From an uncultured Pseudomonadales bacterium (GTDB lineage Bacteria; Pseudomonadota; Gammaproteobacteria; Pseudomonadales; Pseudohongiellaceae): 64,000 nucleotides of DNA. How positions within the stretch are numbered: position 1 is the first letter of the stretch; the number at the start of each line of letters is the position of its first letter. This document shows positions 1-64,000 of the stretch, in pieces. Location: positions 1 through 64,000 of the forward strand of contig CALSUH010000008.1 in the NCBI GenBank assembly GCA_943789485.1. Direction: 5' to 3'. The translations under genes and the position numbers were made by a program. A model generated the notes under the pieces. The model worked only from the letters and a program-made list of their open reading frames with translations. It was not told where the DNA came from and searched no databases.

Positions 1-131
1 GTTCCCAGAGTATGCAGTGCGGACCAGACATTTATCTGACATGGCCTAGGTTTATATCCGATTTTTTTATTGGTTAGTTTTGTCACCCAATGAGAAGGTT
101 GCCCGTCAGATATCCCGTCTCAAGAAAGAAA

Positions 132-160
132 TTGAAATGACCGTCGGTCAGTTATATAAT
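132..160 (+). promoter_or_regulatory. sigma70 promoter with palindromic operator in the spacer
   Basis: TTGAAA at 132-137 and TATAAT at 155-160 are separated by exactly 17 bp, a near-consensus sigma70 promoter. The spacer holds the 13-bp palindrome TGACCGTCGGTCA (138-150, odd centre). A repressor bound there would block RNA polymerase. The next gene is a TetR-type regulator, so autoregulation through this site is the simplest inference. The promoter is intact although the genes it drives are decayed. Confidence 0.75.
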
Positions 161-241
161 GATTTGGTGATCAGCTAATGGCCGAGAGCTGTCAATCAAT
201 CTTAGCCAGGTATCTAAACAAAAAACAGTATGGAGATACTC

Positions 242-942
242 ATGAGTTCAGTCGTTGCGATTAATCAGAGAGCGAGAAGCGCAGAACAAAAGGCGCTGCG
301 GCGACACGCAGTACTAGAGGCGGCCGAAACGTACTTCCTTGAGGTTGGGTATGAGGCATTCTCTATGTCTAAACTCGCCAAGAACATTGGGTTAGCCAAG
401 GGCACGCTGTACCTTTACTTCCAAACTAGGGAAGAGCTTTTCCTGACTCTTTATGAGCAAAGCCTGATTCGATGGAGTAAGGTTTTCATCGATGACTTAT
501 CTGATTCGATGACGAGTAAGGCGTATTCCCAAAAACTATTTAGCACTGCCTCGGCAGATGGCACCTTCTTACCTTTACTTATCAGGCTTGAACATATGAT
601 CGAACACAATGTTGCCATTCCCGGCTCATCAGTTCTAAGCAAGTGTTCATACATCAGGTGAGGCGCTTGCTGAGGCCACGTCCATCTCACTCAGATTGAG
701 TGAAGCGCAAGCGATAGAGGTGGTAAAAACAATGGGCGTCCTCTCTGATTGGTGCAACCCAAGGGGACCAGGGTCCCTCACTGGATAACGAAGAGTTACC
801 TGAAGATGTTCAAAATCTTATCGTCAGTTTTTCGTCCGAGCCTCTCTTTATTAAGAATGCTGTTCGCATCATAGAGGGCATTCGCGCGGAAGCTGCATCC
901 ATATTTAAGCGAATCAAACCCCTAGGCAATCGCAATCAATAG
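242..942 (+). pseudogene. TetR/AcrR-family regulator, broken by two frameshifts
   Basis: The N-terminal part is a typical TetR DNA-binding domain: a helix-turn-helix around residues 25-65 ending in GLAKGTLYLYFQTREELF, followed by an alpha-helical ligand-domain start. Two possible starts lie at 230 and 242; the ATG at 242 gives an N-terminus closer to the family. The frame stops at 661. Sequence continues in a second frame from about 640 (reading SVHTSGEALAEATSISLRLS) and in a third from about 755, ending at the TAG at 940-942. Joined, the frames give about 230 residues, close to normal TetR length. The gene begins about 80 bp after the promoter/operator and lies 30 bp before the aldehyde dehydrogenase, as expected for an autoregulated local repressor. 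The intact HTH could still be made as a truncated protein, but dimerisation would be lost. Confidence 0.8.
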
Positions 943-972
943 AAAAATACAGACCAACCTGAGATACAAATT

Positions 973-2434
973 ATGAGCACAGCTAACACGCAAAACGTCA
1001 CCAAATTAGACACTCAGAACCTGAAGCACTAGTCGAACTGCAGAGAAGCAAGTTCCGTGCTGAGGGCGAAGTCACCTATTCGACACGGATTGACCGCCTA
1101 AAGAGACTAAAGGCACTGATTGTTGAAAATAAAACAGAGTTTGCGGAAACGACCAAACGCGAATTTGGCGGTGCACGATCCTATGAATTCAGTTTGTTCT
1201 CAGAGTTCGCGTCAAAGGTCGAAGGCATCGACTATTCAATGAAACATTTGAAAGCGTGGATGAAACCTGAAAAACGAAAAACCAACAAGCCGATGAATTT
1301 TTTGGGCGGAAAGAGCCAGGTCAGGCATTTCCCCAAGGGCGTTGTTGGCATCATTTCTCCTTGGAATCTGCCCTTTGGTTTGACTGTTGCGCCTTTGACC
1401 AGTGCGCTTGCTGCAGGTAACCGAGCGATTACTGAAACCTTCTGAGTTCGTTCCTGAAACAGCGGCACTGTTCGCCGAAGTTGTCCCCAAATATTTCTCA
1501 GAAGATGAAGTCGCAGTCGTAACCGGTGGTGCAGATATTAGTCAACGATTTGCGGAGCTGCCTTTCGATCACCTTCTGTTTACCGGGTCTACTAATGTCG
1601 GCGCAAAAGTAATGCAATCAGCCTCAAAAAATCTGGTTCCCGTCACGCTAGAACTTGGCGGCAAGTCACCTGTCATTATTGGCCGTAGCGCAAAGCTTGA
1701 TCTGGCGGGAACACGCCTTACATTCGGTAAGCTTTTAAATGGTGGTCAATTATGCCTGTCGCCAGACTACGTTGTCGTGCCGAATGAGCTGGAAGAGCAG
1801 CTCATTGCGCGGGTAGTTCATGAGGCACAGTCGATGTATCCAAACATCACCGAAAATGAGGATTACGCGGGTGTTATCAACGAAAGACACTTCGCCAGGT
1901 TACAGAACTACATTGATGACGCAGTTGCCAAGGGCGCTAAGCTTACGATTGTTGGTGCTGATAAAACTCGTGCGTCTAAAGACAATCGTCGTATGCCCTT
2001 ACACATTTTACAAAACGTCAATGAAGATATGTTGGTGATGCACGAGGAAATATTTGGTCCTATTCTTCCCGTAATGACCTATTCCGATATGACTGAAGTT
2101 CCAGATATGATTGAACCCCGCCGAAATCCGCTTGCCATGTATTACTTCGGCAAAGATAAAGCGTGAGCAGGAGTATTTACTAAGCCATGTGCAAAGTGGT
2201 GGTGTTTGTATCAATGATATTACGCTTCACTACGTACAAGAGGACCTGCCATTTGGTGGTGTTGGCGCTTCTGGTATGGGTGCCTATCACGGCCCGGAAG
2301 GGTTTAGAAGCCTGAGCCACGCCCGCGCGATTTACAGTCAAACTATGATCGATGTCTTGCCTATCATTGGTGCGCGTCCGCCCTTTGGTGAAAAGTTTCG
2401 CAAGAATATAAGCAAAATTCTTGGCCCAATTTAA
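973..2434 (+). pseudogene. aldehyde dehydrogenase, coniferyl-aldehyde-dehydrogenase type, multiply frameshifted
   Basis: Reading across frames recovers a full aldehyde dehydrogenase of about 480 residues. Segments include the GIISPWNLPFGLT cofactor region, LELGGKSPVI, and the catalytic cysteine region NGGQLCLSPDYVVVP. The last resembles coniferyl aldehyde dehydrogenases (CalB type), which oxidise aromatic or medium-chain aldehydes with NAD(P)+. The first frame stops at about 1032 (TAG after 19 codons). Further shifts lie near 1035, 1430 and 2165, and the C-terminal piece with QEDLPFGGVGASG ends at 2434. At least three separate lesions make this a pseudogene. It follows the TetR gene by 30 bp and precedes another broken oxidoreductase, so the whole operon has decayed. 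The substrate assignment is by family resemblance only. Confidence 0.82.
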
Positions 2435-2606
2435 AGGTAAAGCCAGAGTATTTTGTACAGGCTAAACGGTTGAGCTTGCACTTCAAAGCCATGAAATTGA
2501 CTTGGTTTTATCCCGCCACGGGAGGTAATAAGTTGCGTAGCCGCCGAATAATCAAGGTATTTTTAGGAGGGGAAGCAAATATGAAAAGAGCACTGGGAGA
2601 GTTATC

Positions 2607-3618
2607 GTGACTAAAAATCGACAATGGCTATTAGCCGAGCGACCTTATGGAATGGTTGGTCCGCATAATTTCAAGTACGCCGAAACGCCGATTCCTGAGC
2701 CGAAAAGTGGTGAGGTGCTGGTAAAGAATCTTTTCTTATCATTTGATCCTGCACAACGTAACTGGATGGTTGACCGCAAGGCTTATCTACCGCCAGTGGC
2801 CATCGGAGAGCCTATGCGGGCAGGTTCTGTTGGAGAAGTCATAGAGTCGCATCATGACGATTATCAAGTGGGCGATCTCGTGCAAACGACCGGCTGCTGG
2901 CAAGATTATGTGGTTGCAGCCCCCGGTGAAGGCCCAATGGGCTTGGTTAAATTGCCAGCAGGGGTGTCGCCTGAAATGATGTTGTCTGTGCTAGGTATAA
3001 CCGGGCTCACGGCGTATTTTGGCTTGCTGGAGATTGGTCAGCCTAAAGCCGGTGAAACCGTTCTTGTTTCTGGTGCTGCAGGTTCTACTGGCTCGTTTGT
3101 TGGTCAGATCGCAAAAATTAAGGGTTGCCGTGTCGTAGGTATTGCTGGCGGCCCAGATAAGTGTCGATGGTTAAAAGAGACTGCCGGCTTCGACGCCGTC
3201 ATCGACTATAAAAATGAGGATGTTAATGCGCAAATTGCTCATCACTGCCCTGACAAGTGGGACGTATTCTTCGATAACGTAGGCGGCCCATCCTCGAGGC
3301 AGCCCTAGATCACGTTAATCTGCGCTCTCGGGTTGTTCTATGCGGGAGTATCTCTGGCTATAACGCGACTGGACCGATACCCGGACCCTCGAATTTGTCG
3401 AACCTGACCATTAACCGAGCGCGAATGGAAGGATTCGTTATTTTGGATTACATGCCGCGAGCGATGGAAGCCATTCAAGATTTAATGGCTGGATTTCATC
3501 GGGCCAATTAATTTACCAGGTCGACTTACAGGAGGGCTTTGAAAATATCCCTGCCACTTTACAGCGGCTTTATGCCGGGCAAAATCTTGGCAAGCAGCTA
3601 CTCAAAATAGGCTCCTAG
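2607..3618 (+). pseudogene. NADP-dependent MDR-family oxidoreductase (CurA/2-alkenal-reductase-like), frameshifted
   Basis: The intact first part (234 codons) has the medium-chain dehydrogenase/reductase layout without zinc ligands: an N-terminal GroES-like half, then the nucleotide-binding fold with GETVLVSGAAGSTGSFVGQI. Opening motifs match the prostaglandin-reductase/CurA branch, which reduces activated alkenes or quinones with NADPH. A shift near 3293, at FFDNVGGP, ends the frame at 3308. The C-terminal part continues in other frames (NLRSRVVLCGSISGYN, then NIPATLQRLYAGQNLGKQLLKIGS) to the TAG at 3616-3618, with a second lesion near 3505. Together about 335 residues, normal for the family. 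It is the third broken gene of the TetR operon and probably worked with the aldehyde dehydrogenase in disposing of reactive aldehydes or enals. Confidence 0.8.
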
Positions 3619-3638
3619 AAATAACTAGCAGGATTGCA

Positions 3639-3710
3639 ATGACACACATCATACACAAGCAACGTGAGGAATTACCTGAGTTAGAGTCGATATTTGAGAT
3701 GAAGGTCTAA
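3639..3710 (+). other. 23-codon stub, possible beginning of a fourth decayed gene
   Basis: An ATG with a weak upstream AGGA (3630-3633) opens a 23-codon frame starting MTHIIHKQREELPELE and stopping at 3710. It directly follows the broken MDR gene, where a further operon member would be expected, and is followed at once by an IS3 remnant. It could be the surviving 5' end of a gene cut by the insertion. It is too short to assign a family. Confidence 0.25.
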
Positions 3711-3769
3711 CAAGTTGCAGGACCAATGAACAGGCTAAGTTCCACTGTGAGACCTGATAAAGGCGTGCC

Positions 3770-4042
3770 TTACTCGGGCTGGTTGGCAAAGTACGCCGCT
3801 GTTTTTAATATGTCGCGCTCTTCTGTAACACGTTTAAGCTCTTTCTTGAGTTGCCGTATTTCAACCAGCTCTGCCGCCAATTCTTGATGTTTAGCAGGGT
3901 CAGCGCCGTATTTTTTTCAGGCATAAAGGCTGTGTGTTGTGACGCCAAAGCGGCTTGCCACTTCTGTAACACTGTGGCGTCGCTCAACTACCTGACGAAC
4001 TGCTTCTACTTTAAATTCTTCTGTGTATCGATTGTTGCTCAT
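3770..4042 (-). pseudogene. IS3-family transposase OrfA remnant
   Basis: On the minus strand an ATG at 4042 opens MSNNRYTEEFKVEAVRQVVE, followed by the helix-turn-helix SVTEVASRFGVTTHSLYA. Next comes an in-frame TGA, then KKYGADPAKHQELAAELVEI and a leucine-zipper-like tail (LKKELKRVTEERDILKTAAYFA) ending at TAA 3770-3772. This is the standard OrfA (HTH_Tnp_1 type) of IS3-family elements. The stop sits where members usually carry W-x-KKYG, so a small deletion of TGG-type sequence is likely. No OrfB follows in the same orientation, so the element is dead. Confidence 0.82.
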
Positions 4043-4199
4043 ATTCACCTCTCTTATAGCCATTTTGTATAACTGAAAGGTGTTTAGTAAAGTGATAGCG
4101 ATTCAGGTGTTTCAGTCCCTCGCGCGCTCCTTTGGTAGAATATAAGTAAGTTGAAAGGCTTGTTTGTAGGCCGGGCTGCTAGGTGATGATTAAGTACCG

Positions 4200-4560
4200 T
4201 TATTGCGCTACGGGCATCATCAAGCGCTTAGGTTTAGTGCGTTGCCAGCTGCCGCAGCATACTTATAAAAAGCAGAACAAGAACATGCGGCGATTGAGAA
4301 CCATCTAAGACAAGAATTTCAGTGGCACAGGCAAACCAAGTTTGGTGCGGTGATGTAACGTATATATGAGCTGAAAACCGCTGGTCGTATCTAGCGGTAG
4401 CAATGGGTTTATTTTTTCGCAAGCCAATAGGCAGGGCAATATCACATTCACCCAACAGCGAGGTGACAGGCAAGGCTTTAACTATGGCCTTTGAAGCAAG
4501 AGGAAGACCCCAATCCAGCAAGCTGCTGGCGGGGAATAGTTGCAAATCGAACAAACCACC
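4200..4560 (+). pseudogene. IS3-family transposase OrfB fragment, heavily decayed
   Basis: In shifting plus-strand frames one reads IIKRLGLVRCQLPQHTYKK (about 4216-4272), a QEFQWHRQTKFG stretch, then VWCGDVTYI, a stop, and AENRWSYLAVAMGLFFRKPIG continuing to about 4513 with EVTGKALTMAFEARGRPQ. These match the rve integrase core of IS3 OrfB: first catalytic Asp in WxxDxTYI and the block after it. The later Asp and Glu of the DDE triad are missing or unreadable. Orientation is opposite to the OrfA remnant at 3770-4042, so two insertions, or an inversion, contributed. Confidence 0.75.
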
Positions 4561-4698
4561 TAGAATCAACCCGTTTAGATCACTAAAGGTGTGACAAACT
4601 CTGTCAAAGAAGCGCAGGAATGCGGGTTTCAGAGCACTAAAAACAAAGATATAGCAAACCCTTGCTACTATTGAAGCTCTAAGCTGAATTGATATTTT

Positions 4699-4750
4699 AT
4701 CTTGATAAGATGTAAAATATATTTTACTATATGTAAAAATATTTATACAT
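4699..4750 (+). promoter_or_regulatory. promoter overlapped by tandem AT-rich palindromes (putative Xre operators)
   Basis: Three inverted repeats follow one another: ATCTT-GAT-AAGAT (4699-4711), the perfect 16-bp palindrome GTAAAATATATTTTAC (4712-4727), and the near-palindrome ATGTAAAAATATTTATACAT (4731-4750). A plausible promoter, TTGATA (4702-4707) with 17 bp to TACTAT (4725-4730), lies inside them. The downstream pair encodes a membrane protein and a small Xre regulator, so autorepression through these sites is inferred. The shared GTAAAA half-site suggests cooperative binding by one dimeric protein. Confidence 0.65.
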
Positions 4751-4767
4751 TAAGTTGGATGATAGGT

Positions 4768-5208
4768 ATGTCGTATAAGGAAAAAAGTTTACTTGCCTCT
4801 TTGGGTGCTACGCTAATAGTGTTTGGATGGTATTTTTACCAATTTTTTTCAATTCAAATGGTTAATATTGGGCATGAATTTACGTTCAATGACATTTTTA
4901 GACCAATTATTCTAATCGTGATATTGGAGATTATTATTCAATCTTTCTTGGCAGGAAGGGATAAAAATAAAGAAGATGAAAGAGATGCACTGATTGAATT
5001 AACTTCTTACAGAAATGGTTATTGGGTCCTGAGTATAGGAGTATGGTTTCTATTGATACAGCTTTTGTATGTTGGAAGTGGTGGTTGGTATGATATTTTT
5101 GGAAATTCATCCCCCGCATTTATATCCCATTTGTTACTACTATTTTTTGTTCTAGCGGAAGTGACTAATTTCATCACCCAACTTTACCATTACCGCAAAG
5201 GTATTTAA
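4768..5208 (+). CDS. small integral membrane protein paired with an Xre regulator
   Basis: A 146-residue protein with four hydrophobic segments (about residues 7-30, 42-62, 88-108 and 118-138) and a charged cytoplasmic loop with DERDALIELTSYRNGYW in the middle. This topology, with a DERD loop, resembles the DUF2178-type membrane proteins often found next to a short Cro/Xre regulator. An upstream in-frame ATG at 4702 lies inside the promoter, so the start is placed at 4768 behind a GGATGATAGG ribosome-binding region; 4759 is an alternative. The stop is 1 bp from the next start, so the two genes are translationally linked. No enzymatic motif was seen. The gene is AT-rich compared with the core genes, suggesting transfer. 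Confidence 0.75.
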   Translation: MSYKEKSLLASLGATLIVFGWYFYQFFSIQMVNIGHEFTFNDIFRPIILIVILEIIIQSFLAGRDKNKEDERDALIELTSYRNGYWVLSIGVWFLLIQLLYVGSGGWYDIFGNSSPAFISHLLLLFFVLAEVTNFITQLYHYRKGI

Positions 5209-5209
5209 G

Positions 5210-5416
5210 TTGTCTAAGCGTTTAAGTAACAATATTAGAAAATTAAGATTTGAGGCAGACGAAATGTCTCAGCAAGCTTTAGCAGATAAAGTGGGTGTAA
5301 CTCGGCAAACAATATTAGCCATTGAAAAAGACAAATACTCCCCATCCTTAGAAGTTGCTTTTAAAATATCCAACGTATTCAAGACATCTTTGGAAGATGT
5401 TTTTACCTATGATTAG
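5210..5416 (+). CDS. small Xre/Cro-type HTH regulator
   Basis: A 68-residue protein that is essentially one HTH_3 domain: SQQALADKVGVTRQTILAIE forms helices 2-3 of the Cro/C1 fold, followed by the usual YSPSLEVAFKISNVF and a C-terminal LEDVF. It belongs to the short regulators (YozG-like) typically encoded immediately after a DUF2178-type membrane protein. The start codon is TTG, 1 bp after the stop of the membrane protein gene. It is the obvious candidate for binding the palindromes at 4699-4750 and repressing its own operon. Its signal is unknown; the membrane partner may sequester or modulate it. Confidence 0.85.
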   Translation: MSKRLSNNIRKLRFEADEMSQQALADKVGVTRQTILAIEKDKYSPSLEVAFKISNVFKTSLEDVFTYD

Positions 5417-5617
5417 CGACATTTTATAGAGGCAAACCTTGCCACAAATTAGGTTGAAATAGGGAATATGATAGTAAAAACAGAGAAGTGCTGTGACAAG
5501 AATACGGCAAGGTCAGATTTATACTTCTGTATCCCTTTTTTTATAAGGGTTCCAAATCGTGCAACTATTGAGTGGAAATAGGTTGGCTTCTATTAGAACA
5601 GCCTAAAAGGATTTACG

Positions 5618-6004
5618 ATGAGCTATATGCAACTCACCTATTTACATCTTGGCACTTTAGCGCCGGCCTTCATCTTGGGAACGTACTTACTCATTAATCG
5701 CAAGGGCACCCCAGCCCATCAGTTACTTGGCAAACTCTACATGGGATTAATGCTATTTACTGCTACCGTGACCCTCTTTATGGAGGCTCAAGTAGGCCCT
5801 TTATTTTTAAATCATTTTGGCTACCTTCATTTACTAAGCTTGTTAGTCCTGCGCACCGTTCCCTTAGCCTATAAAGCGGCAAGGTGCGGTAATATAAAAG
5901 CACACAAACGTCATATGATTGGTTTGTATATTGGAGCACTGCTGTTGGCGGGCGGCTTCACACTGATGCCTGGGCGCTTAATGAACATGTGGCTCTTTGG
6001 CTAA
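5618..6004 (+). CDS. DUF2306-like predicted membrane protein
   Basis: A 128-residue protein with four predicted transmembrane helices. The pattern HLGTLAPAFILGTYLL, then GTPAHQLLGKLYMGLM, then a HFGYLHLLSLLVL helix and an IKAHKRHMIGLYIGALLLAG helix fits the DUF2306 (COG5395) membrane family. Conserved His residues at the helix ends are typical and might bind metal or haem, but no function is established. The ribosome-binding site AAAGGA lies 7 bp before the ATG. It stands alone between the Xre pair and the toxin-antitoxin remnant and has its own upstream region of about 200 bp without other features. Confidence 0.75.
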   Translation: MSYMQLTYLHLGTLAPAFILGTYLLINRKGTPAHQLLGKLYMGLMLFTATVTLFMEAQVGPLFLNHFGYLHLLSLLVLRTVPLAYKAARCGNIKAHKRHMIGLYIGALLLAGGFTLMPGRLMNMWLFG

Positions 6005-6054
6005 TCTAATCGCCTACTGCCAAGGCTTGCAGTACAGCAGTTCAACCATTAGCA

Positions 6055-6528
6055 ATGTATTCTATAAGAAACAGAATGAAGAAAATTACAGGGAAAATAG
6101 CAGAGGATGCGATTAGTCAACTTGCCGCAATTGGGCAACTGATAAGGCAGTATCGTAAGTTATTTAAGATAAATGCAAATGCCGCCTCCGCGACTGCGGT
6201 CATACCCCGCGTGACACTGCACCGTATTGAGATGGGTGAGGCCACCTTGAGTATAGGTGCCTACCACAATGTAATAAGCGCTCTAGACCGACGTGACCTA
6301 GGTTTTGAGGCTAAGAGTGGCAGAGTCAGTAGGCTGCCTGTTCGTATCTCGCTAGCAGACTATCCCCAGTTAAAGCAGCTTGCATGGCATGTTCAGGGAG
6401 TTGATGAGCTATCTCCTGAGGCCCATTCGATCTATGAGCGTAACAAACGCTTCTCGGATATTGGAAGGCCTAGTGAGCGCGAGCTTATAGGGTTACTTAG
6501 GAATGCGTTTGAGGGAGTGGTGACTTGA
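6055..6528 (+). CDS. HTH protein, antitoxin-like partner of an AbiEii-type nucleotidyltransferase
   Basis: A 157-residue protein (or 150 from the ATG at 6076). Residues about 22-75 form an Xre-like helix-turn-helix ending in the recognisable TLHRIEMGEATLSIGAYHNV. The C-terminal part has LADYPQLKQLAWHVQG and ELSPEAHSIYERNKRF. This architecture is typical of regulators encoded directly upstream of AbiEii/DUF1814 nucleotidyltransferases. The second HTH helix is unusual (ANAASATAVIPRV in place of the QxELAxxAGVSR pattern), suggesting degeneration. The gene ends in TGATG, overlapping the start of the next gene. It may still act as a DNA-binding protein, but with its partner broken it is probably a relic. 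Confidence 0.6.
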   Translation: MYSIRNRMKKITGKIAEDAISQLAAIGQLIRQYRKLFKINANAASATAVIPRVTLHRIEMGEATLSIGAYHNVISALDRRDLGFEAKSGRVSRLPVRISLADYPQLKQLAWHVQGVDELSPEAHSIYERNKRFSDIGRPSERELIGLLRNAFEGVVT

Positions 6529-6794
6529 TGGTTAACCGTCCACATCAGCAACGAATAGCAAAAGTACTTGAGTCGCTCGAGGCAGGTTTGCTTAAGAAGT
6601 ATAACTGCTTATTCGCTAGGTGCGCAGCAATAGCCCTGCGCCACGCTGAGGACCGTGAATCGGTTGATACGGTTTTTTTGGCCTCGCACTTAGCCCCGTA
6701 TCGGCATCTGCGCACTTTAGCTCGTGAGCAGGGTGTTCAAGCGCTAATGAAAAGCACCGACACCGGCCAGTTTCAAACATTGAACTCAGCATGA
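6528..6794 (+). pseudogene. truncated, degenerate AbiEii-like nucleotidyltransferase toxin
   Basis: The first 60 codons follow the N-terminus of MNT-fold AbiEii/DUF1814 nucleotidyltransferases: QQRIAKVLESLEAGLLKKYN, then CLF, a core motif, ALRH, and RESVDTVFLAS. In functional members the core reads GGGTAIAL, GEYRESVDIDF. Here GGGT has become ARCA and the catalytic DxD has become DTV, so active-site residues are lost. The reading frame stops at 88 residues instead of about 230-300. Upstream TGATG coupling to the HTH gene is preserved, and the stop overlaps the start of the following membrane protein gene (ATGA at 6791-6794). The family call rests on the short motif pattern and gene context. 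Confidence 0.6.
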
Positions 6795-7450
6795 AAATAT
6801 TTTCAGTAAAAAGCATACCAATTGTTTCGTGGAGCTCCGATCACGCTTTGAGTTTTCGGCCGCGGATTCTAACCCTGTGCATTTTGTGTACAGGGTTGAC
6901 GATATTTGGCATAGGCGATGCTTTGTTAATTGCGTCAGGGGCGGGGAATAGCCCGTGGACCGTTTTATCTCAAGGTGTTTCACAGATTAGCGGCTGGAGT
7001 ATCGGTGTAACAACGTTCCTCACGAGTCTTGCGGTGCTACTGTTTTGGATACCGCTTAAACAGAAGCCGGGCATAGGCACCATTCTTAACGTAGTACTAA
7101 TCTCTATAGCGATCGAGGTTTCCCTGCCGTATCTCCCGCAGCCCGATAGCTATGGGTTACAGGTCGTCGAAGCGGGCTTAGGTATTCTTCTAGTTGGTTT
7201 TGGAAGCGGACTTTACCTGATAGCGAATCTCGGTCCGGGGCCACGCGATGGTCTGATGACAGGATTGCAGCGAGTCACTAATCTACCCGTGGCGAGGGTG
7301 CGCACAGCGATAGAGGTTGCGGTGGTGTTTTTTGGCTGGTTGTTGGGTGGGACCATAGGACTGGGGACTTTGATGTTTGCCTTTGGGATTGGGCCCGCTG
7401 TCTCTATGGGCCTTTATGTGGTTAATTATTTCTCGACGCGGTCGACTTAA
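6791..7450 (+). CDS. YczE/YitT-like integral membrane protein
   Basis: A 219-residue protein with about five to six transmembrane helices. The stretch GIGDALLIASGAGNSPWTVL, followed by later helices and GSGLYLIANLGPGPRDGLMTGL, is characteristic of the YczE (COG2364) membrane family, whose biochemical role is unknown. The start overlaps the end of the degenerate toxin gene by 4 bp (ATGA), an arrangement probably produced when the toxin gene was truncated. The C-terminus is followed after 7 bp by tadA, so the two are likely co-transcribed. An alternative start at a later codon cannot be excluded, since residues 1-22 are hydrophilic and poorly conserved-looking. Confidence 0.8.
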   Translation: MKIFSVKSIPIVSWSSDHALSFRPRILTLCILCTGLTIFGIGDALLIASGAGNSPWTVLSQGVSQISGWSIGVTTFLTSLAVLLFWIPLKQKPGIGTILNVVLISIAIEVSLPYLPQPDSYGLQVVEAGLGILLVGFGSGLYLIANLGPGPRDGLMTGLQRVTNLPVARVRTAIEVAVVFFGWLLGGTIGLGTLMFAFGIGPAVSMGLYVVNYFSTRST

Positions 7451-7457
7451 CTGAGCT

Positions 7458-7940
7458 ATGGCTAACGAATTAGGCTCAGAATCGACCATTCACGAACGCT
7501 GGATGCGCGAGGCTCTAATCCTTGCAGAGCAGGCCGCTGAGGCTGATGAGGTGCCGGTGGGTGCCATCGTTGTCCACAATGGTGAAATAATAGGAAGAGG
7601 CTTTAATCAGCCAATTCGCAGCTGTGACGCAACCGCGCACGCTGAAATCGTTGCCATAAGAAGCGCATCACAGTTGCGCAGTAACTACCGTCTGCCCGGC
7701 ACAACTGTCTATGTTACGATTGAGCCTTGCACGATGTGCTTGGGGGCAATGATTCACGCCCGTGTAGACAGGCTCGTTTTTGGTGCAACAGAACCGCGTG
7801 CCGGAGCTGTCGTGAGTCAGGGCTCGTTAATAAAGGCAGGCCATTTTAATCACCAATTGTCATTTATCGATGGGGTGCTGGCCGAAGAATGTTCTTCGCT
7901 AATGCAGAGCTTCTTCAGGAACAGGCGAAAAGGTAATTAG
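7458..7940 (+). CDS. tadA: tRNA-specific adenosine deaminase TadA
   Basis: A 160-residue cytidine-deaminase-fold enzyme that converts A34 of tRNA-Arg(ACG) to inosine. The zinc site is complete: HAE at residues 61-63 (E63 is the proton shuttle) and PCTMC at 90-94 giving C91 and C94. RGFNQPI (N50) and the YVTIEPCTMCLGAMIHARV block are typical of TadA rather than free-base deaminases. The length is normal. It sits 7 bp after the YczE-like gene. It is near purL, as in many gammaproteobacteria, with only a lipoprotein gene between them. Confidence 0.95.
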   Translation: MANELGSESTIHERWMREALILAEQAAEADEVPVGAIVVHNGEIIGRGFNQPIRSCDATAHAEIVAIRSASQLRSNYRLPGTTVYVTIEPCTMCLGAMIHARVDRLVFGATEPRAGAVVSQGSLIKAGHFNHQLSFIDGVLAEECSSLMQSFFRNRRKGN

Positions 7941-8007
7941 CTTGCCAAATCTGGGGCCAGCTTGTATAAGAATCCCCTAGCCTATTATTCAAGACAAAGT
8001 AATCTTT

Positions 8008-8544
8008 ATGACGATCGCAGCAAATGCACACAAGACATTACTGCTTTCAGCTCTGCTACTGACCCTAGCAGCATGTGCTGCGCGAGCCCCCTACAAAGCC
8101 TATCTCGGTGATCCTAGGGAGGATATGCAACTTGCGACCGTGCAAGGAGGGAGTTTTATTCGTGTCGAGATGTTGAATCGCTACCTTGATACCATCCGCT
8201 TTATCGAGGTTGATGGCATACCCGTTACCAATAGCGATCAACACCGTTCAATCCAAATCACGCCGGGATTTCACGATATCAAAGTCTATTTCTCTTGGGA
8301 CTTGGGTAGCCAGCGTGGATTAGCGCCGGCGATGGTGGATTATTCAAAAAACAGAGAAAATATAAGCCGCACTCTTCGCTTCAACGCCCGGGCCGGTGAA
8401 TCCTACTCGGTCATGGCGACTCCGGTGTTCGATGACACTCGGCATAACATCACCAGCTTGTCGTATGTGGACTTTTGGGTGGAGAATGATGAGGGTACCG
8501 ACATCGTTTCTAAAGAAGCAGGTCGCTATCAGCCGCAGCCATAA
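8008..8544 (+). CDS. hypothetical lipoprotein
   Basis: A 178-residue protein with a type II signal peptide: a positively charged start, hydrophobic LLLSALLLTL, and the lipobox L20-A-A-C23. The alanine after Cys23 fits outer-membrane sorting. The mature part is soluble and beta-rich, with IEVDGIPV near residue 70 and a GFHDIKVYFSWD segment, resembling a PEGA-like or DUF-type carbohydrate-binding fold. No recognised catalytic motif was seen. It lies between tadA and purL with its own spacing on both sides. Function is unknown. Confidence 0.8.
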   Translation: MTIAANAHKTLLLSALLLTLAACAARAPYKAYLGDPREDMQLATVQGGSFIRVEMLNRYLDTIRFIEVDGIPVTNSDQHRSIQITPGFHDIKVYFSWDLGSQRGLAPAMVDYSKNRENISRTLRFNARAGESYSVMATPVFDDTRHNITSLSYVDFWVENDEGTDIVSKEAGRYQPQP

Positions 8545-8683
8545 TCGGGCGTCCTGCCTGCCGTAATAAAACCATAAAATTCCAGCACATTTTTCTGAAT
8601 TCAATAGCCAAATCCATTATCATTGCCGCTTTATAATAGCGCTCTAACGTCGTCTATTCACGCCACAAATTGGGATACAATCG

Positions 8684-11600
8684 ATGCAGGTCATGTTTGG
8701 AGCAGCCGCTCTTTCTGCTTTTAAATCTTCCAAATTACTACTCAGTCTTCAGGCCAAACTCCCCCAGGTTAACGCGTTTAGCGCACAGTTCGTTCACTTG
8801 CTAGACTGCACACAGAAATTGAGCAACTCCGATTCTGAAGTGCTGCGCGCGCTACTGCATTATGGCGCCGGTTTGAGTTCAGACAGTACCGTTGCCGATC
8901 CCGCGTTGCTATTAACTCGAGTGGTAGTGCCAAGGCCAGGCACGATTTCGCCTTGGTCTAGCAAGGCTAGCGATATCTTGCATAACTGTGGCTTGGTTAG
9001 GGTGGATAGAATTGAGCGCGGTACCGTATTCACCGTTACCGTTGATCGCCCCCTGAGTGGGTCCGAAGTGGCAGTGCTCGATGACCTGCTCCATGACCGT
9101 ATGACCCAGGCAATACTTGAGGATGTCGAGCAGGCCAGTTGCCTGTTTCGGCACGCGCAGCCGCAACCGCATTCTTCTGTAGATGTCCTGGGCAGGGGTA
9201 GAGATGCACTCATCGATGCGAATACCGAATTGGGACTGGCGCTCGCTGGCGATGAGGTCGATTATTTACAACAGCAGTTTACAGATCTAGGCCGCAATCC
9301 AAATGACATAGAGCTGATGATGTTCGCTCAGGCTAACTCAGAGCACTGCCGGCACAAGATCTTCAATGCGAATTGGACTATCGATGGCCAGCGGCAAGCG
9401 CATTCCTTGTTCGATATGATTCGCAATACTCACAAACAGTCGCCTGAGGGTGTGTTGTCTGCTTACTCTGACAATTCAGCGGTGATGAAAGGTCACGACA
9501 GCGCGCGCTTCTTTCCAGATCCTGATTCCAAGCAGTACGGCTTTGTTGCAGAGCCCGTGCATATTTTGATGAAGGTGGAAACACACAATCATCCGACTGC
9601 GATAGCCCCGTTCCCCGGTGCATCAACCGGTTCAGGTGGCGAGATTCGTGATGAGGGCGCTACCGGTACCGGATCCAAGCCGAAGGCAGGATTATCTGGC
9701 TTTAGTGTTTCCAATTTAAAGATCCCAGGGTTTTTGCAGCCCTGGGAAGAAGAATTAGGCAAGCCCGCGCATATTGCTTCAGCGCTGGACATTATGCTCG
9801 AAGGACCGATAGGCGGAGCTACATTTAACAACGAATACGGTCGTCCCGCTCTGTGCGGATATTTTAGAAGCTTCGAGCAGGTAGTCGCGAATGAGGCTGG
9901 CCAGGAAGAAGCGCGTGGGTATCACAAGCCCATCATGATCGCCGGCGGTATCGGTAACATTCGTGAGCCGCATGTGTTGAAGAGTGAAATTTCCGTAGGT
10001 TCTCAATTAATCGTATTAGGCGGGCCAGCTATGCTGATCGGTCTCGGCGGCGGAGCTGCATCCTCGATGGCATCGGGTTCGGGCAATGAAGATCTAGACT
10101 TTGCATCGGTACAACGCGAGAACGCGGAGATGGAGAGGCGCTGCCAGGAGGTCATCGACCAATGCTGGCAACTGGGAGACGACAACCCAATCGCATTCAT
10201 CCACGACGTGGGTGCCGGTGGTCTTTCCAATGCGCTGCCGGAACTCGTCAAAGACGGGGGACGGGGCGGCGTATTCAATCTGCGTGATATTCCCAATGCT
10301 GAAAGCCAGATGTCTCCCTTGGAGATCTGGTGTAACGAGGCGCAGGAGCGCTATGTCCTAGCGGTTGATCCTGAACATCTGCCTCGGTTCACTGCTATTT
10401 GCGAACGTGAGCGTTGCCCGTTCGCCGTCGTTGGCGAGACTATTGCAGAAGAGCATATTCGCCTCGATGACTCGCACTTCTCCAATAGCCCAATCGATCT
10501 GCCGATGGAACTCCTCTTTGGTAAGCCACCGAAGATGCACCGTGAGGTGAAGTCAGCTCAGCTTCCCAAGACATCGTTCGATGCTAGCGATCTAGATTTA
10601 CACGAGTCCATAAAGAGAGTGTTAGCCCTGCCTGCGGTGGCGAGTAAGAATTTTCTAATTACGATAGGCGATCGTACTATTACCGGGCTAGTTCATCGCG
10701 ATCAGATGGTTGGTCCTTGGCAGGTCCCCGTAGCCGATGCGGCGGTGACAGCTACCGCGTATTGCCATTATACCGGCGAGGCCATGGCGATGGGTGAGCG
10801 CACCCCTATCGCCTTATTCGATGCGGCGGCATCCGGTCGTATGGCGATCGCTGAATCACTTACAAATATAGCGTGTGCCTCCATCGAAAAAATTGGCGAT
10901 ATTAAGTTGTCGGCAAACTGGATGGTAGCGGCTGGTCATGGTAGCGAAGATCAGAAGTTATTCGAAACCGTAAAAGCCGTGGCGATGGACCTATGCCCGC
11001 AACTCGGTATCTGCATACCCGTAGGGAAAGATTCGATGTCCATGCGTACCGTATGGAACGACGATGGCAATGAAAAAAGCAATACGGCACCTTTGTCGCT
11101 TATCGTTTCGGCTTTTTCACCTGTGAATGACATACGTAAGACCGTAACTGCGCAGCTGCAGACAGACCAGGGCGATACTAGTCTTCTGCTCATTGATTTG
11201 GGAAGAGGAAAGAACCGACTCGCGGGCTCGGCGTTGGGTCAGGTCTATAGCCGCATGCAGGGCACAGCACCGGACTTAGATAGACCTTCCGATTTGATTG
11301 GCCTGTTCAACTTTATCAACGATTGCCGACACGAGAATTTATTGTTGGCCTATCACGATCGATCTGATGGTGGCCTATTCACGACACTCGCTGAGATGGC
11401 ATTCGCCGGTCACTGTGGTGTCGATATCCAGCTACAGGCCCTGGGTGCAGAAGATAATGTGCTTGCTGCCCTATTCAATGAAGAATTAGGCGCGGTAGTC
11501 CAAGTAAGGGAAAAACAATTAGCGTCTGTTATGAAATATGCAGATAAAAATGGTTTGTCCGCTTGTGTGCATGAAATAGCTAAGCTGAACGATAAAGGGA

Positions 11601-12601
11601 AAATTAGCATCGCGCTTGGCGAGAATGTTTTATTCACTCAGGGCAGGACAGAGCTGCAGCGGCAGTGGGCCGCGACTAGTTATCATATGCAGAGCCTGCG
11701 TGACAATTCGGTCTGCGCGCGCGAAGAATACGATCAGCTACTTGATACCGCAGATCCTGGTATTTCTATCGAGCTCAGCTTCGACTTGAACGAAGACATT
11801 ACCGCGCCTTATATCAATGTGGACGCGAAGCCGCGCATCGCCGTTCTTAGAGAACAAGGTGTTAACGGCCAAATAGAGATGGGTGCCGTGTTCGATCGGG
11901 CACGTTTCGAGGCCATCGATGTTCATATGACAGACCTGATCAGTGGCAGGGTGAGTCTTAGTCAGTTTAATGCGCTAGTTGCCTGCGGCGGGTTTTCCTA
12001 CGGCGACGTGCTCGGTGCCGGCGGAGGCTGGGCGAAATCAATACTTTTCAATCCTGAGCTGCGCGCACAGTTCGAAGCCTATTTCACAAATCCAGATACG
12101 CTAACGCTAGGGGTCTGCAATGGCTGTCAGATGATTTCTTTGCTGCATGAATTAATACCTGGCGCAGATCATTGGCCGCGTTTTGTGCGTAATCGCTCGG
12201 AGCAGTTCGAGGGTCGTTTCACATCTGTGCGGGTAGAGTCGAATAATTCTGCCTTTCTCGAAGGAATGGAAGGCTCGCGCTTTCCTCTAGCTGTAGCTCA
12301 CGGTGAAGGCAGGGCAGAATTTGCTCAAGCCGGTGACCTGAAGAAACTGCAGTCGGGGAATAGTATTGGGCTACGTTATGCCGACAACTATGGAGAGCAG
12401 ACCGAGCGTTATCCTGCAAATCCGAATGGCTCTTGCGACGCTATAGCCGGAATTGTCAGCCAAGACGGTCGCGTCACTATCATGATGCCTCACCCGGAGC
12501 GAGTTTTCCGCGCGAGTCAGAATTCTTGGCACCCAAGCGACTGGGTGGAAGATGCGCCAAGCATGCGCATGTTTCGCAATGCAAGAAAGTGGTTGGGGTA
12601 G
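8684..12601 (+). CDS. purL: phosphoribosylformylglycinamidine synthase PurL, large single-chain form
   Basis: A 1305-residue enzyme that makes FGAM from FGAR, ATP and glutamine in step 4 of purine synthesis. Domains in order: N-terminal PurS-like domain (1-145), linker helix, first AIRS-type synthetase half with NSEHCRHK and THNHPTA, second synthetase half, and a C-terminal class I glutamine amidotransferase. The amidotransferase triad is visible: C1145 in GVCNGC, and H1270 and E1272 in PHPER. Length matches the gammaproteobacterial fused type (about 1295). An ATG at 8693 is an alternative start. The reading frame is uninterrupted over 3.9 kb, which is useful as an internal control for sequence quality. 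Confidence 0.97.
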
Positions 12602-12645
12602 GTTTTCTCTCGATTCCAATCGCTAATTTTGAGGATCAACAGAGA

Positions 12646-12975
12646 ATGAGCGATAGGCAATTACTCAAGATCGAATTCTATGTGCCGGAGGAACAGCTAC
12701 AGCAGGTTAAGCAAGCTATGTTCGATGCCGGTGCAGGCAAAGTAGGGGACTACGACAGCTGTGCCTGGCAGGTTCTTGGTCAGGGGCAATACAAGCCTGG
12801 CAAGGCCAGCAATCCTTTTAAAGGCGAACAGGGCAACTTAGAAACCTTGAGCGAATACAAAGTCGAGATGGTTTGCGCTGAGAAGTACTTGGCGGAAGTT
12901 GTAAAGGCTATGAAGGGCTCGCACCCCTATGAAGAAGTCGCCTATTCAGTGATCCGCACCGAAGTAGTTGAATGA
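12646..12975 (+). CDS. NIF3-associated CutA/PII-like small protein (COG3323 type)
   Basis: A 109-residue protein that begins LLKIEFYVPEEQLQQVKQAM and ends with KGSHPYEEVAYSVIRTE, enclosing a central GDYDSCAWQVLGQGQYKP. This matches the stand-alone version of the middle (YqfO-like, CutA/PII-fold) domain of NIF3 proteins. The HPYEEVAY motif is its hallmark. An in-frame extension to 12433 overlaps the end of purL and is rejected; the ATG at 12646 follows a GAGGATCAACAGAG ribosome-binding region. It lies 44 bp after purL and converges with the Nudix gene 17 bp further on. The molecular role is unknown. Confidence 0.8.
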   Translation: MSDRQLLKIEFYVPEEQLQQVKQAMFDAGAGKVGDYDSCAWQVLGQGQYKPGKASNPFKGEQGNLETLSEYKVEMVCAEKYLAEVVKAMKGSHPYEEVAYSVIRTEVVE

Positions 12976-12991
12976 GGACTCGCGTGGTTTT

Positions 12992-13579
12992 CTATGCAGA
13001 GAAGCTCGAGCTAATTAGGTTCGTCGTGAAGCTTCTATCCTCTGCATGATGCACATCGAACATGCGCACTGGAAACCGATTTTTCCGTAGATCGTCGAAA
13101 TAATGCTCCAGCGTGCTCTTCACTACTGGAAACGCGATTTCACGCCATGGAATTTCCGCCTCGCTAAATAGTGCAACTTCGGTTGATTCTATACCCGCCG
13201 CGAAATCGAGATTCGCCAATTCGGTTCGAAAGAACATATATACCTGGTTTATTTTCGGCAGGTTGAACAGGGTATACAGGCTATCGCTCTTCACGATGAC
13301 GCAAGCGCCTGCTTCTTCGGTTGTTTCTCGTATGGCACCATCAAGACTGGACTCACCATTTTCCATGTAGCCTGCTGGCAGAGTCCATTTTCCAGCGCGC
13401 GGTTGAATAGCCCGCTTGCAGAGTAGGACTTTGTCTTCGAAGAAAGGCAGGGTGCCGACGACGTTCTTAGGGTTTAGATAGAAAATAGTGTCGCACTGGG
13501 AACAGCAGTGGCGAGGTTTATCGTCGCCTTCAGGTATGCGAAGAATGAGGGGGCCTGCACATTGATGGCAAAATTTCAT
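12992..13579 (-). CDS. Nudix hydrolase with N-terminal zinc ribbon
   Basis: A 195-residue protein. A zinc ribbon (C4-x2-C7 and C26-x2-C29) precedes a Nudix domain whose box reads G70-x5-E76-x7-R84-E85-x2-E88-E89-x-G91, all metal-binding glutamates present. Zinc ribbon plus Nudix occurs in NudC-type NAD/ADP-ribose pyrophosphatases and in a shorter family of unknown nucleotide specificity. This one is shorter than NudC (about 257) and lacks its SQPWPFPxS motif, so NADH specificity is not supported. A GTG three codons earlier (13588) is an alternative start. It converges with the NIF3-like gene. Confidence 0.85.
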   Translation of the reverse strand: MKFCHQCAGPLILRIPEGDDKPRHCCSQCDTIFYLNPKNVVGTLPFFEDKVLLCKRAIQPRAGKWTLPAGYMENGESSLDGAIRETTEEAGACVIVKSDSLYTLFNLPKINQVYMFFRTELANLDFAAGIESTEVALFSEAEIPWREIAFPVVKSTLEHYFDDLRKNRFPVRMFDVHHAEDRSFTTNLISSSFSA

Positions 13580-13693
13580 GGATTGCACCGCGTGTTAGTT
13601 GCAGCTAGTAGAAGCTGCCATTAGGTGCGCTAGTGTACTGCTTTAAGGGCCTCGGGAAAACCGCTGGCCCCATCCAGATTGAAACAGAACACT

Positions 13694-14476
13694 CTAGATA
13701 CGATTAATCTCGCAGTGTAGACGGAATCTCCTGGAGGTCATGTACGCTTCGATCGCGCGCAAGCGTAATTCCATAGTGTTGTAGATTTCTGTACATTTAT
13801 CGCGTGAGTGCAGAGTGCTCGAATCTTTCTCAGCCTGTTCGTCATGCTCCTCGGTAGCAAACTGTTGTGTTGCATCCTTAAAGGCAGCATAGGCTTCATC
13901 GGCCGCGCCTTCCGCAAATTTCTCGTAGTCATCGTTAACATAGCTGTTACGATTTTTTCTTCTAGCTTTTCGTTCCACTTTTCGTTGCTTGCGTCTGGCT
14001 CGACGTTCTTGACGAGCACTAGTTGGTGCATGAGGGTCTGCTTCGAAAACGAATAGGCAGATTATATAGGCCCAGAAGGTAAAGGGGCCAAATACAATTA
14101 GTGAGAACAATGTGACTGCTCTTACGGCGAAAGCACTTACCTCGAAGTAATCGGCGATACCGCTGCATACGCCAGCAATGCGCTTGTTGCGCTCATTTTT
14201 GTAAATGGGCTTACGGTAATCCAATTGCTTGAAGTGCTCGGCGGTGCTGTCACTCTTAAAATAATTACGCATCTTATCTGCTGTAATATCTTTGTCGAGA
14301 CAGAAGTAAAGCAGGAAATAACCGATGATGAGAGTGGGCCAGGATATGACACAGATTACAAAAATTACACGGACCAGAGCGATTGGAACGTCCAGCCAAT
14401 TTGCAATACCTGCGCAGACTCCAAGCCAACGTGCGTTACGCCGATTCAGTTTTAATCTACTCGTGCCCGTGTTCAT
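13694..14476 (-). CDS. pspC: PspC-family envelope stress protein with two PspC domains
   Basis: A 260-residue protein with two successive PspC domains. The first (about residues 8-62) reads RRNARWLGVCAGIANWLDVP with a transmembrane helix; the second (about 92-148) reads NKRIAGVCSGIADYFEVSAF with another. E. coli PspC (119 residues) has one. A highly basic segment (about 152-175, rich in Arg/Lys) and an acidic alpha-helical tail follow. PspC senses inner-membrane damage with PspB and releases PspA from PspF. The start overlaps the end of pspB by 20 bp, so translation is coupled. The C-terminal tail beyond the second helix is not recognised and may be cytoplasmic. Confidence 0.88.
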   Translation of the reverse strand: MNTGTSRLKLNRRNARWLGVCAGIANWLDVPIALVRVIFVICVISWPTLIIGYFLLYFCLDKDITADKMRNYFKSDSTAEHFKQLDYRKPIYKNERNKRIAGVCSGIADYFEVSAFAVRAVTLFSLIVFGPFTFWAYIICLFVFEADPHAPTSARQERRARRKQRKVERKARRKNRNSYVNDDYEKFAEGAADEAYAAFKDATQQFATEEHDEQAEKDSSTLHSRDKCTEIYNTMELRLRAIEAYMTSRRFRLHCEINRI

Positions 14477-14696
14477 TCTGCTCCCTCCAATCCGGAACTT
14501 CCGCGTCCAGTATCGATTCGAGAATATCGATACGCTCTGTTAGCGATTGAGCCATCGCTGATAGCTCGTCCATATTGTATTTGCCATCTGGTTCGATACG
14601 CACAGAGCGTTTCCCTTTCCTCAGTAAGAATATCCACAGTGTGATGGAGCCGAACACAATGGCGAGTATCGCTAATATGAATTCAAATACAGCCAT
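14457..14696 (-). CDS. pspB: phage shock protein B
   Basis: A 79-residue protein with one N-terminal transmembrane helix (about residues 4-25, ending in LWIFLL), a short basic turn RKGKRS, and a cytoplasmic amphipathic part with LTERIDILESILDAEVPDWR. Size and the LxxRIxxLExILDAExPxWR pattern are diagnostic of PspB, which works with PspC as the inner-membrane sensor of the Psp response. It lies 8 bp downstream of pspA and overlaps pspC, forming pspABC on the minus strand. Confidence 0.93.
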   Translation of the reverse strand: MAVFEFILAILAIVFGSITLWIFLLRKGKRSVRIEPDGKYNMDELSAMAQSLTERIDILESILDAEVPDWREQNEHGHE

Positions 14697-14704
14697 CTTT
14701 ATGC

Positions 14705-15364
14705 CTATTGGTGTTTAAGTTTAGTTTTTAGTTCTTCAAGTTCTTGGTCTATAGATTCTTGCTTCTCGAGTTCGTCGAACTCGCTCTGCAAGCCACGCTT
14801 TTCGATGTGGATACTATCCATCTGACCTTCCATTTGATCTATCTTCTTTTCGTAATACTCAAATTTGTCCATGGCGTTGTCAATAGAGTAGCTGTGCAGT
14901 TGTCTATTAACATTGAGTCTGGACTGGGTTGCTGTGGTGCGCATGACAATCGTCTTCTGGCGAGCGCGCGCATCGTTGAGCTTTGCCTGTAGTTGCTCGA
15001 TCTCAGTGCTCAGCTTGTCCAGAGTTCCATCAAGCTTGGCTAGGTCTCTTTCAGTGATCTCGACGCTTGAGTTGATGTTGGATTTTTCCAGCAGAGCAGC
15101 CTTAGCTAGATCCTCTCGCCCCTTGGATAGTGCGAGTTCGGCCTTGCTTTCCCAGTCCTGTGCCTGCTTCTTAAGTTGCTCGGCGCGGCGGGCGAGTGTT
15201 TTCTTTTCGGCGATAACCTTGGCTGTGCCGCTACGGACCTCAACCAATGTTTCTTCCATTTCCTGAATGACCATGCGGATCATCTTCTCCGGATTCTCCG
15301 CCTTATCCAGCAGGGAGCTGATGTTGGAATTAATGATGTCCGACAGTCTATTAAATATACTCAT
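14705..15364 (-). CDS. pspA: phage shock protein A
   Basis: A 219-residue PspA/IM30 protein. The amphipathic N-terminal helix MSIFNRLSDIINSNISSLLD is followed by a nearly continuous coiled coil with PEKMIRMVIQEMEETLVEVR, the usual helix-2 motif. PspA forms ESCRT-III-like oligomers that stabilise damaged inner membrane, and when idle it inhibits PspF. The ATG at 15364 was chosen over an in-frame ATG 13 codons upstream because homologues begin at MSIF (an AGGTATCAACA region precedes it). A sigma54 promoter lies 65 bp upstream. It is the first gene of pspABC. Confidence 0.95.
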   Translation of the reverse strand: MSIFNRLSDIINSNISSLLDKAENPEKMIRMVIQEMEETLVEVRSGTAKVIAEKKTLARRAEQLKKQAQDWESKAELALSKGREDLAKAALLEKSNINSSVEITERDLAKLDGTLDKLSTEIEQLQAKLNDARARQKTIVMRTTATQSRLNVNRQLHSYSIDNAMDKFEYYEKKIDQMEGQMDSIHIEKRGLQSEFDELEKQESIDQELEELKTKLKHQ

Positions 15365-15428
15365 TGTTGATACCTCGAATGTACCGTTAGTCTCTAGTGC
15401 CATGCAAAGGCAGGCTTAGTTACTAATT

Positions 15429-15445
15429 AGCAGATAACGTGCCAA
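15429..15445 (-). promoter_or_regulatory. sigma54 promoter of pspABC
   Basis: On the minus strand the sequence reads TTGGCACGTTATCTGCT, which fits the sigma54 consensus TGGCACG-N4-TTGC with a single mismatch (C for the first T of the -12 element). It points at pspA, about 65 bp away, and lies in the divergent pspA-pspF intergenic region. PspF, encoded next door, is the cognate sigma54 activator. The match to element, spacing and context is strong. Confidence 0.88.
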
Positions 15446-15459
15446 TAATTAGACTATTA

Positions 15460-15472
15460 TAAGTCATTGATA
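15460..15472 (-). promoter_or_regulatory. IHF-binding site between the pspABC promoter and upstream PspF sites
   Basis: The minus strand reads TATCAATGACTTA, a full match to the IHF consensus WATCAANNNNTTR. It is centred about 35 bp upstream of the sigma54 -24 element. In E. coli, IHF bends DNA at this position to bring the PspF hexamer to the closed complex. PspF upstream sequences are expected in 15480-15530, which is AT-rich, but I cannot define them exactly. Confidence 0.6.
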
Positions 15473-15648
15473 ACAAATGGTTTAATTCTAATGGTATTTA
15501 CAAATAGCGGTCGATATTGTTAAATAACTTAACTAGTGGTCATTTTCACTACTCATATCACGTTTTGCCCCTCTGCTTTGATCAGGCCTACAATAAGCAG
15601 GCGAAAGGGCGGATAAGTTATTGTAAGCACTTGATAGTAAATAAAATT

Positions 15649-16677
15649 ATGTCTCAACAAAAATCAGCCCCAAGGATGATCGGCGAGTCTGCCAGCTTCC
15701 TTGAAATGCAGGAGCATATCTCCCACGTGGCACCGCTGAATAAGCCGGTTCTTTTCGTCGGTGAGCGAGGTACTGGTAAAGAATTAGTCGCTGCGCGACT
15801 GCACTATCTTTCTCAGCGATGGGAGCAGACCTTCCTGAAGATCAATTGTGCGGCGATGAGCGAAACCTTGTTAGAGGCTCAGCTATTCGGGCACGAGGCC
15901 GGGGCGTATACCGGCGCCACCAAGCAACGCAAAGGTTTTTTTGAGCGCGCCCATGGCGGCACTTTGTTCATGGATGAGCTCGCCAATACGCCGATGCCCG
16001 TGCAGGAAAAAATACTCCGAGTAATAGAATACGGTGAATTCGAAAGGCTCGGTGGCAATGAAACACTTCACGTCGACGTAAGAATCGTAGGGGCAACTAA
16101 CGAAGACCTTCCCGACCTGGCAAGCCAAGGTCGATTTAGAGAAGATCTATTGGACAGGCTCGCGTTTGATGTCGTGACGTTGCCTCCGCTTAGAGAACGT
16201 GCAGAAGATATTTTGATTCTTGCTGAGTATTTTGCCGTGGGCATGGTGAAAGAAATCGGCGGAGAATACTTCGCTGGATTTTCCGATAAGGTAGAGAAGG
16301 CTTTAGGAAAATACTCCTGGCCTGGAAACATTCGACAGCTAAAAAATGTCATTGAGCGAGCGGTTTACCAAAATGGCGACGGCCATATTACTCAGCTCGT
16401 CTTCAACCCCTTCGAATCACCTTATCGCTTAAGGGCGAGTGCGAAGGTTCAAGCCGAGGAAGGCGCGGGCAGTGCAGGCAAGAGCTGCATATCGCCCCCC
16501 GACTTATCCACTGCGGATTCTTTCGATTTCAAGAGTGAGGTGCAAGAGTTTGAAATCAATCTTCTTAATCAGGCGATGGAGCAGAATCAATTCAATCAGA
16601 AGAAGGCGGCCGAGTTTCTGAACTTGAGCTATCACCAACTGCGCGGCTATCTGCGCAAGTACGATTTACTGAATTAA
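15649..16677 (+). CDS. pspF: PspF, sigma54-dependent activator of the psp operon
   Basis: A 342-residue AAA+ enhancer-binding protein without a receiver domain, as is normal for PspF. Walker A is GERGTGKE (38-45), the sigma54-contacting loop is GAYTGA (85-90; Tyr replaces the usual Phe, an accepted variant), and Walker B is GGTLFMDE (103-110). Arg finger and sensor II regions (RFREDLLDRL, WPGNIRQLKNV) are present. A C-terminal Fis-type HTH (NQKKAAEFLNLSYHQLRGYL) binds DNA. The in-frame extension to 15517 is rejected; homologues start near MSQQK...IGES. It is divergent from pspABC and followed by a strong terminator. Confidence 0.94.
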   Translation: MSQQKSAPRMIGESASFLEMQEHISHVAPLNKPVLFVGERGTGKELVAARLHYLSQRWEQTFLKINCAAMSETLLEAQLFGHEAGAYTGATKQRKGFFERAHGGTLFMDELANTPMPVQEKILRVIEYGEFERLGGNETLHVDVRIVGATNEDLPDLASQGRFREDLLDRLAFDVVTLPPLRERAEDILILAEYFAVGMVKEIGGEYFAGFSDKVEKALGKYSWPGNIRQLKNVIERAVYQNGDGHITQLVFNPFESPYRLRASAKVQAEEGAGSAGKSCISPPDLSTADSFDFKSEVQEFEINLLNQAMEQNQFNQKKAAEFLNLSYHQLRGYLRKYDLLN

Positions 16678-16713
16678 CCGGTAATCTTCTTTACAAATTT
16701 GTGTGCCATAAAA

Positions 16714-16743
16714 AAGGCCGGTGTTGTTAACAGCACCGGCCTT
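16714..16743 (+). terminator. rho-independent terminator after pspF
   Basis: AAGGCCGGTGTTG (16714-16726) pairs with CAGCACCGGCCTT (16731-16743) around a TTAA loop, with one G-T wobble. A weak T-rich stretch follows, and an A-run precedes, so it could also serve the convergent minus-strand gene that ends at 16775. Confidence 0.85.
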
Positions 16744-16774
16744 ATCTTTGTCTGAAAATTCTAGCTGAGACTAG

Positions 16775-18031
16775 CTAGTCTAGCATTGCCTCGTAGACGG
16801 CACGTTGTGATAGCGTGAGGTCCATAGGCGCACCGCGCGGTCCGCCACGTACTTGAGCCATATACAGCATGAAGAAGTCGTTTACCGGGTCGACGATAAA
16901 CACCGTGCCGCCAACTCCCTGCCAGCCGAAGTTGAATGGGCCATCGTTGTCTGCTCCAGGGATAGGTTGTAGGTGAAAACCAAGCCCCCAATCACCAGTT
17001 GGCCCGAAGAAGAATGCATCGCGATTCACTTCGTCGCCGATAAATTTTTGATTCATCGCATCCAGTGTCGCCTCGCTAATGATGCGCTCGCCGTTGTACT
17101 GGCCACCATTGAACAGCATTTGGGCGAAGCGTACATAGTCCTCAGTCGTTGAGTGCAGCCCGCCACCGCCGGATAGCATTGGCCGTACGTTGAGTGGATC
17201 GTCCATTTCGCCATGAATAGGATTTGCGATTCGATCTGCTTTAGAGCTGTCTACATAGAAGGTAGTCTCATCCATACCCAGCGGATCGAATATCCTTTCC
17301 TTGAGAAGTGCGTCTAAGGGCTTGCCTGCAGCAACTTCTATAACTGCGCCGAGCACGTCGGTTGATCGCGAGTAGTGCCATTTTGTGCCTGGCTCAAAGC
17401 GTAAAGGAAGGGCGGCTAAGTTCTGCGCTAATTCGAGAGCGGTAATATCGAAACGTAGTGAGCCAGCTCCAAAATATTGGCGACCAAGATCGCTTTGCGG
17501 ATCGAAGATGCCGTAGATCAAACCAGACTCATGAGTAAGGAGATCTTGTACGGTCATTTCATTTTTCGCTGGTGTGATATCACCAGTTTCTTCATCGATG
17601 ACCTTCATGTTCGCAAATTCTGGAATATATTTTGAAACAGGATCTTCAATGGCTATTAGGCCATCTTCTACCATGCTCATCGTTGCCACGCTGACGATGG
17701 GCTTCGTCATGGAGTAGATACGGAATAGAGTTTGCTCATTCATTTCTGTGGTTTGATTAGGTCCCTGAGTACCAACAGTCTCTAACACGCCAACACCATC
17801 GCTATTGCCAACGAGGAGTATATTTCCAGAAACAAAGCCGCCATCTACGGCGGCTTGCATCTGCTCACGTATGCTTTGAATCTCGGACTGGTCAATACCA
17901 AAATTATTCGAGTCAATCATCTTGATTGAACTCTCATGAGCAGCGCCGTGGTGATCGGCAATCGCTGCCGTGGTGAGGCAAACGGCTGCGGTTAAGCACA
18001 GTAGCTTGCGTGGTAGTTTGCTAAGTATCAT
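16775..18031 (-). CDS. secreted serine beta-lactamase-family hydrolase (class C/EstB type)
   Basis: A 418-residue protein with a Sec signal peptide (about 1-25, ending AIA-D). The beta-lactamase/transpeptidase fold is shown by S107-M-T-K110 (catalytic Ser and Lys), the tyrosine motif YSRS in KWHYSRSTDVLGAVIE, and a late GWQGVGGT in place of KTG. This pattern is typical of EstB/LovD-like esterases and D-aminopeptidase-like hydrolases, not of resistance enzymes. The ATG at 18031 has a clear AGAGGA site; a longer in-frame start at 18091 lacks a signal peptide at its N-terminus. The substrate is unknown. A related but broken gene lies at 40175-41193. Confidence 0.88.
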   Translation of the reverse strand: MILSKLPRKLLCLTAAVCLTTAAIADHHGAAHESSIKMIDSNNFGIDQSEIQSIREQMQAAVDGGFVSGNILLVGNSDGVGVLETVGTQGPNQTTEMNEQTLFRIYSMTKPIVSVATMSMVEDGLIAIEDPVSKYIPEFANMKVIDEETGDITPAKNEMTVQDLLTHESGLIYGIFDPQSDLGRQYFGAGSLRFDITALELAQNLAALPLRFEPGTKWHYSRSTDVLGAVIEVAAGKPLDALLKERIFDPLGMDETTFYVDSSKADRIANPIHGEMDDPLNVRPMLSGGGGLHSTTEDYVRFAQMLFNGGQYNGERIISEATLDAMNQKFIGDEVNRDAFFFGPTGDWGLGFHLQPIPGADNDGPFNFGWQGVGGTVFIVDPVNDFFMLYMAQVRGGPRGAPMDLTLSQRAVYEAMLD

Positions 18032-18207
18032 TTGGGATTCCTCTTTAGGTCGCGCTTCGCTTTGAGCGATTCGGCAAAACAGGCGCTGCATCTCAGCGCC
18101 AATAGATGGTCTGCTCTTGGGCAGATTCGTTCCGCATAGGGCTAGGTATAGCGCTGGATACTACCCGAATAGGGCAGTAGCAACAACCGTGCTAGGTGCG
18201 CTAAATG

Positions 18208-18223
18208 GCGGCGTTTTCGCCGC
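18208..18223 (-). terminator. GC-rich hairpin downstream of the DUF3501 gene
   Basis: GCGGCG-TTTT-CGCCGC forms a perfect 6-bp stem 11 bp beyond the end of the minus-strand DUF3501 gene. No U-run follows on the minus strand, so it is a weak or rho-assisted terminator candidate. Confidence 0.4.
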
Positions 18224-18233
18224 GGTGGGGCTT

Positions 18234-18818
18234 TTAGGTGAAGTCGCGCACTAGGGAATTACTGATCTCGGCGGGCAGGACATCGCTGCTGTGTTGGTAG
18301 TTTTGATGGCCGCTGCGTAGCACCCATGCTGCGCCGTCTTTTGCCGCTGCGATCATGTCATCTTCGAACTCGAAACGCAGGAAATGCACCGCCGAGGTCT
18401 TCTCGTCGGTGGAGCGAGCTAGGTCTTCATTGGCGATGGGGTAAACCGGGTCGAAACCATCGATCTGAATAGAGACTAATTCTTCTATCCCGATTAACTG
18501 GCTCAAGCGAAGCTTACGTTCTGACTCATCGGGAAATTCAAGCATGAATGTTGCTTTCAGATTCTTGCCATCGGGAATCAGTGGATTGTAGGCTTCTAAC
18601 TCTTCGAGGAGTTCGGCCTCGCCGCTGATTTTTTCGACGCGAATCAGTTCCAGAACCTGATAGCGCATGACCATATAGTCTTCGAAGTGGAGCATTGCAT
18701 TCGGGCCTAGAGGGAGGCGCCGTGTCTTCTTATGCTCCATCATAGCTTGCCGAATCGCGGGGCGCTGTTCGGTGTAGGCTTCGATGCTCATTAGGTCGGA
18801 GATGCTAATTTTCTTCAT
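18234..18818 (-). CDS. DUF3501 family protein
   Basis: A 194-residue soluble protein beginning KKISISDLMSIEAYTEQRPAIR and containing LPLGPNAMLHFEDYMVMRYQ, the signature N-terminal block of DUF3501. Proteins of this family are almost always encoded beside a rubrerythrin and a GlpC/HdrD-like Fe-S oxidoreductase, as here. The function is unknown; the association points to peroxide or electron-transfer chemistry. It lies 33 bp downstream of the Fe-S oxidoreductase gene and is the last gene of the set. Confidence 0.88.
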   Translation of the reverse strand: MKKISISDLMSIEAYTEQRPAIRQAMMEHKKTRRLPLGPNAMLHFEDYMVMRYQVLELIRVEKISGEAELLEELEAYNPLIPDGKNLKATFMLEFPDESERKLRLSQLIGIEELVSIQIDGFDPVYPIANEDLARSTDEKTSAVHFLRFEFEDDMIAAAKDGAAWVLRSGHQNYQHSSDVLPAEISNSLVRDFT

Positions 18819-18851
18819 TTGTCTTAATCCTAAATTTGGCGTATTCGTTTT

Positions 18852-20192
18852 CTATATGCCATATGCATGGCAGAGAAGGTCGAGAGGGTGGATAGCTTTC
18901 TGATCGTTATCCAGATTATTTTCGATATGCTTGCCGGCCACGGGGCAGTCACTGCCATAAAAATCAGGAACCTGCTCGCGGATTTGCTTAACGATAGGAC
19001 GAGCAATCTTATTGGCGAATTCGAAAGTCTCTGACTTGACGCCGTAAGTACCATCGTGGCCCGAGCATCGTTCGATATTCTTAACGTTAGTCTCTTCAAT
19101 AAGTTCGAGAATCTGTTTCGTTTTTGGGCCGATGTTCTGCACACGCTGGTGGCAGGCCACGTGATAGCTCACGTTACCGAGGGGATTCTTGAACTCAGTA
19201 TTGAACTTTCCAGCCTTGTGTAACTTATGCAGATATTCGAATGGATCAAAGAACGCTTGTCCTACCGCAAGCACCTTCTCATCACTGGGAAACATAAGCG
19301 GCAGTTCTTGCTTGAACATCAAAACGCAAGAAGGAACCGCGGCGATGATTGCATTGCCGGCTTTCACCATTTCATACAACGCCGGGATATTCTTATCCTT
19401 GAGCTGTGTAACGCTCTTCAGATCGCCCAGTTCTAGCTTTGGCATGCCGCAGCAGTGTTCTCTTGTGGCTAGGTTTACTTTGACATTGTTGTGTTCGAGC
19501 ACCTTGATCACGCTGTCCGCGATCGATGGTTCGTTGTAGTTGCAGTAACAGGTCGTAAACAGAGTGACTTGTTCGCGCTCAATGCTAGATTCGGCATTAG
19601 CTTCAGCCGGGTTGTAGATGTGCGCTGCGTGCTTCTTGCGCGCTGGCTGGTTGGTATATTCAGGAAGCTTGGCATCTTTGTGTATGCCCATGGTCTTGTC
19701 GAGCATGCCGCGCAGCACGCCATTTTTATTAGCGCCATTGACGATGGCGTTAATAACGGGCTTCGTCGCCACCTTGCCGATCATGTCGGTGCTGGTGATG
19801 ACATTGTCGCGGAATTTGCTTTCGCCTTTCTTGAATTTGACGGCCTTTGCTCGCAGCATTAAGTGCGGGAAGTCGACGTTCCATTCATGGGGCGGGACAT
19901 AGGGGCACTTTGTGAGGTAGCACAAATCGCAGAGATAGCATTGATCGACTACCTTGCTGTAGTCGGCAACATCGATACCGTCGACTTCTAGGGTTGGGCT
20001 TTCGTCTACCAGGTCAAACAGTGTTGGGAAGGCGTTGCAGAGACTGACACAGCGTCGGCAGCCATGACAGATGTCATAGACTCGCTCTAACTCTTTGTTA
20101 AGATTGTCTTCATCCCAGAACACGGGATCATTTTGGTTGAGCGGATGCCTGGTGGGCGCGCTCAGACCGCCTTCTCTGTTTTGATCAGACAT
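18852..20192 (-). CDS. Fe-S oxidoreductase, heterodisulfide-reductase/GlpC-like
   Basis: A 446-residue cytoplasmic or membrane-associated protein. Two 4Fe-4S ferredoxin-type motifs lie near the N-terminus: C42-x2-C45-x2-C48-x3-C52 and C85-x2-C88-x2-C91-x4-C96. Two cysteine-rich CCG-type regions follow (EHCCGMPKLELG, and VACHQRVQ with ERCSGHDGTYG), as in HdrD and GlpC. No flavin domain is present, so it should pass electrons between a carrier and a partner. The conserved neighbourhood with DUF3501 and rubrerythrin suggests it feeds electrons to the rubrerythrin that reduces peroxide; this is inference. The true family name is often given as 'heterodisulfide reductase-related iron-sulfur binding cluster'. 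Confidence 0.9.
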   Translation of the reverse strand: MSDQNREGGLSAPTRHPLNQNDPVFWDEDNLNKELERVYDICHGCRRCVSLCNAFPTLFDLVDESPTLEVDGIDVADYSKVVDQCYLCDLCYLTKCPYVPPHEWNVDFPHLMLRAKAVKFKKGESKFRDNVITSTDMIGKVATKPVINAIVNGANKNGVLRGMLDKTMGIHKDAKLPEYTNQPARKKHAAHIYNPAEANAESSIEREQVTLFTTCYCNYNEPSIADSVIKVLEHNNVKVNLATREHCCGMPKLELGDLKSVTQLKDKNIPALYEMVKAGNAIIAAVPSCVLMFKQELPLMFPSDEKVLAVGQAFFDPFEYLHKLHKAGKFNTEFKNPLGNVSYHVACHQRVQNIGPKTKQILELIEETNVKNIERCSGHDGTYGVKSETFEFANKIARPIVKQIREQVPDFYGSDCPVAGKHIENNLDNDQKAIHPLDLLCHAYGI

Positions 20193-20292
20193 AAGGAACT
20201 CAATTTTTTGGACTTGAAACTACGGAAATACTAGTAGCAGTGTAGAGCTTTGATTTTGAACTGCGCGAGCTTTTACTGCGATTTTTCAAATT

Positions 20293-20315
20293 GCTGGCAT
20301 CAATTTGATGCCAGC
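20293..20315 (-). terminator. perfect hairpin between rubrerythrin and the Fe-S oxidoreductase gene
   Basis: GCTGGCATCA-ATT-TGATGCCAGC is a 10-bp perfect stem with a 3-nt loop, placed 21 bp after the rubrerythrin stop on the minus strand. It is followed by AATTTGAAAAATC, not a clean U-run. It probably acts as an attenuator or mRNA 3' stabiliser that raises rubrerythrin output over the downstream genes. Confidence 0.55.
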
Positions 20316-20335
20316 TACTCGACTTAGGATGCTTT

Positions 20336-20755
20336 TTAGTCGTCTAAGGCATCCAATGCTTTCTGAAAACGGTTAGCGTGTGAGCGCTCAGCCTTCGCCA
20401 GAGTCTCCATCCAATCGGCAATTTCATCGAAGCCTTCATCGCGGGCATCTTTTGCCATGCCAGGGTACATGTCGGTGTACTCATGCGTTTCACCGGCAAC
20501 GGCTGACTTCAGGTTATCTTCGGTGCCGCCAATAGGCATGCCAGTTGCAGGATCACCAACCTCTTCGAGATACTCAAGATGGCCGTGCGCGTGTCCAGTT
20601 TCGCCTTCCGCTGTTGAGCGGAAAAGTGCAGATACATCGTTGTACCCTTCGACGTCAGCCTTCTGGGCGAAATACAGGTAGCGACGATTCGCCTGGGATT
20701 CGCCTGCGAATGCAGCTTTCAAATTTTCTTCTGTCTTTGAACCTTTCAATGACAT
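20336..20755 (-). CDS. rubrerythrin without rubredoxin domain
   Basis: A 139-residue ferritin-like di-iron protein. Helices carry the expected ligand motifs: AGESQANRRY, AEGETGHAHGH (E-x2-H), AGETHEYTDMY and AKAERSHANRF (E-x2-H). The C-terminal rubredoxin domain with paired CxxC of classical rubrerythrin is absent, so electrons must come from another protein. The adjacent Fe-S oxidoreductase is the obvious candidate. The start at MSLKGSKTEENL (20755) has an AGGAGAAACACC ribosome-binding region; a longer start at 20779 is less likely. It is transcribed divergently from oxyR, fitting control by peroxide. Confidence 0.93.
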   Translation of the reverse strand: MSLKGSKTEENLKAAFAGESQANRRYLYFAQKADVEGYNDVSALFRSTAEGETGHAHGHLEYLEEVGDPATGMPIGGTEDNLKSAVAGETHEYTDMYPGMAKDARDEGFDEIADWMETLAKAERSHANRFQKALDALDD

Positions 20756-20887
20756 GGTGTTTCTCCTAGTGGTTTGCAATTAACTAATGCGGATCCCGTT
20801 TTGCCCTGAGGCTTGCTTGCCGCTTTGTTGACAGCAAGTATAGGATCATTAAGTCGGTGTACTCTACGTCAATTCGAATATCAAATC

Positions 20888-20928
20888 TAATCGATTTTTT
20901 TGAGTGCTTTGATCGTTTTTATCGATTA
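20888..20928. promoter_or_regulatory. inverted repeat in the rubrerythrin-oxyR intergenic region (candidate OxyR site)
   Basis: TAATCGAT (20888-20895) and ATCGATTA (20921-20928) are perfect inverted copies 33 bp apart centre to centre, about three helical turns on the same DNA face. OxyR contacts spaced dyads over four major grooves, so the geometry is suitable. The sequence does not match the E. coli ATAG-N7-CTAT consensus well, so the assignment is contextual. Confidence 0.4.
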
Positions 20929-20939
20929 TGATTTTAGTC

Positions 20940-21863
20940 ATGAATCCTTCGATTAAGCAGCTTAAATACCTCTGCGCGGTAGCCGAGCACCGGCACTTCA
21001 GTAAGGCCGCAGTGGCCTGCCATGTTACGCAGTCCACCCTAAGTGCAGCAATACAGGAGCTCGAATCCCAGCTCGGCGTGAAGATATTTGAGCGTAACAA
21101 GAAGACGGTGCTGATCACCTCTCTAGGTCAGAAGCTTTTGCTGCAGGCGCGCATAGTTCTGGGCGACGTTGAGGACTTCGTAGGTATTGCTCGTGCTCAT
21201 GAAGCTCCGCTTGTGGGGGACCTGCGCTTAGGGGTAATTCCAACCATAGGGCCATTCCTATTACCCGCCATTCTTTCGGAGCTTCGTAAGAGTTTTGACA
21301 AGCTGAAGCTCTATCTAAAAGAAGAGATGAGTGCACAGCTCGTTCAGCAATTACAGCAGGGGCAGCTGGACCTAATCATTCTGGCATTTCCCTTCCCGTT
21401 GCCTGATATGGAGACAGTGAGTCTGTTTAAAGACGAATTTTTGCTCTGTCTTCCACCGGGTCACGAATTAGAGAAGGTGAAGCAGGTGAAGCAGCATCAG
21501 CTGCGCGGACAGAGCCTTCTGCTTCTCGAAGAGGGGCACTGTCTTCGCGATCATGCATTGGAGGCCTGCAAATTGGAGAGCGCCGATACCGATCTTGTCT
21601 ATCAGGGGACGAGTCTGCACACCCTGGTGCAAATGGTGGCAAACGGGCTGGGTATGACGCTATTGCCTGCTATGTCGATTAAGGCTGATGTGCTGGGCGA
21701 TACGCATCTGCAGATCAAACGTTTCTCTAACGAGAATGTGTCCAGAGAAGTCGGTATGGCGTGGCGTAAGTCAGATCCACGCCGAGCAGAATATTTGTTA
21801 TTGGCTGAGTTTGTAAAGGAGCATATCGGTCATTCGGCCGAATCGGACAAGAAGTCTAAATGA
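20940..21863 (+). CDS. oxyR: OxyR, peroxide-sensing LysR-type regulator
   Basis: A 307-residue LysR-type protein with an N-terminal winged HTH (HFSKAAVACHVTQSTLSAAI, about 19-38) and a periplasmic-binding-fold effector domain. The redox pair is conserved: C201 and C210 in GHCLRDHALEAC, equal to C199 and C208 of E. coli OxyR, which form a disulfide when oxidised by H2O2. The ATG at 20940 is preferred to one at 20928 because homologues begin close to the IKQLKYL segment. It is divergent from the rubrerythrin set and overlaps the following phosphoesterase gene by 4 bp (ATGA). Confidence 0.93.
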   Translation: MNPSIKQLKYLCAVAEHRHFSKAAVACHVTQSTLSAAIQELESQLGVKIFERNKKTVLITSLGQKLLLQARIVLGDVEDFVGIARAHEAPLVGDLRLGVIPTIGPFLLPAILSELRKSFDKLKLYLKEEMSAQLVQQLQQGQLDLIILAFPFPLPDMETVSLFKDEFLLCLPPGHELEKVKQVKQHQLRGQSLLLLEEGHCLRDHALEACKLESADTDLVYQGTSLHTLVQMVANGLGMTLLPAMSIKADVLGDTHLQIKRFSNENVSREVGMAWRKSDPRRAEYLLLAEFVKEHIGHSAESDKKSK

Positions 21864-22621
21864 GGGTATTTGCCGTTTCGGATATCCATGTCGACTATGC
21901 AGAAAACCTAGTCTGGATTCTTAGTCTGGACCGTAAGGAATACGCAAACGACATCCTAATTCTCGCTGGCGACGTGACTGATAAGATGGCGCTGCTTGAG
22001 CAAGTATTAGTCTCGCTTGCAGCAAGTTTTAAGGCGGTATTGTTTGTGCCGGGCAATCATGAGTTGTGGGTGCGCGAAGATGATTTTGACTGTTCTTTGG
22101 ATAAATTCGACGCGATCGCTGAACTTTGTAAGTCCTGTGGTGTTCATGCAGATGTTTTCGAGTTGTCTGATATTAGTTTCGTGCCCTTGTATTCTTGGTA
22201 CGATTTTTCCTTCGGCGAGCCAGACCGACACCTGCGCAGGGCATGGCGCGATTTCCGCGCATGCTCATGGCCTGAGCAATTGCCTGAAAGCAAGGATGTC
22301 TCAGAGTACTTTCTTAAGCTGAATATCCCCAACCTGACTATTCGTAACAAGACGGTAATTAGTTTCTCGCACTTCTTGCCAAGAATAGATGTCATGCCTG
22401 TTGGAATACCGCTCAAGCGAAGAAATATTTACCCGGTACTTGGGAGCGAGGCCTTGGGGTTGCAAGTAAAGCAGCTCAACCCGACGATCCATGTATATGG
22501 ACATAGCCACGTGAATCAATTCATCGAGCTAGATGACATACACTATGTAAACAACGCGTTTGCGTATCCGAGTGAAACATATATAGCTCGTAAGCAACTG
22601 AAGTGCATCTTTGAGTGTTAA
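21860..22621 (+). CDS. calcineurin-like metallophosphoesterase
   Basis: A 253-residue protein with the complete metallophosphoesterase motif series: D8-I-H10, G37-D38, G65-N66-H67-E68, a later SHFLPR, and GHSHVN. These coordinate a binuclear metal site. The family includes phosphatases and nucleases of many specificities, so the substrate is not predictable. Its start overlaps the oxyR stop (ATGA), implying co-translation, and a phosphopantetheinyl transferase follows at 53 bp. The overlap makes peroxide-linked expression plausible. Confidence 0.88.
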   Translation: MRVFAVSDIHVDYAENLVWILSLDRKEYANDILILAGDVTDKMALLEQVLVSLAASFKAVLFVPGNHELWVREDDFDCSLDKFDAIAELCKSCGVHADVFELSDISFVPLYSWYDFSFGEPDRHLRRAWRDFRACSWPEQLPESKDVSEYFLKLNIPNLTIRNKTVISFSHFLPRIDVMPVGIPLKRRNIYPVLGSEALGLQVKQLNPTIHVYGHSHVNQFIELDDIHYVNNAFAYPSETYIARKQLKCIFEC

Positions 22622-22673
22622 AGAGATGAGTGCTGAATAAAATAGTCTGAAATTCACTAGAGAGAATGATGCT

Positions 22674-23456
22674 GTGACAGAAATGCGGATTGATGACACG
22701 GAGATTCACCTGTGGCAGTTAGAACAGGGCGATTTCGAGCTGTCTTCGTTGCAGAAAGAGTGCTTAGCATGGCTAACGAATTCCGAGCTCAAGAGGTTTC
22801 AGCGCTTTCAGTTCGATCGAGACCGCAAGCAATTGCTGCTCGGTCGCGTTCTGATGCGGATTGCACTATCGAGTTACGATAGATCGGTAGCGCCAGCGTC
22901 CTGGGATTTCACGCACAACGACTATGGCAAACCTAGCATCAGCGAGGAGCAGAATTCCGCCTCGCTGTATTTTAATTTATCTCACTCGGCCGAAAAGGTT
23001 GTCCTAGCGGTGTCGCGATTCAAAGATATCGGCGTCGACGTTGAGTGCGCTAGGAAGCCGCGGCGAGTAGAGGCGATCGCACAGCGCTTTTTCTCAGATC
23101 TAGAAGCTACCCAATTACTCTCTCTGCCAGAGGATCAGCAGCAGTCGCGGTTTTATGATTTGTGGACATTGAAGGAAGCGTATATCAAGGCTTGCGGCAT
23201 GGGGTTGGCGATACCGCTACAACACTTTTCGTATGGTTTTGCGGGCGACGATAGACTCACTATCGAGTTTGATGCGCGGCGCAATGACGTGGAAAGTACG
23301 TGGCAATTTTGGCAGCTTTCTGCAGGGCCTGACTTTACATTGGCGGTTGCTGCGAAGACGGGCGAAGAGGGGCTAGTAAAGTCGCTTTCTGGATGGAGGC
23401 TGGTCGACTTAGATAAGTTTCTCGAACAACAGGTTCATGTGATTCGCAGTAAGTAG
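22674..23456 (+). CDS. 4'-phosphopantetheinyl transferase, Sfp type
   Basis: A 260-residue protein that attaches phosphopantetheine from CoA to a carrier-protein serine. Catalytic motifs are present: NLSHS (101-105), VDVE with D122 and E124 (magnesium ligands), and WTLKEAYIKACG with K167, E168 and K172. The length fits the two-domain Sfp/Gsp class rather than AcpS. The start is GTG at 22674 or ATG at 22683. No NRPS or PKS genes are in the window, so the target may be a fatty-acid or distant secondary-metabolite carrier protein. It converges with the CorC-like gene. Confidence 0.92.
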   Translation: MTEMRIDDTEIHLWQLEQGDFELSSLQKECLAWLTNSELKRFQRFQFDRDRKQLLLGRVLMRIALSSYDRSVAPASWDFTHNDYGKPSISEEQNSASLYFNLSHSAEKVVLAVSRFKDIGVDVECARKPRRVEAIAQRFFSDLEATQLLSLPEDQQQSRFYDLWTLKEAYIKACGMGLAIPLQHFSYGFAGDDRLTIEFDARRNDVESTWQFWQLSAGPDFTLAVAAKTGEEGLVKSLSGWRLVDLDKFLEQQVHVIRSK

Positions 23457-23476
23457 GCGCACAGCAAAGAATTTAG

Positions 23477-24760
23477 CTACTCCTCATCTTGCGCTTTTTT
23501 AGCCTGCCACATTTTTACGGTGCGAATTACATTGCCCTGTATTTGTACCGTTTCTGCATAGTAGCCATCGAGTTTGATACCTACTGATGAATCAGGGATC
23601 GACTGCAACATCTCTGTGAGTAAACCATTCAGAGTTTTCGCCCCAGTGTTGTCTAGGTTCCAAGAGAGGATGCGATTGATGTCGCGAATACTGGTGGAGC
23701 CATCGATAAGGTAGCTGCCATCTTCTTGAGCATGAAAATCCTTGCTGCTGTCGGCAAGGTCGGTGGTAAATTCACCAACGATTTCCTCGAGTATGTCCTC
23801 TAAAGTTACGAGACCCTTGATCGCACCGTACTCATCAACGACCACCGCCATGCGCAATTTCTTTCTCTGAAAATTAGACAGTTGAATGTGCAGGGGCGTG
23901 CTTTCGGGTATGTAATAGGGCTCGACGGTTTCGCCAAGTATTACCGCCTTGTTAACCGTCTCTACTCGAATCAATTTGCCGACACTGCGTAGGTGCAGCA
24001 TGCCAACTAAATTATTGATGTCTTTTTTATAGACAGGCAAGCGCGTGTGCTGGCTGCTGCCGATTAGACTCAGAATTTCGTCGATGTCATCTTCTATATC
24101 GATGCCTACGATGTCATTTCTCGGCACTAGAATATCATTCACAGTCACGTGTTCCAGATCGAGAATGTTGAGCAGCATGCCTTGCCTGCGTCGGGGTAAT
24201 CTCTCTCCGGATTCGTAGACGACTGTGCGCAGTTCCTCTGCGGAGAGTTGTTGATGGCTGTCATCAGATACTGAGTTAAAACCTAAGACCCTGACTAACG
24301 CATTTGAAACCACATTGACCATCCACACTACGGGATACAGCACCTTCAGCAGTAGAATCAAGAGTAGACTGGAAGGGTAGGCAATTTTCTCAGGATAAAG
24401 AGCGGCAATTGTCTTTGGTGTCACCTCGGCGAATATTAATACAGTAAGTGTTAGGACGACGGCAGTGATTAGTGGCGCCGGCTCGCCGAATATTTGAATC
24501 GCGATAGTAGTGGCGATTGCTGCAGCCAGAAAGTTAACGAAGTTGTTGCCGATTAGAATGACGCCGATTAGCTTGTCGGGAGTCTCCAATAGTTTATTTG
24601 CGCGACTCGCCCCGGCATGTTTATTTCTCGCAAGGTGCTTCAGTCGGTAGCGATTGAGGCTCATCATCGCGGTTTCGGAGCTGGAGAAATAGGCTGAGGC
24701 CAAGATCAGCAAGCCGAAGGAAATGAGCAGCATAATTAAGCTGGGTTCTTCAGTGCTCAT
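23477..24760 (-). CDS. HlyC/CorC (CNNM) family transporter-associated protein
   Basis: A 427-residue inner-membrane protein: an N-terminal DUF21/CNNM domain with about four transmembrane helices (residues 1-185, including SSSETAMMSLNRYRLKHL), a CBS pair (about 205-330, with LVPRNDIVGIDI and VVVDEYGAIKGLVTLEDIL), and a C-terminal CorC_HlyC domain (about 345-415). The CNNM fold is associated with Mg2+/Na+ transport and Mg2+ homeostasis. The E. coli relative is YfjD. In gammaproteobacteria this gene is typically next to ypjD/ccsA and ffh, as here. Confidence 0.92.
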   Translation of the reverse strand: MSTEEPSLIMLLISFGLLILASAYFSSSETAMMSLNRYRLKHLARNKHAGASRANKLLETPDKLIGVILIGNNFVNFLAAAIATTIAIQIFGEPAPLITAVVLTLTVLIFAEVTPKTIAALYPEKIAYPSSLLLILLLKVLYPVVWMVNVVSNALVRVLGFNSVSDDSHQQLSAEELRTVVYESGERLPRRRQGMLLNILDLEHVTVNDILVPRNDIVGIDIEDDIDEILSLIGSSQHTRLPVYKKDINNLVGMLHLRSVGKLIRVETVNKAVILGETVEPYYIPESTPLHIQLSNFQRKKLRMAVVVDEYGAIKGLVTLEDILEEIVGEFTTDLADSSKDFHAQEDGSYLIDGSTSIRDINRILSWNLDNTGAKTLNGLLTEMLQSIPDSSVGIKLDGYYAETVQIQGNVIRTVKMWQAKKAQDEE

Positions 24761-24813
24761 TTAAGGACTATCTCGTAGAGGCGATGAGGAGATAGGCGGA
24801 TAAGTATGCGTTA

Positions 24814-25611
24814 TCAACTTATTAAGTATTCCAGAGCAAACTTCACGCCATAGAACCCGATGATAAGCAATGCGAAGCCACTGAGAGTTCCGCGAATAGC
24901 AGTTTGACCACGCCAGCCGAGTTGGTGACGGCCCCAGAGTAGTACTGCGAAAACGATCCAGGCCAAGAGTGAAAATACGGTCTTGTGAATGACTCCATCT
25001 GCGCCCCAGATATCATCGAAGAACAACAAGGCTGTGGCGATGGTAAGGGTCAACAGCATCTGTCCAACCCAAACCAGTTCGAATAGGAAGGCTTCCATGT
25101 CTTGAAGCGAAGGGAATTTACTAATCAGTCCACCGGTGTTCCCGTGTTTCAGCTGATAGTCTTGGTAGGCAAGAAAGCCAGCCTGTAAGGCGGCGATAGT
25201 AATAAAGCTGTAGGACAAAATCGAGATCAACACATGGCTGGCCAGAGTCAGGCTCATGTTTGTTGGCGGATAGTCACTACGAATGACCAAAGATGCCACG
25301 ATGCTGATTGCAGCAAGTGGAAACAAGCCGAGGAAGAGTATCTTAAGCGGTTTGCGCAGGCTGCTAATGAGCACGGATAACGAGATTGATAGAGTTAGTA
25401 GAGTGCTGATTTCAAACAGACCGAAGTGAAAGCCATCGGCGCTTAAAATGACTCCGTAGGCGCTTAACGCGTGTGCTAAGACGGCTAAACCGCCGAATAT
25501 TAAAACTTGGCTACGTGTTTCTTTATTTGATTTAAAATTTATGCCTTGAAAGACAGTGCCCATCAAGTAGAAGAAGACAGCGAATAATCCGGAAATTACG
25601 GTAACTTGCAT
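24814..25611 (-). CDS. CcsA/YpjD-like inner-membrane protein
   Basis: A 265-residue protein with eight predicted transmembrane helices. It belongs to the cytochrome c assembly (CcsA/CcmC-like) family in the YpjD branch, with SLTLASHVLISILSYSFITI and a histidine late in the chain (WGRHQLGWRGQTA) characteristic of the family. The YpjD branch is usually encoded upstream of and divergent to ffh, as seen here. A direct haem-handling role is not established. It is downstream of nothing on its strand except its own promoter and precedes the CorC-like gene by 50 bp. Confidence 0.9.
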   Translation of the reverse strand: MQVTVISGLFAVFFYLMGTVFQGINFKSNKETRSQVLIFGGLAVLAHALSAYGVILSADGFHFGLFEISTLLTLSISLSVLISSLRKPLKILFLGLFPLAAISIVASLVIRSDYPPTNMSLTLASHVLISILSYSFITIAALQAGFLAYQDYQLKHGNTGGLISKFPSLQDMEAFLFELVWVGQMLLTLTIATALLFFDDIWGADGVIHKTVFSLLAWIVFAVLLWGRHQLGWRGQTAIRGTLSGFALLIIGFYGVKFALEYLIS

Positions 25612-25730
25612 GATGAATTAGGGATTGGGCTTGGCCAGAGACACATTAAGGGAGTTAATAAGTTTAATGGGAAAGTGTCGCACATGTATACTACTGGTTG
25701 AAGCCCTTTTTTAATTTGCCCAGGATTCGC

Positions 25731-25736
25731 TATAAT
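25731..25736 (+). promoter_or_regulatory. candidate -10 element for ffh
   Basis: A perfect TATAAT lies about 105 bp upstream of the ffh GTG in a 230-bp divergent intergenic region. The matching -35 is poor (TTTTTA with 17-bp spacing), so this is only a candidate. Confidence 0.35.
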
Positions 25737-25841
25737 GCAGCTCGGTCAATGTTACGAGCTTTTTCTCAGAAAGTGGCTCGATGACACTATTGGTCAATAG
25801 CTCGCTCAATTCACAGTTAAGAAGTCAGGTGGTAGCCCGCA

Positions 25842-27233
25842 GTGTTCGACAACCTTACAGATAGACTCTCAGGCACGTTTAGAAAGCTCACGGGCAAGGC
25901 CAACCTTACTGAGGCCAATATCCAAGATGCCCTTGGTGAAGTGCGTCGTGCGCTACTCGAGGCGGACGTTGCTTTATCGGTCGTCAAAGATTTTGTCGAA
26001 CGAGTCAGTCTGCGTGCCGTTGGACAGGAAGTCTCATCGAGCCTGACGCCCGGTCAGGCATTTATCAAGATCGTTCAGGCCGAACTCGAATCTATCATGG
26101 GTACGGCTAACGCGGAGTTGGATCTAAAAGCGGCACCACCGGCAATTGTACTGATGGCCGGCTTGCAGGGTGCTGGTAAGACTACTACCGCGGCCAAGCT
26201 CGCGCGCTGGCTCAAGAGTGATGTGAAGAAATCGGTGATGGTGGTGAGCGCCGACGTTTATCGCCCGGCAGCCATCCAGCAGCTGCAGACACTGGCGGCT
26301 GAGGTGGGCGTGGAATTCTTTGCCAGCGATAGTAGCCAGGCACCCGCCGCGATTGCCGCAGCGGCCTTAGCCGAGGCCAAGCGCAAATTTATAGACGTAT
26401 TAATAGTGGATACAGCTGGACGTCTGGCCATCGATCAGGAAATGATGGGAGAAATTCAGCAGCTGCACAATCTGCTAAATCCGGTTGAGACACTGTTTGT
26501 TGTTGATGCCATGACAGGTCAGGATGCTGCCAATACTGCCAAGGCCTTCAATGACGCCCTGCCGTTAACCGGTGTTGTGTTGACCAAGGCAGACGGTGAT
26601 GCGAGAGGCGGAGCCGCCTTGTCCGTGCGTCACATTACCGGCAAGCCCATCAAGTTCATTGGTATGGGCGAGAAAATGGACGCGCTCGAGCCGTTCTATC
26701 CCGATCGAATCGCCTCAAGAATTCTTGGCATGGGCGACATGCTCTCGCTTATCGAGCAGGCCGAAAAGAAGGTCGATAAGGTTAAGGCGGAGAAGCTCGC
26801 CCGTAAGATTAAGAAGGGTAAGGGCTTCGATCTAGAGGATTTCAAGGAGCAGCTCGGCCAGATGCAGAATATGGGCGGTGTAGCCAGCATCATGGATAAG
26901 ATGCCAGGTCTAGGTGCTTTGCCACCGGGTGCCGCGAAAATGGTGGATGATTCCAAATTTCGGCAGATGGAAGCGATCATTAATTCAATGACACCACGTG
27001 AACGCACCAATCCCGATGCCCTGAATGGATCGAGGAAAAGACGAATTACGGTTGGCTCTGGAACCCAGATTCAAGACCTGAACCGGCTGTTGAAGCAGCA
27101 CAAGCAGATGCAGAAGGTGATGAAAAAAATGAAGGGCGGCAATATGGCCAATATGATGCGCGGCCTAGGCGGTATGCAGGGCGGCGCCGGCGGCGGTTTT
27201 CCGGGCGGGCCAGGGCAATTTCCCCGCTCTTAA
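25842..27233 (+). CDS. ffh: signal recognition particle protein Ffh
   Basis: A 463-residue SRP54-type GTPase that binds signal sequences and 4.5S RNA and targets membrane proteins. Order: N-domain four-helix bundle (1-88), G-domain with G1 GLQGAGKTT (107-115), DTAGR and TKADGDARGG, and a methionine-rich M-domain with KMPGLGALP and RRKRITVGSGT RNA-binding residues (SRKRR). The C-terminus is Gly/Met-rich. It starts with GTG. The gene is 250 bp upstream of the rpsP operon, as in Pseudomonas. Confidence 0.97.
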   Translation: MFDNLTDRLSGTFRKLTGKANLTEANIQDALGEVRRALLEADVALSVVKDFVERVSLRAVGQEVSSSLTPGQAFIKIVQAELESIMGTANAELDLKAAPPAIVLMAGLQGAGKTTTAAKLARWLKSDVKKSVMVVSADVYRPAAIQQLQTLAAEVGVEFFASDSSQAPAAIAAAALAEAKRKFIDVLIVDTAGRLAIDQEMMGEIQQLHNLLNPVETLFVVDAMTGQDAANTAKAFNDALPLTGVVLTKADGDARGGAALSVRHITGKPIKFIGMGEKMDALEPFYPDRIASRILGMGDMLSLIEQAEKKVDKVKAEKLARKIKKGKGFDLEDFKEQLGQMQNMGGVASIMDKMPGLGALPPGAAKMVDDSKFRQMEAIINSMTPRERTNPDALNGSRKRRITVGSGTQIQDLNRLLKQHKQMQKVMKKMKGGNMANMMRGLGGMQGGAGGGFPGGPGQFPRS

Positions 27234-27485
27234 TGGGGGTAATAATTCAAAAAAGGACGAAGCATTTCAGGCCTTACAGTAATGTCTGACTATTTAGTGT
27301 GTTTTAGCCGCGTAACCCGCGATAATACTGTACCTGTGGGCTTCCAATCACACTCCAATTAACATAGAATACCCGCCTTTTTACCCGAGCACGTCTGTTC
27401 TTACTATAAGTGCAGCGGGCAAATCAGTCTCAGCTCGCGTAATTCATAAACACTAGTTTTTACATTGGAATGACAGGAAATACTT

Positions 27486-27746
27486 ATGGTCACGATTCGA
27501 TTGTCACGTGGTGGCGCTAAGAAACGGCCTTTTTATCACATCACAGTAAGTGACAGCCGCAATGCGCGTGATGGGCGTTTTATTGAGCGAATTGGCTTTT
27601 TTAACCCACGTGCTAAAGGTCAGGAAGAGCGTTTGCGTCTAGATCGCGACCGCATGTCTTACTGGACATCACAAGGTGCGCAACTCAGCCCTCGCGTATC
27701 AACCTTGGCGAAGGCTGCGGTAGAGACTTCTACTACAGAGGCGTGA
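27486..27746 (+). CDS. rpsP: 30S ribosomal protein S16
   Basis: An 86-residue protein with the typical S16 start [19 protein letters not shown] and the [11 protein letters not shown] motif. It is the first gene of the rpsP-rimM-trmD-rplS operon. It has a 250-bp leader after ffh, in which I saw no clear riboswitch or terminator. Confidence 0.97.
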
Positions 27747-27770
27747 TTTTGATATCGCGTTATCTGGGCG

Positions 27771-28313
27771 GTGAGTAAACCCGAAGCAGATAGTCAGCGG
27801 GTAGTACTCGGAGAAATTGGTCGGGTACATGGCCTAAAGGGTTGGCTGAAGCTAATATCCTTTACCTCACCGATAGAAAATATTCTCGACTACTCGCGTT
27901 TTCATGCGCAAGTCGGGGGGCGGTTTCAGGAGATAGAGCTCGACGAGCACCGTCGTGTGAACAAAGCGCTGCTGGTCCATTTCAAGGGCTACGATGACCC
28001 TGAAACGGCAAGACTACTGACCGGTATAGAATTAATGATAGCCAATGAGGAATTGCCGCAGTTACAGCGCGGCGAATTCTATTGGCATCAGCTACAAGAC
28101 CTTAGAGTGGTCAACCAGCACGAACAAATGTTTGGGCGAGTTAGCCACTTGTTAGAGACAGGCGCCAACGATGTGTTGGTAGTCAAAGCAGATAGCGAAA
28201 GCATCGATGATCGGGAAAGACTTATTCCCTATTTAGTAGATTCAGTCGTAACCGAGATAGATCTGGAAAACCAGACTATCCGAGTAGATTGGGAAGCAGA
28301 CTATCTGGATTGA
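27771..28313 (+). CDS. rimM: ribosome maturation factor RimM
   Basis: A 180-residue two-domain protein: an N-terminal RimM beta-barrel (VVLGEIGRVHGLKGWLKL) and a C-terminal PRC-barrel-like domain (GEFYWHQLQDLRVV, ending LIPYLVDSVVTEID and IRVDWEADYLD). It binds S19 and helps mature the 30S head. The start codon is GTG at 27771, 24 bp after rpsP. Its terminal DWxxDYLD pattern is diagnostic. Confidence 0.96.
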   Translation: MSKPEADSQRVVLGEIGRVHGLKGWLKLISFTSPIENILDYSRFHAQVGGRFQEIELDEHRRVNKALLVHFKGYDDPETARLLTGIELMIANEELPQLQRGEFYWHQLQDLRVVNQHEQMFGRVSHLLETGANDVLVVKADSESIDDRERLIPYLVDSVVTEIDLENQTIRVDWEADYLD

Positions 28314-28375
28314 GCTCTCTTCATTGAATAGCGCTCATCAGAAGTGACAGAAGTTGTAAGCCAGAGGTGTAAGCG

Positions 28376-29143
28376 ATGCAGCTTGGAATTGTCACCCTGT
28401 TTCCAGAAATGTTTGCAGCCGTAACAGAACACGGCATTAGTGGTAGGGCGGTACGCTCGGGTCTGATGAATCTCGAGTTATTTAATCCGCGCGATTATAC
28501 AACTGATAAGCATCGTACTGTGGACGATAAGCCATTTGGTGGCGGTCCCGGCATGCTAATGAAGACTGAACCGTTAATGGCATCAATAGCCGCTGCGAGG
28601 CAGGCTGTAAGCGAAAAGCAAGCGACTGGCGAAAGCGCTAAGGTGATTTACCTATCACCACAGGGTCAGACCCTGAAGCAAGGTTCGATTATAGATCTTG
28701 CCAGGCGAGAAAGCATGGTGTTGCTGTGCGGTCGCTATCAAGGCATAGACAACCGTGTGCTTGAGAGCGAGATAGATGAGGAATGGTCGCTGGGTGATTT
28801 TGTGATCAGCGGCGGCGAGTTGGCAGCGATGACACTGATCGATGCCATGACCAGATTTCAGCCTGGTGCCTTAGGTGATGAAGGCTCGGCTTTGGAAGAC
28901 AGTTTTAGCAATGGCTTGTTACACAGCCCTGAGTACACCAGACCGCAAAGTATTGATGGATCGGATGTGCCAAAAGTGCTGCTCAGCGGGGATCACGAAG
29001 CGATACGCAAGTGGCGGCTGAAACAGAGTTTAGGTGCGACCTGGTTAAAGAGGCCAGACTTGTTGTTAACGATGTCGCTGGAGATCGAGCAAGAAGAATT
29101 ATTAGAGCAGTTCAAGCAAGACTACATGCGTGATAAAGCGTAG
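28376..29143 (+). CDS. trmD: tRNA (guanine-N1)-methyltransferase TrmD
   Basis: A 255-residue SPOUT methyltransferase that makes m1G37 in tRNAs reading CNN and preventing +1 frameshifts. The trefoil-knot SAM site is visible in [10 protein letters not shown] and [15 protein letters not shown]. The N-terminus [11 protein letters not shown] and [10 protein letters not shown] are family hallmarks. It is 62 bp downstream of rimM within the operon. Confidence 0.97.
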
Positions 29144-29262
29144 TAGCCTGAATTGTTAGTTAGAAAAATAGTTAGAAAAAGAGCTAGATAAAGAGTTTAA
29201 AAATTTCGATTTACCAAGAATTTGGCATCTGCCAATCGCTACAAGAGTTCAGGAGCAATTTG

Positions 29263-29628
29263 ATGAGCAAGAGTACAATCATCCAGCAGATAGAAAAAGA
29301 GCAGATGAACAAGGAACTTCCCGAATTTGGTCCGGGTGACACAGTTGTCGTTCAGGTAAAAATTAAGGAAGGCGATAGAGAGCGCCTGCAGGCATTCGAA
29401 GGTGTCGTTATTGCACGTCGCAATCGCGGCGTAAATTCATCCTTCACAGTTAGAAAGATTTCTCACGGTGTAGGTGTTGAGCGCGTATTTCAGATTTATA
29501 GCTCGGTCGTTGATAGTGTAGCAGTGAAGCGACGCGGCGCTGTTCGCCAGGCCAAACTGTACTATTTGCGCGAACTGACTGGTCGAGCTGCAAGAATTAC
29601 AGAAAAGCTGGAAAAGAAGTCGGGTTAA
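29263..29628 (+). CDS. rplS: 50S ribosomal protein L19
   Basis: A 121-residue protein with the L19 core [20 protein letters not shown] and [20 protein letters not shown]. The ATG at 29263 is preferred to a TTG one codon before; an AGGAGCAATTTG site precedes it. It closes the operon and is followed by a clear terminator. An A-rich leader with imperfect TTAGAAAAA repeats (29158-29190) separates it from trmD. Confidence 0.97.
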
Positions 29629-29693
29629 CAAAACCTGATTTGCGCCTCGAGATAGTACTGGAGCGCTGTATTCCAGTCGATCTAGGCATATCG

Positions 29694-29727
29694 AATGGGA
29701 AGTCTGTCCGCAGTCTTCCCATTTTTA
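29694..29727 (+). terminator. rho-independent terminator of the rpsP-rplS operon
   Basis: AATGGGAAG...CTG pairs with CAG...CTTCCCATT (one T/T mismatch) around TCCG, followed by a T-rich tail TTTTTATT. It lies 65 bp after the rplS stop. Confidence 0.88.
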
Positions 29728-29943
29728 TTGCTGCCGATAAACTCGCTATGTAGTTGATCTACGCAAGGGATGTTTGCGAAGAACAGAAGATTTAATCCGC
29801 CGCGGCTGCAGGGAATTGAATTCGCGGTGTTCTGTTTGAGCAGCCGATTATTACATGTTATAAGATAGTCGATAGACTATATAGCTTTGCGCCGCGCCAC
29901 TGCCATCGCGGTCCTCAAGTAGAGGCACAAAAGGAGACAAGCC

Positions 29944-30696
29944 ATGAGAATAACTAGTAAGCCGGTGTTAGCAATGTTAGGACTAGTTTTAACGCTAGTT
30001 GCTGTTACTGTATCTCAGGCACAGAATCGCGATCAATCACTGCGCGGCAAACTCGAGCAAGCGATAGAAGTGGCATCCCAGGGTCAGTTGAAAATTATCA
30101 GCCTGAAACCCACGCCGTTATCTACTATTTTTGAAGTCGAACTGAATACTGGCGAGGTTCTTTATAGCGATATTTCCGGTGACTATCTCTTCGCAGGCGA
30201 CATGTATCGGACCGGCGACGCAGGTCTCGTGAACATCTCCACAAAAGCGAAGCAGGCGCGTAGCCTCACTAAAATCGCTGCCATTCCTGTAGAGGAAATG
30301 ATTGTCTTCACGCCTGATGTGGTCAAGGCTTCCATCACAGTTTTCACTGACGTTGACTGCACTTACTGCCGTAAGCTGCACAGCGAGTTAGATCAGTTAA
30401 TGGCGAAGGGCATTGAGGTGCGTTATCTAGCGTATCCTCGCGGTGGCTTACAAGCAGCTTCCTACGACAAGATGCTTTCCGTATGGTGTTCTGATGATCG
30501 TAAAAAATCGCTGACTCAAGCGAAGAATGGACAGAATTTACCAGCAGGCGACTGTGATTCGCCTGTTATGGCGCACCATGCGCTGGGCAATGAGTTGGGA
30601 ATTTCTGGCACGCCAGCACTTATATTTCCCGATGGCACAGTCATCCCCGGCTATATGGATGCTGATCGCCTAGCGACAATGCTTAAGATCAATTAG
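29944..30696 (+). CDS. dsbC: periplasmic disulfide isomerase DsbC
   Basis: A 250-residue protein with a Sec signal peptide (1-26, SQA-Q). It has a DsbC N-terminal dimerisation domain (about 30-95) and a thioredoxin-fold catalytic domain. The active site is C139-T-Y-C142, where E. coli DsbC has CGYC; a second structural pair is C182 and C204, and the cis-proline motif is GTP (222-224). It shuffles wrong disulfides and is kept reduced by DsbD, which is encoded at 37143-40067. It precedes hom-thrC-recJ as in Pseudomonas. Confidence 0.93.
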   Translation: MRITSKPVLAMLGLVLTLVAVTVSQAQNRDQSLRGKLEQAIEVASQGQLKIISLKPTPLSTIFEVELNTGEVLYSDISGDYLFAGDMYRTGDAGLVNISTKAKQARSLTKIAAIPVEEMIVFTPDVVKASITVFTDVDCTYCRKLHSELDQLMAKGIEVRYLAYPRGGLQAASYDKMLSVWCSDDRKKSLTQAKNGQNLPAGDCDSPVMAHHALGNELGISGTPALIFPDGTVIPGYMDADRLATMLKIN

Positions 30697-30852
30697 TAAG
30701 CCTCTTATTCTAGGAGCCTTGGCTTTCTGCTGGGCTCCAGTATCAATTCGCTAACTCTCCTTTATAGACATCTTGCCTGCGCAGGATTGCTGGGTTTCTT
30801 GCATGTTTCCAGTATAATTCGGCGCTTATATTGAATAAGTCTGGGGCCTTTT

Positions 30853-32187
30853 GTGAATTCTAATTCAGCGAAGTCAATCAAACCTCATCAGTCCATTAAG
30901 ATAGGCATCTGTGGTTTCGGTACAGTAGGTGGCGGCAGCTACAATTTATTGCACAACAACGGTGAAGAAATTACTCGCCGCGTCGGCTGTGCAATCGATG
31001 TGATAAGAATAGCTTCTCGTAGCCTTACAAGTAGCAATGTCGCTTCGACCGTCAAGGCAAGTAAGGACCCATTCGATGTCGTTAACGATCCCGATGTAGA
31101 CATAGTTATCGAGACTCTAGGTGGCTTCGATCCTGCGTTCGAGGTGGTTCGTCAGGCATTGGCGAATGGGAAACACGTAGTGACGGCGAACAAGGCTCTT
31201 ATAGCAGAGCGTGGCAGTGAGCTCTTTGCAGTTGCTGAAGAAAATGCCGTGACCCTAGCCTTTGAGAGCAGCGTAGCCGGTGGCATTCCAATTATTAAGG
31301 CGCTGCGAGAAGGTCTATCTGCAAATAATATCGACTGGTTGGCAGGCATTATCAACGGTACCGGCAACTTCATCCTGACCGAGATGGCCGAAAAACAACG
31401 TCAATTCGTCGATGTGCTTACCGAGGCGCAGCAACTTGGCTATGCCGAAGCCGATCCGACATTCGATGTCGAAGGCATCGACGCTGCCCATAAGCTAACT
31501 ATCCTGGCATCGATCGCCTTCGGTATTCCCCTGCAGTTCGATAAGACTTATACCGAAGGCATTAGTCGGATCACGCCTGAAGACATCGGCTTCGCGAGGC
31601 AACTGGGGTATCGAGTAAAGCATCTAGGTATAGCCCGTCGCACAGGTAACGCCGTTGAGATGCGTGTACACCCAACGTTAATTCCGCAAAAGCGCTTGCT
31701 GGCAAGAGTCGATGGTGTGGGTAATGCCGTACTTGTGCATGGTAACGCCGTAGGTTCTACACTGTATAACGGCCCCGGTGCTGGTGCGGATGCTACGGCG
31801 TCCTCAGTCATCGCTGACGTTATGGATATCGCGAGACAGAAGCTTGCAGGATTGAGCAAACCATTGCTGCCGGCACTGGGCTATCTCTCGATGCATGATG
31901 ATCTCGAAGTGGTGTCCATCGAACAGATTGAGACAGAATATTACCTGCGTATCCCCGTGAACGATGTGGTGGGAGTGTTGGCAAAGATATCCAGTATCCT
32001 ACAAGGCTTTGATATCAGCATAGACGCAGTCATTCAACAAGAGCTCGATAGCACGACAGTGCCAATTGTCATTCTTACCCACAAGGCACTAGAGGAAAAA
32101 TTGAATTTAGCCATTGCTGCGATCGAAGCGCTGGATGATGTGAGTGGCGAAGTTATGCGCATCCGCGTTGAGTCATTTGACGGATAG
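30853..32187 (+). CDS. hom: homoserine dehydrogenase
   Basis: A 444-residue monofunctional enzyme that reduces aspartate semialdehyde to homoserine. The NAD(P)-binding fold begins IGICGFGTVGGGSYN; the catalytic region has VVTANKALIAERG and AGIINGTGNFILTEM; a C-terminal ACT domain (about 365-440) gives threonine feedback. The start codon is GTG. TATAAT at 30813-30818 may be its -10 element. It lies upstream of thrC by 75 bp and, with lysC at 47470, covers the aspartate branch to threonine. Confidence 0.97.
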   Translation: MNSNSAKSIKPHQSIKIGICGFGTVGGGSYNLLHNNGEEITRRVGCAIDVIRIASRSLTSSNVASTVKASKDPFDVVNDPDVDIVIETLGGFDPAFEVVRQALANGKHVVTANKALIAERGSELFAVAEENAVTLAFESSVAGGIPIIKALREGLSANNIDWLAGIINGTGNFILTEMAEKQRQFVDVLTEAQQLGYAEADPTFDVEGIDAAHKLTILASIAFGIPLQFDKTYTEGISRITPEDIGFARQLGYRVKHLGIARRTGNAVEMRVHPTLIPQKRLLARVDGVGNAVLVHGNAVGSTLYNGPGAGADATASSVIADVMDIARQKLAGLSKPLLPALGYLSMHDDLEVVSIEQIETEYYLRIPVNDVVGVLAKISSILQGFDISIDAVIQQELDSTTVPIVILTHKALEEKLNLAIAAIEALDDVSGEVMRIRVESFDG

Positions 32188-32262
32188 CGTAATAGCTAAC
32201 TTCACGGGATACTGGCGTTCACGAATTTTAGAGCGTAAAAAAAGTAGAGAAGGGACGGCGAG

Positions 32263-33657
32263 TTGAAATATATAAGTACTAGAGGCGGTGGTATCCCGCA
32301 GACATTCGAACAGGTCCTTCTAACTGGCCTCGCTCCAGATGGGGGCTTGTACGTGCCTGCCGAGCTGCCTCACTTCTCCACCCAGGAAATAGCTTCGTGG
32401 AAAAAGCTTAGCTATCCGGAGCTCGCATTAAAAATCGTGTCTGCCTTTGTAGGTGACGACATACCGGCAGAGGCTTTGCGTAAGATAGTCATTGAGAGTT
32501 ATGCCCAGTTCGATCATCCCGAGGTGGCGCCGCTGACTAAGCTCGCGGAGAACGACTTCATGCTGGAGTTGTATCATGGACCAACCCTGGCATTTAAAGA
32601 TTTCGCCTTGCAGGTGCTCGGCCGGTTACTCGACTATGTGCTAGTAAAGAACGGCCAGCGTGTGGTTATCCTTGGGGCGACGTCAGGAGATACCGGTTCG
32701 GCAGCCTTAGAAGGCTGTAGACACTCCGAACAAGTCGACATCTTCATTCTGCATCCACATCAGCGAGTATCAGAAGTGCAGCGCAGGCAGATGACCACGG
32801 TCGTTGGTGATAACGTGTTTAACTTGGCAGTTGAAGGAAACTTTGATGACTGTCAGAGCATCGTCAAAGCCGCGTTCGCCGACCAGTCCTTCCTCCCTGA
32901 AGAGAGTCAGCTAGTCGCCGTGAATTCCATAAACTGGGCGCGGATAATGATGCAGATCGTCTATTATTTTTCGGCGGCACTTAAGGTAGGAGCGCCAGAG
33001 CAGGCTGTTTCTTTCTCGGTTCCGACTGGAAATTTCGGCGACATCTATGCGGGCTTTCTCGCCAAGCGTATTGGGCTTCCCATCAAGCAGTTAGTTGTAG
33101 CGACAAACAGCAACGATATCCTCCATCGCTTCATCAATGGCAATGAATATTCCACTACCGATTTGAATCATACTTTGTCTCCGAGCATGGATATTCTCGT
33201 CTCAAGTAATTTCGAACGCTACCTGTTCGATTTGTTCGATAGAGATGCAGAGATGCTCAGAACATTCATGTCTAAACTTGGTCAAGAGTCGCAACAAGTG
33301 TCGGATGATAAGTGGCAGCAGATGCGCGAATGTTTCTCTAGCGCTAGGGTCGATGATGCGCTCACCTGTGAAACTATAGCGAAAGTATTCAGTGATACCG
33401 GCAAGCTCGTGGATCCTCACACGGCCGTTGGAATCCGTGCGGCCAGAGAATGCAATGCTGATCCATCCACGCCGATGATCACTCTCTCGACTGCGCATCC
33501 GGCTAAGTTCAGCGATGCCATCAATAAGGCTGGACTGAATACTCCAGAGCTGCCGGCTCACCTAACAGGCTTGTTTGAGAAGGAAGAGCATTACAGTGTC
33601 GTAGAAAATGATTTGGCGGCAGTGACAGAATTCGTAACAAAACACTCACACAGTTAG
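32263..33657 (+). CDS. thrC: threonine synthase
   Basis: A 464-residue PLP enzyme converting O-phosphohomoserine to threonine. The N-terminal Thr_synth_N motif MKYISTRGGGIPQTFEQVLL and the PLP lysine K112 in GPTLAFKDFALQ are present, together with SGDTGSAALEG and SVPTGNFGD. The start codon is TTG at 32263; no ATG is near, and homologues begin exactly at MKYISTRG. AGAAGGGACGG upstream is the ribosome-binding region. It is 8 bp before recJ. Confidence 0.96.
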   Translation: MKYISTRGGGIPQTFEQVLLTGLAPDGGLYVPAELPHFSTQEIASWKKLSYPELALKIVSAFVGDDIPAEALRKIVIESYAQFDHPEVAPLTKLAENDFMLELYHGPTLAFKDFALQVLGRLLDYVLVKNGQRVVILGATSGDTGSAALEGCRHSEQVDIFILHPHQRVSEVQRRQMTTVVGDNVFNLAVEGNFDDCQSIVKAAFADQSFLPEESQLVAVNSINWARIMMQIVYYFSAALKVGAPEQAVSFSVPTGNFGDIYAGFLAKRIGLPIKQLVVATNSNDILHRFINGNEYSTTDLNHTLSPSMDILVSSNFERYLFDLFDRDAEMLRTFMSKLGQESQQVSDDKWQQMRECFSSARVDDALTCETIAKVFSDTGKLVDPHTAVGIRAARECNADPSTPMITLSTAHPAKFSDAINKAGLNTPELPAHLTGLFEKEEHYSVVENDLAAVTEFVTKHSHS

Positions 33658-33664
33658 GGTTCTG

Positions 33665-35404
33665 ATGTCACGACTCGTTAAACGTAGAGCGGCAAACACC
33701 ACACTAAACCTTCCCGATTCTATGCACCCGCTTCTGCGGCGTGTTTACAGTCAGCGCAATATTAAAGCTGTCGAAGAGCTAGACCTTGGCTTAGAGAAAC
33801 TCATCCCTCCCGAACAGTTCAAGGGTATCAATGAGGCTGTTCAGTTGTTGATCGATGCTTTGCAGCGCCAGCAGCGTGTGCTTATCGTTGCCGATTTCGA
33901 CGCAGACGGGGCGACTAGTTGCGTTGTAGCGCTAAAGGCTCTCCGGCAATTTGGTTATCTGCACACCGACTACATCGTTCCTAATCGATTCGATTATGGC
34001 TACGGCCTCACACCCGAGATAGTTGAGCTGGCAAAGACACGCAACCCCGACCTCATTATCACTGTCGACAATGGCATCTCCAGTATAGAAGGAGTCGCGG
34101 CAGCGAAATCCGCGGGAATAAAAACTCTCATCACCGATCACCATCTGCCGGGTGCTACAGCGCCGGATGCGGACGCCATAGTTAATCCAAATCAACATGG
34201 ATGCAATTTCCCCAGCAAGAGTATCGCCGGTGTAGGCGTTATTTTTTATGTAATGTTGGCGCTGCGGGCGAAGCTGCGGGAAACCAACTGGTTCGTAGAA
34301 AATAGACTTGCAGAACCCAAACTCGCAGATCTTCTAGACCTGCTTGCTTTGGGCACTGTAGCGGACGTGGTCGCACTTGATCGCAATAATCGTATATTGG
34401 TAAGCGAAGGCTTAAGAAGAATTCGTGGCGGACGCACTCGCCCGGGGATTACTAGCCTTTTAGAGATTGCGGGCCGCAGTAGCGCTAGACTTACTGCCTC
34501 CGACCTTGGCTTCAGCGTTGGTCCTAGATTGAATGCGGCGGGAAGATTAGATGACATGTCCACGGGCATCGAATGCCTGCTGACAGATCATGAAGGCACA
34601 GCGTATAAACTTGCCTTACAGCTCGACGGAATGAACAAAGACCGCAAACAGATAGAAGGCGATATGCGCGAGCAGGCTTTCAAATTTCTACAGGAATTTT
34701 CATTGGAAGAGAGTGACCTTCCTGCGGCGCTTTGTATTTATGATGAAAGATGGCATCAGGGCGTTGTGGGCATTCTCGCTTCGCGTGTGAAGGAGAAATT
34801 CAATAGGCCGGTTATCGCCTTCGCAGACGCGAACGATTCAGGTAACGAAATTAAAGGCTCCGCTAGATCTATCAAAGGATTCCATATTCGCGACGCATTG
34901 GATGCTGTAGCCAGCAGTAATCCTGGCATGATCAGCAAGTTCGGCGGTCACGCGATGGCAGCGGGCCTCAGTCTTGAGAAGGACAAGTTGCAAGATTTTA
35001 CCGAGGCATTCCAGAAACAAGCCGCTTTACTGTTAAACGAAGAGCTACTTCAGGTGCAGATATTAAGTGACGGAGAAATCGAGCAGAGTGAGTTCTCTAT
35101 GGAGGCTGCAGCAGCGTTGATAAAAGCAGGTCCCTGGGGGCAGGAGTTCCCCGAGCCTGTCTTTGATGGTAAGTTCAAAGTAATCCAGCAGCGCAGAGTA
35201 GGGGAGAATCACTTGAAACTAGTGCTAGCGCCGGAACTTGCGTCGCAGCAGACCATAGATGCGATCGCCTTCAACATCGACAAGCAAGACTGGCCGGCTC
35301 CTGAGATGACCGATATCGAGATTGCCTACAGGCTCGATATCAACGAGTTCAGAGGAAATCAAACGCTGCAGCTTATGGTGGAGCATATAATCGCCTGGCA
35401 ATAG
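33665..35404 (+). CDS. recJ: single-stranded-DNA exonuclease RecJ
   Basis: A 579-residue DHH-family 5'-3' exonuclease. Motif I is D77-F-D79-A-D81-G, motif III is D158-H-H160, followed by DHHA1-region SARSIKGFHIRDAL and GGHAMAAGLSL and a C-terminal OB-like domain. All metal-binding motifs are intact. It acts in mismatch and RecF-pathway repair. It lies 8 bp after thrC and is the last gene of hom-thrC-recJ. Confidence 0.96.
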   Translation: MSRLVKRRAANTTLNLPDSMHPLLRRVYSQRNIKAVEELDLGLEKLIPPEQFKGINEAVQLLIDALQRQQRVLIVADFDADGATSCVVALKALRQFGYLHTDYIVPNRFDYGYGLTPEIVELAKTRNPDLIITVDNGISSIEGVAAAKSAGIKTLITDHHLPGATAPDADAIVNPNQHGCNFPSKSIAGVGVIFYVMLALRAKLRETNWFVENRLAEPKLADLLDLLALGTVADVVALDRNNRILVSEGLRRIRGGRTRPGITSLLEIAGRSSARLTASDLGFSVGPRLNAAGRLDDMSTGIECLLTDHEGTAYKLALQLDGMNKDRKQIEGDMREQAFKFLQEFSLEESDLPAALCIYDERWHQGVVGILASRVKEKFNRPVIAFADANDSGNEIKGSARSIKGFHIRDALDAVASSNPGMISKFGGHAMAAGLSLEKDKLQDFTEAFQKQAALLLNEELLQVQILSDGEIEQSEFSMEAAAALIKAGPWGQEFPEPVFDGKFKVIQQRRVGENHLKLVLAPELASQQTIDAIAFNIDKQDWPAPEMTDIEIAYRLDINEFRGNQTLQLMVEHIIAWQ

Positions 35405-35457
35405 ATTTTGCTTGTCAAAAAAGATCAGTTAGCTTCAACCATTCCATAGGAATTGTT

Positions 35458-35775
35458 ATGAAACCCTTACTACTCGCCTTCCTCTTCTGCTTAGTCCCCC
35501 TAGCCTCTTCTGCACAAGAGTCAGAATTCAAATGCCGAAATGACGACAGGCCCGCATTCACAAAATCTGTAGATGTCGCCCAGCTGAAAAAATTACCAGC
35601 CAGTGAAGAGGCCTTGGCGCTAGATGTTCGCTTCCAGAAAGATTTCGCCAAGAACCCAAGTTTGATTTCAGGTTCAAGCTACCGGAACCACGTAGACCTA
35701 ACTAATTGGATCAGCCAGATCGACAAGTCAAAAGAGGTGGTGGTGTACTGTGTGGGCGGGAAGTGTAGTGGATAA
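35458..35775 (+). pseudogene. secreted rhodanese-like protein, C-terminally truncated
   Basis: A 105-residue product with a signal peptide (1-19, SSA-Q). The body has LALDVRFQKDFAKNPSLISG and VVVYCVGGKCSG, the start of a rhodanese active-site loop (CVxGxxxS). The frame stops right after the catalytic cysteine loop; the usual last 35-40 residues (a conserved helix, strand and GGIxxW) are absent. Sequence downstream does not restore a rhodanese tail in any frame, so a deletion rather than a single shift is likely. It could have been part of a sulfur-trafficking pair. Functional activity is doubtful. Confidence 0.6.
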
Positions 35776-35881
35776 GTTTGGAACACCATGGGAAATCAGC
35801 TGTGCGCAAGCGCCAAGCCAAAGTGAACGACTTACAGCCAGGCCGGCACATTACACTCACAAGTTGTGAGAGGGAGGTAGC

Positions 35882-36895
35882 ATGACTTTTCTGACTCGAA
35901 CGCTTAGCACGCTGCTAATTGTAGTGTCTGCCCAAGTTTTTGCTCAGACCAACTTGGTTACTAATCTTCCTAAAACCGAATATGGCTATCCTGACTTTCA
36001 AGGGTATTGGGAAAATCTCCATCAAACACCACTACAAAGACCCGAGAAACTTGGAGACAGACAGGCCTACTCTGAAGAAGAGGCTTTTGCGCTGATTGAG
36101 CAAGCAAGTGCTAGCCTGCGAGACAGAAGTTTACCCCTGGATCCGGATCGAGAGCCACCCCAAGGAGGTAGAGTTACTAATCAGGCAGACGATGACTTTG
36201 ATGATTTTCCTATTGATATAGCGATGATTAATGGCGAATACCGCACGTCTTTAATAATCGATCCGCCTAACGGCCGAATACCCCATGATATTGTTAACCG
36301 AGCACAAACCAATGAGTTTTATTTTTATCTCGAAGACAATAACTTGAGGTTCGATGGGCCAGAAGCAGCCTACGGCGGCGAGCGCTGTCTTTTCCCCGGT
36401 CCACAATTGTCGATGATGTATCAGCGCGGCCTCTCCCCTTATACCCAGATTGTGCAAACTAAAGATTACTTAATGATACTTGGGGAGTATCCGTATCATG
36501 CTCGGATCATTCGGATTGAAAGCGATCACCCAGCGATTGGATTTGCCAAATGGATGGGAGATTCAGTGGGCCATTGGGAAAACCAGACATTAGTAATTCA
36601 CACCGAGAAAATACGCAGAGAGCAGTCGTTTCCACCGATATTTTCTACGGACCATACACAGATCACAGAAAGGTTGTCACTTGGCGAAAACGGTAACATT
36701 GTTTATGAATACACCGTGACAGATCCGGAATTATATTTGCAATCGTTTACAGCGCAGATTCCATTTACGCGTATGCAGAACGGGCAGGTAATTTATGAAT
36801 ATGCTTGCCATGAGGGCAACTATTCTTTTGTGGGATCATTGGCTGCTGCGCGATGGGAAGATGCCCAAAGTGAAATTGATAGTGATGCAAATTAG
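35882..36895 (+). CDS. secreted protein of unknown function (GDSxGHWE family)
   Basis: A 337-residue protein with a signal peptide (1-21, VFA-Q). Recognisable features are YGYPDFQGYWENLHQ at the mature N-terminus, a central FDGPEAAYGGERCLFPGPQLSMM, and WMGDSVGHWENQTLVIHTEKI. These motifs (PDxxGxW and GDSxGHWExxTLVI) define a large uncharacterised family of secreted proteins common in marine and soil proteobacteria and acidobacteria, often near TonB receptors or amidohydrolases. No catalytic site is known. An AGGGAGGT ribosome-binding site precedes the ATG. It is monocistronic here. Confidence 0.78.
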   Translation: MTFLTRTLSTLLIVVSAQVFAQTNLVTNLPKTEYGYPDFQGYWENLHQTPLQRPEKLGDRQAYSEEEAFALIEQASASLRDRSLPLDPDREPPQGGRVTNQADDDFDDFPIDIAMINGEYRTSLIIDPPNGRIPHDIVNRAQTNEFYFYLEDNNLRFDGPEAAYGGERCLFPGPQLSMMYQRGLSPYTQIVQTKDYLMILGEYPYHARIIRIESDHPAIGFAKWMGDSVGHWENQTLVIHTEKIRREQSFPPIFSTDHTQITERLSLGENGNIVYEYTVTDPELYLQSFTAQIPFTRMQNGQVIYEYACHEGNYSFVGSLAAARWEDAQSEIDSDAN

Positions 36896-37142
36896 CAAAC
36901 AGGGTACTCAAATCAGCAAGGACACGCTCAAGGGCGGCCTTCAATGTAACGCTTTTCTTGTGCCGGTTAAGCCCTCATGGCCTGCGTTATCGCCTTCGTG
37001 TGGTACGCGCCGCGTTAGTTTGTAATAAAGTCCCAACTACACGCTCTTTAAATGACAGAACGGCGCGTATTTGTTACCTTTTGGCACACAAACTACGGTC
37101 TTGTTCGCGTAGCATCTTTAGCATGATTTGATGGGAGTCAAA

Positions 37143-40067
37143 ATGCGCATTAAGTTACATAACTTTCTGATATTGCTTAGTTTTATTCTTGTGGCTGGCG
37201 GCGTCCAGGCACAAGTGTACAAGACCGATCAGATTGAGGTTGAGCTAGTTTCGGAAACCAGCAATGTGGTTCCCGGCGAAACACTATGGCTCGCTATCCG
37301 GCTCGACCCTATCGAACACTGGCACACTTACTGGAAATTTGGCGGCGACAGCGGCGAGGCGACAGAGGCTAACGCGTGGCAATTGCCAGCTGGCGCGAGC
37401 GCCGGCAACATTGTCTGGCCGATCCCTGAGTGGACTCCATTCCCTGGTAGTGACCTCGTTACATTTACCTACGAGCGAGAAGTATTCCTACCAATTCCTG
37501 TCACTGTTCCGGCAGACTACAGTGCTTCGAGCTTTGATATTCATACTAATGTTGACTATCAGGTCTGCTACGAGATTTGCATACCCGGGTCAGCCGAGTT
37601 TGACCTGTCGTTGCCGGTAAGCAGTGCGGCGCAGATCGATGAGAAGTGGCAGCAAGGCTTTGCCGAGACGCGCGCGATGACTCCAGTACCGGCAGAGCAG
37701 CACAAGCTGCAAGCCAACTTCAACAGCTTCGATGGCAAGTTCAATGTCATGGTCGAGGCGGAAGAAAATTTATTCGATGATATCGATGAGGTGTGGTTCT
37801 TCCCAGAACAGCGCCGGATCATGAAGTACGCACCCTTTCGCAAGGTCATCAAAGACGGCAAGCGCCTGCAGATTTCTACCGACCAGCACCGCCGTTTCGA
37901 TACCGACCTTAGGGAGCTTACAGGGCTACTCGCTTACATCGACGATGACGGACAGTGGCACGGTTACGACATCAAGCCTCAATCTGCGAACGTGGCCTGG
38001 GACCATAGCATTGAAGTAGAGCTCCTCTCGGAGACCACTAACATAGTGCCGGGTGAGACCACGTGGCTAGGTTTGCGACTGCAGCCGGCTGAACACTGGC
38101 ATACCTATTGGAAGATGGGTGGCGATAGCGGTGAACCTACTAGCGCGAACGAATGGACGGCACCCGAGGGAACGAATATTGGCGAACTGCTGTGGCCGGC
38201 GCCGCACTGGCTGCCGTTCTACGACACCGATTTGGTTAACTTCGCCTATGAGCAAGAAGTATTGCATCCCATCGCAGTCACTATTCCAGCAGACTACCAA
38301 GGCGATACAGTTGAACTATCAACTTTGGCTTTTTGGAATGTTTGCGAGCAGATCTGTATTCCTGGCGAGCAGCGGCTGAGTATCACACTGCCGGTAGCGC
38401 AATCTCCCGAGCTAGACGCTGGCAACGCGCAGATTTTTGCTACCGCTAGAGAGCAACTCCCAATAATTGATCACGGTATCAAATCAATCATCGCCGTTGC
38501 CGGTGAGCGAGTGAGTCTTGGATTCGAAGCGCCAGATGCCGTTTTTTCTGATTACACTGACGCGTTCTTCTTTCCTGAGCAGCGCCGCATAATTAAACCT
38601 GGCCCGCTTCGGGATGTGAGCATTGCGGAAAATTTGCTGCAGATAACTCACCAACAACCAAGACGCATGTTGGAAGACCTCACTGAAGTTTACGGAGTTC
38701 TTGTTCTAGAGAATGAACTAGGAGAGCGCACTGCCTACGATTTTCAGAACCCAATAGCCGATGCGAACTTAACAACTATAGCGCCTCTTGCCGCGGCAAA
38801 TAGTTCAGACAGCGATGGTGGAGCTGGCGGCGGACTGCTGCTGTATATGTTATTCGCACTACTGGGCGGTTTTATACTGAACCTGATGCCCTGTGTGTTC
38901 CCAGTTCTATCGATGAAGGCACTTAGCTTCGCTAAAAATGCGGGTGAATCTGTGCACAAGCAGCGCATGGATGGCCTTGCTTACACCGTTGGTGTAATTG
39001 CCGCCTTCGTAGCCTTGGCAACAGTTCTCATCGTGTTGCGCGCCGGTGGCGAACGCATTGGTTGGGCGTTTCAGTTTCAGCAGCCTTGGTTCCTCGCGTT
39101 TATCGTGTATGTATTCTTCATGATGGCGCTCAGTCTTTCGGGTGTGTTTGAGATCGGTGCGGGCCTCATGGGCGCCGGTGGCAGCCTTGCTCAGAAGAAG
39201 GGCTACCAGGGCTCATTCTTCACAGGTGTGCTAGCAACGACTGTAGCGACGCCTTGTACCGCTCCGTTTATGGGGCCGGCACTCGGCTTCGCTCTAACCC
39301 AGTCTTGGGCGGTTGCGATGATGGTATTCGTCTCCTTGGGCCTAGGCATGGCGCTACCGATTCTCGTGCTCTCTTATATGCCATCCCTAACGAAGTACAT
39401 GCCCAAACCAGGCGCATGGATGGAAACGTTCAAGCAGTTCATGGCATTCCCTTTGTATCTCTCAGCCCTGTTCTTCCTTTGGGTGCTGGGTAATCAGGTT
39501 GGCGTTATGGGTATGTCACTGGTGCTTGGTGTGTGTATCTTGCTCGCCTTCGCAGCTTGGATGTACCAGCGCCGCTTCACCATGGGTCCGATATTGCGCT
39601 CGGTTAACTACGCGGTGGGCGCCATGGCGTTGGTCGCTGCAATCTATCTGATGCAGACGCCTTTCTTGCAGACCGTATCAACGGTGCAAGCAGCGAGTGT
39701 GGATGCAGATGGCAACTCTACGCAGAACTACGAAGTCTTCAGCACTGCTCGTCTTAATGAAATACAGGCCGAGGGCCGCCCTGTATTCGTTAACATGACC
39801 GCCGCCTGGTGTATTACCTGCCTCGCTAATGAGCAGACTACCCTGAGTACCGAACGTGTCGAGCAGGCACTGCTGGACAACGACATTACCTACATGAAAG
39901 GCGACTGGACGAACGAGGATCCGGAGATTACCGCGATTCTCGAGCATTTTAACCGTCCTTCGGTGCCGCTGTATGTCCTCTACCCGGGCGACAGTAGCAA
40001 GGAGCCGATTATTCTTCCGCAGATTCTTACGCCGGGTATGGTTGCTGACGTTTTTGCCAGCATTTAG
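37143..40067 (+). CDS. dsbD: DsbD-type protein-disulfide reductase with duplicated N-terminal domain
   Basis: A 974-residue envelope protein with a signal peptide (about 1-23). Two tandem copies of a roughly 280-residue DsbD-N-like region occupy about 30-290 and 290-560: the first has HWHTYWKFGGDSGE, VCYEICIPG and FFPEQRRIMKYAP; the second has HWHTYWKMGGDSGE, VCEQICIPG and FFPEQRRIIKPGP. Eight transmembrane helices with MPCVFPVLSMKAL and ATPCTAPFMG (redox cysteines) follow, then a thioredoxin domain with WCITC. It carries electrons from cytoplasmic thioredoxin to periplasmic partners such as DsbC. E. coli DsbD (565 residues) has one N-domain. The duplication suggests two partners or a longer relay. 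The ATG at 37143 has a GGGAG site. Confidence 0.9.
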   Translation: MRIKLHNFLILLSFILVAGGVQAQVYKTDQIEVELVSETSNVVPGETLWLAIRLDPIEHWHTYWKFGGDSGEATEANAWQLPAGASAGNIVWPIPEWTPFPGSDLVTFTYEREVFLPIPVTVPADYSASSFDIHTNVDYQVCYEICIPGSAEFDLSLPVSSAAQIDEKWQQGFAETRAMTPVPAEQHKLQANFNSFDGKFNVMVEAEENLFDDIDEVWFFPEQRRIMKYAPFRKVIKDGKRLQISTDQHRRFDTDLRELTGLLAYIDDDGQWHGYDIKPQSANVAWDHSIEVELLSETTNIVPGETTWLGLRLQPAEHWHTYWKMGGDSGEPTSANEWTAPEGTNIGELLWPAPHWLPFYDTDLVNFAYEQEVLHPIAVTIPADYQGDTVELSTLAFWNVCEQICIPGEQRLSITLPVAQSPELDAGNAQIFATAREQLPIIDHGIKSIIAVAGERVSLGFEAPDAVFSDYTDAFFFPEQRRIIKPGPLRDVSIAENLLQITHQQPRRMLEDLTEVYGVLVLENELGERTAYDFQNPIADANLTTIAPLAAANSSDSDGGAGGGLLLYMLFALLGGFILNLMPCVFPVLSMKALSFAKNAGESVHKQRMDGLAYTVGVIAAFVALATVLIVLRAGGERIGWAFQFQQPWFLAFIVYVFFMMALSLSGVFEIGAGLMGAGGSLAQKKGYQGSFFTGVLATTVATPCTAPFMGPALGFALTQSWAVAMMVFVSLGLGMALPILVLSYMPSLTKYMPKPGAWMETFKQFMAFPLYLSALFFLWVLGNQVGVMGMSLVLGVCILLAFAAWMYQRRFTMGPILRSVNYAVGAMALVAAIYLMQTPFLQTVSTVQAASVDADGNSTQNYEVFSTARLNEIQAEGRPVFVNMTAAWCITCLANEQTTLSTERVEQALLDNDITYMKGDWTNEDPEITAILEHFNRPSVPLYVLYPGDSSKEPIILPQILTPGMVADVFASI

Positions 40068-40174
40068 TTAGTTAATTTGGTACGTTCCATCAGGCGTGCA
40101 TTGCTCAGTTGAATCTATTTCAAAGTGAGTGATAATCGCCTTCACATTTCTCTCTCTAGTCCAGCACACTTGCT

Positions 40175-41193
40175 ATGCGAATTCAGCTGCGTTTTCTGAT
40201 TGCTCTATCCTTAGCTTCGGTCTCGGTTTTCGCGATTGCCGCAGAGCAAGTTGACGCGCAAGACAAATACTCTAAGGCGCATGCCGCAGCCAGTCAGCTA
40301 CCACGGCTGCATAGCTTGCTGATTAGCCAGGGCGACGACCTTGTCTTTGAGCAGTATTACAACCAACGGGACCCATCGCGCCCAGCGAACATGAAATCTG
40401 CCTCCAAAAGCGTTATCTCGGCATTAGTAGGAATCGCTATCGATAAGGGGCTGATCGATTCTGTCGATGTGAAAGTAGCGGAGTATTTTCCAGATCTAAT
40501 CGCCGCGAGTGATGACCCGCAGTAGCAGCAGATCACCATAGAGAACCTGCTCACGATGCAATCGGGCCTAGAGACCACGAGCAATAGAAACTATGGCAAG
40601 TGGGTTCTTAGCGACAATTGGGTCGAGTTCGCCCTTAATCAGCCTTTAGTGGCGGAGCCTGGAACTCGTATGCTGTATAGCACGGGTAGTACTCACCTCT
40701 TGTCGGCTATTCTCACCCAAGCCAGTGGTATGAGTGCTAAGCAGTTCGCGCAAGAAAACTTAAGCTCCCGACTTGGTTTCTCGATGTCGTATTGGTCGCA
40801 GATCCGCAAGGAATCTATTTCGGCGGCAATGATATGGAGATGACGCCGCGGCAGATGTTGGAATTTGGTCGCTTGTATCTAAACGAAGGCTTCTATGAGA
40901 ATGAACAAGTAATTTCCAAGGCCTGGATAGAAGACTCGCACAAACCACGCGCAAGGTCACCACGCGGCCAGGGTCGCTTCTACGGTTACGGTTGGTGGCT
41001 GCGAGATCTCGCCGGCATGCAGGTTCCAGTTGCCTGGGGCTATGGTGGCCAGCTTATCTTCGTGGTGAAGGAATTGGACTTAGTTGTAGTTGCTACATCG
41101 GAAAGTACGCCGGGTTCGTCGAGGAGGGGCCACCTAGGTCGCCTCTACGACCTTGTTGAAGAGCATGTGCTCTTGCCTGCCAAAGGCCAATAG
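40175..41193 (+). pseudogene. serine beta-lactamase-family hydrolase, nonsense and frameshift mutations
   Basis: The product starts with a signal peptide (1-22) and reaches the catalytic S-A-S-K motif (SASKSVISALVG). An in-frame TAG at 40523-40525 interrupts DPQ-QQITIENLLTM, where the homologous residue is usually Trp, so one base change would explain it. The same frame continues to about 40790 (GLETTSNRN, then STGSTHLLSAILTQASGMS), where a shift moves the reading to the frame ending at 41193 with MEMTPRQMLEFGRLYLNEG and GYGWWLRDL. About 338 residues if restored. The two lesions make it a pseudogene of the same broad family as 16775-18031, but not closely related. Confidence 0.85.
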
Positions 41194-41290
41194 CTTGGCC
41201 GTCTCTAAGGACGCTCTCCTAGCGATCGGATAAACGGTAAACCTGACTGCAGCAAGATGCGGTTTTCATCTATCTAGAGGTAAAGACTCA

Positions 41291-42077
41291 GTGAAAATCA
41301 ATGTCTATCAGGTCGATGCCTTTGCCAACAAGCCTTTCGAGGGTAATCCAGCGGCAATCTGCCCGCTAGCGGAGTGGCTACCTGAGCAGACCATGCAGGC
41401 GCTGGCTGCCGAGAACAATTTATCGGAAACGGCATTCTTTGTTCCTGAGGGAGATGGGTTCGCTCTGCGCTGGTTTACACCAGTAACCGAAGTGGATCTG
41501 TGTGGTCATGCGACGCTCGCTGCAGCGTATGTTCTGTTCGAAGAATTGGACTATCAGGCAGAAGAGGTTCGTTTTAGCACGAAGTCTGGAACGCTCAGTG
41601 TAAGCCGCAATGGTGATTTTCTTAGAATGGATTTTCCAGCTCAGCCACCTAATCCTTTTGAGTTGCCGATGCAGCTGGTTGAGGCGTTTGGCGCTACTCC
41701 CGAGGACTGCTTGAAGTTTGCCGACATCGTTGCTGTTTTCTCTTCGGAGCAATTGGTGCGAACTGTCGACCCGAATATGTTGCCGCTGGCCACAGCTGGA
41801 CTGCCGAGGAATCATCATTACAGCAGAATCTACGGAGTATGATTTCATCGCAAGGTGGTTTGGCCCCAGAACTGGGATAGCAGAAGACCCTGTTACTGGC
41901 TCTGCGTTTACTCAACTTGTGCCTTACTGGGCGACTCGCCTAGACAAGACTACATTTCGAGCCAAGCAGGTTTCAGAACGCGGCGGTGAGGTGACTTGTG
42001 AATTGGTAGGAGATCGTGTGTTGATTTGGGGCAAGGCAGTTTTGTTCATGCGCGGCGTTATCGACATAGATATCTAG
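41291..42077 (+). pseudogene. PhzF-family isomerase, frameshifted
   Basis: The first frame has the PhzF hallmarks: KINVYQVDAFANKPFEGNPAA, NLSETAFFV (catalytic Glu in SETAF) and DLCGHATLAAAYV. A shift around 41800-41812 ends it at 41842. The second half continues one frame over: RGIIITAESTEYDFIARWFG, then EDPVTGSAFTQLVPYW and the terminal GKAVLFMRG. Joined, about 262 residues, normal for the family, which isomerises small-molecule acids. One single-base lesion separates it from a functional gene, so either recent inactivation or a sequence error is possible. Confidence 0.85.
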
Positions 42078-42198
42078 CAGACTCGATAGAGCATGAAAGC
42101 TGTGCTAAACAGCGGGATAGTCTTCATTCTTTGGTTTTTGTGCGGACCTCAGTTTCCCCGTTGCTCATCAATAGAGCGCTCTTGTGTTCATTCTCGGG

Positions 42199-42960
42199 CT
42201 AGGTCTGCATAAGAATGACAGAAATATTGTCTTTGCCGCCGTTTAGGTTTGCCAGCGCAATCAATTTCTTAGCGGCCAAATCTAAGTCGGCAATGTTTTC
42301 AGCGATAGTTTCTGCTATCTGCCAATCAGAAATCATATCGGTTAAACCATCGGAACAAAGCATCAATAGATCGTAAGGTAGCCGTGGTATTTCTGCGGTG
42401 TCTACATCAACGGCAGATTTCGTTCCCATAGCTCTGGTGACCACGTGCCCGACGTTTGCTTCGCGCGCTTCTCTCTCGGTATAGAAGCCTCGATCGATTA
42501 GATCCTGAACTACGCTGTGATCCTTGGTAAGGCGTTTCACTTTTCGGTTGCGGTACAGGTAGAGTCTAGAGTCACCGACGTGCCCGACATAGATGTGCGA
42601 CCCAATGATCAGTGTAGCAACTATCGTCGTGCCCATGCCCTTGTAGAGTTCTTGCTCTTGCTGAGTGCGAAATATCTCTGCATTGCTTGATGAAATTGTA
42701 GTAGAGACAAATTCCAATAACTGAGCGCCAGTTATCGATACAGAAGTTTTCTGCAAAACGAATTTTTGCAGTTTTTCTAACACGAATTTGACGGTCATCT
42801 GGGCTGCGATTTCACCAGCCTTATGCCCGCCCATGCCATCGGCGAGAACTGCTATGCCAAGCTCTTGGTCGAAGCCGATATGATCCTGGTTATATTCACG
42901 GCGCATTCCCGCGTCTGTATATCCAGCGATTCTGAGTTTTGTCAGTGCCTGGGGCATCAA
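42199..42960 (-). CDS. PP2C-type serine/threonine protein phosphatase
   Basis: A 253-residue Stp1/PrpC-like phosphatase. Metal and phosphate motifs are complete: TDAGMRREYNQD (residues 15-26), ADGMGGHKAGE (40-50), GDSRLYLYR, CSDGLTDM, and GGKDNISVIL near the end. Such enzymes reverse Hanks-type kinase phosphorylation or act in type VI secretion and stress control; no kinase is encoded nearby. It is transcribed alone and is followed by a 570-bp region without genes on the other side. Confidence 0.93.
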   Translation of the reverse strand: MMPQALTKLRIAGYTDAGMRREYNQDHIGFDQELGIAVLADGMGGHKAGEIAAQMTVKFVLEKLQKFVLQKTSVSITGAQLLEFVSTTISSSNAEIFRTQQEQELYKGMGTTIVATLIIGSHIYVGHVGDSRLYLYRNRKVKRLTKDHSVVQDLIDRGFYTEREAREANVGHVVTRAMGTKSAVDVDTAEIPRLPYDLLMLCSDGLTDMISDWQIAETIAENIADLDLAAKKLIALANLNGGKDNISVILMQT

Positions 42961-43530
42961 TCCGTCCTGAGTCCTGTAATCTGATTAGCCAGCCTAGTGT
43001 AAATCTCTGACAGGCTCTAACTGGTCTTTTTCTATCCATCAAAAAGAGTGAGATATTGTACAAAAATCAGCAACAACAGTCCGAATAAAAACTCAGTTCG
43101 GGCGCTTCTCGGTGATTTATTTCGCTTTTCAGGGGCTAGAAAAGTAGCTTCTGGGCTGTCAGGGCGTGGGGTCTATCGCGTGGATTATATTCGCAGGCGT
43201 CAATAGGGTGATAATTTTGAATCCGCGTTCGAAGCGGTATCTCGCTTCCTTATCACAACACAGGTCAAGTGCTAACACCTTGATCGCTACCGACTGCCGC
43301 CAGAATCCTGTATGCCCCAGTAGACATATGCCATAACGCCTTTGCCTATTTTCAGTCGCTTTGAATAGCCACCCAATTACATCAGAATTCCTGCTTTTGC
43401 TGACTACAGGCTGCGGATTGGAGTGTGGTGCTTAACCTGATGAGGGTGGACTCATAAAAGTGTGATATTCTGCGAAAAGCCTCGGTGTTAGGGTGCCAGC
43501 ACAAAACCGCGTGCAAGGAATCTACTTCAG
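42961..43530. other. 570-bp intergenic region without a recognised gene
   Basis: It separates the divergent PP2C and AI-2E permease genes. No frame with coding character, no tRNA and no strong hairpin was seen. It is longer than needed for two promoters, and a small RNA or a decayed gene remains possible but unsupported. Confidence 0.5.
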
Positions 43531-44643
43531 ATGAAAATACCTAGTTTTGCTATATCCACCTTCGCTGTCGTTTTGGTTCTGTACCTCCTGATCGTCGGGG
43601 AGGCCTTGTTGCTCCCTCTGGTTATTGCCATAGCCTTGTGGTATCTGATTAACACCCTCGCGGCGGTATTCGCGAAAATTCAAATTGGTGCGTTTCAGTT
43701 CCCTAGTATTGTTTGCCGCCTGGCAGCTATATTCACATTCGTGTTGTTAATCTGGGGTTTGATAAATTCCTTAGGTGGCCGTGCGGATGATGTGATGCAG
43801 GTCATTCCTATCTATCAGGAAAACCTTACAGATCGGTTTGAGAATCTTCCACTTGTTGTCGTGTCTGCTTTTCAAGATCAATTGATCACTGATTGGATAA
43901 ATCTCCCCGCCTACGCGACATCGGTAGCTTCATCGTTCGCGGGTATTCTGGCGAGTGGGGGGCTGATCATGATCTACGTTCTATTTTTGTTCCTAGAGCA
44001 GGGTAATGTCGATCAGAAGATTACGGCGCTATTCAATACTTCTGGGTCAGAAGATGATGTTCGAAAGATTATCAGTAGGATTCGCAACGACATTCAGAAA
44101 TACATCAGCATTAAAATGTTCACCAGTTCCATGACTGGCCTGCTCAGCTATACTTTCCTGCGCATCGTGGAAGTCGATTTCGCCGGTGTCTGGGGCCTGC
44201 TTATCTTCTTGTTAAATTTTATCCCAACAGTCGGTTCTATAATTGCCACTATCTTTCCTGCGATGATCGCGCTCGCGCAATCCGATGGTTACACCTTGTT
44301 CATTCTGGTTCTGGCAGGCATCGGTATTTTGCAGATCTGTATCGGCAATATTCTCGAGCCACGGCTAATGGGAAATTCGTTTAACCTTAGTCCGATTGTG
44401 ATTTTGCTTAATCTTGGATTGTGGCAGTACATTTGGGGCATTCCCGGTATGTTTCTCTGCGTTCCTTTTCTAATTATCCTAACGATTATTCTTAGCCACT
44501 TTCCGCGAACCCGACCAATAGCGATTATTCTTTCCAGCGACGGTAGATTGCGGGTTCCCGAAGACGCTGTGTTCGAGCAATTCGGTATTGCTTCTAAGGG
44601 CACCGGCCTATTGCCTGCCAGTAAGGGTAGTGACAAAGACTGA
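43531..44643 (+). CDS. AI-2E family transporter (PerM-like permease)
   Basis: A 370-residue protein with seven to eight predicted transmembrane helices. The family pattern is clear: an N-terminal hydrophobic pair, a soluble middle region, and the C-terminal INFIPTVGSIIATIFPA-type block (here LLNFIPTVGSIIATIFPAMI) followed by GNILEPRLMGNSFNLSPIVI. Members export small molecules or Na+ (PerM, TqsA), and the substrate here is unknown. It precedes alaS by 160 bp. Confidence 0.93.
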   Translation: MKIPSFAISTFAVVLVLYLLIVGEALLLPLVIAIALWYLINTLAAVFAKIQIGAFQFPSIVCRLAAIFTFVLLIWGLINSLGGRADDVMQVIPIYQENLTDRFENLPLVVVSAFQDQLITDWINLPAYATSVASSFAGILASGGLIMIYVLFLFLEQGNVDQKITALFNTSGSEDDVRKIISRIRNDIQKYISIKMFTSSMTGLLSYTFLRIVEVDFAGVWGLLIFLLNFIPTVGSIIATIFPAMIALAQSDGYTLFILVLAGIGILQICIGNILEPRLMGNSFNLSPIVILLNLGLWQYIWGIPGMFLCVPFLIILTIILSHFPRTRPIAIILSSDGRLRVPEDAVFEQFGIASKGTGLLPASKGSDKD

Positions 44644-44709
44644 GTTCTGAGGCTGCTTAAAAGCACCTGCTACTGCGAAAAAACCCTGCAATATCCGCGT
44701 ATTACGCGC

Positions 44710-44715
44710 TATAAT
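44710..44715 (+). promoter_or_regulatory. candidate -10 element for alaS
   Basis: TATAAT lies 90 bp upstream of the alaS start, with CTGCAA 18 bp before as a poor -35. The spacing is suitable, but the match is incomplete. Confidence 0.35.
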
Positions 44716-44803
44716 TCGCTGCTTTTTTACACTTAGCTTGCCTCATACGGGGCTCGGCTCGAAATTCAGATTTACCTAATAGATTTAACGACGAGATTCA
44801 ACA

Positions 44804-47401
44804 ATGACTAGCGCTGAGATTAGACAGAAGTTTTTGGACTTTTTTGCCAGCAGGGGACACCAAATTGTTCCTAGCAGTTCGCTCGTGCCCGGCAATGATC
44901 CAACGCTGCTGTTTACTAATGCTGGGATGGTGCAATTTAAGGACACTTTCCTCGGTGATGAGCAGCGCGACTACAACCGTGCGACTAGTTCGCAGCGCTG
45001 CGTCCGTGCCGGCGGTAAGCACAATGACTTGGAGAACGTGGGCTACACAGCTAGGCATCACACATTTTTCGAGATGCTGGGAAATTTCTCCTTCGGCGAT
45101 TACTTCAAACGTGACGCCATTAACTATGCTTGGGAATTCCTAACAGTCGAATTGGGGCTGCCCGCAGAAAAACTTTGGATTACTGTATTTGAAGACGACG
45201 CCGAGGCGGAGGCAATCTGGCTAGAGGAAATGAAGATCGATCCGAGTCGGTTTTCGCGCTTAGGTGAGAAAGACAACTTTTGGTCCATGGGCGATACCGG
45301 TCCTTGCGGCCCCTGTTCAGAAATATTTTACGACCACGGAGATGACGTGCCCGGTGGCCCGCCAGGAAGTCCTGATGAGGATGGCGATCGCTACATAGAA
45401 ATCTGGAATCTTGTGTTCATGCAGTACGAGAGAAAGGCGGATGGCTCTATGATCCCACTACCCAAGCCTTCTGTTGACACAGGAGCGGGTCTCGAGCGTG
45501 TGGCCGCTGTTATGCAGGGCGTGCACAGTAACTATGAGATCGATCTGTTTCAGGATTTACTAAAAGCGATCTCTGCAATCACTGGGGTGGATGACCTTAA
45601 CAACAATTCTCTGAAAGTCATTGCAGATCATATACGGTCTTGCTCATTCTTGATTGTGGATGGCATCCTTCCTTCGAACGAGGGAAGAGGTTATGTGCTG
45701 CGCCGGATTATTCGGCGTGCGGTCCGACATGGTTACCAGCTTGGCGTGAAAGATGTCTTCTTCTATAAAATTGTTGCGGCTTTGGTCGAGGTGATGGGAG
45801 AGGCCTACCCCGAGCTTGTGCAGAAACAACAGATTGTAGAGAAGGCTCTGAAAGCAGAGGAAGAACAATTTGCTCGTACCTTAGAAAATGGCATGTCCAT
45901 ACTCGAGAGGGCGATTGCCGAATTAGAGGGAAAAATCATTCCCGGCGAAGCAGTATTTCGCCTTTACGATACTTACGGATTTCCTGTAGATCTTACAGCG
46001 GATGTCGCTCGGGAACATGATCTATCACTCGACTTGGATGGCTTCGAGGCCGCCATGTCAGTGCAGAAGGAGCAGGCCCGCGCAGCGAGTAATTTTGACT
46101 CGGTAGCGAAACTGGAGATTGCCAGTAGTGAGGCTACGGATTTCATTGGTTACGAAAACCTGCAGGGTACTTCGAAGTTGCTAGGCATTTTTGCCGACTC
46201 GAAGGAAGTAACAAGCGCGAGTGAAGGCGACGAGGTGTTATTGCTTCTTGATAGTACTGTGTTCTATGGAGAGTCGGGTGGTCAGGTTGGCGACACCGGT
46301 ATGCTCACGAGTGAAAATGCCTCGTTCGAAGTGTTGGATACACAGAAGCAGGGCGATGCATTCGTGCATAAGGGAGTACTCCGCAGCGGCGCACTTCGTG
46401 TGGGCGAACAGCTTTTTGCATCAGTAGCTGCGCATGCGCGTGCTGCCATTACCTTGAACCACAGCGCTACGCATCTGATGAACGCGGCACTAAGAAGCGT
46501 ACTTGGCGAACATGTTCTGCAGAAGGGCTCGCTCGTTGATGCCGATAGGCTGCGCTTCGATTTCTCGCATACCGCACCGGTATCGAATGAAGAGCTGAGA
46601 AGTATCGAGAATCAAGTTAATGAAGAAATATTGAATAACTCCTCAGTGGGGAAGGAAGTTTTGCCTATCGAGAAGGCGCAAAAGAAAGGCGCGCTGGCAC
46701 TGTTTGGCGAGAAGTACGGGGATGAAGTACGAGTCGTCACAATGGGTGGAGACTATTCGGTTGAATTCTGTGGCGGCACGCATGTAAAGCGTACCGGTGA
46801 TATTGGTTTGTTCAAGATCGTTTCTGAGACAGGCATCTCCTCCGGGGTGCGCCGCGTAGAAGCTGTTACCGGCAAAGGCGCACTAGCACTCATCGAAAAA
46901 GAAGAGCAGACGTTAAGAAAGGTGTGTGAAATCGTAAAGTCCAATAGTGACGACCTGCTCGACAAGGTTCAGCAGCTTGCGAATAATACCAAGGCATTGG
47001 AGAAACAACTCGAGCAATTGAAGTCGAAGATGGCATCGAGTACGGGTAGTGACCTTGCGTCTCAGGCAGAAGAAATCGCCGGCGTTAAGGTGCTGGTCGC
47101 TGTGGTAGAGGGTTTTAACCCGAAGACACTGCGTGATACGGCAGACCAATTAAAGAACAAGCTGGGTAGCGCTGTTGTTGTCTTAATGTCCGGGGCAGAA
47201 GGTAAGGTGAGCATCGTTGCTGGTGTTAGCAAAGACCTAGTAGGCAAAGTAAAAGCTGGCGACTTGGCGAACATGGTTGCCATTCAAGTAGGCGGTAAGG
47301 GCGGAGGTCGTCCGGACATGGCGATGGCTGGCGGTAGTGATATTTCGGCACTACCTGCCGCGGCGGCGAGTATTAAGCCGTGGTTAGTGGAAAGATTATA
47401 G
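44804..47401 (+). CDS. alaS: alanyl-tRNA synthetase
   Basis: An 865-residue class II synthetase. Domains: aminoacylation core ([31 protein letters not shown] region, with motif 2/3 residues in [11 protein letters not shown]), tRNA-binding middle region, editing domain with zinc ligands (H-x3-H in NHSATHLMN and CGGTHV), and C-terminal DHHA1/C-Ala ([18 protein letters not shown]-like, here [18 protein letters not shown]). Length matches the family (about 875). Uninterrupted across 2.6 kb. The alaS-lysC-csrA order is conserved in Pseudomonas. Confidence 0.98.
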
Positions 47402-47469
47402 GACTGCAAGGTGAGTACTTAATCTGCATGCGTACAAGAGATTAGGAAAGGAATTGGAATAATTTAGTT

Positions 47470-48714
47470 ATGGCGTTGATTGTTCAAAAATTTGGTGGAA
47501 CATCCGTTGGCACTGTCGAGCGAATCGAAGCGGTGGCAGACAAGGTCGTTGGCTTTCGCGAACGTGGCGACGATGTCGTGGTCGTCGTGTCTGCAATGAG
47601 CGGAGAAACTAATCGCTTATTGGCATTGGCGAAAGACATCATGGAGTACCCAACTCCCCGCGAGATGGATGTACTGCTGTCTACCGGCGAGCAAGTCACT
47701 ATCGCCCTGTTGAGCATGGCGCTGGAAAAGCGCGGATTTGGCGCGCGTTCCTTTACTGGCACTCAGGTGAAAATTTTAACCTGCAATACACATATGAAGG
47801 CGAGAATTCGTGAGATAGACGCAACGCGTATTCATGCGCAGTTAGAGCAGGGAAATGTTGTCGTAGTTGCCGGTTTTCAGGGCACGGATGACCACGGCAA
47901 TATTACAACACTCGGTAGAGGTGGCTCAGACACCACCGCGGTCGCCTTGGCTGCAGCGCTGGAAGCGGACGAGTGTCAGATATATACGGATGTAAAGGGT
48001 GTTTACACGACTGATCCAAGAGTTGTGGATGATGCTAGGTTACTTAGTAGTATTACTTTTGAAGAAATGTTGGAACTGGCAAGTCTGGGTGCCAAGGTTC
48101 TGCAGATTCGTGCTGTTGAATTTGCGGGAAAATACAAGGTGCCGTTACGAGTTTTATCAAGTTTTGAAGAGGGTCCAGGTACCCTGATTAGTTTAGAGGG
48201 AGACGAGAAAATGGAAGACCCCACTATCGCTGGAATCGCTTTCGAGCGAGATGAGGCGAAACTCACCATTGCTGGAGTTCCCGATGTGCCAGGTGTGGCC
48301 TATCAGGTAATCGGCCCAGTCAGTGCGGCTGGCATTGAAGTTGATGTGATTGTTCAGAACGCAGCGGCAGATGGAACGAACGATATTACCTTTACCGTTA
48401 AGCGCGGCGAATGCGATAAAGCCAAGAAGATTCTTGATGATTTGAAGGCCTCGCTGAAAGCACGCGAAGTACTAGTTGACCGAAAGATCGGCAAAGTGTC
48501 AGTAGTTGGTGTGGGCATGCGTTCACACGCGGGCATAGCCAGTAAGACGTTTAAGGCTTTGGCAGATGAGAGCATTAATATTCAGCTTATAACTACCTCA
48601 GAGATAAAGATTTCTGTGGTGATAGAGGAAAAATACCTCGAATTAGCTGTTCGTGCCCTGCATAGCGCCTTCGAGCTTGGAGATCCTGACTGCAACAAGA
48701 GCGGTGACTCATAG
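47470..48714 (+). CDS. lysC: aspartate kinase
   Basis: A 414-residue monofunctional aspartokinase (class II-like, with two ACT domains). The kinase signature KFGGTSVG (residues 7-14) and GRGGSDTTAVALAAALEAD are present; ACT repeats lie at about 265-340 and 345-410 (KVSVVGVGMRSHAGIASKTF). It makes aspartyl phosphate at the head of the lysine/threonine/methionine branch and is feedback controlled. The upstream gap to alaS is only 68 bp, so there is no room for a lysine riboswitch. It ends before a 290-bp leader to csrA. Confidence 0.97.
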   Translation: MALIVQKFGGTSVGTVERIEAVADKVVGFRERGDDVVVVVSAMSGETNRLLALAKDIMEYPTPREMDVLLSTGEQVTIALLSMALEKRGFGARSFTGTQVKILTCNTHMKARIREIDATRIHAQLEQGNVVVVAGFQGTDDHGNITTLGRGGSDTTAVALAAALEADECQIYTDVKGVYTTDPRVVDDARLLSSITFEEMLELASLGAKVLQIRAVEFAGKYKVPLRVLSSFEEGPGTLISLEGDEKMEDPTIAGIAFERDEAKLTIAGVPDVPGVAYQVIGPVSAAGIEVDVIVQNAAADGTNDITFTVKRGECDKAKKILDDLKASLKAREVLVDRKIGKVSVVGVGMRSHAGIASKTFKALADESINIQLITTSEIKISVVIEEKYLELAVRALHSAFELGDPDCNKSGDS

Positions 48715-49006
48715 TACTAGATCTTCCTCGCTAGCAAATTTTGCTGAATTAGTTGGCATGCACCTCGTTAAGGCAGATACTAGTGGTCAACGGTGCCTTG
48801 CCCATCAAAAAAGGGGGTTTCTGATAATGGCTCGATGTGCCTGGGCCTGCTTGATGGATGTAAAAGAGACCTCGATCAAAGCCTTAGAAAATAAACCGCG
48901 ATATTCTTAAGTTGTAGAGTGTCGCAGTTAATGGGTCTGCATTGGGCATTAACGCGTTAACGGTAAAACTGAAAAATACAAAGGAAAGAGTTAAAGGAGG
49001 ATTGCA
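48715..49006 (+). promoter_or_regulatory. csrA leader region with palindrome and repeated GGA motifs
   Basis: A 290-bp segment between lysC and csrA. It holds a 12-bp palindrome TTAACGCGTTAA (48949-48960). Near the csrA start it has AAAGGAAAG and then AAAGGAGGA (about 48981-49003), so three GGA triplets, one of which is the Shine-Dalgarno. CsrA binds GGA in leaders and represses translation, so autoregulation is plausible. A frame at 48653-48910 overlaps lysC and is not a credible gene. Confidence 0.5.
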
Positions 49007-49219
49007 ATGTTAATACTGACCCGCCGGATTGGCGAAACATTGATGATCGGAGACGAAGTGACAGTAACCGTCTTGGGAGTTAAGGGTAATCAGGTAAGGC
49101 TTGGGGTAAACGCTCCTAAGGAAGTCTCGGTGCATCGCGAAGAGATTTATCAGCGCATCCAGAAAGAGAAAGATGGGCTTGATGCTGGTGGTGATGGCGA
49201 AGAGGTGAGTGAGGAATAG
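49007..49219 (+). CDS. csrA: carbon storage regulator CsrA
   Basis: A 70-residue RNA-binding protein with the full CsrA core [20 protein letters not shown] and [20 protein letters not shown] (R44-equivalent in HREEIY). It represses or activates translation of many mRNAs. It has a near-perfect AGGAGG Shine-Dalgarno. It follows alaS-lysC, as in Pseudomonas and E. coli. The C-terminal acidic extension is slightly longer than E. coli CsrA (61 residues). Confidence 0.98.
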
Positions 49220-49253
49220 TTGGCCTGTCAGTTAGCCAATCGAAGAATTTTAG

Positions 49254-49278
49254 AAACCAGCGAGAGCTGGTTTTTTTT
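49254..49278 (+). terminator. rho-independent terminator of csrA
   Basis: AAACCAGC-GAGA-GCTGGTTT forms a perfect 8-bp stem with a GNRA-type tetraloop followed by a T-run. It lies 35 bp after csrA and serves the convergent pair csrA and the FAD oxidoreductase. Confidence 0.92.
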
Positions 49279-49322
49279 GCTTGTGATTTAGGCCAATAAA
49301 CTTGTTGGGTTAATGCCTTTGA

Positions 49323-51257
49323 CTAAATAAAGCGCATGACTTCCTCTATTGCACGGTGCGCTTCCAAGATTGAAGCATCAGTATGTGGGCTTGCAGCGGC
49401 ATCCGCGTTGGCAATAGTTATTTGCCCATAGGGCTGTCTGCCAACCACGCAGGGTCGCTCGTCGGATGAAGTAAATACCCAGTCCCAGGGTTCATCAAGT
49501 GTGTTGTAGGTATAAGAATAACCGTGGGGCCAACGATTTACAGCTATGCCGAAAATATCTCGCCCCGGGTCGAAGCCACCACCGCCCAATACCCGGCCGA
49601 GCTGGTCACGAATACTGCGTTCATAAAACTCGAAGCTTGTGTTGAGTAGCTCCCGTCTACCCTCTATCAGCTGTTCCTTTTTAGGCAATCCGGGAGCTGC
49701 AGGATAGCGAGCTAGACTCAATATTATCGGTTCTTCGGGGGATTCAGCATGACGTAATTCTCCCAAACTGACGGCTTCATCTAACAACACTCTGTAGTGA
49801 TACATCGAAGGCGTATAGATTCGATTAATACCCAATCTCTCAAATGCCTTCCAATTCCTAATACCAACACTTGTGTAAACTAATGGACCTTTCGTGCCAT
49901 AGGCCAAAGCTTCTTTCTGTTGGGTAGGCAATTCTGGAACTAGGTGAGGAATCACGGTATTCCAACAAGCCATCACGCAGGCTTTGCCACGAGCTTTATG
50001 TGTCAGTCCGTTATTCACGTAGTGCACTTCAACCGATCGGTTTGCTCCGCTGCCTTGGTGGCGTACATGCACCACAGTGCTGTTAAGTCTGATACGCGTG
50101 GATTGATTGCTTTTATCTAATAAGCTGTAATCGACTCGTGCTGTACCAACATCTTCTTGCGTGTGTCCTGGCACGGCAGCGGGGATAAGTTTTCGCACCA
50201 ACAGTCGAGTGACTGTAGCGTTGCCATCTGGAAAATGAACTGAGATTTCACCGGGTAACTGACGGCCATGATGACCTCCGGGAAGATCTGCGAGCATTCC
50301 CTCCTCAGATGGATCTAAATCCATGCCAGAAAACCCCGGATTTCCTGATTGCCAGGCAAACAACGCCGGCAGCGCGTCAGCACCAACAACGAAACTGCTA
50401 TTTCCTGCGTCCTTGAAAAACCACATTGCCTGCGGGTCTATGCCAACAGTATTCAAAAGGAAATCGGTATAGCTAATCTTGCTTAATCGCTGTTTCTTTT
50501 GATCGGATGATAGTCCCGGCATGTAATCTGGAAGTTCTCCGCTATAGAGACGACGTAAATCTTCTTTGGCTACCTCAGACAGCGGCGATTCATTGAGAAA
50601 ATCTTCAGAGTAGCCATAGCCATCTCGTTTTACTAATTTGTCGCTACCCCATGTTTCTTTATCAAAAAAATAGGACGAGCCCAAGCCCATGCGTCGATAC
50701 ATGGAGCGACTCTGGGCAGTGTCGCTGAGAAAACGATCAAGGTCGACACCGATATCTTTGAGTAATTTCAAGGACGGCGCGTTGTACCGTTCGGGAGATT
50801 CTATATTGAGTGTGCCACCATTAAGTGCCATCATTCGACCGTTGTAGTGAAATTCATTGCGTTTAGCATGGCCGCCAAAATCATCATGGTTGTCGAGGAT
50901 TAGGACACGAGCATCAGTTCCAGCTTGTTCGAGGAAAAAATGCGCCGCAGATAAACCGCTGATGCCGCCACCAACGATAATCAGGTCATATTCTTCGCCA
51001 GTATCACCGGCTAACGATAGATCCCAGCCGCGCTGGTCGCGCATTTGATGTCCTACTTCCCACGAGCCGTCATGGCTGCCACGCAGTCCCAGCTTCGACG
51101 GCGGGTAGTAGTCATCAGTTGATGAAGATTGCGCCGAGGAACCCGTAAGCCCAGGCATAAGGAGCGCTCCACCTAGGGGCGCTGCAAAACCATTGATGAA
51201 ATTCCGCCGACTAATTGGCTGATTCATCCCAAGATCTTTATCATAGGGTTTTGTCAT
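49323..51257 (-). CDS. Tat-exported FAD oxidoreductase, spermidine-dehydrogenase-like
   Basis: A 644-residue flavoprotein. The N-terminus has a twin-arginine signal (S16-R17-R18-N19-F20, then a hydrophobic segment), so it is folded in the cytoplasm and exported with FAD. A Rossmann FAD site follows (DLIIVGGGISGLSAAHFF, about 90-108). The overall layout, from SLGxDxxISRRxF-like start to the C-terminal GQITIANADAAASPHTDASI, resembles the periplasmic spermidine dehydrogenase of Pseudomonas aeruginosa (SpdH), which oxidises polyamines. The name is inferred from this resemblance; substrate not shown. It is transcribed toward csrA and divergent from the Baeyer-Villiger-type enzyme. Confidence 0.75.
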   Translation of the reverse strand: MTKPYDKDLGMNQPISRRNFINGFAAPLGGALLMPGLTGSSAQSSSTDDYYPPSKLGLRGSHDGSWEVGHQMRDQRGWDLSLAGDTGEEYDLIIVGGGISGLSAAHFFLEQAGTDARVLILDNHDDFGGHAKRNEFHYNGRMMALNGGTLNIESPERYNAPSLKLLKDIGVDLDRFLSDTAQSRSMYRRMGLGSSYFFDKETWGSDKLVKRDGYGYSEDFLNESPLSEVAKEDLRRLYSGELPDYMPGLSSDQKKQRLSKISYTDFLLNTVGIDPQAMWFFKDAGNSSFVVGADALPALFAWQSGNPGFSGMDLDPSEEGMLADLPGGHHGRQLPGEISVHFPDGNATVTRLLVRKLIPAAVPGHTQEDVGTARVDYSLLDKSNQSTRIRLNSTVVHVRHQGSGANRSVEVHYVNNGLTHKARGKACVMACWNTVIPHLVPELPTQQKEALAYGTKGPLVYTSVGIRNWKAFERLGINRIYTPSMYHYRVLLDEAVSLGELRHAESPEEPIILSLARYPAAPGLPKKEQLIEGRRELLNTSFEFYERSIRDQLGRVLGGGGFDPGRDIFGIAVNRWPHGYSYTYNTLDEPWDWVFTSSDERPCVVGRQPYGQITIANADAAASPHTDASILEAHRAIEEVMRFI

Positions 51258-51474
51258 GGGCCGCCACTGTTTGAAGCTGTATTATTTATTTGAAGTCTAT
51301 GTGACTATAAGCTCTTAGAGCGCGCCTGACAATCCATGTTAAGGCTCAAGTAACTGCTGACGAAGTACGCACAGTCACTATAAGATTGCCTATGTTGTTA
51401 AGAATCAAGAAGAGAGAATTAAGCGTTTAGAGCGCGTTAGATAAATTAAGTTAGTAGGATTGGATAGAAATAAA

Positions 51475-53058
51475 ATGCAGAGATTCGATGTTGTAGTTGT
51501 TGGCGCTGGTTTCGCGGGCATGTATGCCTTGCACAAGCTTAGAGGGCTAGGGTTTACCGTTAAAGTAGTTGAAGCCGGCGATGGTGTGGGCGGAACTTGG
51601 TTTTGGAATCGTTACCCAGGCGCAAGATGCGACGTTAATAGCTTAGAGTATTCCTATCAATTTTCCGAAGAGCTGCAGCAGGAATGGAGCTGGTCAGAAA
51701 AGTATGCGCCGCAACCAGAAATAGTAGACTACGCCAACCACGTTGCCGATAGATTCGATTTGCGCAGAGACATCCAGTTTACTACTCGTGTCATCTCAAT
51801 GGTTCTGCAAGAGTCTTCGCGCTGGATACTAACCACACACAGTGAAGAAAAATTCGAAGCCCAGTTTTGTGTTATGGCCACGGGCTGTCTCTCCAAATTT
51901 AATATTCCAAAATTTGAAGGCATGGAGAACTTCGCCGGAGAAATATTCCATACCGGTGACTGGCCCAAACACGAAGTAAATTTTGAAGGTAAGGATGTAG
52001 GCATCATTGGTACTGGTTCTTCGGCGATTCAGGCGATTCCTATAATTGCTGAAAAAGCTAAATCCTTGACTGTTTTTCAACGCACAGCCAGTTATTCGAT
52101 TCCTGCACACAACGCAGCGACCAATAAGCAATATGAAGAATCTATAAAAACAGATTACGCCGAATTTAGACGAAGTAATTCACTGCGTTATGCGGCGCTC
52201 AACAACAACCCTAATCCAGTTTCTGCGCTCGAATTAGAAAGTGATGAGCGCCGTGCCTATTATCAATCACGCTGGAATGACGGTGGTCTTTCATTTCTTG
52301 CAAGCTTCAATGACATTGGTAGCAATCTCGAAGCCAATAAAACGGCAGCGACATTTGTGCATAGCAAAATACATGAGATTGTAAAAGATCAAGCGGTGGC
52401 CGAGCTTCTCTGCCCAAAAACCGTGCTGGGCTGTAAACGCTTGTGCGTCGATACCAATTACTACGGAACCTTTAACCGCAATAACGTGACGCTTGTAGAC
52501 ATAGGGGGGGCGGGGATAGATAAGATATCCGAGCGGGGAGTTATTGTTGAGGGTGAAGAGTTTAGTTTCGATACCTTAATCTTCGCCACTGGATTCGATG
52601 CAATGACTGGCGCGCTGTTAGACATCGATATACGCGGCAGCAACGACCTTAGCCTTAGAGAGAAATGGCAGCATGGGCCAAAAAACTACCTAGGATTAAC
52701 AATTAGCGGTTTTCCAAACCTATTCACAATAACAGGACCGGGAAGCCCCTCTGTACTTGTCAATATGATTGTAGCCATAGAACAACACGTGGAATGGATC
52801 GCGAGTTGCCTCAGTTACCTGCGTGATAATTCAAAACAGAGAATAGAAGCCGAAGTGACGGCCGAAGAATCTTGGATAGAGTTGGTCAACGGCATAGCCG
52901 AGACCACGATCTATTCTAGTGGCTGCAATTCTTGGTACACCGGCGCCAATATTCCTGGAAAGCCGCGAATCTTTATGCCCTATTTAGGTTACCCGTCGTA
53001 TGTAGAGAAGTGTGAAAGTGTGGCTGAGCAAGGCTATAGCGGTTTTAAGATTAATTAG
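51475..53058 (+). CDS. flavin-dependent Baeyer-Villiger-type monooxygenase
   Basis: A 527-residue class B flavin monooxygenase using FAD and NADPH. FAD site GAGFAG (10-15); the GGTWFWNRYPGARCD segment (39-53); the Baeyer-Villiger fingerprint FxGxxxHxxxWP as F153-AG-E-I-F-H159-TGD-W163-P; and a second Rossmann site GIIGTGSSA (176-184) for NADPH. These features match cyclohexanone and phenylacetone monooxygenases that turn ketones into esters or lactones. The ATG at 51475 is preferred to TTG at 51460. It is divergent from the spermidine-dehydrogenase-like gene. Confidence 0.9.
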   Translation: MQRFDVVVVGAGFAGMYALHKLRGLGFTVKVVEAGDGVGGTWFWNRYPGARCDVNSLEYSYQFSEELQQEWSWSEKYAPQPEIVDYANHVADRFDLRRDIQFTTRVISMVLQESSRWILTTHSEEKFEAQFCVMATGCLSKFNIPKFEGMENFAGEIFHTGDWPKHEVNFEGKDVGIIGTGSSAIQAIPIIAEKAKSLTVFQRTASYSIPAHNAATNKQYEESIKTDYAEFRRSNSLRYAALNNNPNPVSALELESDERRAYYQSRWNDGGLSFLASFNDIGSNLEANKTAATFVHSKIHEIVKDQAVAELLCPKTVLGCKRLCVDTNYYGTFNRNNVTLVDIGGAGIDKISERGVIVEGEEFSFDTLIFATGFDAMTGALLDIDIRGSNDLSLREKWQHGPKNYLGLTISGFPNLFTITGPGSPSVLVNMIVAIEQHVEWIASCLSYLRDNSKQRIEAEVTAEESWIELVNGIAETTIYSSGCNSWYTGANIPGKPRIFMPYLGYPSYVEKCESVAEQGYSGFKIN

Positions 53059-53475
53059 CGCTGCTCTGTAGCTGCCGCTTCTATTGGTGGGGCGGCCATT
53101 AAGTGTAAAGTCAGTCAGCCTAATCCCGTCGGGTTTGTCAGCTTTGTTTACAGTTTGTAAAAGTTCCCAAACTGGAGTTCATCTAAGCTATTGTATTTAT
53201 AAGGTATTAAGCTTTGGCGTGACACTTACTAAAATTATTAGCTAATGAGTCTTTGAGTTAAGGCTAGATCTAAGTAGAAATTTCCAAGGAAGAATATAAA
53301 GAAGGGTTATAGAACATTCCAATCTCGCCTGCGAAAGTGCTACATTTAGCGTCTATACCGATACATCAATAACTAAACATCAATAATGTAGATGCTGGAT
53401 GACTGCGAAAAGGGATGAGAAGCTTGCCTAGCAGCCATATATGATTAATCAGTCTTGTAAATAAAGGATGGAACT
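53059..53475. other. 417-bp intergenic region
   Basis: It is AT-rich with no frame of coding character and contains only a small inverted repeat, TTTACAG-TTTGTAAA (about 53148-53161). Its 3' end carries the Shine-Dalgarno AAAGGATGG and the ATG at 53476 of the next gene. No terminator or RNA gene was seen. Confidence 0.45.
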
Positions 53476-54808
53476 ATGAAATATTCCAGTAAAATTTTTT
53501 TACCCAGTCCTAGTAGCATTGTTGGCTCTTCCAGCCTTCTCATACGGCCAAACTAACGAAATCACCTTCCACAAAGACATCGAGCCGATCTTGCAGCGTA
53601 GCTGCCAAAACTGCCACCGGATTGGTGGTGGTGGTCCAATGCCATTGGTGACTTTTGATGAAGTCGCCCCCTTTGCCGGACTGATCGAATTTAAGACAGG
53701 TCTGCGAGACGAGGCTGGGGCCATGCCGCCATGGTATGTAGAGAAGAATATCGGCATTCAGAGCTTCAAGAACGACACTTCCCTGAGCGATGAGGAAATT
53801 GCCGCCATATCTACATGGGCTAGAAGCGGCGCTCCCAAGGGAGATCCTGCGGACGCACCGGAGCCACTGGCTTTCGATGACAGTATCAAGTGGAAAGCCG
53901 GTGAACCAGACTTGGTCGTCATACTTCCTGAGATTACCAAGTTAGCTGGAACCGCTGACTGGTGGGGAGAGCTGGAAACAGTGCCTACCGGGATGACCGA
54001 AGATCGATATGTAAAGTCTGTGGAGGTTGTTGAGGTTAACGACGTTGATATGACCCAACTTGCTGGTACTGTTGGCGGTCGTTATATCTTCCATCACATG
54101 CTTTGGTTCACTGCGAAATTGGACGAGGAAGGAAATCCACAGCGTTCGTTGTTCAATGCTCCTTGGCCAGTCCATGAAGTTGGGCGTAACGCCGACATTT
54201 TCGACGCTAATACCGGCCGCCTTTTACAGGCGGGATCTGCCATAGTTTCTGACTCGATTCATTTGCACTCCAACGGCAGAGATACGACAGGTCATCTCGA
54301 AATTGGCTTTACCTTCCATGAAAAGGGCTTCGAACCGAAATATAGAGATTCGATTAATTTTACCGGTAATGGGGTTGATATAAGCATTGCGCCGAATCAA
54401 ACGGATCAGGAGTTGCATGCATACAGCATTCTCGAATCCCATACCAAAATCGTCTCTTTCGAACCTCATCTACACGCCCCTGGATCTCGAATGTGCCTAG
54501 AGGCGATCTGGGGTCATCAAGTCGAGACCTTGTCCTGTGTAGGTTACGACCATAATTGGGTGCGAACCTATCAATTTCAAGATGCGGCGGCACCGCTACT
54601 TCCCAAGGGTACTATTCTTCATATCACTGGTTATATGAACAATACAGAAACTAATATAAATATCCCTGATCCGCGCAACTGGCAGGGGTCTGGTAATCGT
54701 TCTACCCAGAATATGTTTCTCGATCTCGGTATTCGGGTTTCCATGAATCAGGAACAATTTCTGGAAGCCATGGAGGAGAGGCAACGAGTCCCTCAATTTA
54801 GGCCCTAA
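53476..54808 (+). pseudogene. haem c / type II copper monooxygenase-like secreted protein with a single frameshift in the signal peptide
   Basis: The start ATG at 53476, with AAAGGATGG upstream, reads MKYSSKIF and then hits seven T residues (53495-53501). Removing one T joins it to the main frame as FYPVLVALLALPAFSYGQ, a good Sec signal peptide ending before Q-T-N. The mature protein has a haem c motif C43-QN-C46-H47 and, later, paired histidines at 206/207 (HHM), 262/264 (HLH) and 331/333 (HLHAPG). These resemble CuH and CuM sites of peptidylglycine- and dopamine-monooxygenase-like proteins. Restored length is about 444 residues. Without the repair the gene lacks a signal peptide but the rest of the frame is clean. 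Phase variation, real decay or a sequence error are all possible. Confidence 0.65.
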
Positions 54809-54921
54809 CGATCACGTAGTAGGGTGTCCACTGTGTACGGCCACTCTTGTGTCACCAGTGACAGACGCTGACGATTAGATCCCAATCAGTAGAGAAAATA
54901 ATTGAGGAAGTGGATACGACT

Positions 54922-55852
54922 ATGAGTACTTTTATGAATGGTTCTGGAAGCCGAAGAAAATCTCTATTACTTGCTGCGTTATTAGTTTTTATCACCTGCT
55001 GTAGTTACCGCAGAAACTCTGCTGCATGGTGCGCCTGTGTACCCTTCATTTGAGGGTTGGCACCCAAATGCTGACGGCACCTTTAATTTGATGTTCGGTT
55101 ACATGAATGAAAATTGGGAAGAAACACCTTTAGTAGAAGTTGGTGACAATAACTTTTTCTCGCCAGGAGATGCAGACCAGGGCCAGCCGACTAATTTTTT
55201 ACCGCGCCGAAATCGTTTCACTTTCGAAATTACGGTACCTGCAGATTGGGGCGATCGTGAATTGGTCTGGAACTTGGATATCAATGGCGTTCAAGCGAAG
55301 GCCTACGGAACATTAAAGCCAGATTATCTGGTTGATAATATAGTAATTGCATCTGAAACGGGGTCCCTTGGGATAGGTGTCAGTAGCCCTGAGTCCAGAG
55401 CAAACGTTCCACCTTCGCTTACAGTTCAAGGCGATGAGGTGCGCACAGCCAAAGTGGGTGAAGCAATCACTCTTCGGACTCACCTTGTAGATGATGGGCT
55501 ACCGAGATCCAGAGCTAGGACCGCAAGGGACGAGGAAGACCTGCATCGCGCCATGTTTCGTGCGCCTCAAAAACCCACCGTGAACAAAATTAATGCCCTA
55601 TACCAGAGTTGGAATGTCTATCGTGGGGCAGGCAAGGTTACCTTCGATCCTCCACAAACTAAGGTATGGGAAGACACCCGCGTGGCAGCTAACTCGCCAT
55701 GGGGAGGATTATGGTTGCCACCTGAAATTCCGGAAGATGGCATGATTGAAGTCACCGCGACCTTCGATAAACCGGGGACGTATATTCTTTGGGGGCGTGC
55801 CGATGATGGCGGGCTGTACGATGACGGTTACATTACAGTGCACGTGGAATAA
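54922..55852 (+). pseudogene. companion secreted protein with a frameshift in the signal peptide
   Basis: From the ATG at 54922 one reads MSTFMNGSGSRRKSLLLAALLVFI, then the frame goes off and stops at the TGA in CCC-TTC-ATT-TGA. The main frame (LLHGAPVYPSFEGWHPNADG) joins it if one base is removed near 54995, giving ...VFI-PAVVTA-ETLLHG, a complete signal peptide. The mature protein, about 280 residues, has a family-like opening EGWHPNADGTFNLMFGYMNENWEE and a late VTATFDKPGTYILWGRADDGG. The family is uncharacterised but recurs with copper-monooxygenase-like genes and in TonB-receptor neighbourhoods. It lies 113 bp after the cytochrome/copper gene and has the same kind of lesion at the same place. 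Confidence 0.6.
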
Positions 55853-56837
55853 TCAGGATCAGTCGCGGCCCCCTTTCTGTAGAAAATAGTTTGCTCGAAA
55901 GTATAGAGTTTGCATGCAGATATTCGAAATGTAGCTACTGTAGGCAGTGTGCTGCTCGCTGATATTTATGCTGAGCGATTTATCGAATTTGCAGGGAAAG
56001 GTTCTAACAAAAAACTTTAGAAAGAACTGACGAGGGAGTGGACTTTGGACTTAATTTTTCGTCCAAGCATGAACAGACGCTGTCGGAATTTGTTGAGAGT
56101 GAGTCGATGTCTGTCGGAGAGTGTTTCTTTCTGGGAGAGAACAACGACAAGGGGCCTTTCGTAGTTGTTGCAGAGATGCTAATTGCTTGAGCTTTATGAA
56201 GTCGATTCGCTATGATCGAATCTATGTTGATTGTTCTGCAGCAGAATTTAAGTAGGCCAGGCGCCGAGAGGCGGAAGAATGCAAACTGGTATTGGTCTGT
56301 CTTTCTCCTACGAGCTTGCTGGTTCGACCAAGCATCTGGTGCAGTTTAGTCGAACCACTGACACGCAGATTTAAACTCTCCGCCCCAATCACAGTCTATT
56401 CTAAATGACTGCTTATTGCCGAAAGCGGGCCATTGTGCCGGTAATAATTTACTAGCCAGCAATAAGTCTGATAGCGATCCAATGCAGACGCTGAGTGTTT
56501 TTGAAGAATTCCCAATTTCACCTTTAGAGCACTAAACAGCGATGTTAATCGACTAGTTTTTCGGGCGTTTCATTCCACTACTAATTAAAAATTTTTGACC
56601 CACTTTAGTGTTCATCTATTAGAAGAATTGAAACGGCGGAAGGGCCGCGTCTCTTGCCTTTGCGCTACCCCACAATTTGTAACAATCAGATCTTGGAAGC
56701 CATGCAATACTGCCGCTTTTACACGGTCTTGCTAAACGCTTACTAAGCTTGCGTTAAGTAATAGGCGGCTCTTGGCCGATACTGTATAGACTCCGTGACT
56801 CGGCTACTTTGCCCATTAAAACAATGAGATATGAAAG
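55853..56837. other. 985-bp region with no intact gene; possible coding debris
   Basis: It has no long frame. One stretch of about 50 codons on the plus strand (about 56030-56188) reads DEGVDFGLNFSSKHEQTLSE and continues to AEMLIA before a stop; another 31-codon frame (56279-56374) reads MQTGIGLSFSYELAG... . They look like coding remnants but match no family I recognise. The last 200 bp should hold the promoter of the TonB-receptor-like gene; no clear -35/-10 was found. Confidence 0.4.
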
Positions 56838-59048
56838 ATGAGAAGTAAATTTGGGCCCATCAAAATCGCTGGCTGCATATTCCTGCTTAATCTAGGTTCC
56901 TCAATCTGGGCGCAAGAAAGTGTAGGAGACGACTCAACTGTTAGATATCCTGCAGCCTACTTCGAACAATGGGCACCAGTTACGGCGCAGGACATGATGG
57001 ACAGAATTCCAGGTCTTAGCAGCGGCGGTGGTAGTCGTGGAGGCCCTAGTGGAGGTGGCGGTCGTGGCCGACCTGGTGGAGGTGGCGGCCCTGGTGGAGG
57101 TGGAGGCGGCAGCCGAGGGGGACGCGGTTTTGGTAGTGGTAGTGGCGGCAGCGAGATCCTCATTAACGGCAAGCGCACAGCGGGCAAGAATAACAGCACC
57201 GGCAGTCAGCTGGGTACTATCACGGCGGATCAGGTCAATTACTTCGAGATCATACGCGGCACTTCCGGCGAGTTAGATGTTCGGGGCAGTGGCCAGGTAG
57301 TCAACGTTGTTTTATTCGAAGAGCTAAGTTCTGCCACTATTCAATTTGAGGCCAGCCTTCAATTGTCCGAAGACGATACCATTTCTCCAGGCGGTAATCT
57401 GTCATTTAGCGGCCAGCAGGGCGGTCTCGACTATCAGGTCAGCGCCCGAACTAATGATGTCTATTTTAGAAGTATCAGCAAAGAAAATTCCATTTTAGGT
57501 GATTTCTCGCCTAACGATCTCATTCGTGAAGACAGAGCCACCAATGGAAACAGCACTACTATCAGTGCGAATTTAGGCTATGACATAAATTCGAAGAGTA
57601 GTGCCAGATTCAATGCTCAGCTTGGTGAAGGCGAAGGAGAAACAGATCTTTTTCGTCACACTATTGATCTCAAAGTTAACCCGAATACCCTAGATAGACA
57701 GCGAGAGGATAGCCCCAGTGGCACCGAAAACTGGGAGGTTGGGGGTGACTACGAATACAATACAGAAGGTGGGGACCGCTTCAAGGTACTATATATTAGT
57801 AACTCCGCGACTCGAGAGACCACGCGAGAACGCTTCGATCAATTCGATGGCGGTTTTGAGAATAAGAATTTATTTCTGGATACCAGCAGTACGACTAAAG
57901 AACGTATTCTTCGCGGCTCCTTCACCTTCGATGTTTTCGAAGGGCAGGACATTGAGCTCGGTGGCGAGCGCGCGCAGACTATCCTCGACTCCAGCCTCGC
58001 GCTGGGCCTAGCCAGTTCAACCGGCATTCCGTCTCCGGCTTTTGGAGGCCTAGTACCCGTATCGGTTGGTAATGCAAACTCCTCAGTCGAGGAATTACGC
58101 TACGAACCCTTCGCAATACACAACTGGATTATCAACTCGAGCATGTCTTTGGAAACTTCACTTCTTTATGAGACTTCTGAAATAACACAGAGCGGTGACG
58201 TGACGAAAAAAAGGGACTTCGATTTCGTCAAACCTAAGGTCGATTTTAGATACAACCTTACGCCTACCATTCAGCTTCGGGGAACTATCGAGAAAGTGGT
58301 GGAGCAACTGAATTTCAGCGATTTCGTAGCAGCAACCGATAGCCAGGATATAAACTCGGACGTCCAGTCCGGTAACGCCAATCTTCGTCAAGAGTGGTAT
58401 TGGAACTATGAGGTCAATTCCGAGTATCGTCTACCAAACGACATAGGGGTTCTAAGCGCTCGACTCTACTTCGAAGACTGGAAAGACAAAATTGAAAGGA
58501 TGGATGTCTCTATATCGGAAGACAATCTGCTGAGTGCCAATGGTAACATTGGTGACGGAACCAAATACGGTCTCGAGCTGAATAGTAGTGTGCGTATGCG
58601 CATGATCGATATGCCAAATTTACTTGTTACCGCGAGTATCTCCGTCGAAGATTCGAAGATCACCGATCCTTTTCTGGGAACTCAAAGGCGCTTTCTTTTT
58701 AGCAACAGGGGCAGGTCATTGCTAGGCTTTCGCCACGATATTCCGAAGTGGAATCTCAACTACGGTGTCAGTTGGAACAACTCCTTTGACGGCAATCGTA
58801 CGCGTATCGATATCGATGATATCGAGCTTTCTGCTGGCGACCCCTACTGGCAGAGCTTTGTCGAGTGGCGCGGGCCGTTTAGCATGACTTATCGTCTGAA
58901 TGCGAGCCGATTGGTTAACGATGGTGAATTTTGCCGTGAACGACAACGCTTCGTTGGCCGTGTTTCTAGCGGCATTCTCGAGGAAATAGAAGATCAGTGC
59001 AGCTCTTCAGGTCGGACAATTTCTCTCAGCATGAACGGCACTTTCTAG
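56838..59048 (+). CDS. TonB-dependent-receptor-like outer-membrane protein with glycine-rich plug insert
   Basis: A 736-residue protein with a signal peptide (1-26, WAQ-E). A plug domain begins near residue 46 with APVTAQDMMDRIPGL, interrupted by about 43 residues of Gly/Arg/Ser-rich sequence (62-104), then EILINGKRTAGKNN, and ITADQVNYFEIIRGTSGELDVRGSGQVVNVVL. A beta-barrel of repeated aromatic/alternating strands fills the rest and ends in SMNGTF with a terminal Phe. The plug lacks an obvious TonB box in its first residues, though one may be obscured. The low-complexity insert is unusual. Substrate unknown; the neighbours suggest an iron, copper or organic ligand. Confidence 0.8.
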   Translation: MRSKFGPIKIAGCIFLLNLGSSIWAQESVGDDSTVRYPAAYFEQWAPVTAQDMMDRIPGLSSGGGSRGGPSGGGGRGRPGGGGGPGGGGGGSRGGRGFGSGSGGSEILINGKRTAGKNNSTGSQLGTITADQVNYFEIIRGTSGELDVRGSGQVVNVVLFEELSSATIQFEASLQLSEDDTISPGGNLSFSGQQGGLDYQVSARTNDVYFRSISKENSILGDFSPNDLIREDRATNGNSTTISANLGYDINSKSSARFNAQLGEGEGETDLFRHTIDLKVNPNTLDRQREDSPSGTENWEVGGDYEYNTEGGDRFKVLYISNSATRETTRERFDQFDGGFENKNLFLDTSSTTKERILRGSFTFDVFEGQDIELGGERAQTILDSSLALGLASSTGIPSPAFGGLVPVSVGNANSSVEELRYEPFAIHNWIINSSMSLETSLLYETSEITQSGDVTKKRDFDFVKPKVDFRYNLTPTIQLRGTIEKVVEQLNFSDFVAATDSQDINSDVQSGNANLRQEWYWNYEVNSEYRLPNDIGVLSARLYFEDWKDKIERMDVSISEDNLLSANGNIGDGTKYGLELNSSVRMRMIDMPNLLVTASISVEDSKITDPFLGTQRRFLFSNRGRSLLGFRHDIPKWNLNYGVSWNNSFDGNRTRIDIDDIELSAGDPYWQSFVEWRGPFSMTYRLNASRLVNDGEFCRERQRFVGRVSSGILEEIEDQCSSSGRTISLSMNGTF

Positions 59049-59684
59049 TCTGGTATTTCTCCCATTTAGTTTTCTCACTTGGTTAATGTAACTTCTAAGT
59101 GCTTTAAATAGCATCGCCGTGCTTGGCTCGGAAGATAAAGAAACCAAGGTGTTTGAAATTCTCCCTATCGAAAGCAGCGCGTCGATTCTGAGAATCGAAC
59201 GTTTGTCTTTGTTGTGAATACCCCTCGGTGTCTGTTGGTATCGATCCACTAAACAAGTTGATAGACAGAAATCCAGACGAGAGAATGAAAAATGTTGATG
59301 TGCTTAACTAGGAAGGGTTTCGTTAGTAGTTGGATCTCCCTTGTGGGTTGCTCAACTAATGTAGGTACTTGTTCAGGAATGGAAAGACTATGATTGTTGT
59401 TTTTATAGCAGTTGTAATTGATTACATTGTTTTTAGGTAAGACAGTAGAGACTACTTTAGTAAAAGTAATCTTTACTGTTTTTTTTGGTTTGGATAGTTG
59501 TAGAATCACATCGCTGTTCAAGGCCACTCGTTAATGCAGCGTCGGCGAGCTGAGAAAGCTACTTCTCTTGAACTGGTCAGTGCTACGCTGCAAAGATTCG
59601 CGATGATGCACGATTCACAACGCAGGCTTTTTAACTACTACCAGCTACAGCCGTGAACTGCCCAGCTGTTTCGAGGAACAAGTA
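59049..59684. other. 636-bp AT-rich intergenic region
   Basis: It contains no recognised gene. AGTAAA-AGTAATC-TTTACT-GTTTTTTTT (about 59457-59483) is a weak plus-strand terminator-like hairpin. The end holds the Shine-Dalgarno GAGGAAC of selO. Small frames on the minus strand have no coding signature. Confidence 0.4.
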
Positions 59685-61175
59685 ATGCAAGAATTAAGCG
59701 CTCAATTCCGTTTTGGCAACAGCTACGCCGAGGAATTACCAGACTTCTATGTCGAGAGCGCCCCGATGGCAGTCGAGACGCCGAACTTGCTGAAATTCAA
59801 CATGCCGCTTGCCATCGAGCTTGGTTTGGGTGTCGCTGATCTGCGATCACAAGACTTGGCGAAAATCTTCTCAGGACAGAAGTTGTTGGCCGGCTCTCGC
59901 CCGCTGGCGCAAGCCTACGCTGGGCATCAGTTTGGCGGATTCTCTCCGCGGTTGGGCGACGGTCGCGGCTTGCTTTTGGGTGAGGTGGCAGGTCCTGATG
60001 GACGTCGCCGCGACATCGCGTTGAAAGGCTCTGGACGAACGGCGTTTTCTCGCGGCGGCGACGGCAAAGCCGCGATTGGTCCCGTGCTGCGTGAATATCT
60101 GATCGGCGAAGCGATGCACTGCCTAGGAATTCCAACGACTCGTGCTTTGGCGGCAGTTGCCACAGGGGAATCCGTGTATCGCGAAAATAGCTTGCCAGGA
60201 GCCATCCTTACTCGCGTGGCTTCCAGTCATATTCGCATTGGAACTTTTCAGTTCTTCGCATCTCAACAGCGATGGGATCAGGTTAGGCAGCTAGCCGATT
60301 ATGCCATCGAGCGTCATTATCCGCACTTAAGTAGTGATGAGGATCGTTATCTTTTGTTCCTACAGGCGGTGTCTGAACGGCAAGCGGCTCTAGTTGCCTA
60401 TTGGATGTTAATCGGGTTTATCCACGGCGTCATGAATACGGACAACATGGCGATTTCTGGCGAGACGATCGACTATGGTCCCTGCGCGTACATGGAAGCG
60501 TTTAGTCCTGATGCCGTGTTTAGTTCAATCGACCAACAAGGGCGTTACGCCTACAAGAATCAGCCGCAGATGGCACAATGGAATTTGACTCGATTTGCCG
60601 AGACACTGCTTCCCTTGATTGACGAGGACAAGCCCGAGCGAGCCGTTCCGAAAGTGGAAGCGATCCTCAACGATTTTGTCTTTCACTATGAAAAGCACTG
60701 GTTAGCTGGAGCGCAAGCGAAGCTGGGATTAGAAACTCCCGGTTTGGACATCGGCAGTGACAAGTTGCTCGTGAATGACTGGCTCAACCTGTTGGAGATT
60801 TATTCAGTAGACTACACACTCGCGTGGCGACGATTAGCGGACGCCGCTGAAGGTAATTCGAAATCTCTTGAAGCGTTGTTTCCTTCCTCTGAGGTTCTCG
60901 CCGACTGGCTTGACCGCTGGCATGAGCGGATCGCTAAACAGTCTGCTGCCGACAGCGCTTCGAGGATGCGCTCTGTCAATCCGATCTATATCCCGCGAAA
61001 CCACTTAGTGGAAGACGCATTGGATGCAGCAACTAACGACGCTAATCTAGAACCGTTCGAGAAATTGCTTGCTGTGCTCTCACATCCCTTTGCTGAGCGT
61101 CTGGAACTTGCGAGTTACGCTCAACCCGCCCCGGGAAAATTCACGGACTGTTACAAGACTTTCTGCGGTACGTAG
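59685..61175 (+). CDS. selO: protein adenylyltransferase SelO (YdiU/UPF0061)
   Basis: A 496-residue pseudokinase-fold enzyme that AMPylates proteins under redox stress. Characteristic residues include YAGHQFGGFSPRLGDGRG, K114 in the nucleotide loop (LKGSGRTAFSRGGDGKAAIG), and the metal-binding pair N251-TD253 with D263 (HGVMNTDNM, IDYGPCAY). The C-terminus YKTFCGT keeps the conserved cysteine (C494) near the end, equivalent to the selenocysteine site of eukaryotic SelO. Length and both ends are complete. It is followed within 12 bp by the perfect inverted repeat at 61187. Confidence 0.95.
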   Translation: MQELSAQFRFGNSYAEELPDFYVESAPMAVETPNLLKFNMPLAIELGLGVADLRSQDLAKIFSGQKLLAGSRPLAQAYAGHQFGGFSPRLGDGRGLLLGEVAGPDGRRRDIALKGSGRTAFSRGGDGKAAIGPVLREYLIGEAMHCLGIPTTRALAAVATGESVYRENSLPGAILTRVASSHIRIGTFQFFASQQRWDQVRQLADYAIERHYPHLSSDEDRYLLFLQAVSERQAALVAYWMLIGFIHGVMNTDNMAISGETIDYGPCAYMEAFSPDAVFSSIDQQGRYAYKNQPQMAQWNLTRFAETLLPLIDEDKPERAVPKVEAILNDFVFHYEKHWLAGAQAKLGLETPGLDIGSDKLLVNDWLNLLEIYSVDYTLAWRRLADAAEGNSKSLEALFPSSEVLADWLDRWHERIAKQSAADSASRMRSVNPIYIPRNHLVEDALDAATNDANLEPFEKLLAVLSHPFAERLELASYAQPAPGKFTDCYKTFCGT

Positions 61176-61186
61176 TTTCTATTTTA

Positions 61187-61241
61187 GAAGTAAAGGGGTC
61201 GGAGGGATTTATTTTAAATCCCTCCGACCCCTTTACTTCTC
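61187..61241. repeat. perfect 26-bp inverted repeat (REP/MITE-like hairpin)
   Basis: A 26-bp arm (61187-61212) is exactly complemented by 61216-61241 around a TTT loop. The arms contain AAAGGGGTCGGAGGGATTTA, a pattern like the GGGGTCxGA-type repeats spread in many proteobacteria and mobilised by REP-associated (RAYT) transposases. It occurs 12 bp after selO, where it could act as an mRNA hairpin. No RAYT gene is in the window. Confidence 0.85.
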
Positions 61242-61379
61242 CCTTCGTCAAAAAGTAAGCAGTAGGTTGGATAATCCTTAACAGGGGATACGGTATCGAT
61301 TGACACGATTTATTGGTAAGTTATTTCTGGGGCTGGGCAGTTAAATTCGTTTTTTTAAACGAAAGGAGCGTTTGGGGAA

Positions 61380-61838
61380 TTATGCTATTTCTGCAGCCGC
61401 AATATTGCGGATCTTGCTGATCATCGAGCGCAGGCCGTTGCCACGAGTTGGCGAGATGTGGCGGAACAGATCAAGGCGTTCAAATAGTTTATCTATATCT
61501 GTAGCCAGCAAGTCCGTTGGAGTGAGGTTGTTAAAAGCCAGCAGAATAATTGCAGCCAGTCCGCGCACAATGATGGCGTCGGAATCTATTAGTAAAAGCA
61601 GTTTGCCGCTTTCTTTGTCGTAATGGTGAATAAGCCACACCTGACTTTGGCAACCGTGCACGTAATTTTTCTCGGTACGCTGCGCATCCGGAAACGGCGG
61701 AAGCTGCTTTCCTAAGTCAATAATAAAGGCATAGCGATCTTCCCAGTCGTCGAGAAGCTCAAAGGCGTCATATAACTCTTCTAGTGTGATGCTGGTACCC
61801 AGTGGGTTGCTGGCGAAATCGTTTGCGCTGCTGCTCAT
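61380..61838 (-). CDS. sufE: sulfur acceptor protein SufE
   Basis: A 152-residue protein. The acceptor cysteine C63 lies in NYVHGCQSQVWL, preceded by DWEDRYAFIIDLGKQLPPFP, which is the SufE signature. It takes persulfide sulfur from SufS and stimulates its cysteine desulfurase activity. It overlaps the end of sufT by one base (TAATG) and is the last gene of the visible suf cluster on the minus strand. Confidence 0.94.
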   Translation of the reverse strand: MSSSANDFASNPLGTSITLEELYDAFELLDDWEDRYAFIIDLGKQLPPFPDAQRTEKNYVHGCQSQVWLIHHYDKESGKLLLLIDSDAIIVRGLAAIILLAFNNLTPTDLLATDIDKLFERLDLFRHISPTRGNGLRSMISKIRNIAAAEIA

Positions 61839-62383
61839 TACAACATTCCCAGTTCCAGTTTGGCTTCATCGCTGAGCATTTCTTTGCTCCACAGTGGATC
61901 AAAGGTTATTTCTACGGTGACTTTGTCTACGTTGGGCACGTGTTCCAATTTGGTTTTTACGTCTTGGGCAATCACCGGGCCCATGCCACAGCCGGCGGCG
62001 GTGAGGGTCATGGTAATCTTTACGTGATTGCCAAACTCGGGATCTTTCTCAAGGCTGCAGTTATAAATCAGTCCCATTTCAACCACGCTAACTGGAATTT
62101 CCGGGTCATAGCAGTTGCCCAGAGCTTCCCATAGCTGGTCTTCGTTAACAGAACCGTCTTGGGGAATATCAAAACTACTGAGCTGTGGCTGTTTTCCAAG
62201 GGCATCAGCGTCTTGGCCTTCAATGCGCGCCATATTGCCGTTTACTGCTACAGTATACGTACCACCTAGTGACTGGGTAATGCTAATGAAGGCGTTCGCC
62301 GGGATCATGATTTCCGTTCCCGATGGCACTAGGCGGGCTTCCACCTCGCGTGTGGTTACTACAACTTCCCTTTCTTCCATCAT
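61838..62383 (-). CDS. sufT: SufT-like Fe-S assembly protein (DUF59/MIP18 family)
   Basis: A 181-residue protein with an N-terminal region peculiar to SufT and a C-terminal DUF59 (MIP18) domain: DPEIPVSVVEMGLIY and MTLTAAGCGMGPVIA with a conserved cysteine. It assists Fe-S cluster maturation under high demand. It is encoded between sufA and sufE, 8 bp after sufA's stop, and overlaps sufE. Confidence 0.92.
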   Translation of the reverse strand: MMEEREVVVTTREVEARLVPSGTEIMIPANAFISITQSLGGTYTVAVNGNMARIEGQDADALGKQPQLSSFDIPQDGSVNEDQLWEALGNCYDPEIPVSVVEMGLIYNCSLEKDPEFGNHVKITMTLTAAGCGMGPVIAQDVKTKLEHVPNVDKVTVEITFDPLWSKEMLSDEAKLELGML

Positions 62384-62391
62384 CTACTCCG

Positions 62392-62757
62392 TCACGACAC
62401 CGTAAAGCTTTCGCCGCAGCCACATTCTGCTGTGGCGTTGGGATTGCGGAATTCAAAAGTAGAATTCACCCCTACGGTGACGAAATCGATTTCAATACCG
62501 TTTACTAGCGGCAGGTGTTCGTTCTTTACATATACATTTACGCCGTCGAGATGAAATACCTGATCATTGCTGCCGGATTCTTCCACCCACTGAGTTTCAT
62601 ACTTGAAACCGGAGCAGCCGCTTTCTTTAATAGCTAGGCGGATGCCCAGAGCTTCCGGTTTTTTGTCTAACTGTTTGCGAACATGTCCGACCGCGCTGGG
62701 TGTCATCGTGATTGCAACCGCAACCTCAACGGCCGGGGTGAATAATTGAACTGTCAT
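62392..62757 (-). CDS. sufA: A-type Fe-S carrier SufA/ErpA-like
   Basis: A 121-residue HesB/IscA-fold protein with the three ligand cysteines: KESGCSGFKYE and a C-terminal AECGCGESF. The ATG at 62757 follows a GGAGG site seven bases upstream; a longer frame from 62778 would overlap sufS. It carries assembled clusters to apo-proteins. It lies 13 bp downstream of sufS. Confidence 0.92.
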   Translation of the reverse strand: MTVQLFTPAVEVAVAITMTPSAVGHVRKQLDKKPEALGIRLAIKESGCSGFKYETQWVEESGSNDQVFHLDGVNVYVKNEHLPLVNGIEIDFVTVGVNSTFEFRNPNATAECGCGESFTVS

Positions 62758-62770
62758 GATTGTGCCTCCA

Positions 62771-64000
62771 TTAGGCAAACCGACTTTGAATTTTCCGCAG
62801 AGCTGTAAAAAGCTGCTCTACTTCTTCAAGGGTATTATAGAACGCAAACGAAGCCCGAGCTGTACCGGGAATCTCGTAAAACTCCATTAACGGCATCGCA
62901 CAATGATGACCGGTGCGAACTGCAATGCCCTGCTGGTCCAGCAGGGTACCAATATCACTAGGGTGAAGGCCTTCAATTGTAAAGGACATCACTGGCACTT
63001 TGTTAGCGGCAGTGCCAACCACCGTCATGCCCGGCACGCTGGCGACGAGGTCGTTGGCGCGCCGCAGCAGTGCGTTTTCAGCAGCTTCCATCGCGCCGCG
63101 ATCAAGGCTTGCCAGATAATCAATAGCTGCCCCTAGGCCCACGGCTTCGGCAACGGCCGGAGTGCCGGCTTCGAATTTGTAGGGCAGGGTGTTGTAAGTG
63201 GTGCCTGCAAAACTCACCCGTTCGATCATTTCGCCGCCACCTTGCCAAGGGGGCATGGCTTCCAGCAAATCGGCTTTGCCATACAATATGCCAATGCCGG
63301 TAGGGCCAAACATCTTGTGGGCTGAGAACACGTAAAAGTCGCAGTCCAGGGCCTGAACATCTACCTGAAAGTGGGGTACTGCTTGGGCGCCGTCGATTAG
63401 GGTAATTACTCCCTGTGCTTTGGCTTTAGCGACCATGTCAGCAACCGGGTTTATCGTGCCCAGCGCGTTAGAGACATGGTTAAAGGCCAAAATACGGGTG
63501 CGCTCACCCAGTAGGCAGTGGAAAGATTCCCTATCCAACTCACCTTCAGGGGTGACCCCAATGGGTACTACTTTAGCGCCGGTGCGCTCGGCCAGTATCT
63601 GCCAAGGCACAATATTGGCGTGATGCTCCATCTGACTTAGCAAAATTTCGTCACCGGGTTTAAGTTTCTCAGTGAGGCCGTTGGCGACTAAATTGATGGC
63701 TTCAGTTGCGCCTCGGGTCCAGATGATCTGCCGCGAACTGGGTGCGTTCAGAAACTTCTGAACCTTCTCGCGGGCACTTTCGAAGGCATTGGTGGCGCGA
63801 TCACCAAGGGTGTGAGCGCCACGATGCACATTGGAATGCATTTCCCGGTAGTAGCGGTCCATGGCTAGCAATACCGCCTCAGGGCGTTGCGAGGAGGCGC
63901 CGTTGTCAAGATAAACCAAAGGCTTGCCGTTCACCTGCTGTGACAGTGTAGGGAAATCCCGTCGTACCGCTTCTACATCAAATTGCGGCGGGGCGGTCTT
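62771..64000 (-). CDS. sufS: cysteine desulfurase SufS, 5' end outside the window
   Basis: A PLP-dependent desulfurase of at least 409 codons in the window. Motifs: VYLDNGASSQRPEAV at the N-terminus, the PLP lysine in SAHKMFGPTGIGILYG, and the catalytic cysteine in RTGHHCAMPL. Upstream of the GTG at 63934 the frame stays open to the window edge and reads FDVEAVRRDFPTLSQQVNGK, the normal N-terminus of SufS, so the true start lies beyond 64000. It supplies sulfur for Fe-S clusters to SufE. sufBCD are presumably just outside. Confidence 0.95.
   Translation of the reverse strand, partial: KTAPPQFDVEAVRRDFPTLSQQVNGKPLVYLDNGASSQRPEAVLLAMDRYYREMHSNVHRGAHTLGDRATNAFESAREKVQKFLNAPSSRQIIWTRGATEAINLVANGLTEKLKPGDEILLSQMEHHANIVPWQILAERTGAKVVPIGVTPEGELDRESFHCLLGERTRILAFNHVSNALGTINPVADMVAKAKAQGVITLIDGAQAVPHFQVDVQALDCDFYVFSAHKMFGPTGIGILYGKADLLEAMPPWQGGGEMIERVSFAGTTYNTLPYKFEAGTPAVAEAVGLGAAIDYLASLDRGAMEAAENALLRRANDLVASVPGMTVVGTAANKVPVMSFTIEGLHPSDIGTLLDQQGIAVRTGHHCAMPLMEFYEIPGTARASFAFYNTLEEVEQLFTALRKIQSRFA

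Follow-up and report, generated by a model that had tools for sequence, protein, structure and literature searches.

An aerobic-type rubrerythrin gene set beside oxyR in an uncultured Pseudomonadales bacterium, and two putative alternative operators among its relatives

The association of a rubrerythrin (RBR), an Fe-S protein termed RFO and a DUF3501 protein has been described as the "aerobic-type" rubrerythrin system, in which RFO was proposed to make up for the lost rubredoxin domain (Cardenas, Quatrini and Holmes, 2016; PMC5114695). In Hydrogenobacter thermophilus, where the RFO gene lies apart from rbr and DUF3501 (PMC5114695), the single-domain rubrerythrin ferriperoxin reduces H2O2 and organic peroxides and its disruption abolishes aerobic growth; its electrons are supplied in vitro by NADPH and ferredoxin-NADP reductase (FNR) (PMC3317640). 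The B. pseudomallei genes bpss1837-1839, which we infer to encode DUF3501, RFO and RBR, are jointly induced by H2O2 (PMC4175613). The trio has also been predicted in the mitochondria of Andalucia and of certain other eukaryotes (PMC7050145).

The window analysed, a stretch of 64,000 nucleotides from an uncultured Pseudomonadales bacterium (Gammaproteobacteria), carries DUF3501, a GlpC/HdrD-like Fe-S protein (RFO) and a rubredoxin-less rubrerythrin as a single minus-strand gene run, with oxyR divergent from it:

18234-18818, minus strand: DUF3501 protein, 194 aa (PF12007, E 4.7e-59)
18852-20192, minus strand: RFO, a GlpC-like CCG-domain Fe-S protein, 446 aa (PF02754 (CCG) in two stretches, 5.3e-14)
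20336-20755, minus strand: rbr, single-domain "aerobic-type" rubrerythrin, 139 aa (PF02915, 1.6e-29)
20890-20926, minus strand: putative OxyR operator between rbr and oxyR, ATCG-N7-CGAT-N18-CGAT
20928-21863, plus strand: oxyR, LysR family (NF008361, 255 bits; C205/C214 pair)

The intergenic gaps measure 33 bp (RFO-DUF3501) and 143 bp (RBR-RFO), and a promoter scan of the region returned 1 sigma-70-like site vs 3.4 expected. Coordinates, Pfam matches and the divergent oxyR bear out the original prediction of this gene set. The window trio represents a peroxide-defence set that is already in print, not a new system. It shares with the system of PMC5114695 the three families, their adjacency and co-occurrence, the lack of a rubredoxin domain and the proposal of RFO as partner; on the other hand, OxyR has a count of 0 in the main text of that paper, and its available passages contain no operator analysis. 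The Sideroxydans lithotrophicus operon, in which RBR, COG0247 and DUF3501 genes cluster with oxyR as in the window, differs in that the available passages give oxyR adjacency only, with no operator (PMC7852563).

As expected of an aerobic-type system, the rubrerythrin is sulerythrin-like and, as had been predicted, lacks a rubredoxin domain: it matches PF02915 and contains no cysteine. It aligns over almost its full length with sulerythrin (1j30, E 3e-52) and with the PDB rubrerythrins 4di0 and 9onm (E about 5e-75), which we take to be from B. pseudomallei; the ligand residues are conserved, and the entries are listed as rubrerythrin or sulerythrin alone. E19, E52, H55, E89, E92, E123 and H126, presumably the di-iron ligands, are each kept in at least 98% of 81 rubrerythrin sequences, and E52/E123 align to sulerythrin E53/E126, a pair mentioned in a PDB title.

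The two 4Fe-4S motifs and CCG regions attributed to the Fe-S protein are present in RFO, as the cysteines and PF02754 confirm. The 4Fe-4S ligands are C42/45/48/52 and C85/88/91/96, and the CCG cysteines are C215, C247-C248 and C289 in the first region and C347, C376 and C416 in the second, whose motif reads CSG instead of CCG; each of these cysteines is conserved in 98% or more of 71 sequences. In score and fold RFO resembles the CCG-domain Fe-S proteins GlpC, LutA, HdrB/HdrD and EtfD. It differs from them in its CSG motif, in having no membrane span (maximum 19-aa hydropathy 1.66) and in staying under the threshold of all 8 NCBIfam models matched, among them the GlpC models NF008369 (228 bits, cut-off 278) and TIGR03379 (157 bits, cut-off 280). 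The predicted structure (pLDDT 90.7) resembles LutA (TM 0.80 by target), HdrB (0.62-0.65) and, loosely, EtfD (402 columns, rmsd 9.1). The DUF3501 protein has no cysteine, which makes a role as Fe-S or dithiol carrier unlikely; a fold search with its predicted structure (pLDDT 95.7) returned only DUF3501 itself, the sole match with E at or below 0.001 being 3fjv, also matched by sequence.

A co-occurrence analysis had been proposed with the original prediction, and in 143 genomes of the class rare co-occurrence was not seen: any of the three genes occurs in 65 genomes, and all three in 61 of those, a trio thus widespread in the sampled class. A CCG-domain Fe-S oxidoreductase co-located with DUF3501, another mark of the aerobic-type system, is kept in relatives, and all three genes stand together at 69 of 80 rbr loci on the genome contigs, with RFO placed between the other two. 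That the trio is an ordinary neighbourhood of genes without joint function deserves next to no credence: chance is rejected because of the co-occurrence (Fisher 2e-40 to 2e-35 across the 143 genomes, for listed rows each with a different family number), the predicted mitochondrial targeting of the Andalucia trio (PMC7050145) also argues against it, and no point in its support was found.

It is reasonably probable that the trio works as the published aerobic-type system, induced through OxyR, with RBR reducing peroxide, RFO donating electrons and DUF3501 serving in docking, assembly or metal loading. Under H2O2 stress, oxidised OxyR would bind the shared intergenic operator and activate rbr-rfo-DUF3501, as operator and gene layout suggest. 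The di-iron rubrerythrin would then convert H2O2, and probably organic peroxides too, to water, an activity in print for its homologue ferriperoxin. RFO is the most likely electron source: its two 4Fe-4S clusters may be fed by a carrier in reduced form (quinol, flavoprotein or ferredoxin), and electrons would then pass through the CCG-domain cluster to the rubrerythrin di-iron site. DUF3501 most likely binds rubrerythrin directly as a docking, assembly or metal-loading factor. The idea of a dedicated peroxide-reduction set thus stands as the best reading, given the co-occurrence, the OxyR-type operators and the published peroxide induction, but not as a novelty, since it is already in print (PMC5114695).

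The role assigned to RFO held in part. It is a candidate donor, as PMC5114695 also proposes, but an obligatory one is not supported, considering ferriperoxin with FNR and two genomes, G064 and G146. In the first (100% complete), RBR and DUF3501 occur with no RFO match at E 0.001; in the second they are accompanied by a distant 27% match only. The literature searched yielded no biochemical study of electron transfer from RFO to rubrerythrin, and a free rubredoxin encoded in the bacterium's own genome, which could serve as donor instead, counts against RFO as the source. DUF3501, regarded at first as a possible accessory, accompanies rubrerythrin no less consistently than RFO does: rubrerythrin is found in 63/63 DUF3501 genomes and RFO in 61/63, the exceptions being G064 and G079 (81% complete, with DUF3501 cut by a contig end). 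Rubrerythrin and DUF3501 may accordingly form the core, with RFO as an aerobic supplement for reactivating or protecting the enzyme, whose electrons would usually be drawn from housekeeping rubredoxin or FNR. This alternative, which we hold to be rather unlikely, would accommodate the genomes with little or no RFO, the encoded rubredoxin, the RBR-DUF3501 pair without RFO in Thermoproteales (PMC5114695) and the sufficiency of FNR for ferriperoxin in vitro (PMC3317640), yet it sits poorly with the near-constant presence of RFO and its position between the two supposed core genes. The RFO-less genomes offer natural comparison strains for finding out which partner, RFO or DUF3501, is indispensable.

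Against the reading as the published system also stand the single genes, RFO alone in G116 and rubrerythrin alone in G032, the low number of sigma-70-like sites and the derived form of the window operator described below. Three contigs with a solitary rbr (L045, L104 and L057) were rejected as cases of partnerless rubrerythrin, RFO and DUF3501 being encoded elsewhere in their genomes (RFO as a partial match in that of L057). At the RFO-less loci, neighbouring ORFs read by eye included no convincing replacement electron carrier. AhpC- and AhpF-like ORFs, also recognised by eye, lie about 1.8 kb downstream at L107, perhaps by coincidence.

The oxyR product combines a LysR HTH with a substrate domain, and its best NCBIfam model is OxyR, though at 255 bits it falls below the 329-bit cut-off; translation may start at the second ATG, 20940. 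C205 and C214 lie in the motif CLRDHALEAC, at a spacing we take to be that of the OxyR peroxide-sensing cysteine pair. The classical OxyR consensus is the tetrad ATAG-N7-CTAT-N7-ATAG-N7-CTAT. The putative operator lies 135-171 bp ahead of the rbr ATG and directly adjoins the start of oxyR. It is in register with these tetrads and fits three of the four in a derived ATCG/CGAT form, but scored on the classical consensus it reaches 10/16, no better than shuffles. ATCG-N7-CGAT is kept or nearly so in the seven nearest oxyR-linked relatives (L035-L040, L042), and the full ATCG-N7-CGAT-N18-CGAT in five of these eight loci, the window included, with 10/11 matches in L040 and 9/11 in L038 and L042; it is absent in L041, whose rbr is equally close (97%) and which has no oxyR. 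The window holds 1 exact site of this type and 5 with at most one mismatch (vs 0.84 expected), and the whole genome contains 4 exact sites, the reversed control 0. The recognition helix TQSTLSAAI goes with ATCG-type boxes in 8/8 members of the window clade; clean covariation of helix and box was nevertheless rejected because in L079 the classical SQPTLS...KLE helix occurs together with an ATCG-type box.

Across relatives, rbr promoters mostly bear one of two operators, an OxyR-type tetrad box or the palindrome TTAGA-N5-TCTAA. The palindrome, the ATCG patterns and the relaxed OxyR tetrad letters were picked after inspection of the 81 discovery promoters, three of which have both boxes, and L038 and L042, being close relatives, were counted as OxyR-box promoters despite a lower score. 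In 62 held-out promoters, scored at cut-offs fixed beforehand, the palindrome occurs in 41, the OxyR box in 9, neither in 12 and both in none. At a threshold of 13/14 matches or better, 16 OxyR-type tetrads lie upstream of rbr and 2 at other positions in 849 kb (26 vs 6 at 12/14 or better; held-out, 8 vs 1 at the latter threshold). A LysR/OxyR gene lies in the locus of 19/36 OxyR-box-only vs 0/35 palindrome promoters (held-out, 2/9 vs 0/41), and an Irr/PerR-like Fur-family protein is found in 41/43 palindrome vs 0/10 OxyR-box genomes. Given the two operator classes and their matched regulators, the oxyR linkage is meaningful, yet one of two alternative wirings; the link anticipated by the original prediction is present beside the window operon but lineage-specific.

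It is quite likely that, class-wide, the aerobic rubrerythrin operon answers to either of two sensors that almost exclude each other. One would be an Irr/PerR-like Fur-family protein that acts on TTAGA-N5-TCTAA close to the start of rbr, in a regulon almost confined to this operon; the other would be OxyR, working through a tetrad box that lies farther upstream. In the window lineage OxyR is linked, and its operator would have drifted to ATCG-N7-CGAT. The apparent wiring to one of two different peroxide or iron sensors looks new; no description of the regulation of the trio was found in the literature searched. If true, the enzyme set would mark where control passes between iron/haem and peroxide sensing, and the split provides testable regulators.

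The palindrome is similar to the Irr box, or iron control element, of alphaproteobacteria. Four proteins scanned from palindrome-related loci come closest to Irr/IrrA models, then to PerRA or PerRB; L081, L111 and L112 score 103-115 bits against Irr/IrrA cut-offs of 150-170, and only L056, titled Rhodospirillaceae, passes both. A role of the trio mainly in iron handling (ferroxidase activity, sequestration, or Fe-S/di-iron repair) during oxidative stress, with peroxide reduction incidental to it, would suit the palindrome with its matched Fur-family protein in 41/62 held-out relatives, the coupling of Irr to haem or iron status in the available literature, and a Pelagibacter rubrerythrin transcript, possibly other than the trio's, that rises 1.57-fold under iron limitation (PMC2864753). 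We judge it improbable: the window-lineage operon adjoins OxyR, and ferriperoxin is a demonstrated peroxidase (PMC3317640).

A wider palindrome regulon was rejected. In 15 genomes picked for a palindrome in the rbr promoter, 26 sites comprise 17 at rbr and 9 elsewhere (hand-assigned) vs 13 in the reversed control, so that sites away from rbr are at background. The palindromes that precede a Dps-like/redoxin pair (L142) and, in another case, a di-haem peroxidase (L144) are suggestive at most.

The gene and family scans confirmed the three genes and oxyR where the original prediction had placed them: on the minus strand the order is rbr (single-domain rubrerythrin, RBR), rfo (CCG-domain Fe-S protein, RFO) and DUF3501, with oxyR divergent across a gap of 172 bp and a metallophosphoesterase gene next after it. 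The rubrerythrin has one domain, no cysteine and conserved ligand residues, RFO carries two CxxCxxCxxxC motifs and a CCG region that is complete once, the second being a CSG variant, and the LysR protein retains the OxyR-type cysteine pair. The RBR-RFO-DUF3501 trio was named in earlier work, which counted 185 genomes with all three among 4461 and proposed that RFO makes up for the rubredoxin domain (PMC5114695), the same Cardenas proposal being restated elsewhere (PMC7465337). The cluster has been described in Acidihalobacter (PMC7760498), in Sideroxydans it is adjoined by oxyR (PMC7852563), and Andalucia has all three proteins with predicted mitochondrial targeting, the trio being found in other eukaryotes too (PMC7050145). 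In B. pseudomallei bpss1837-1839, which we take to be DUF3501, RFO and RBR, are H2O2-induced (3.31 to 3.37 in the table) with sigma-E dependence (PMC4175613). Since these papers describe the trio, its presence in the window is a further case of an already described system.

The three genes, tentatively joined in one peroxide-reduction pathway by the original prediction, do occur together. In a single set of 143 class genomes, DUF3501 was present in 63, RFO in 62 (E up to 1e-40) and a close rubrerythrin (at least 76% identity) in 64, or 72 counting distant rubrerythrins; all three were found in 61 and none in 78. RBR and DUF3501 without RFO were seen in G064 and G079 (the latter genome 81% complete, with DUF3501 truncated at the contig edge); G116 had just RFO and G032 just RBR. 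The 80 rbr loci compared were the top-ranking ones among at least 591 confirmed stretches, hence close relatives, and the whole trio lies within the locus in 69. Contig ends truncate seven of the remaining 11, another three have their partners elsewhere, and L107 (genome G146) has DUF3501 with only a distant RFO match (27%). In these three (L045, L104 and L057, from genomes G143, G144 and G145) rbr stands apart and the same genome encodes RFO and DUF3501 at other sites, the RFO of G145 being a partial match. From these genome and locus counts, DUF3501 is at least as constant a partner of rubrerythrin as RFO. Genome G088 has two rbr copies on contigs C27 and C73 (L120, L121), one adjoining DUF3501 and the other RFO, the pattern that a duplicated operon would leave if each copy had kept a different partner; it may instead come from assembly or binning. 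At G034:C1:277781-278540, near rfo and rbr, DUF3501 matches as two separate pieces.

From this analysis the mechanism draws on co-occurrence, residues, folds and operators, while a homologue, ferriperoxin, has been shown in print to be an NADPH/FNR-dependent peroxidase required for aerobic growth (PMC3317640). The RFO model (pLDDT 90.7) matches the fold of LutA (TM 0.80 by target) and HdrB (0.62-0.65), and, more loosely, that of EtfD over 402 columns at an rmsd of 9.1; hydropathy gave no membrane span in RFO. This likeness to electron-relay proteins fits a donor role without proving it, and electrons would pass through RFO. The DUF3501 model (pLDDT 95.7) has as its sole match at E up to 0.001 a solved DUF3501 relative, 3fjv, so its fold is uninformative on function; it would most likely bind rubrerythrin as a docking, assembly or metal-loading factor.

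Upstream of rbr two putative operators were recognised, a palindrome TTAGA-N5-TCTAA and an OxyR-type tetrad box, with a derived form ATCG-N7-CGAT. In the discovery set, made up of 80 loci plus the window, the 300 bp preceding rbr were scored with single-base shuffles as first control: 36 promoters had the OxyR-type box only, 32 the palindrome only, three both and 10 neither. A LysR/OxyR gene accompanied 19 of the 36 OxyR-box-only promoters (window counted) in their locus, none of the 35 palindrome-bearing ones (Fisher 1.5e-7) and 2 of 10 with neither box. As the loci are related, the discovery counts do not stand for independent events. The median distance to the start codon is 73 bp from the palindrome centre (n=35) and 100 bp from the end of the OxyR box (n=39), both lying upstream, a difference as would be expected if the palindrome served a repressor and the OxyR box an activator, the proposed directions of regulation. 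The held-out set, scored at cut-offs already fixed, comprised 58 additional class-genome stretches upstream of rbr and 6 other loci (64), reduced to 62 by dropping two discovery overlaps: 41 had the palindrome, 9 the OxyR box, 12 neither and none both, with a LysR gene in the stretch in 0/41, 2/9 and 1/12, respectively.

Sites upstream of rbr vs elsewhere in the same stretches (discovery, 24,159 vs 848,894 bp; held-out, 18,490 vs 196,272 bp)
Perfect palindrome: discovery 29 vs 2
Palindrome, at least 9/10: discovery 38 vs 13; held-out 44 vs 0
OxyR tetrad, at least 13/14: discovery 16 vs 2; held-out 3 vs 1
OxyR tetrad, at least 12/14: discovery 26 vs 6; held-out 8 vs 1
Full ATCG form: discovery 8 vs 1; held-out 0 vs 0
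ATCG form, at least 10/11: discovery 23 vs 24; held-out 4 vs 0

Given its held-out counts, the full ATCG form is confined, among the promoters scored, to the discovery set, with the window and its close relatives making up five of the eight cases there; at the looser cut-off the discovery counts are nearly equal, so an ATCG hit by itself carries little weight. Between rbr and oxyR, the window and the seven oxyR-linked relatives nearest to it share ATCG-N7-CGAT, L040 in a nearly intact form, and five of these eight have a third half-site that fits the OxyR register; L041, with an equally close rbr but without oxyR, has no ATCG-type box upstream of rbr. The exact pattern occurs at four sites in the window's own genome (reversed control 0), one at rbr, two inside predicted ORFs (L123, L125) and one overlapping an ORF end (L122). 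Since the box is conserved with oxyR but scores no differently from shuffles on the classical OxyR pattern, it is a plausible, unproven OxyR operator. An operator analysis of this operon was not found in the papers searched, which include few of those under subscription; an earlier description, for example in a regulon database, is possible.

A Fur-family gene lies in 7 of the 80 discovery loci (L056, L081, L095, L099, L101, L111, L112) and in none of the 62 held-out stretches, most covering the upstream side only; the four of these seven proteins that were scanned (L056, L081, L111, L112) are nearest to Irr/IrrA models. The L081 protein as query gave one match per genome in 59 of the 143 class genomes (E up to 1e-14). 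This Irr/PerR-like protein, which may bind the palindrome, is present in 41/43 palindrome genomes (41 held-out, 39 with the regulator, plus G001 and G126, classed by discovery copies) vs 0/10 OxyR-box genomes (Fisher 3e-9), in 6/11 with neither box and in 12/79 without a close rubrerythrin. Among the ten OxyR-box genomes are the window's own, which is 84% complete, and G088, in which the other rbr copy has neither box. G011 (97% complete) and G087 (93% complete) have the palindrome at rbr and no such match at E 1e-14. In G142, G093 and G006 the regulator gene and DUF3501 are separated by 23, 61 and 102 bp; in four other genomes with both on one contig the distance is at least 33 kb. By hand count and E-value alone (up to 1e-38), OxyR homologues occur in 34/43 palindrome and 10/10 OxyR-box genomes; OxyR has thus mostly not been lost under the palindrome. 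In eight class genomes (G127, G067, G113, G125, G021, G071, G111, G052) the distance between an OxyR homologue and a distant rubrerythrin (39-48% identity) is 133-385 bp by hand count, so OxyR linkage extends to another rubrerythrin type.

Palindrome sites away from rbr are overall at background level. Copies lie just upstream of Dps-like and redoxin-glutaredoxin genes with an OxyR-like gene adjoining (L142:1531, G161), just upstream of a di-haem cytochrome c peroxidase gene (L144:1565, G155) and ~50 bp before a 4Fe-4S dicluster gene (Fer4_8; HdrC-like by eye; L141:1543-1557, G159). Beyond DUF3501 the window contains:
16775-18091, minus strand: class-C beta-lactamase-like serine hydrolase (PF00144), on the same strand as DUF3501
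13694-16677: phage-shock-like gene set
15517-16677: sigma-54 activator, which we take to resemble PspF
14705-15403: PspA family
13694-14476: ORF that we presume may be PspC-like
By look, similar ORFs follow DUF3501 in L035, L037, L038, L039 and L042 as well, the Pfam check covering the window and L039.
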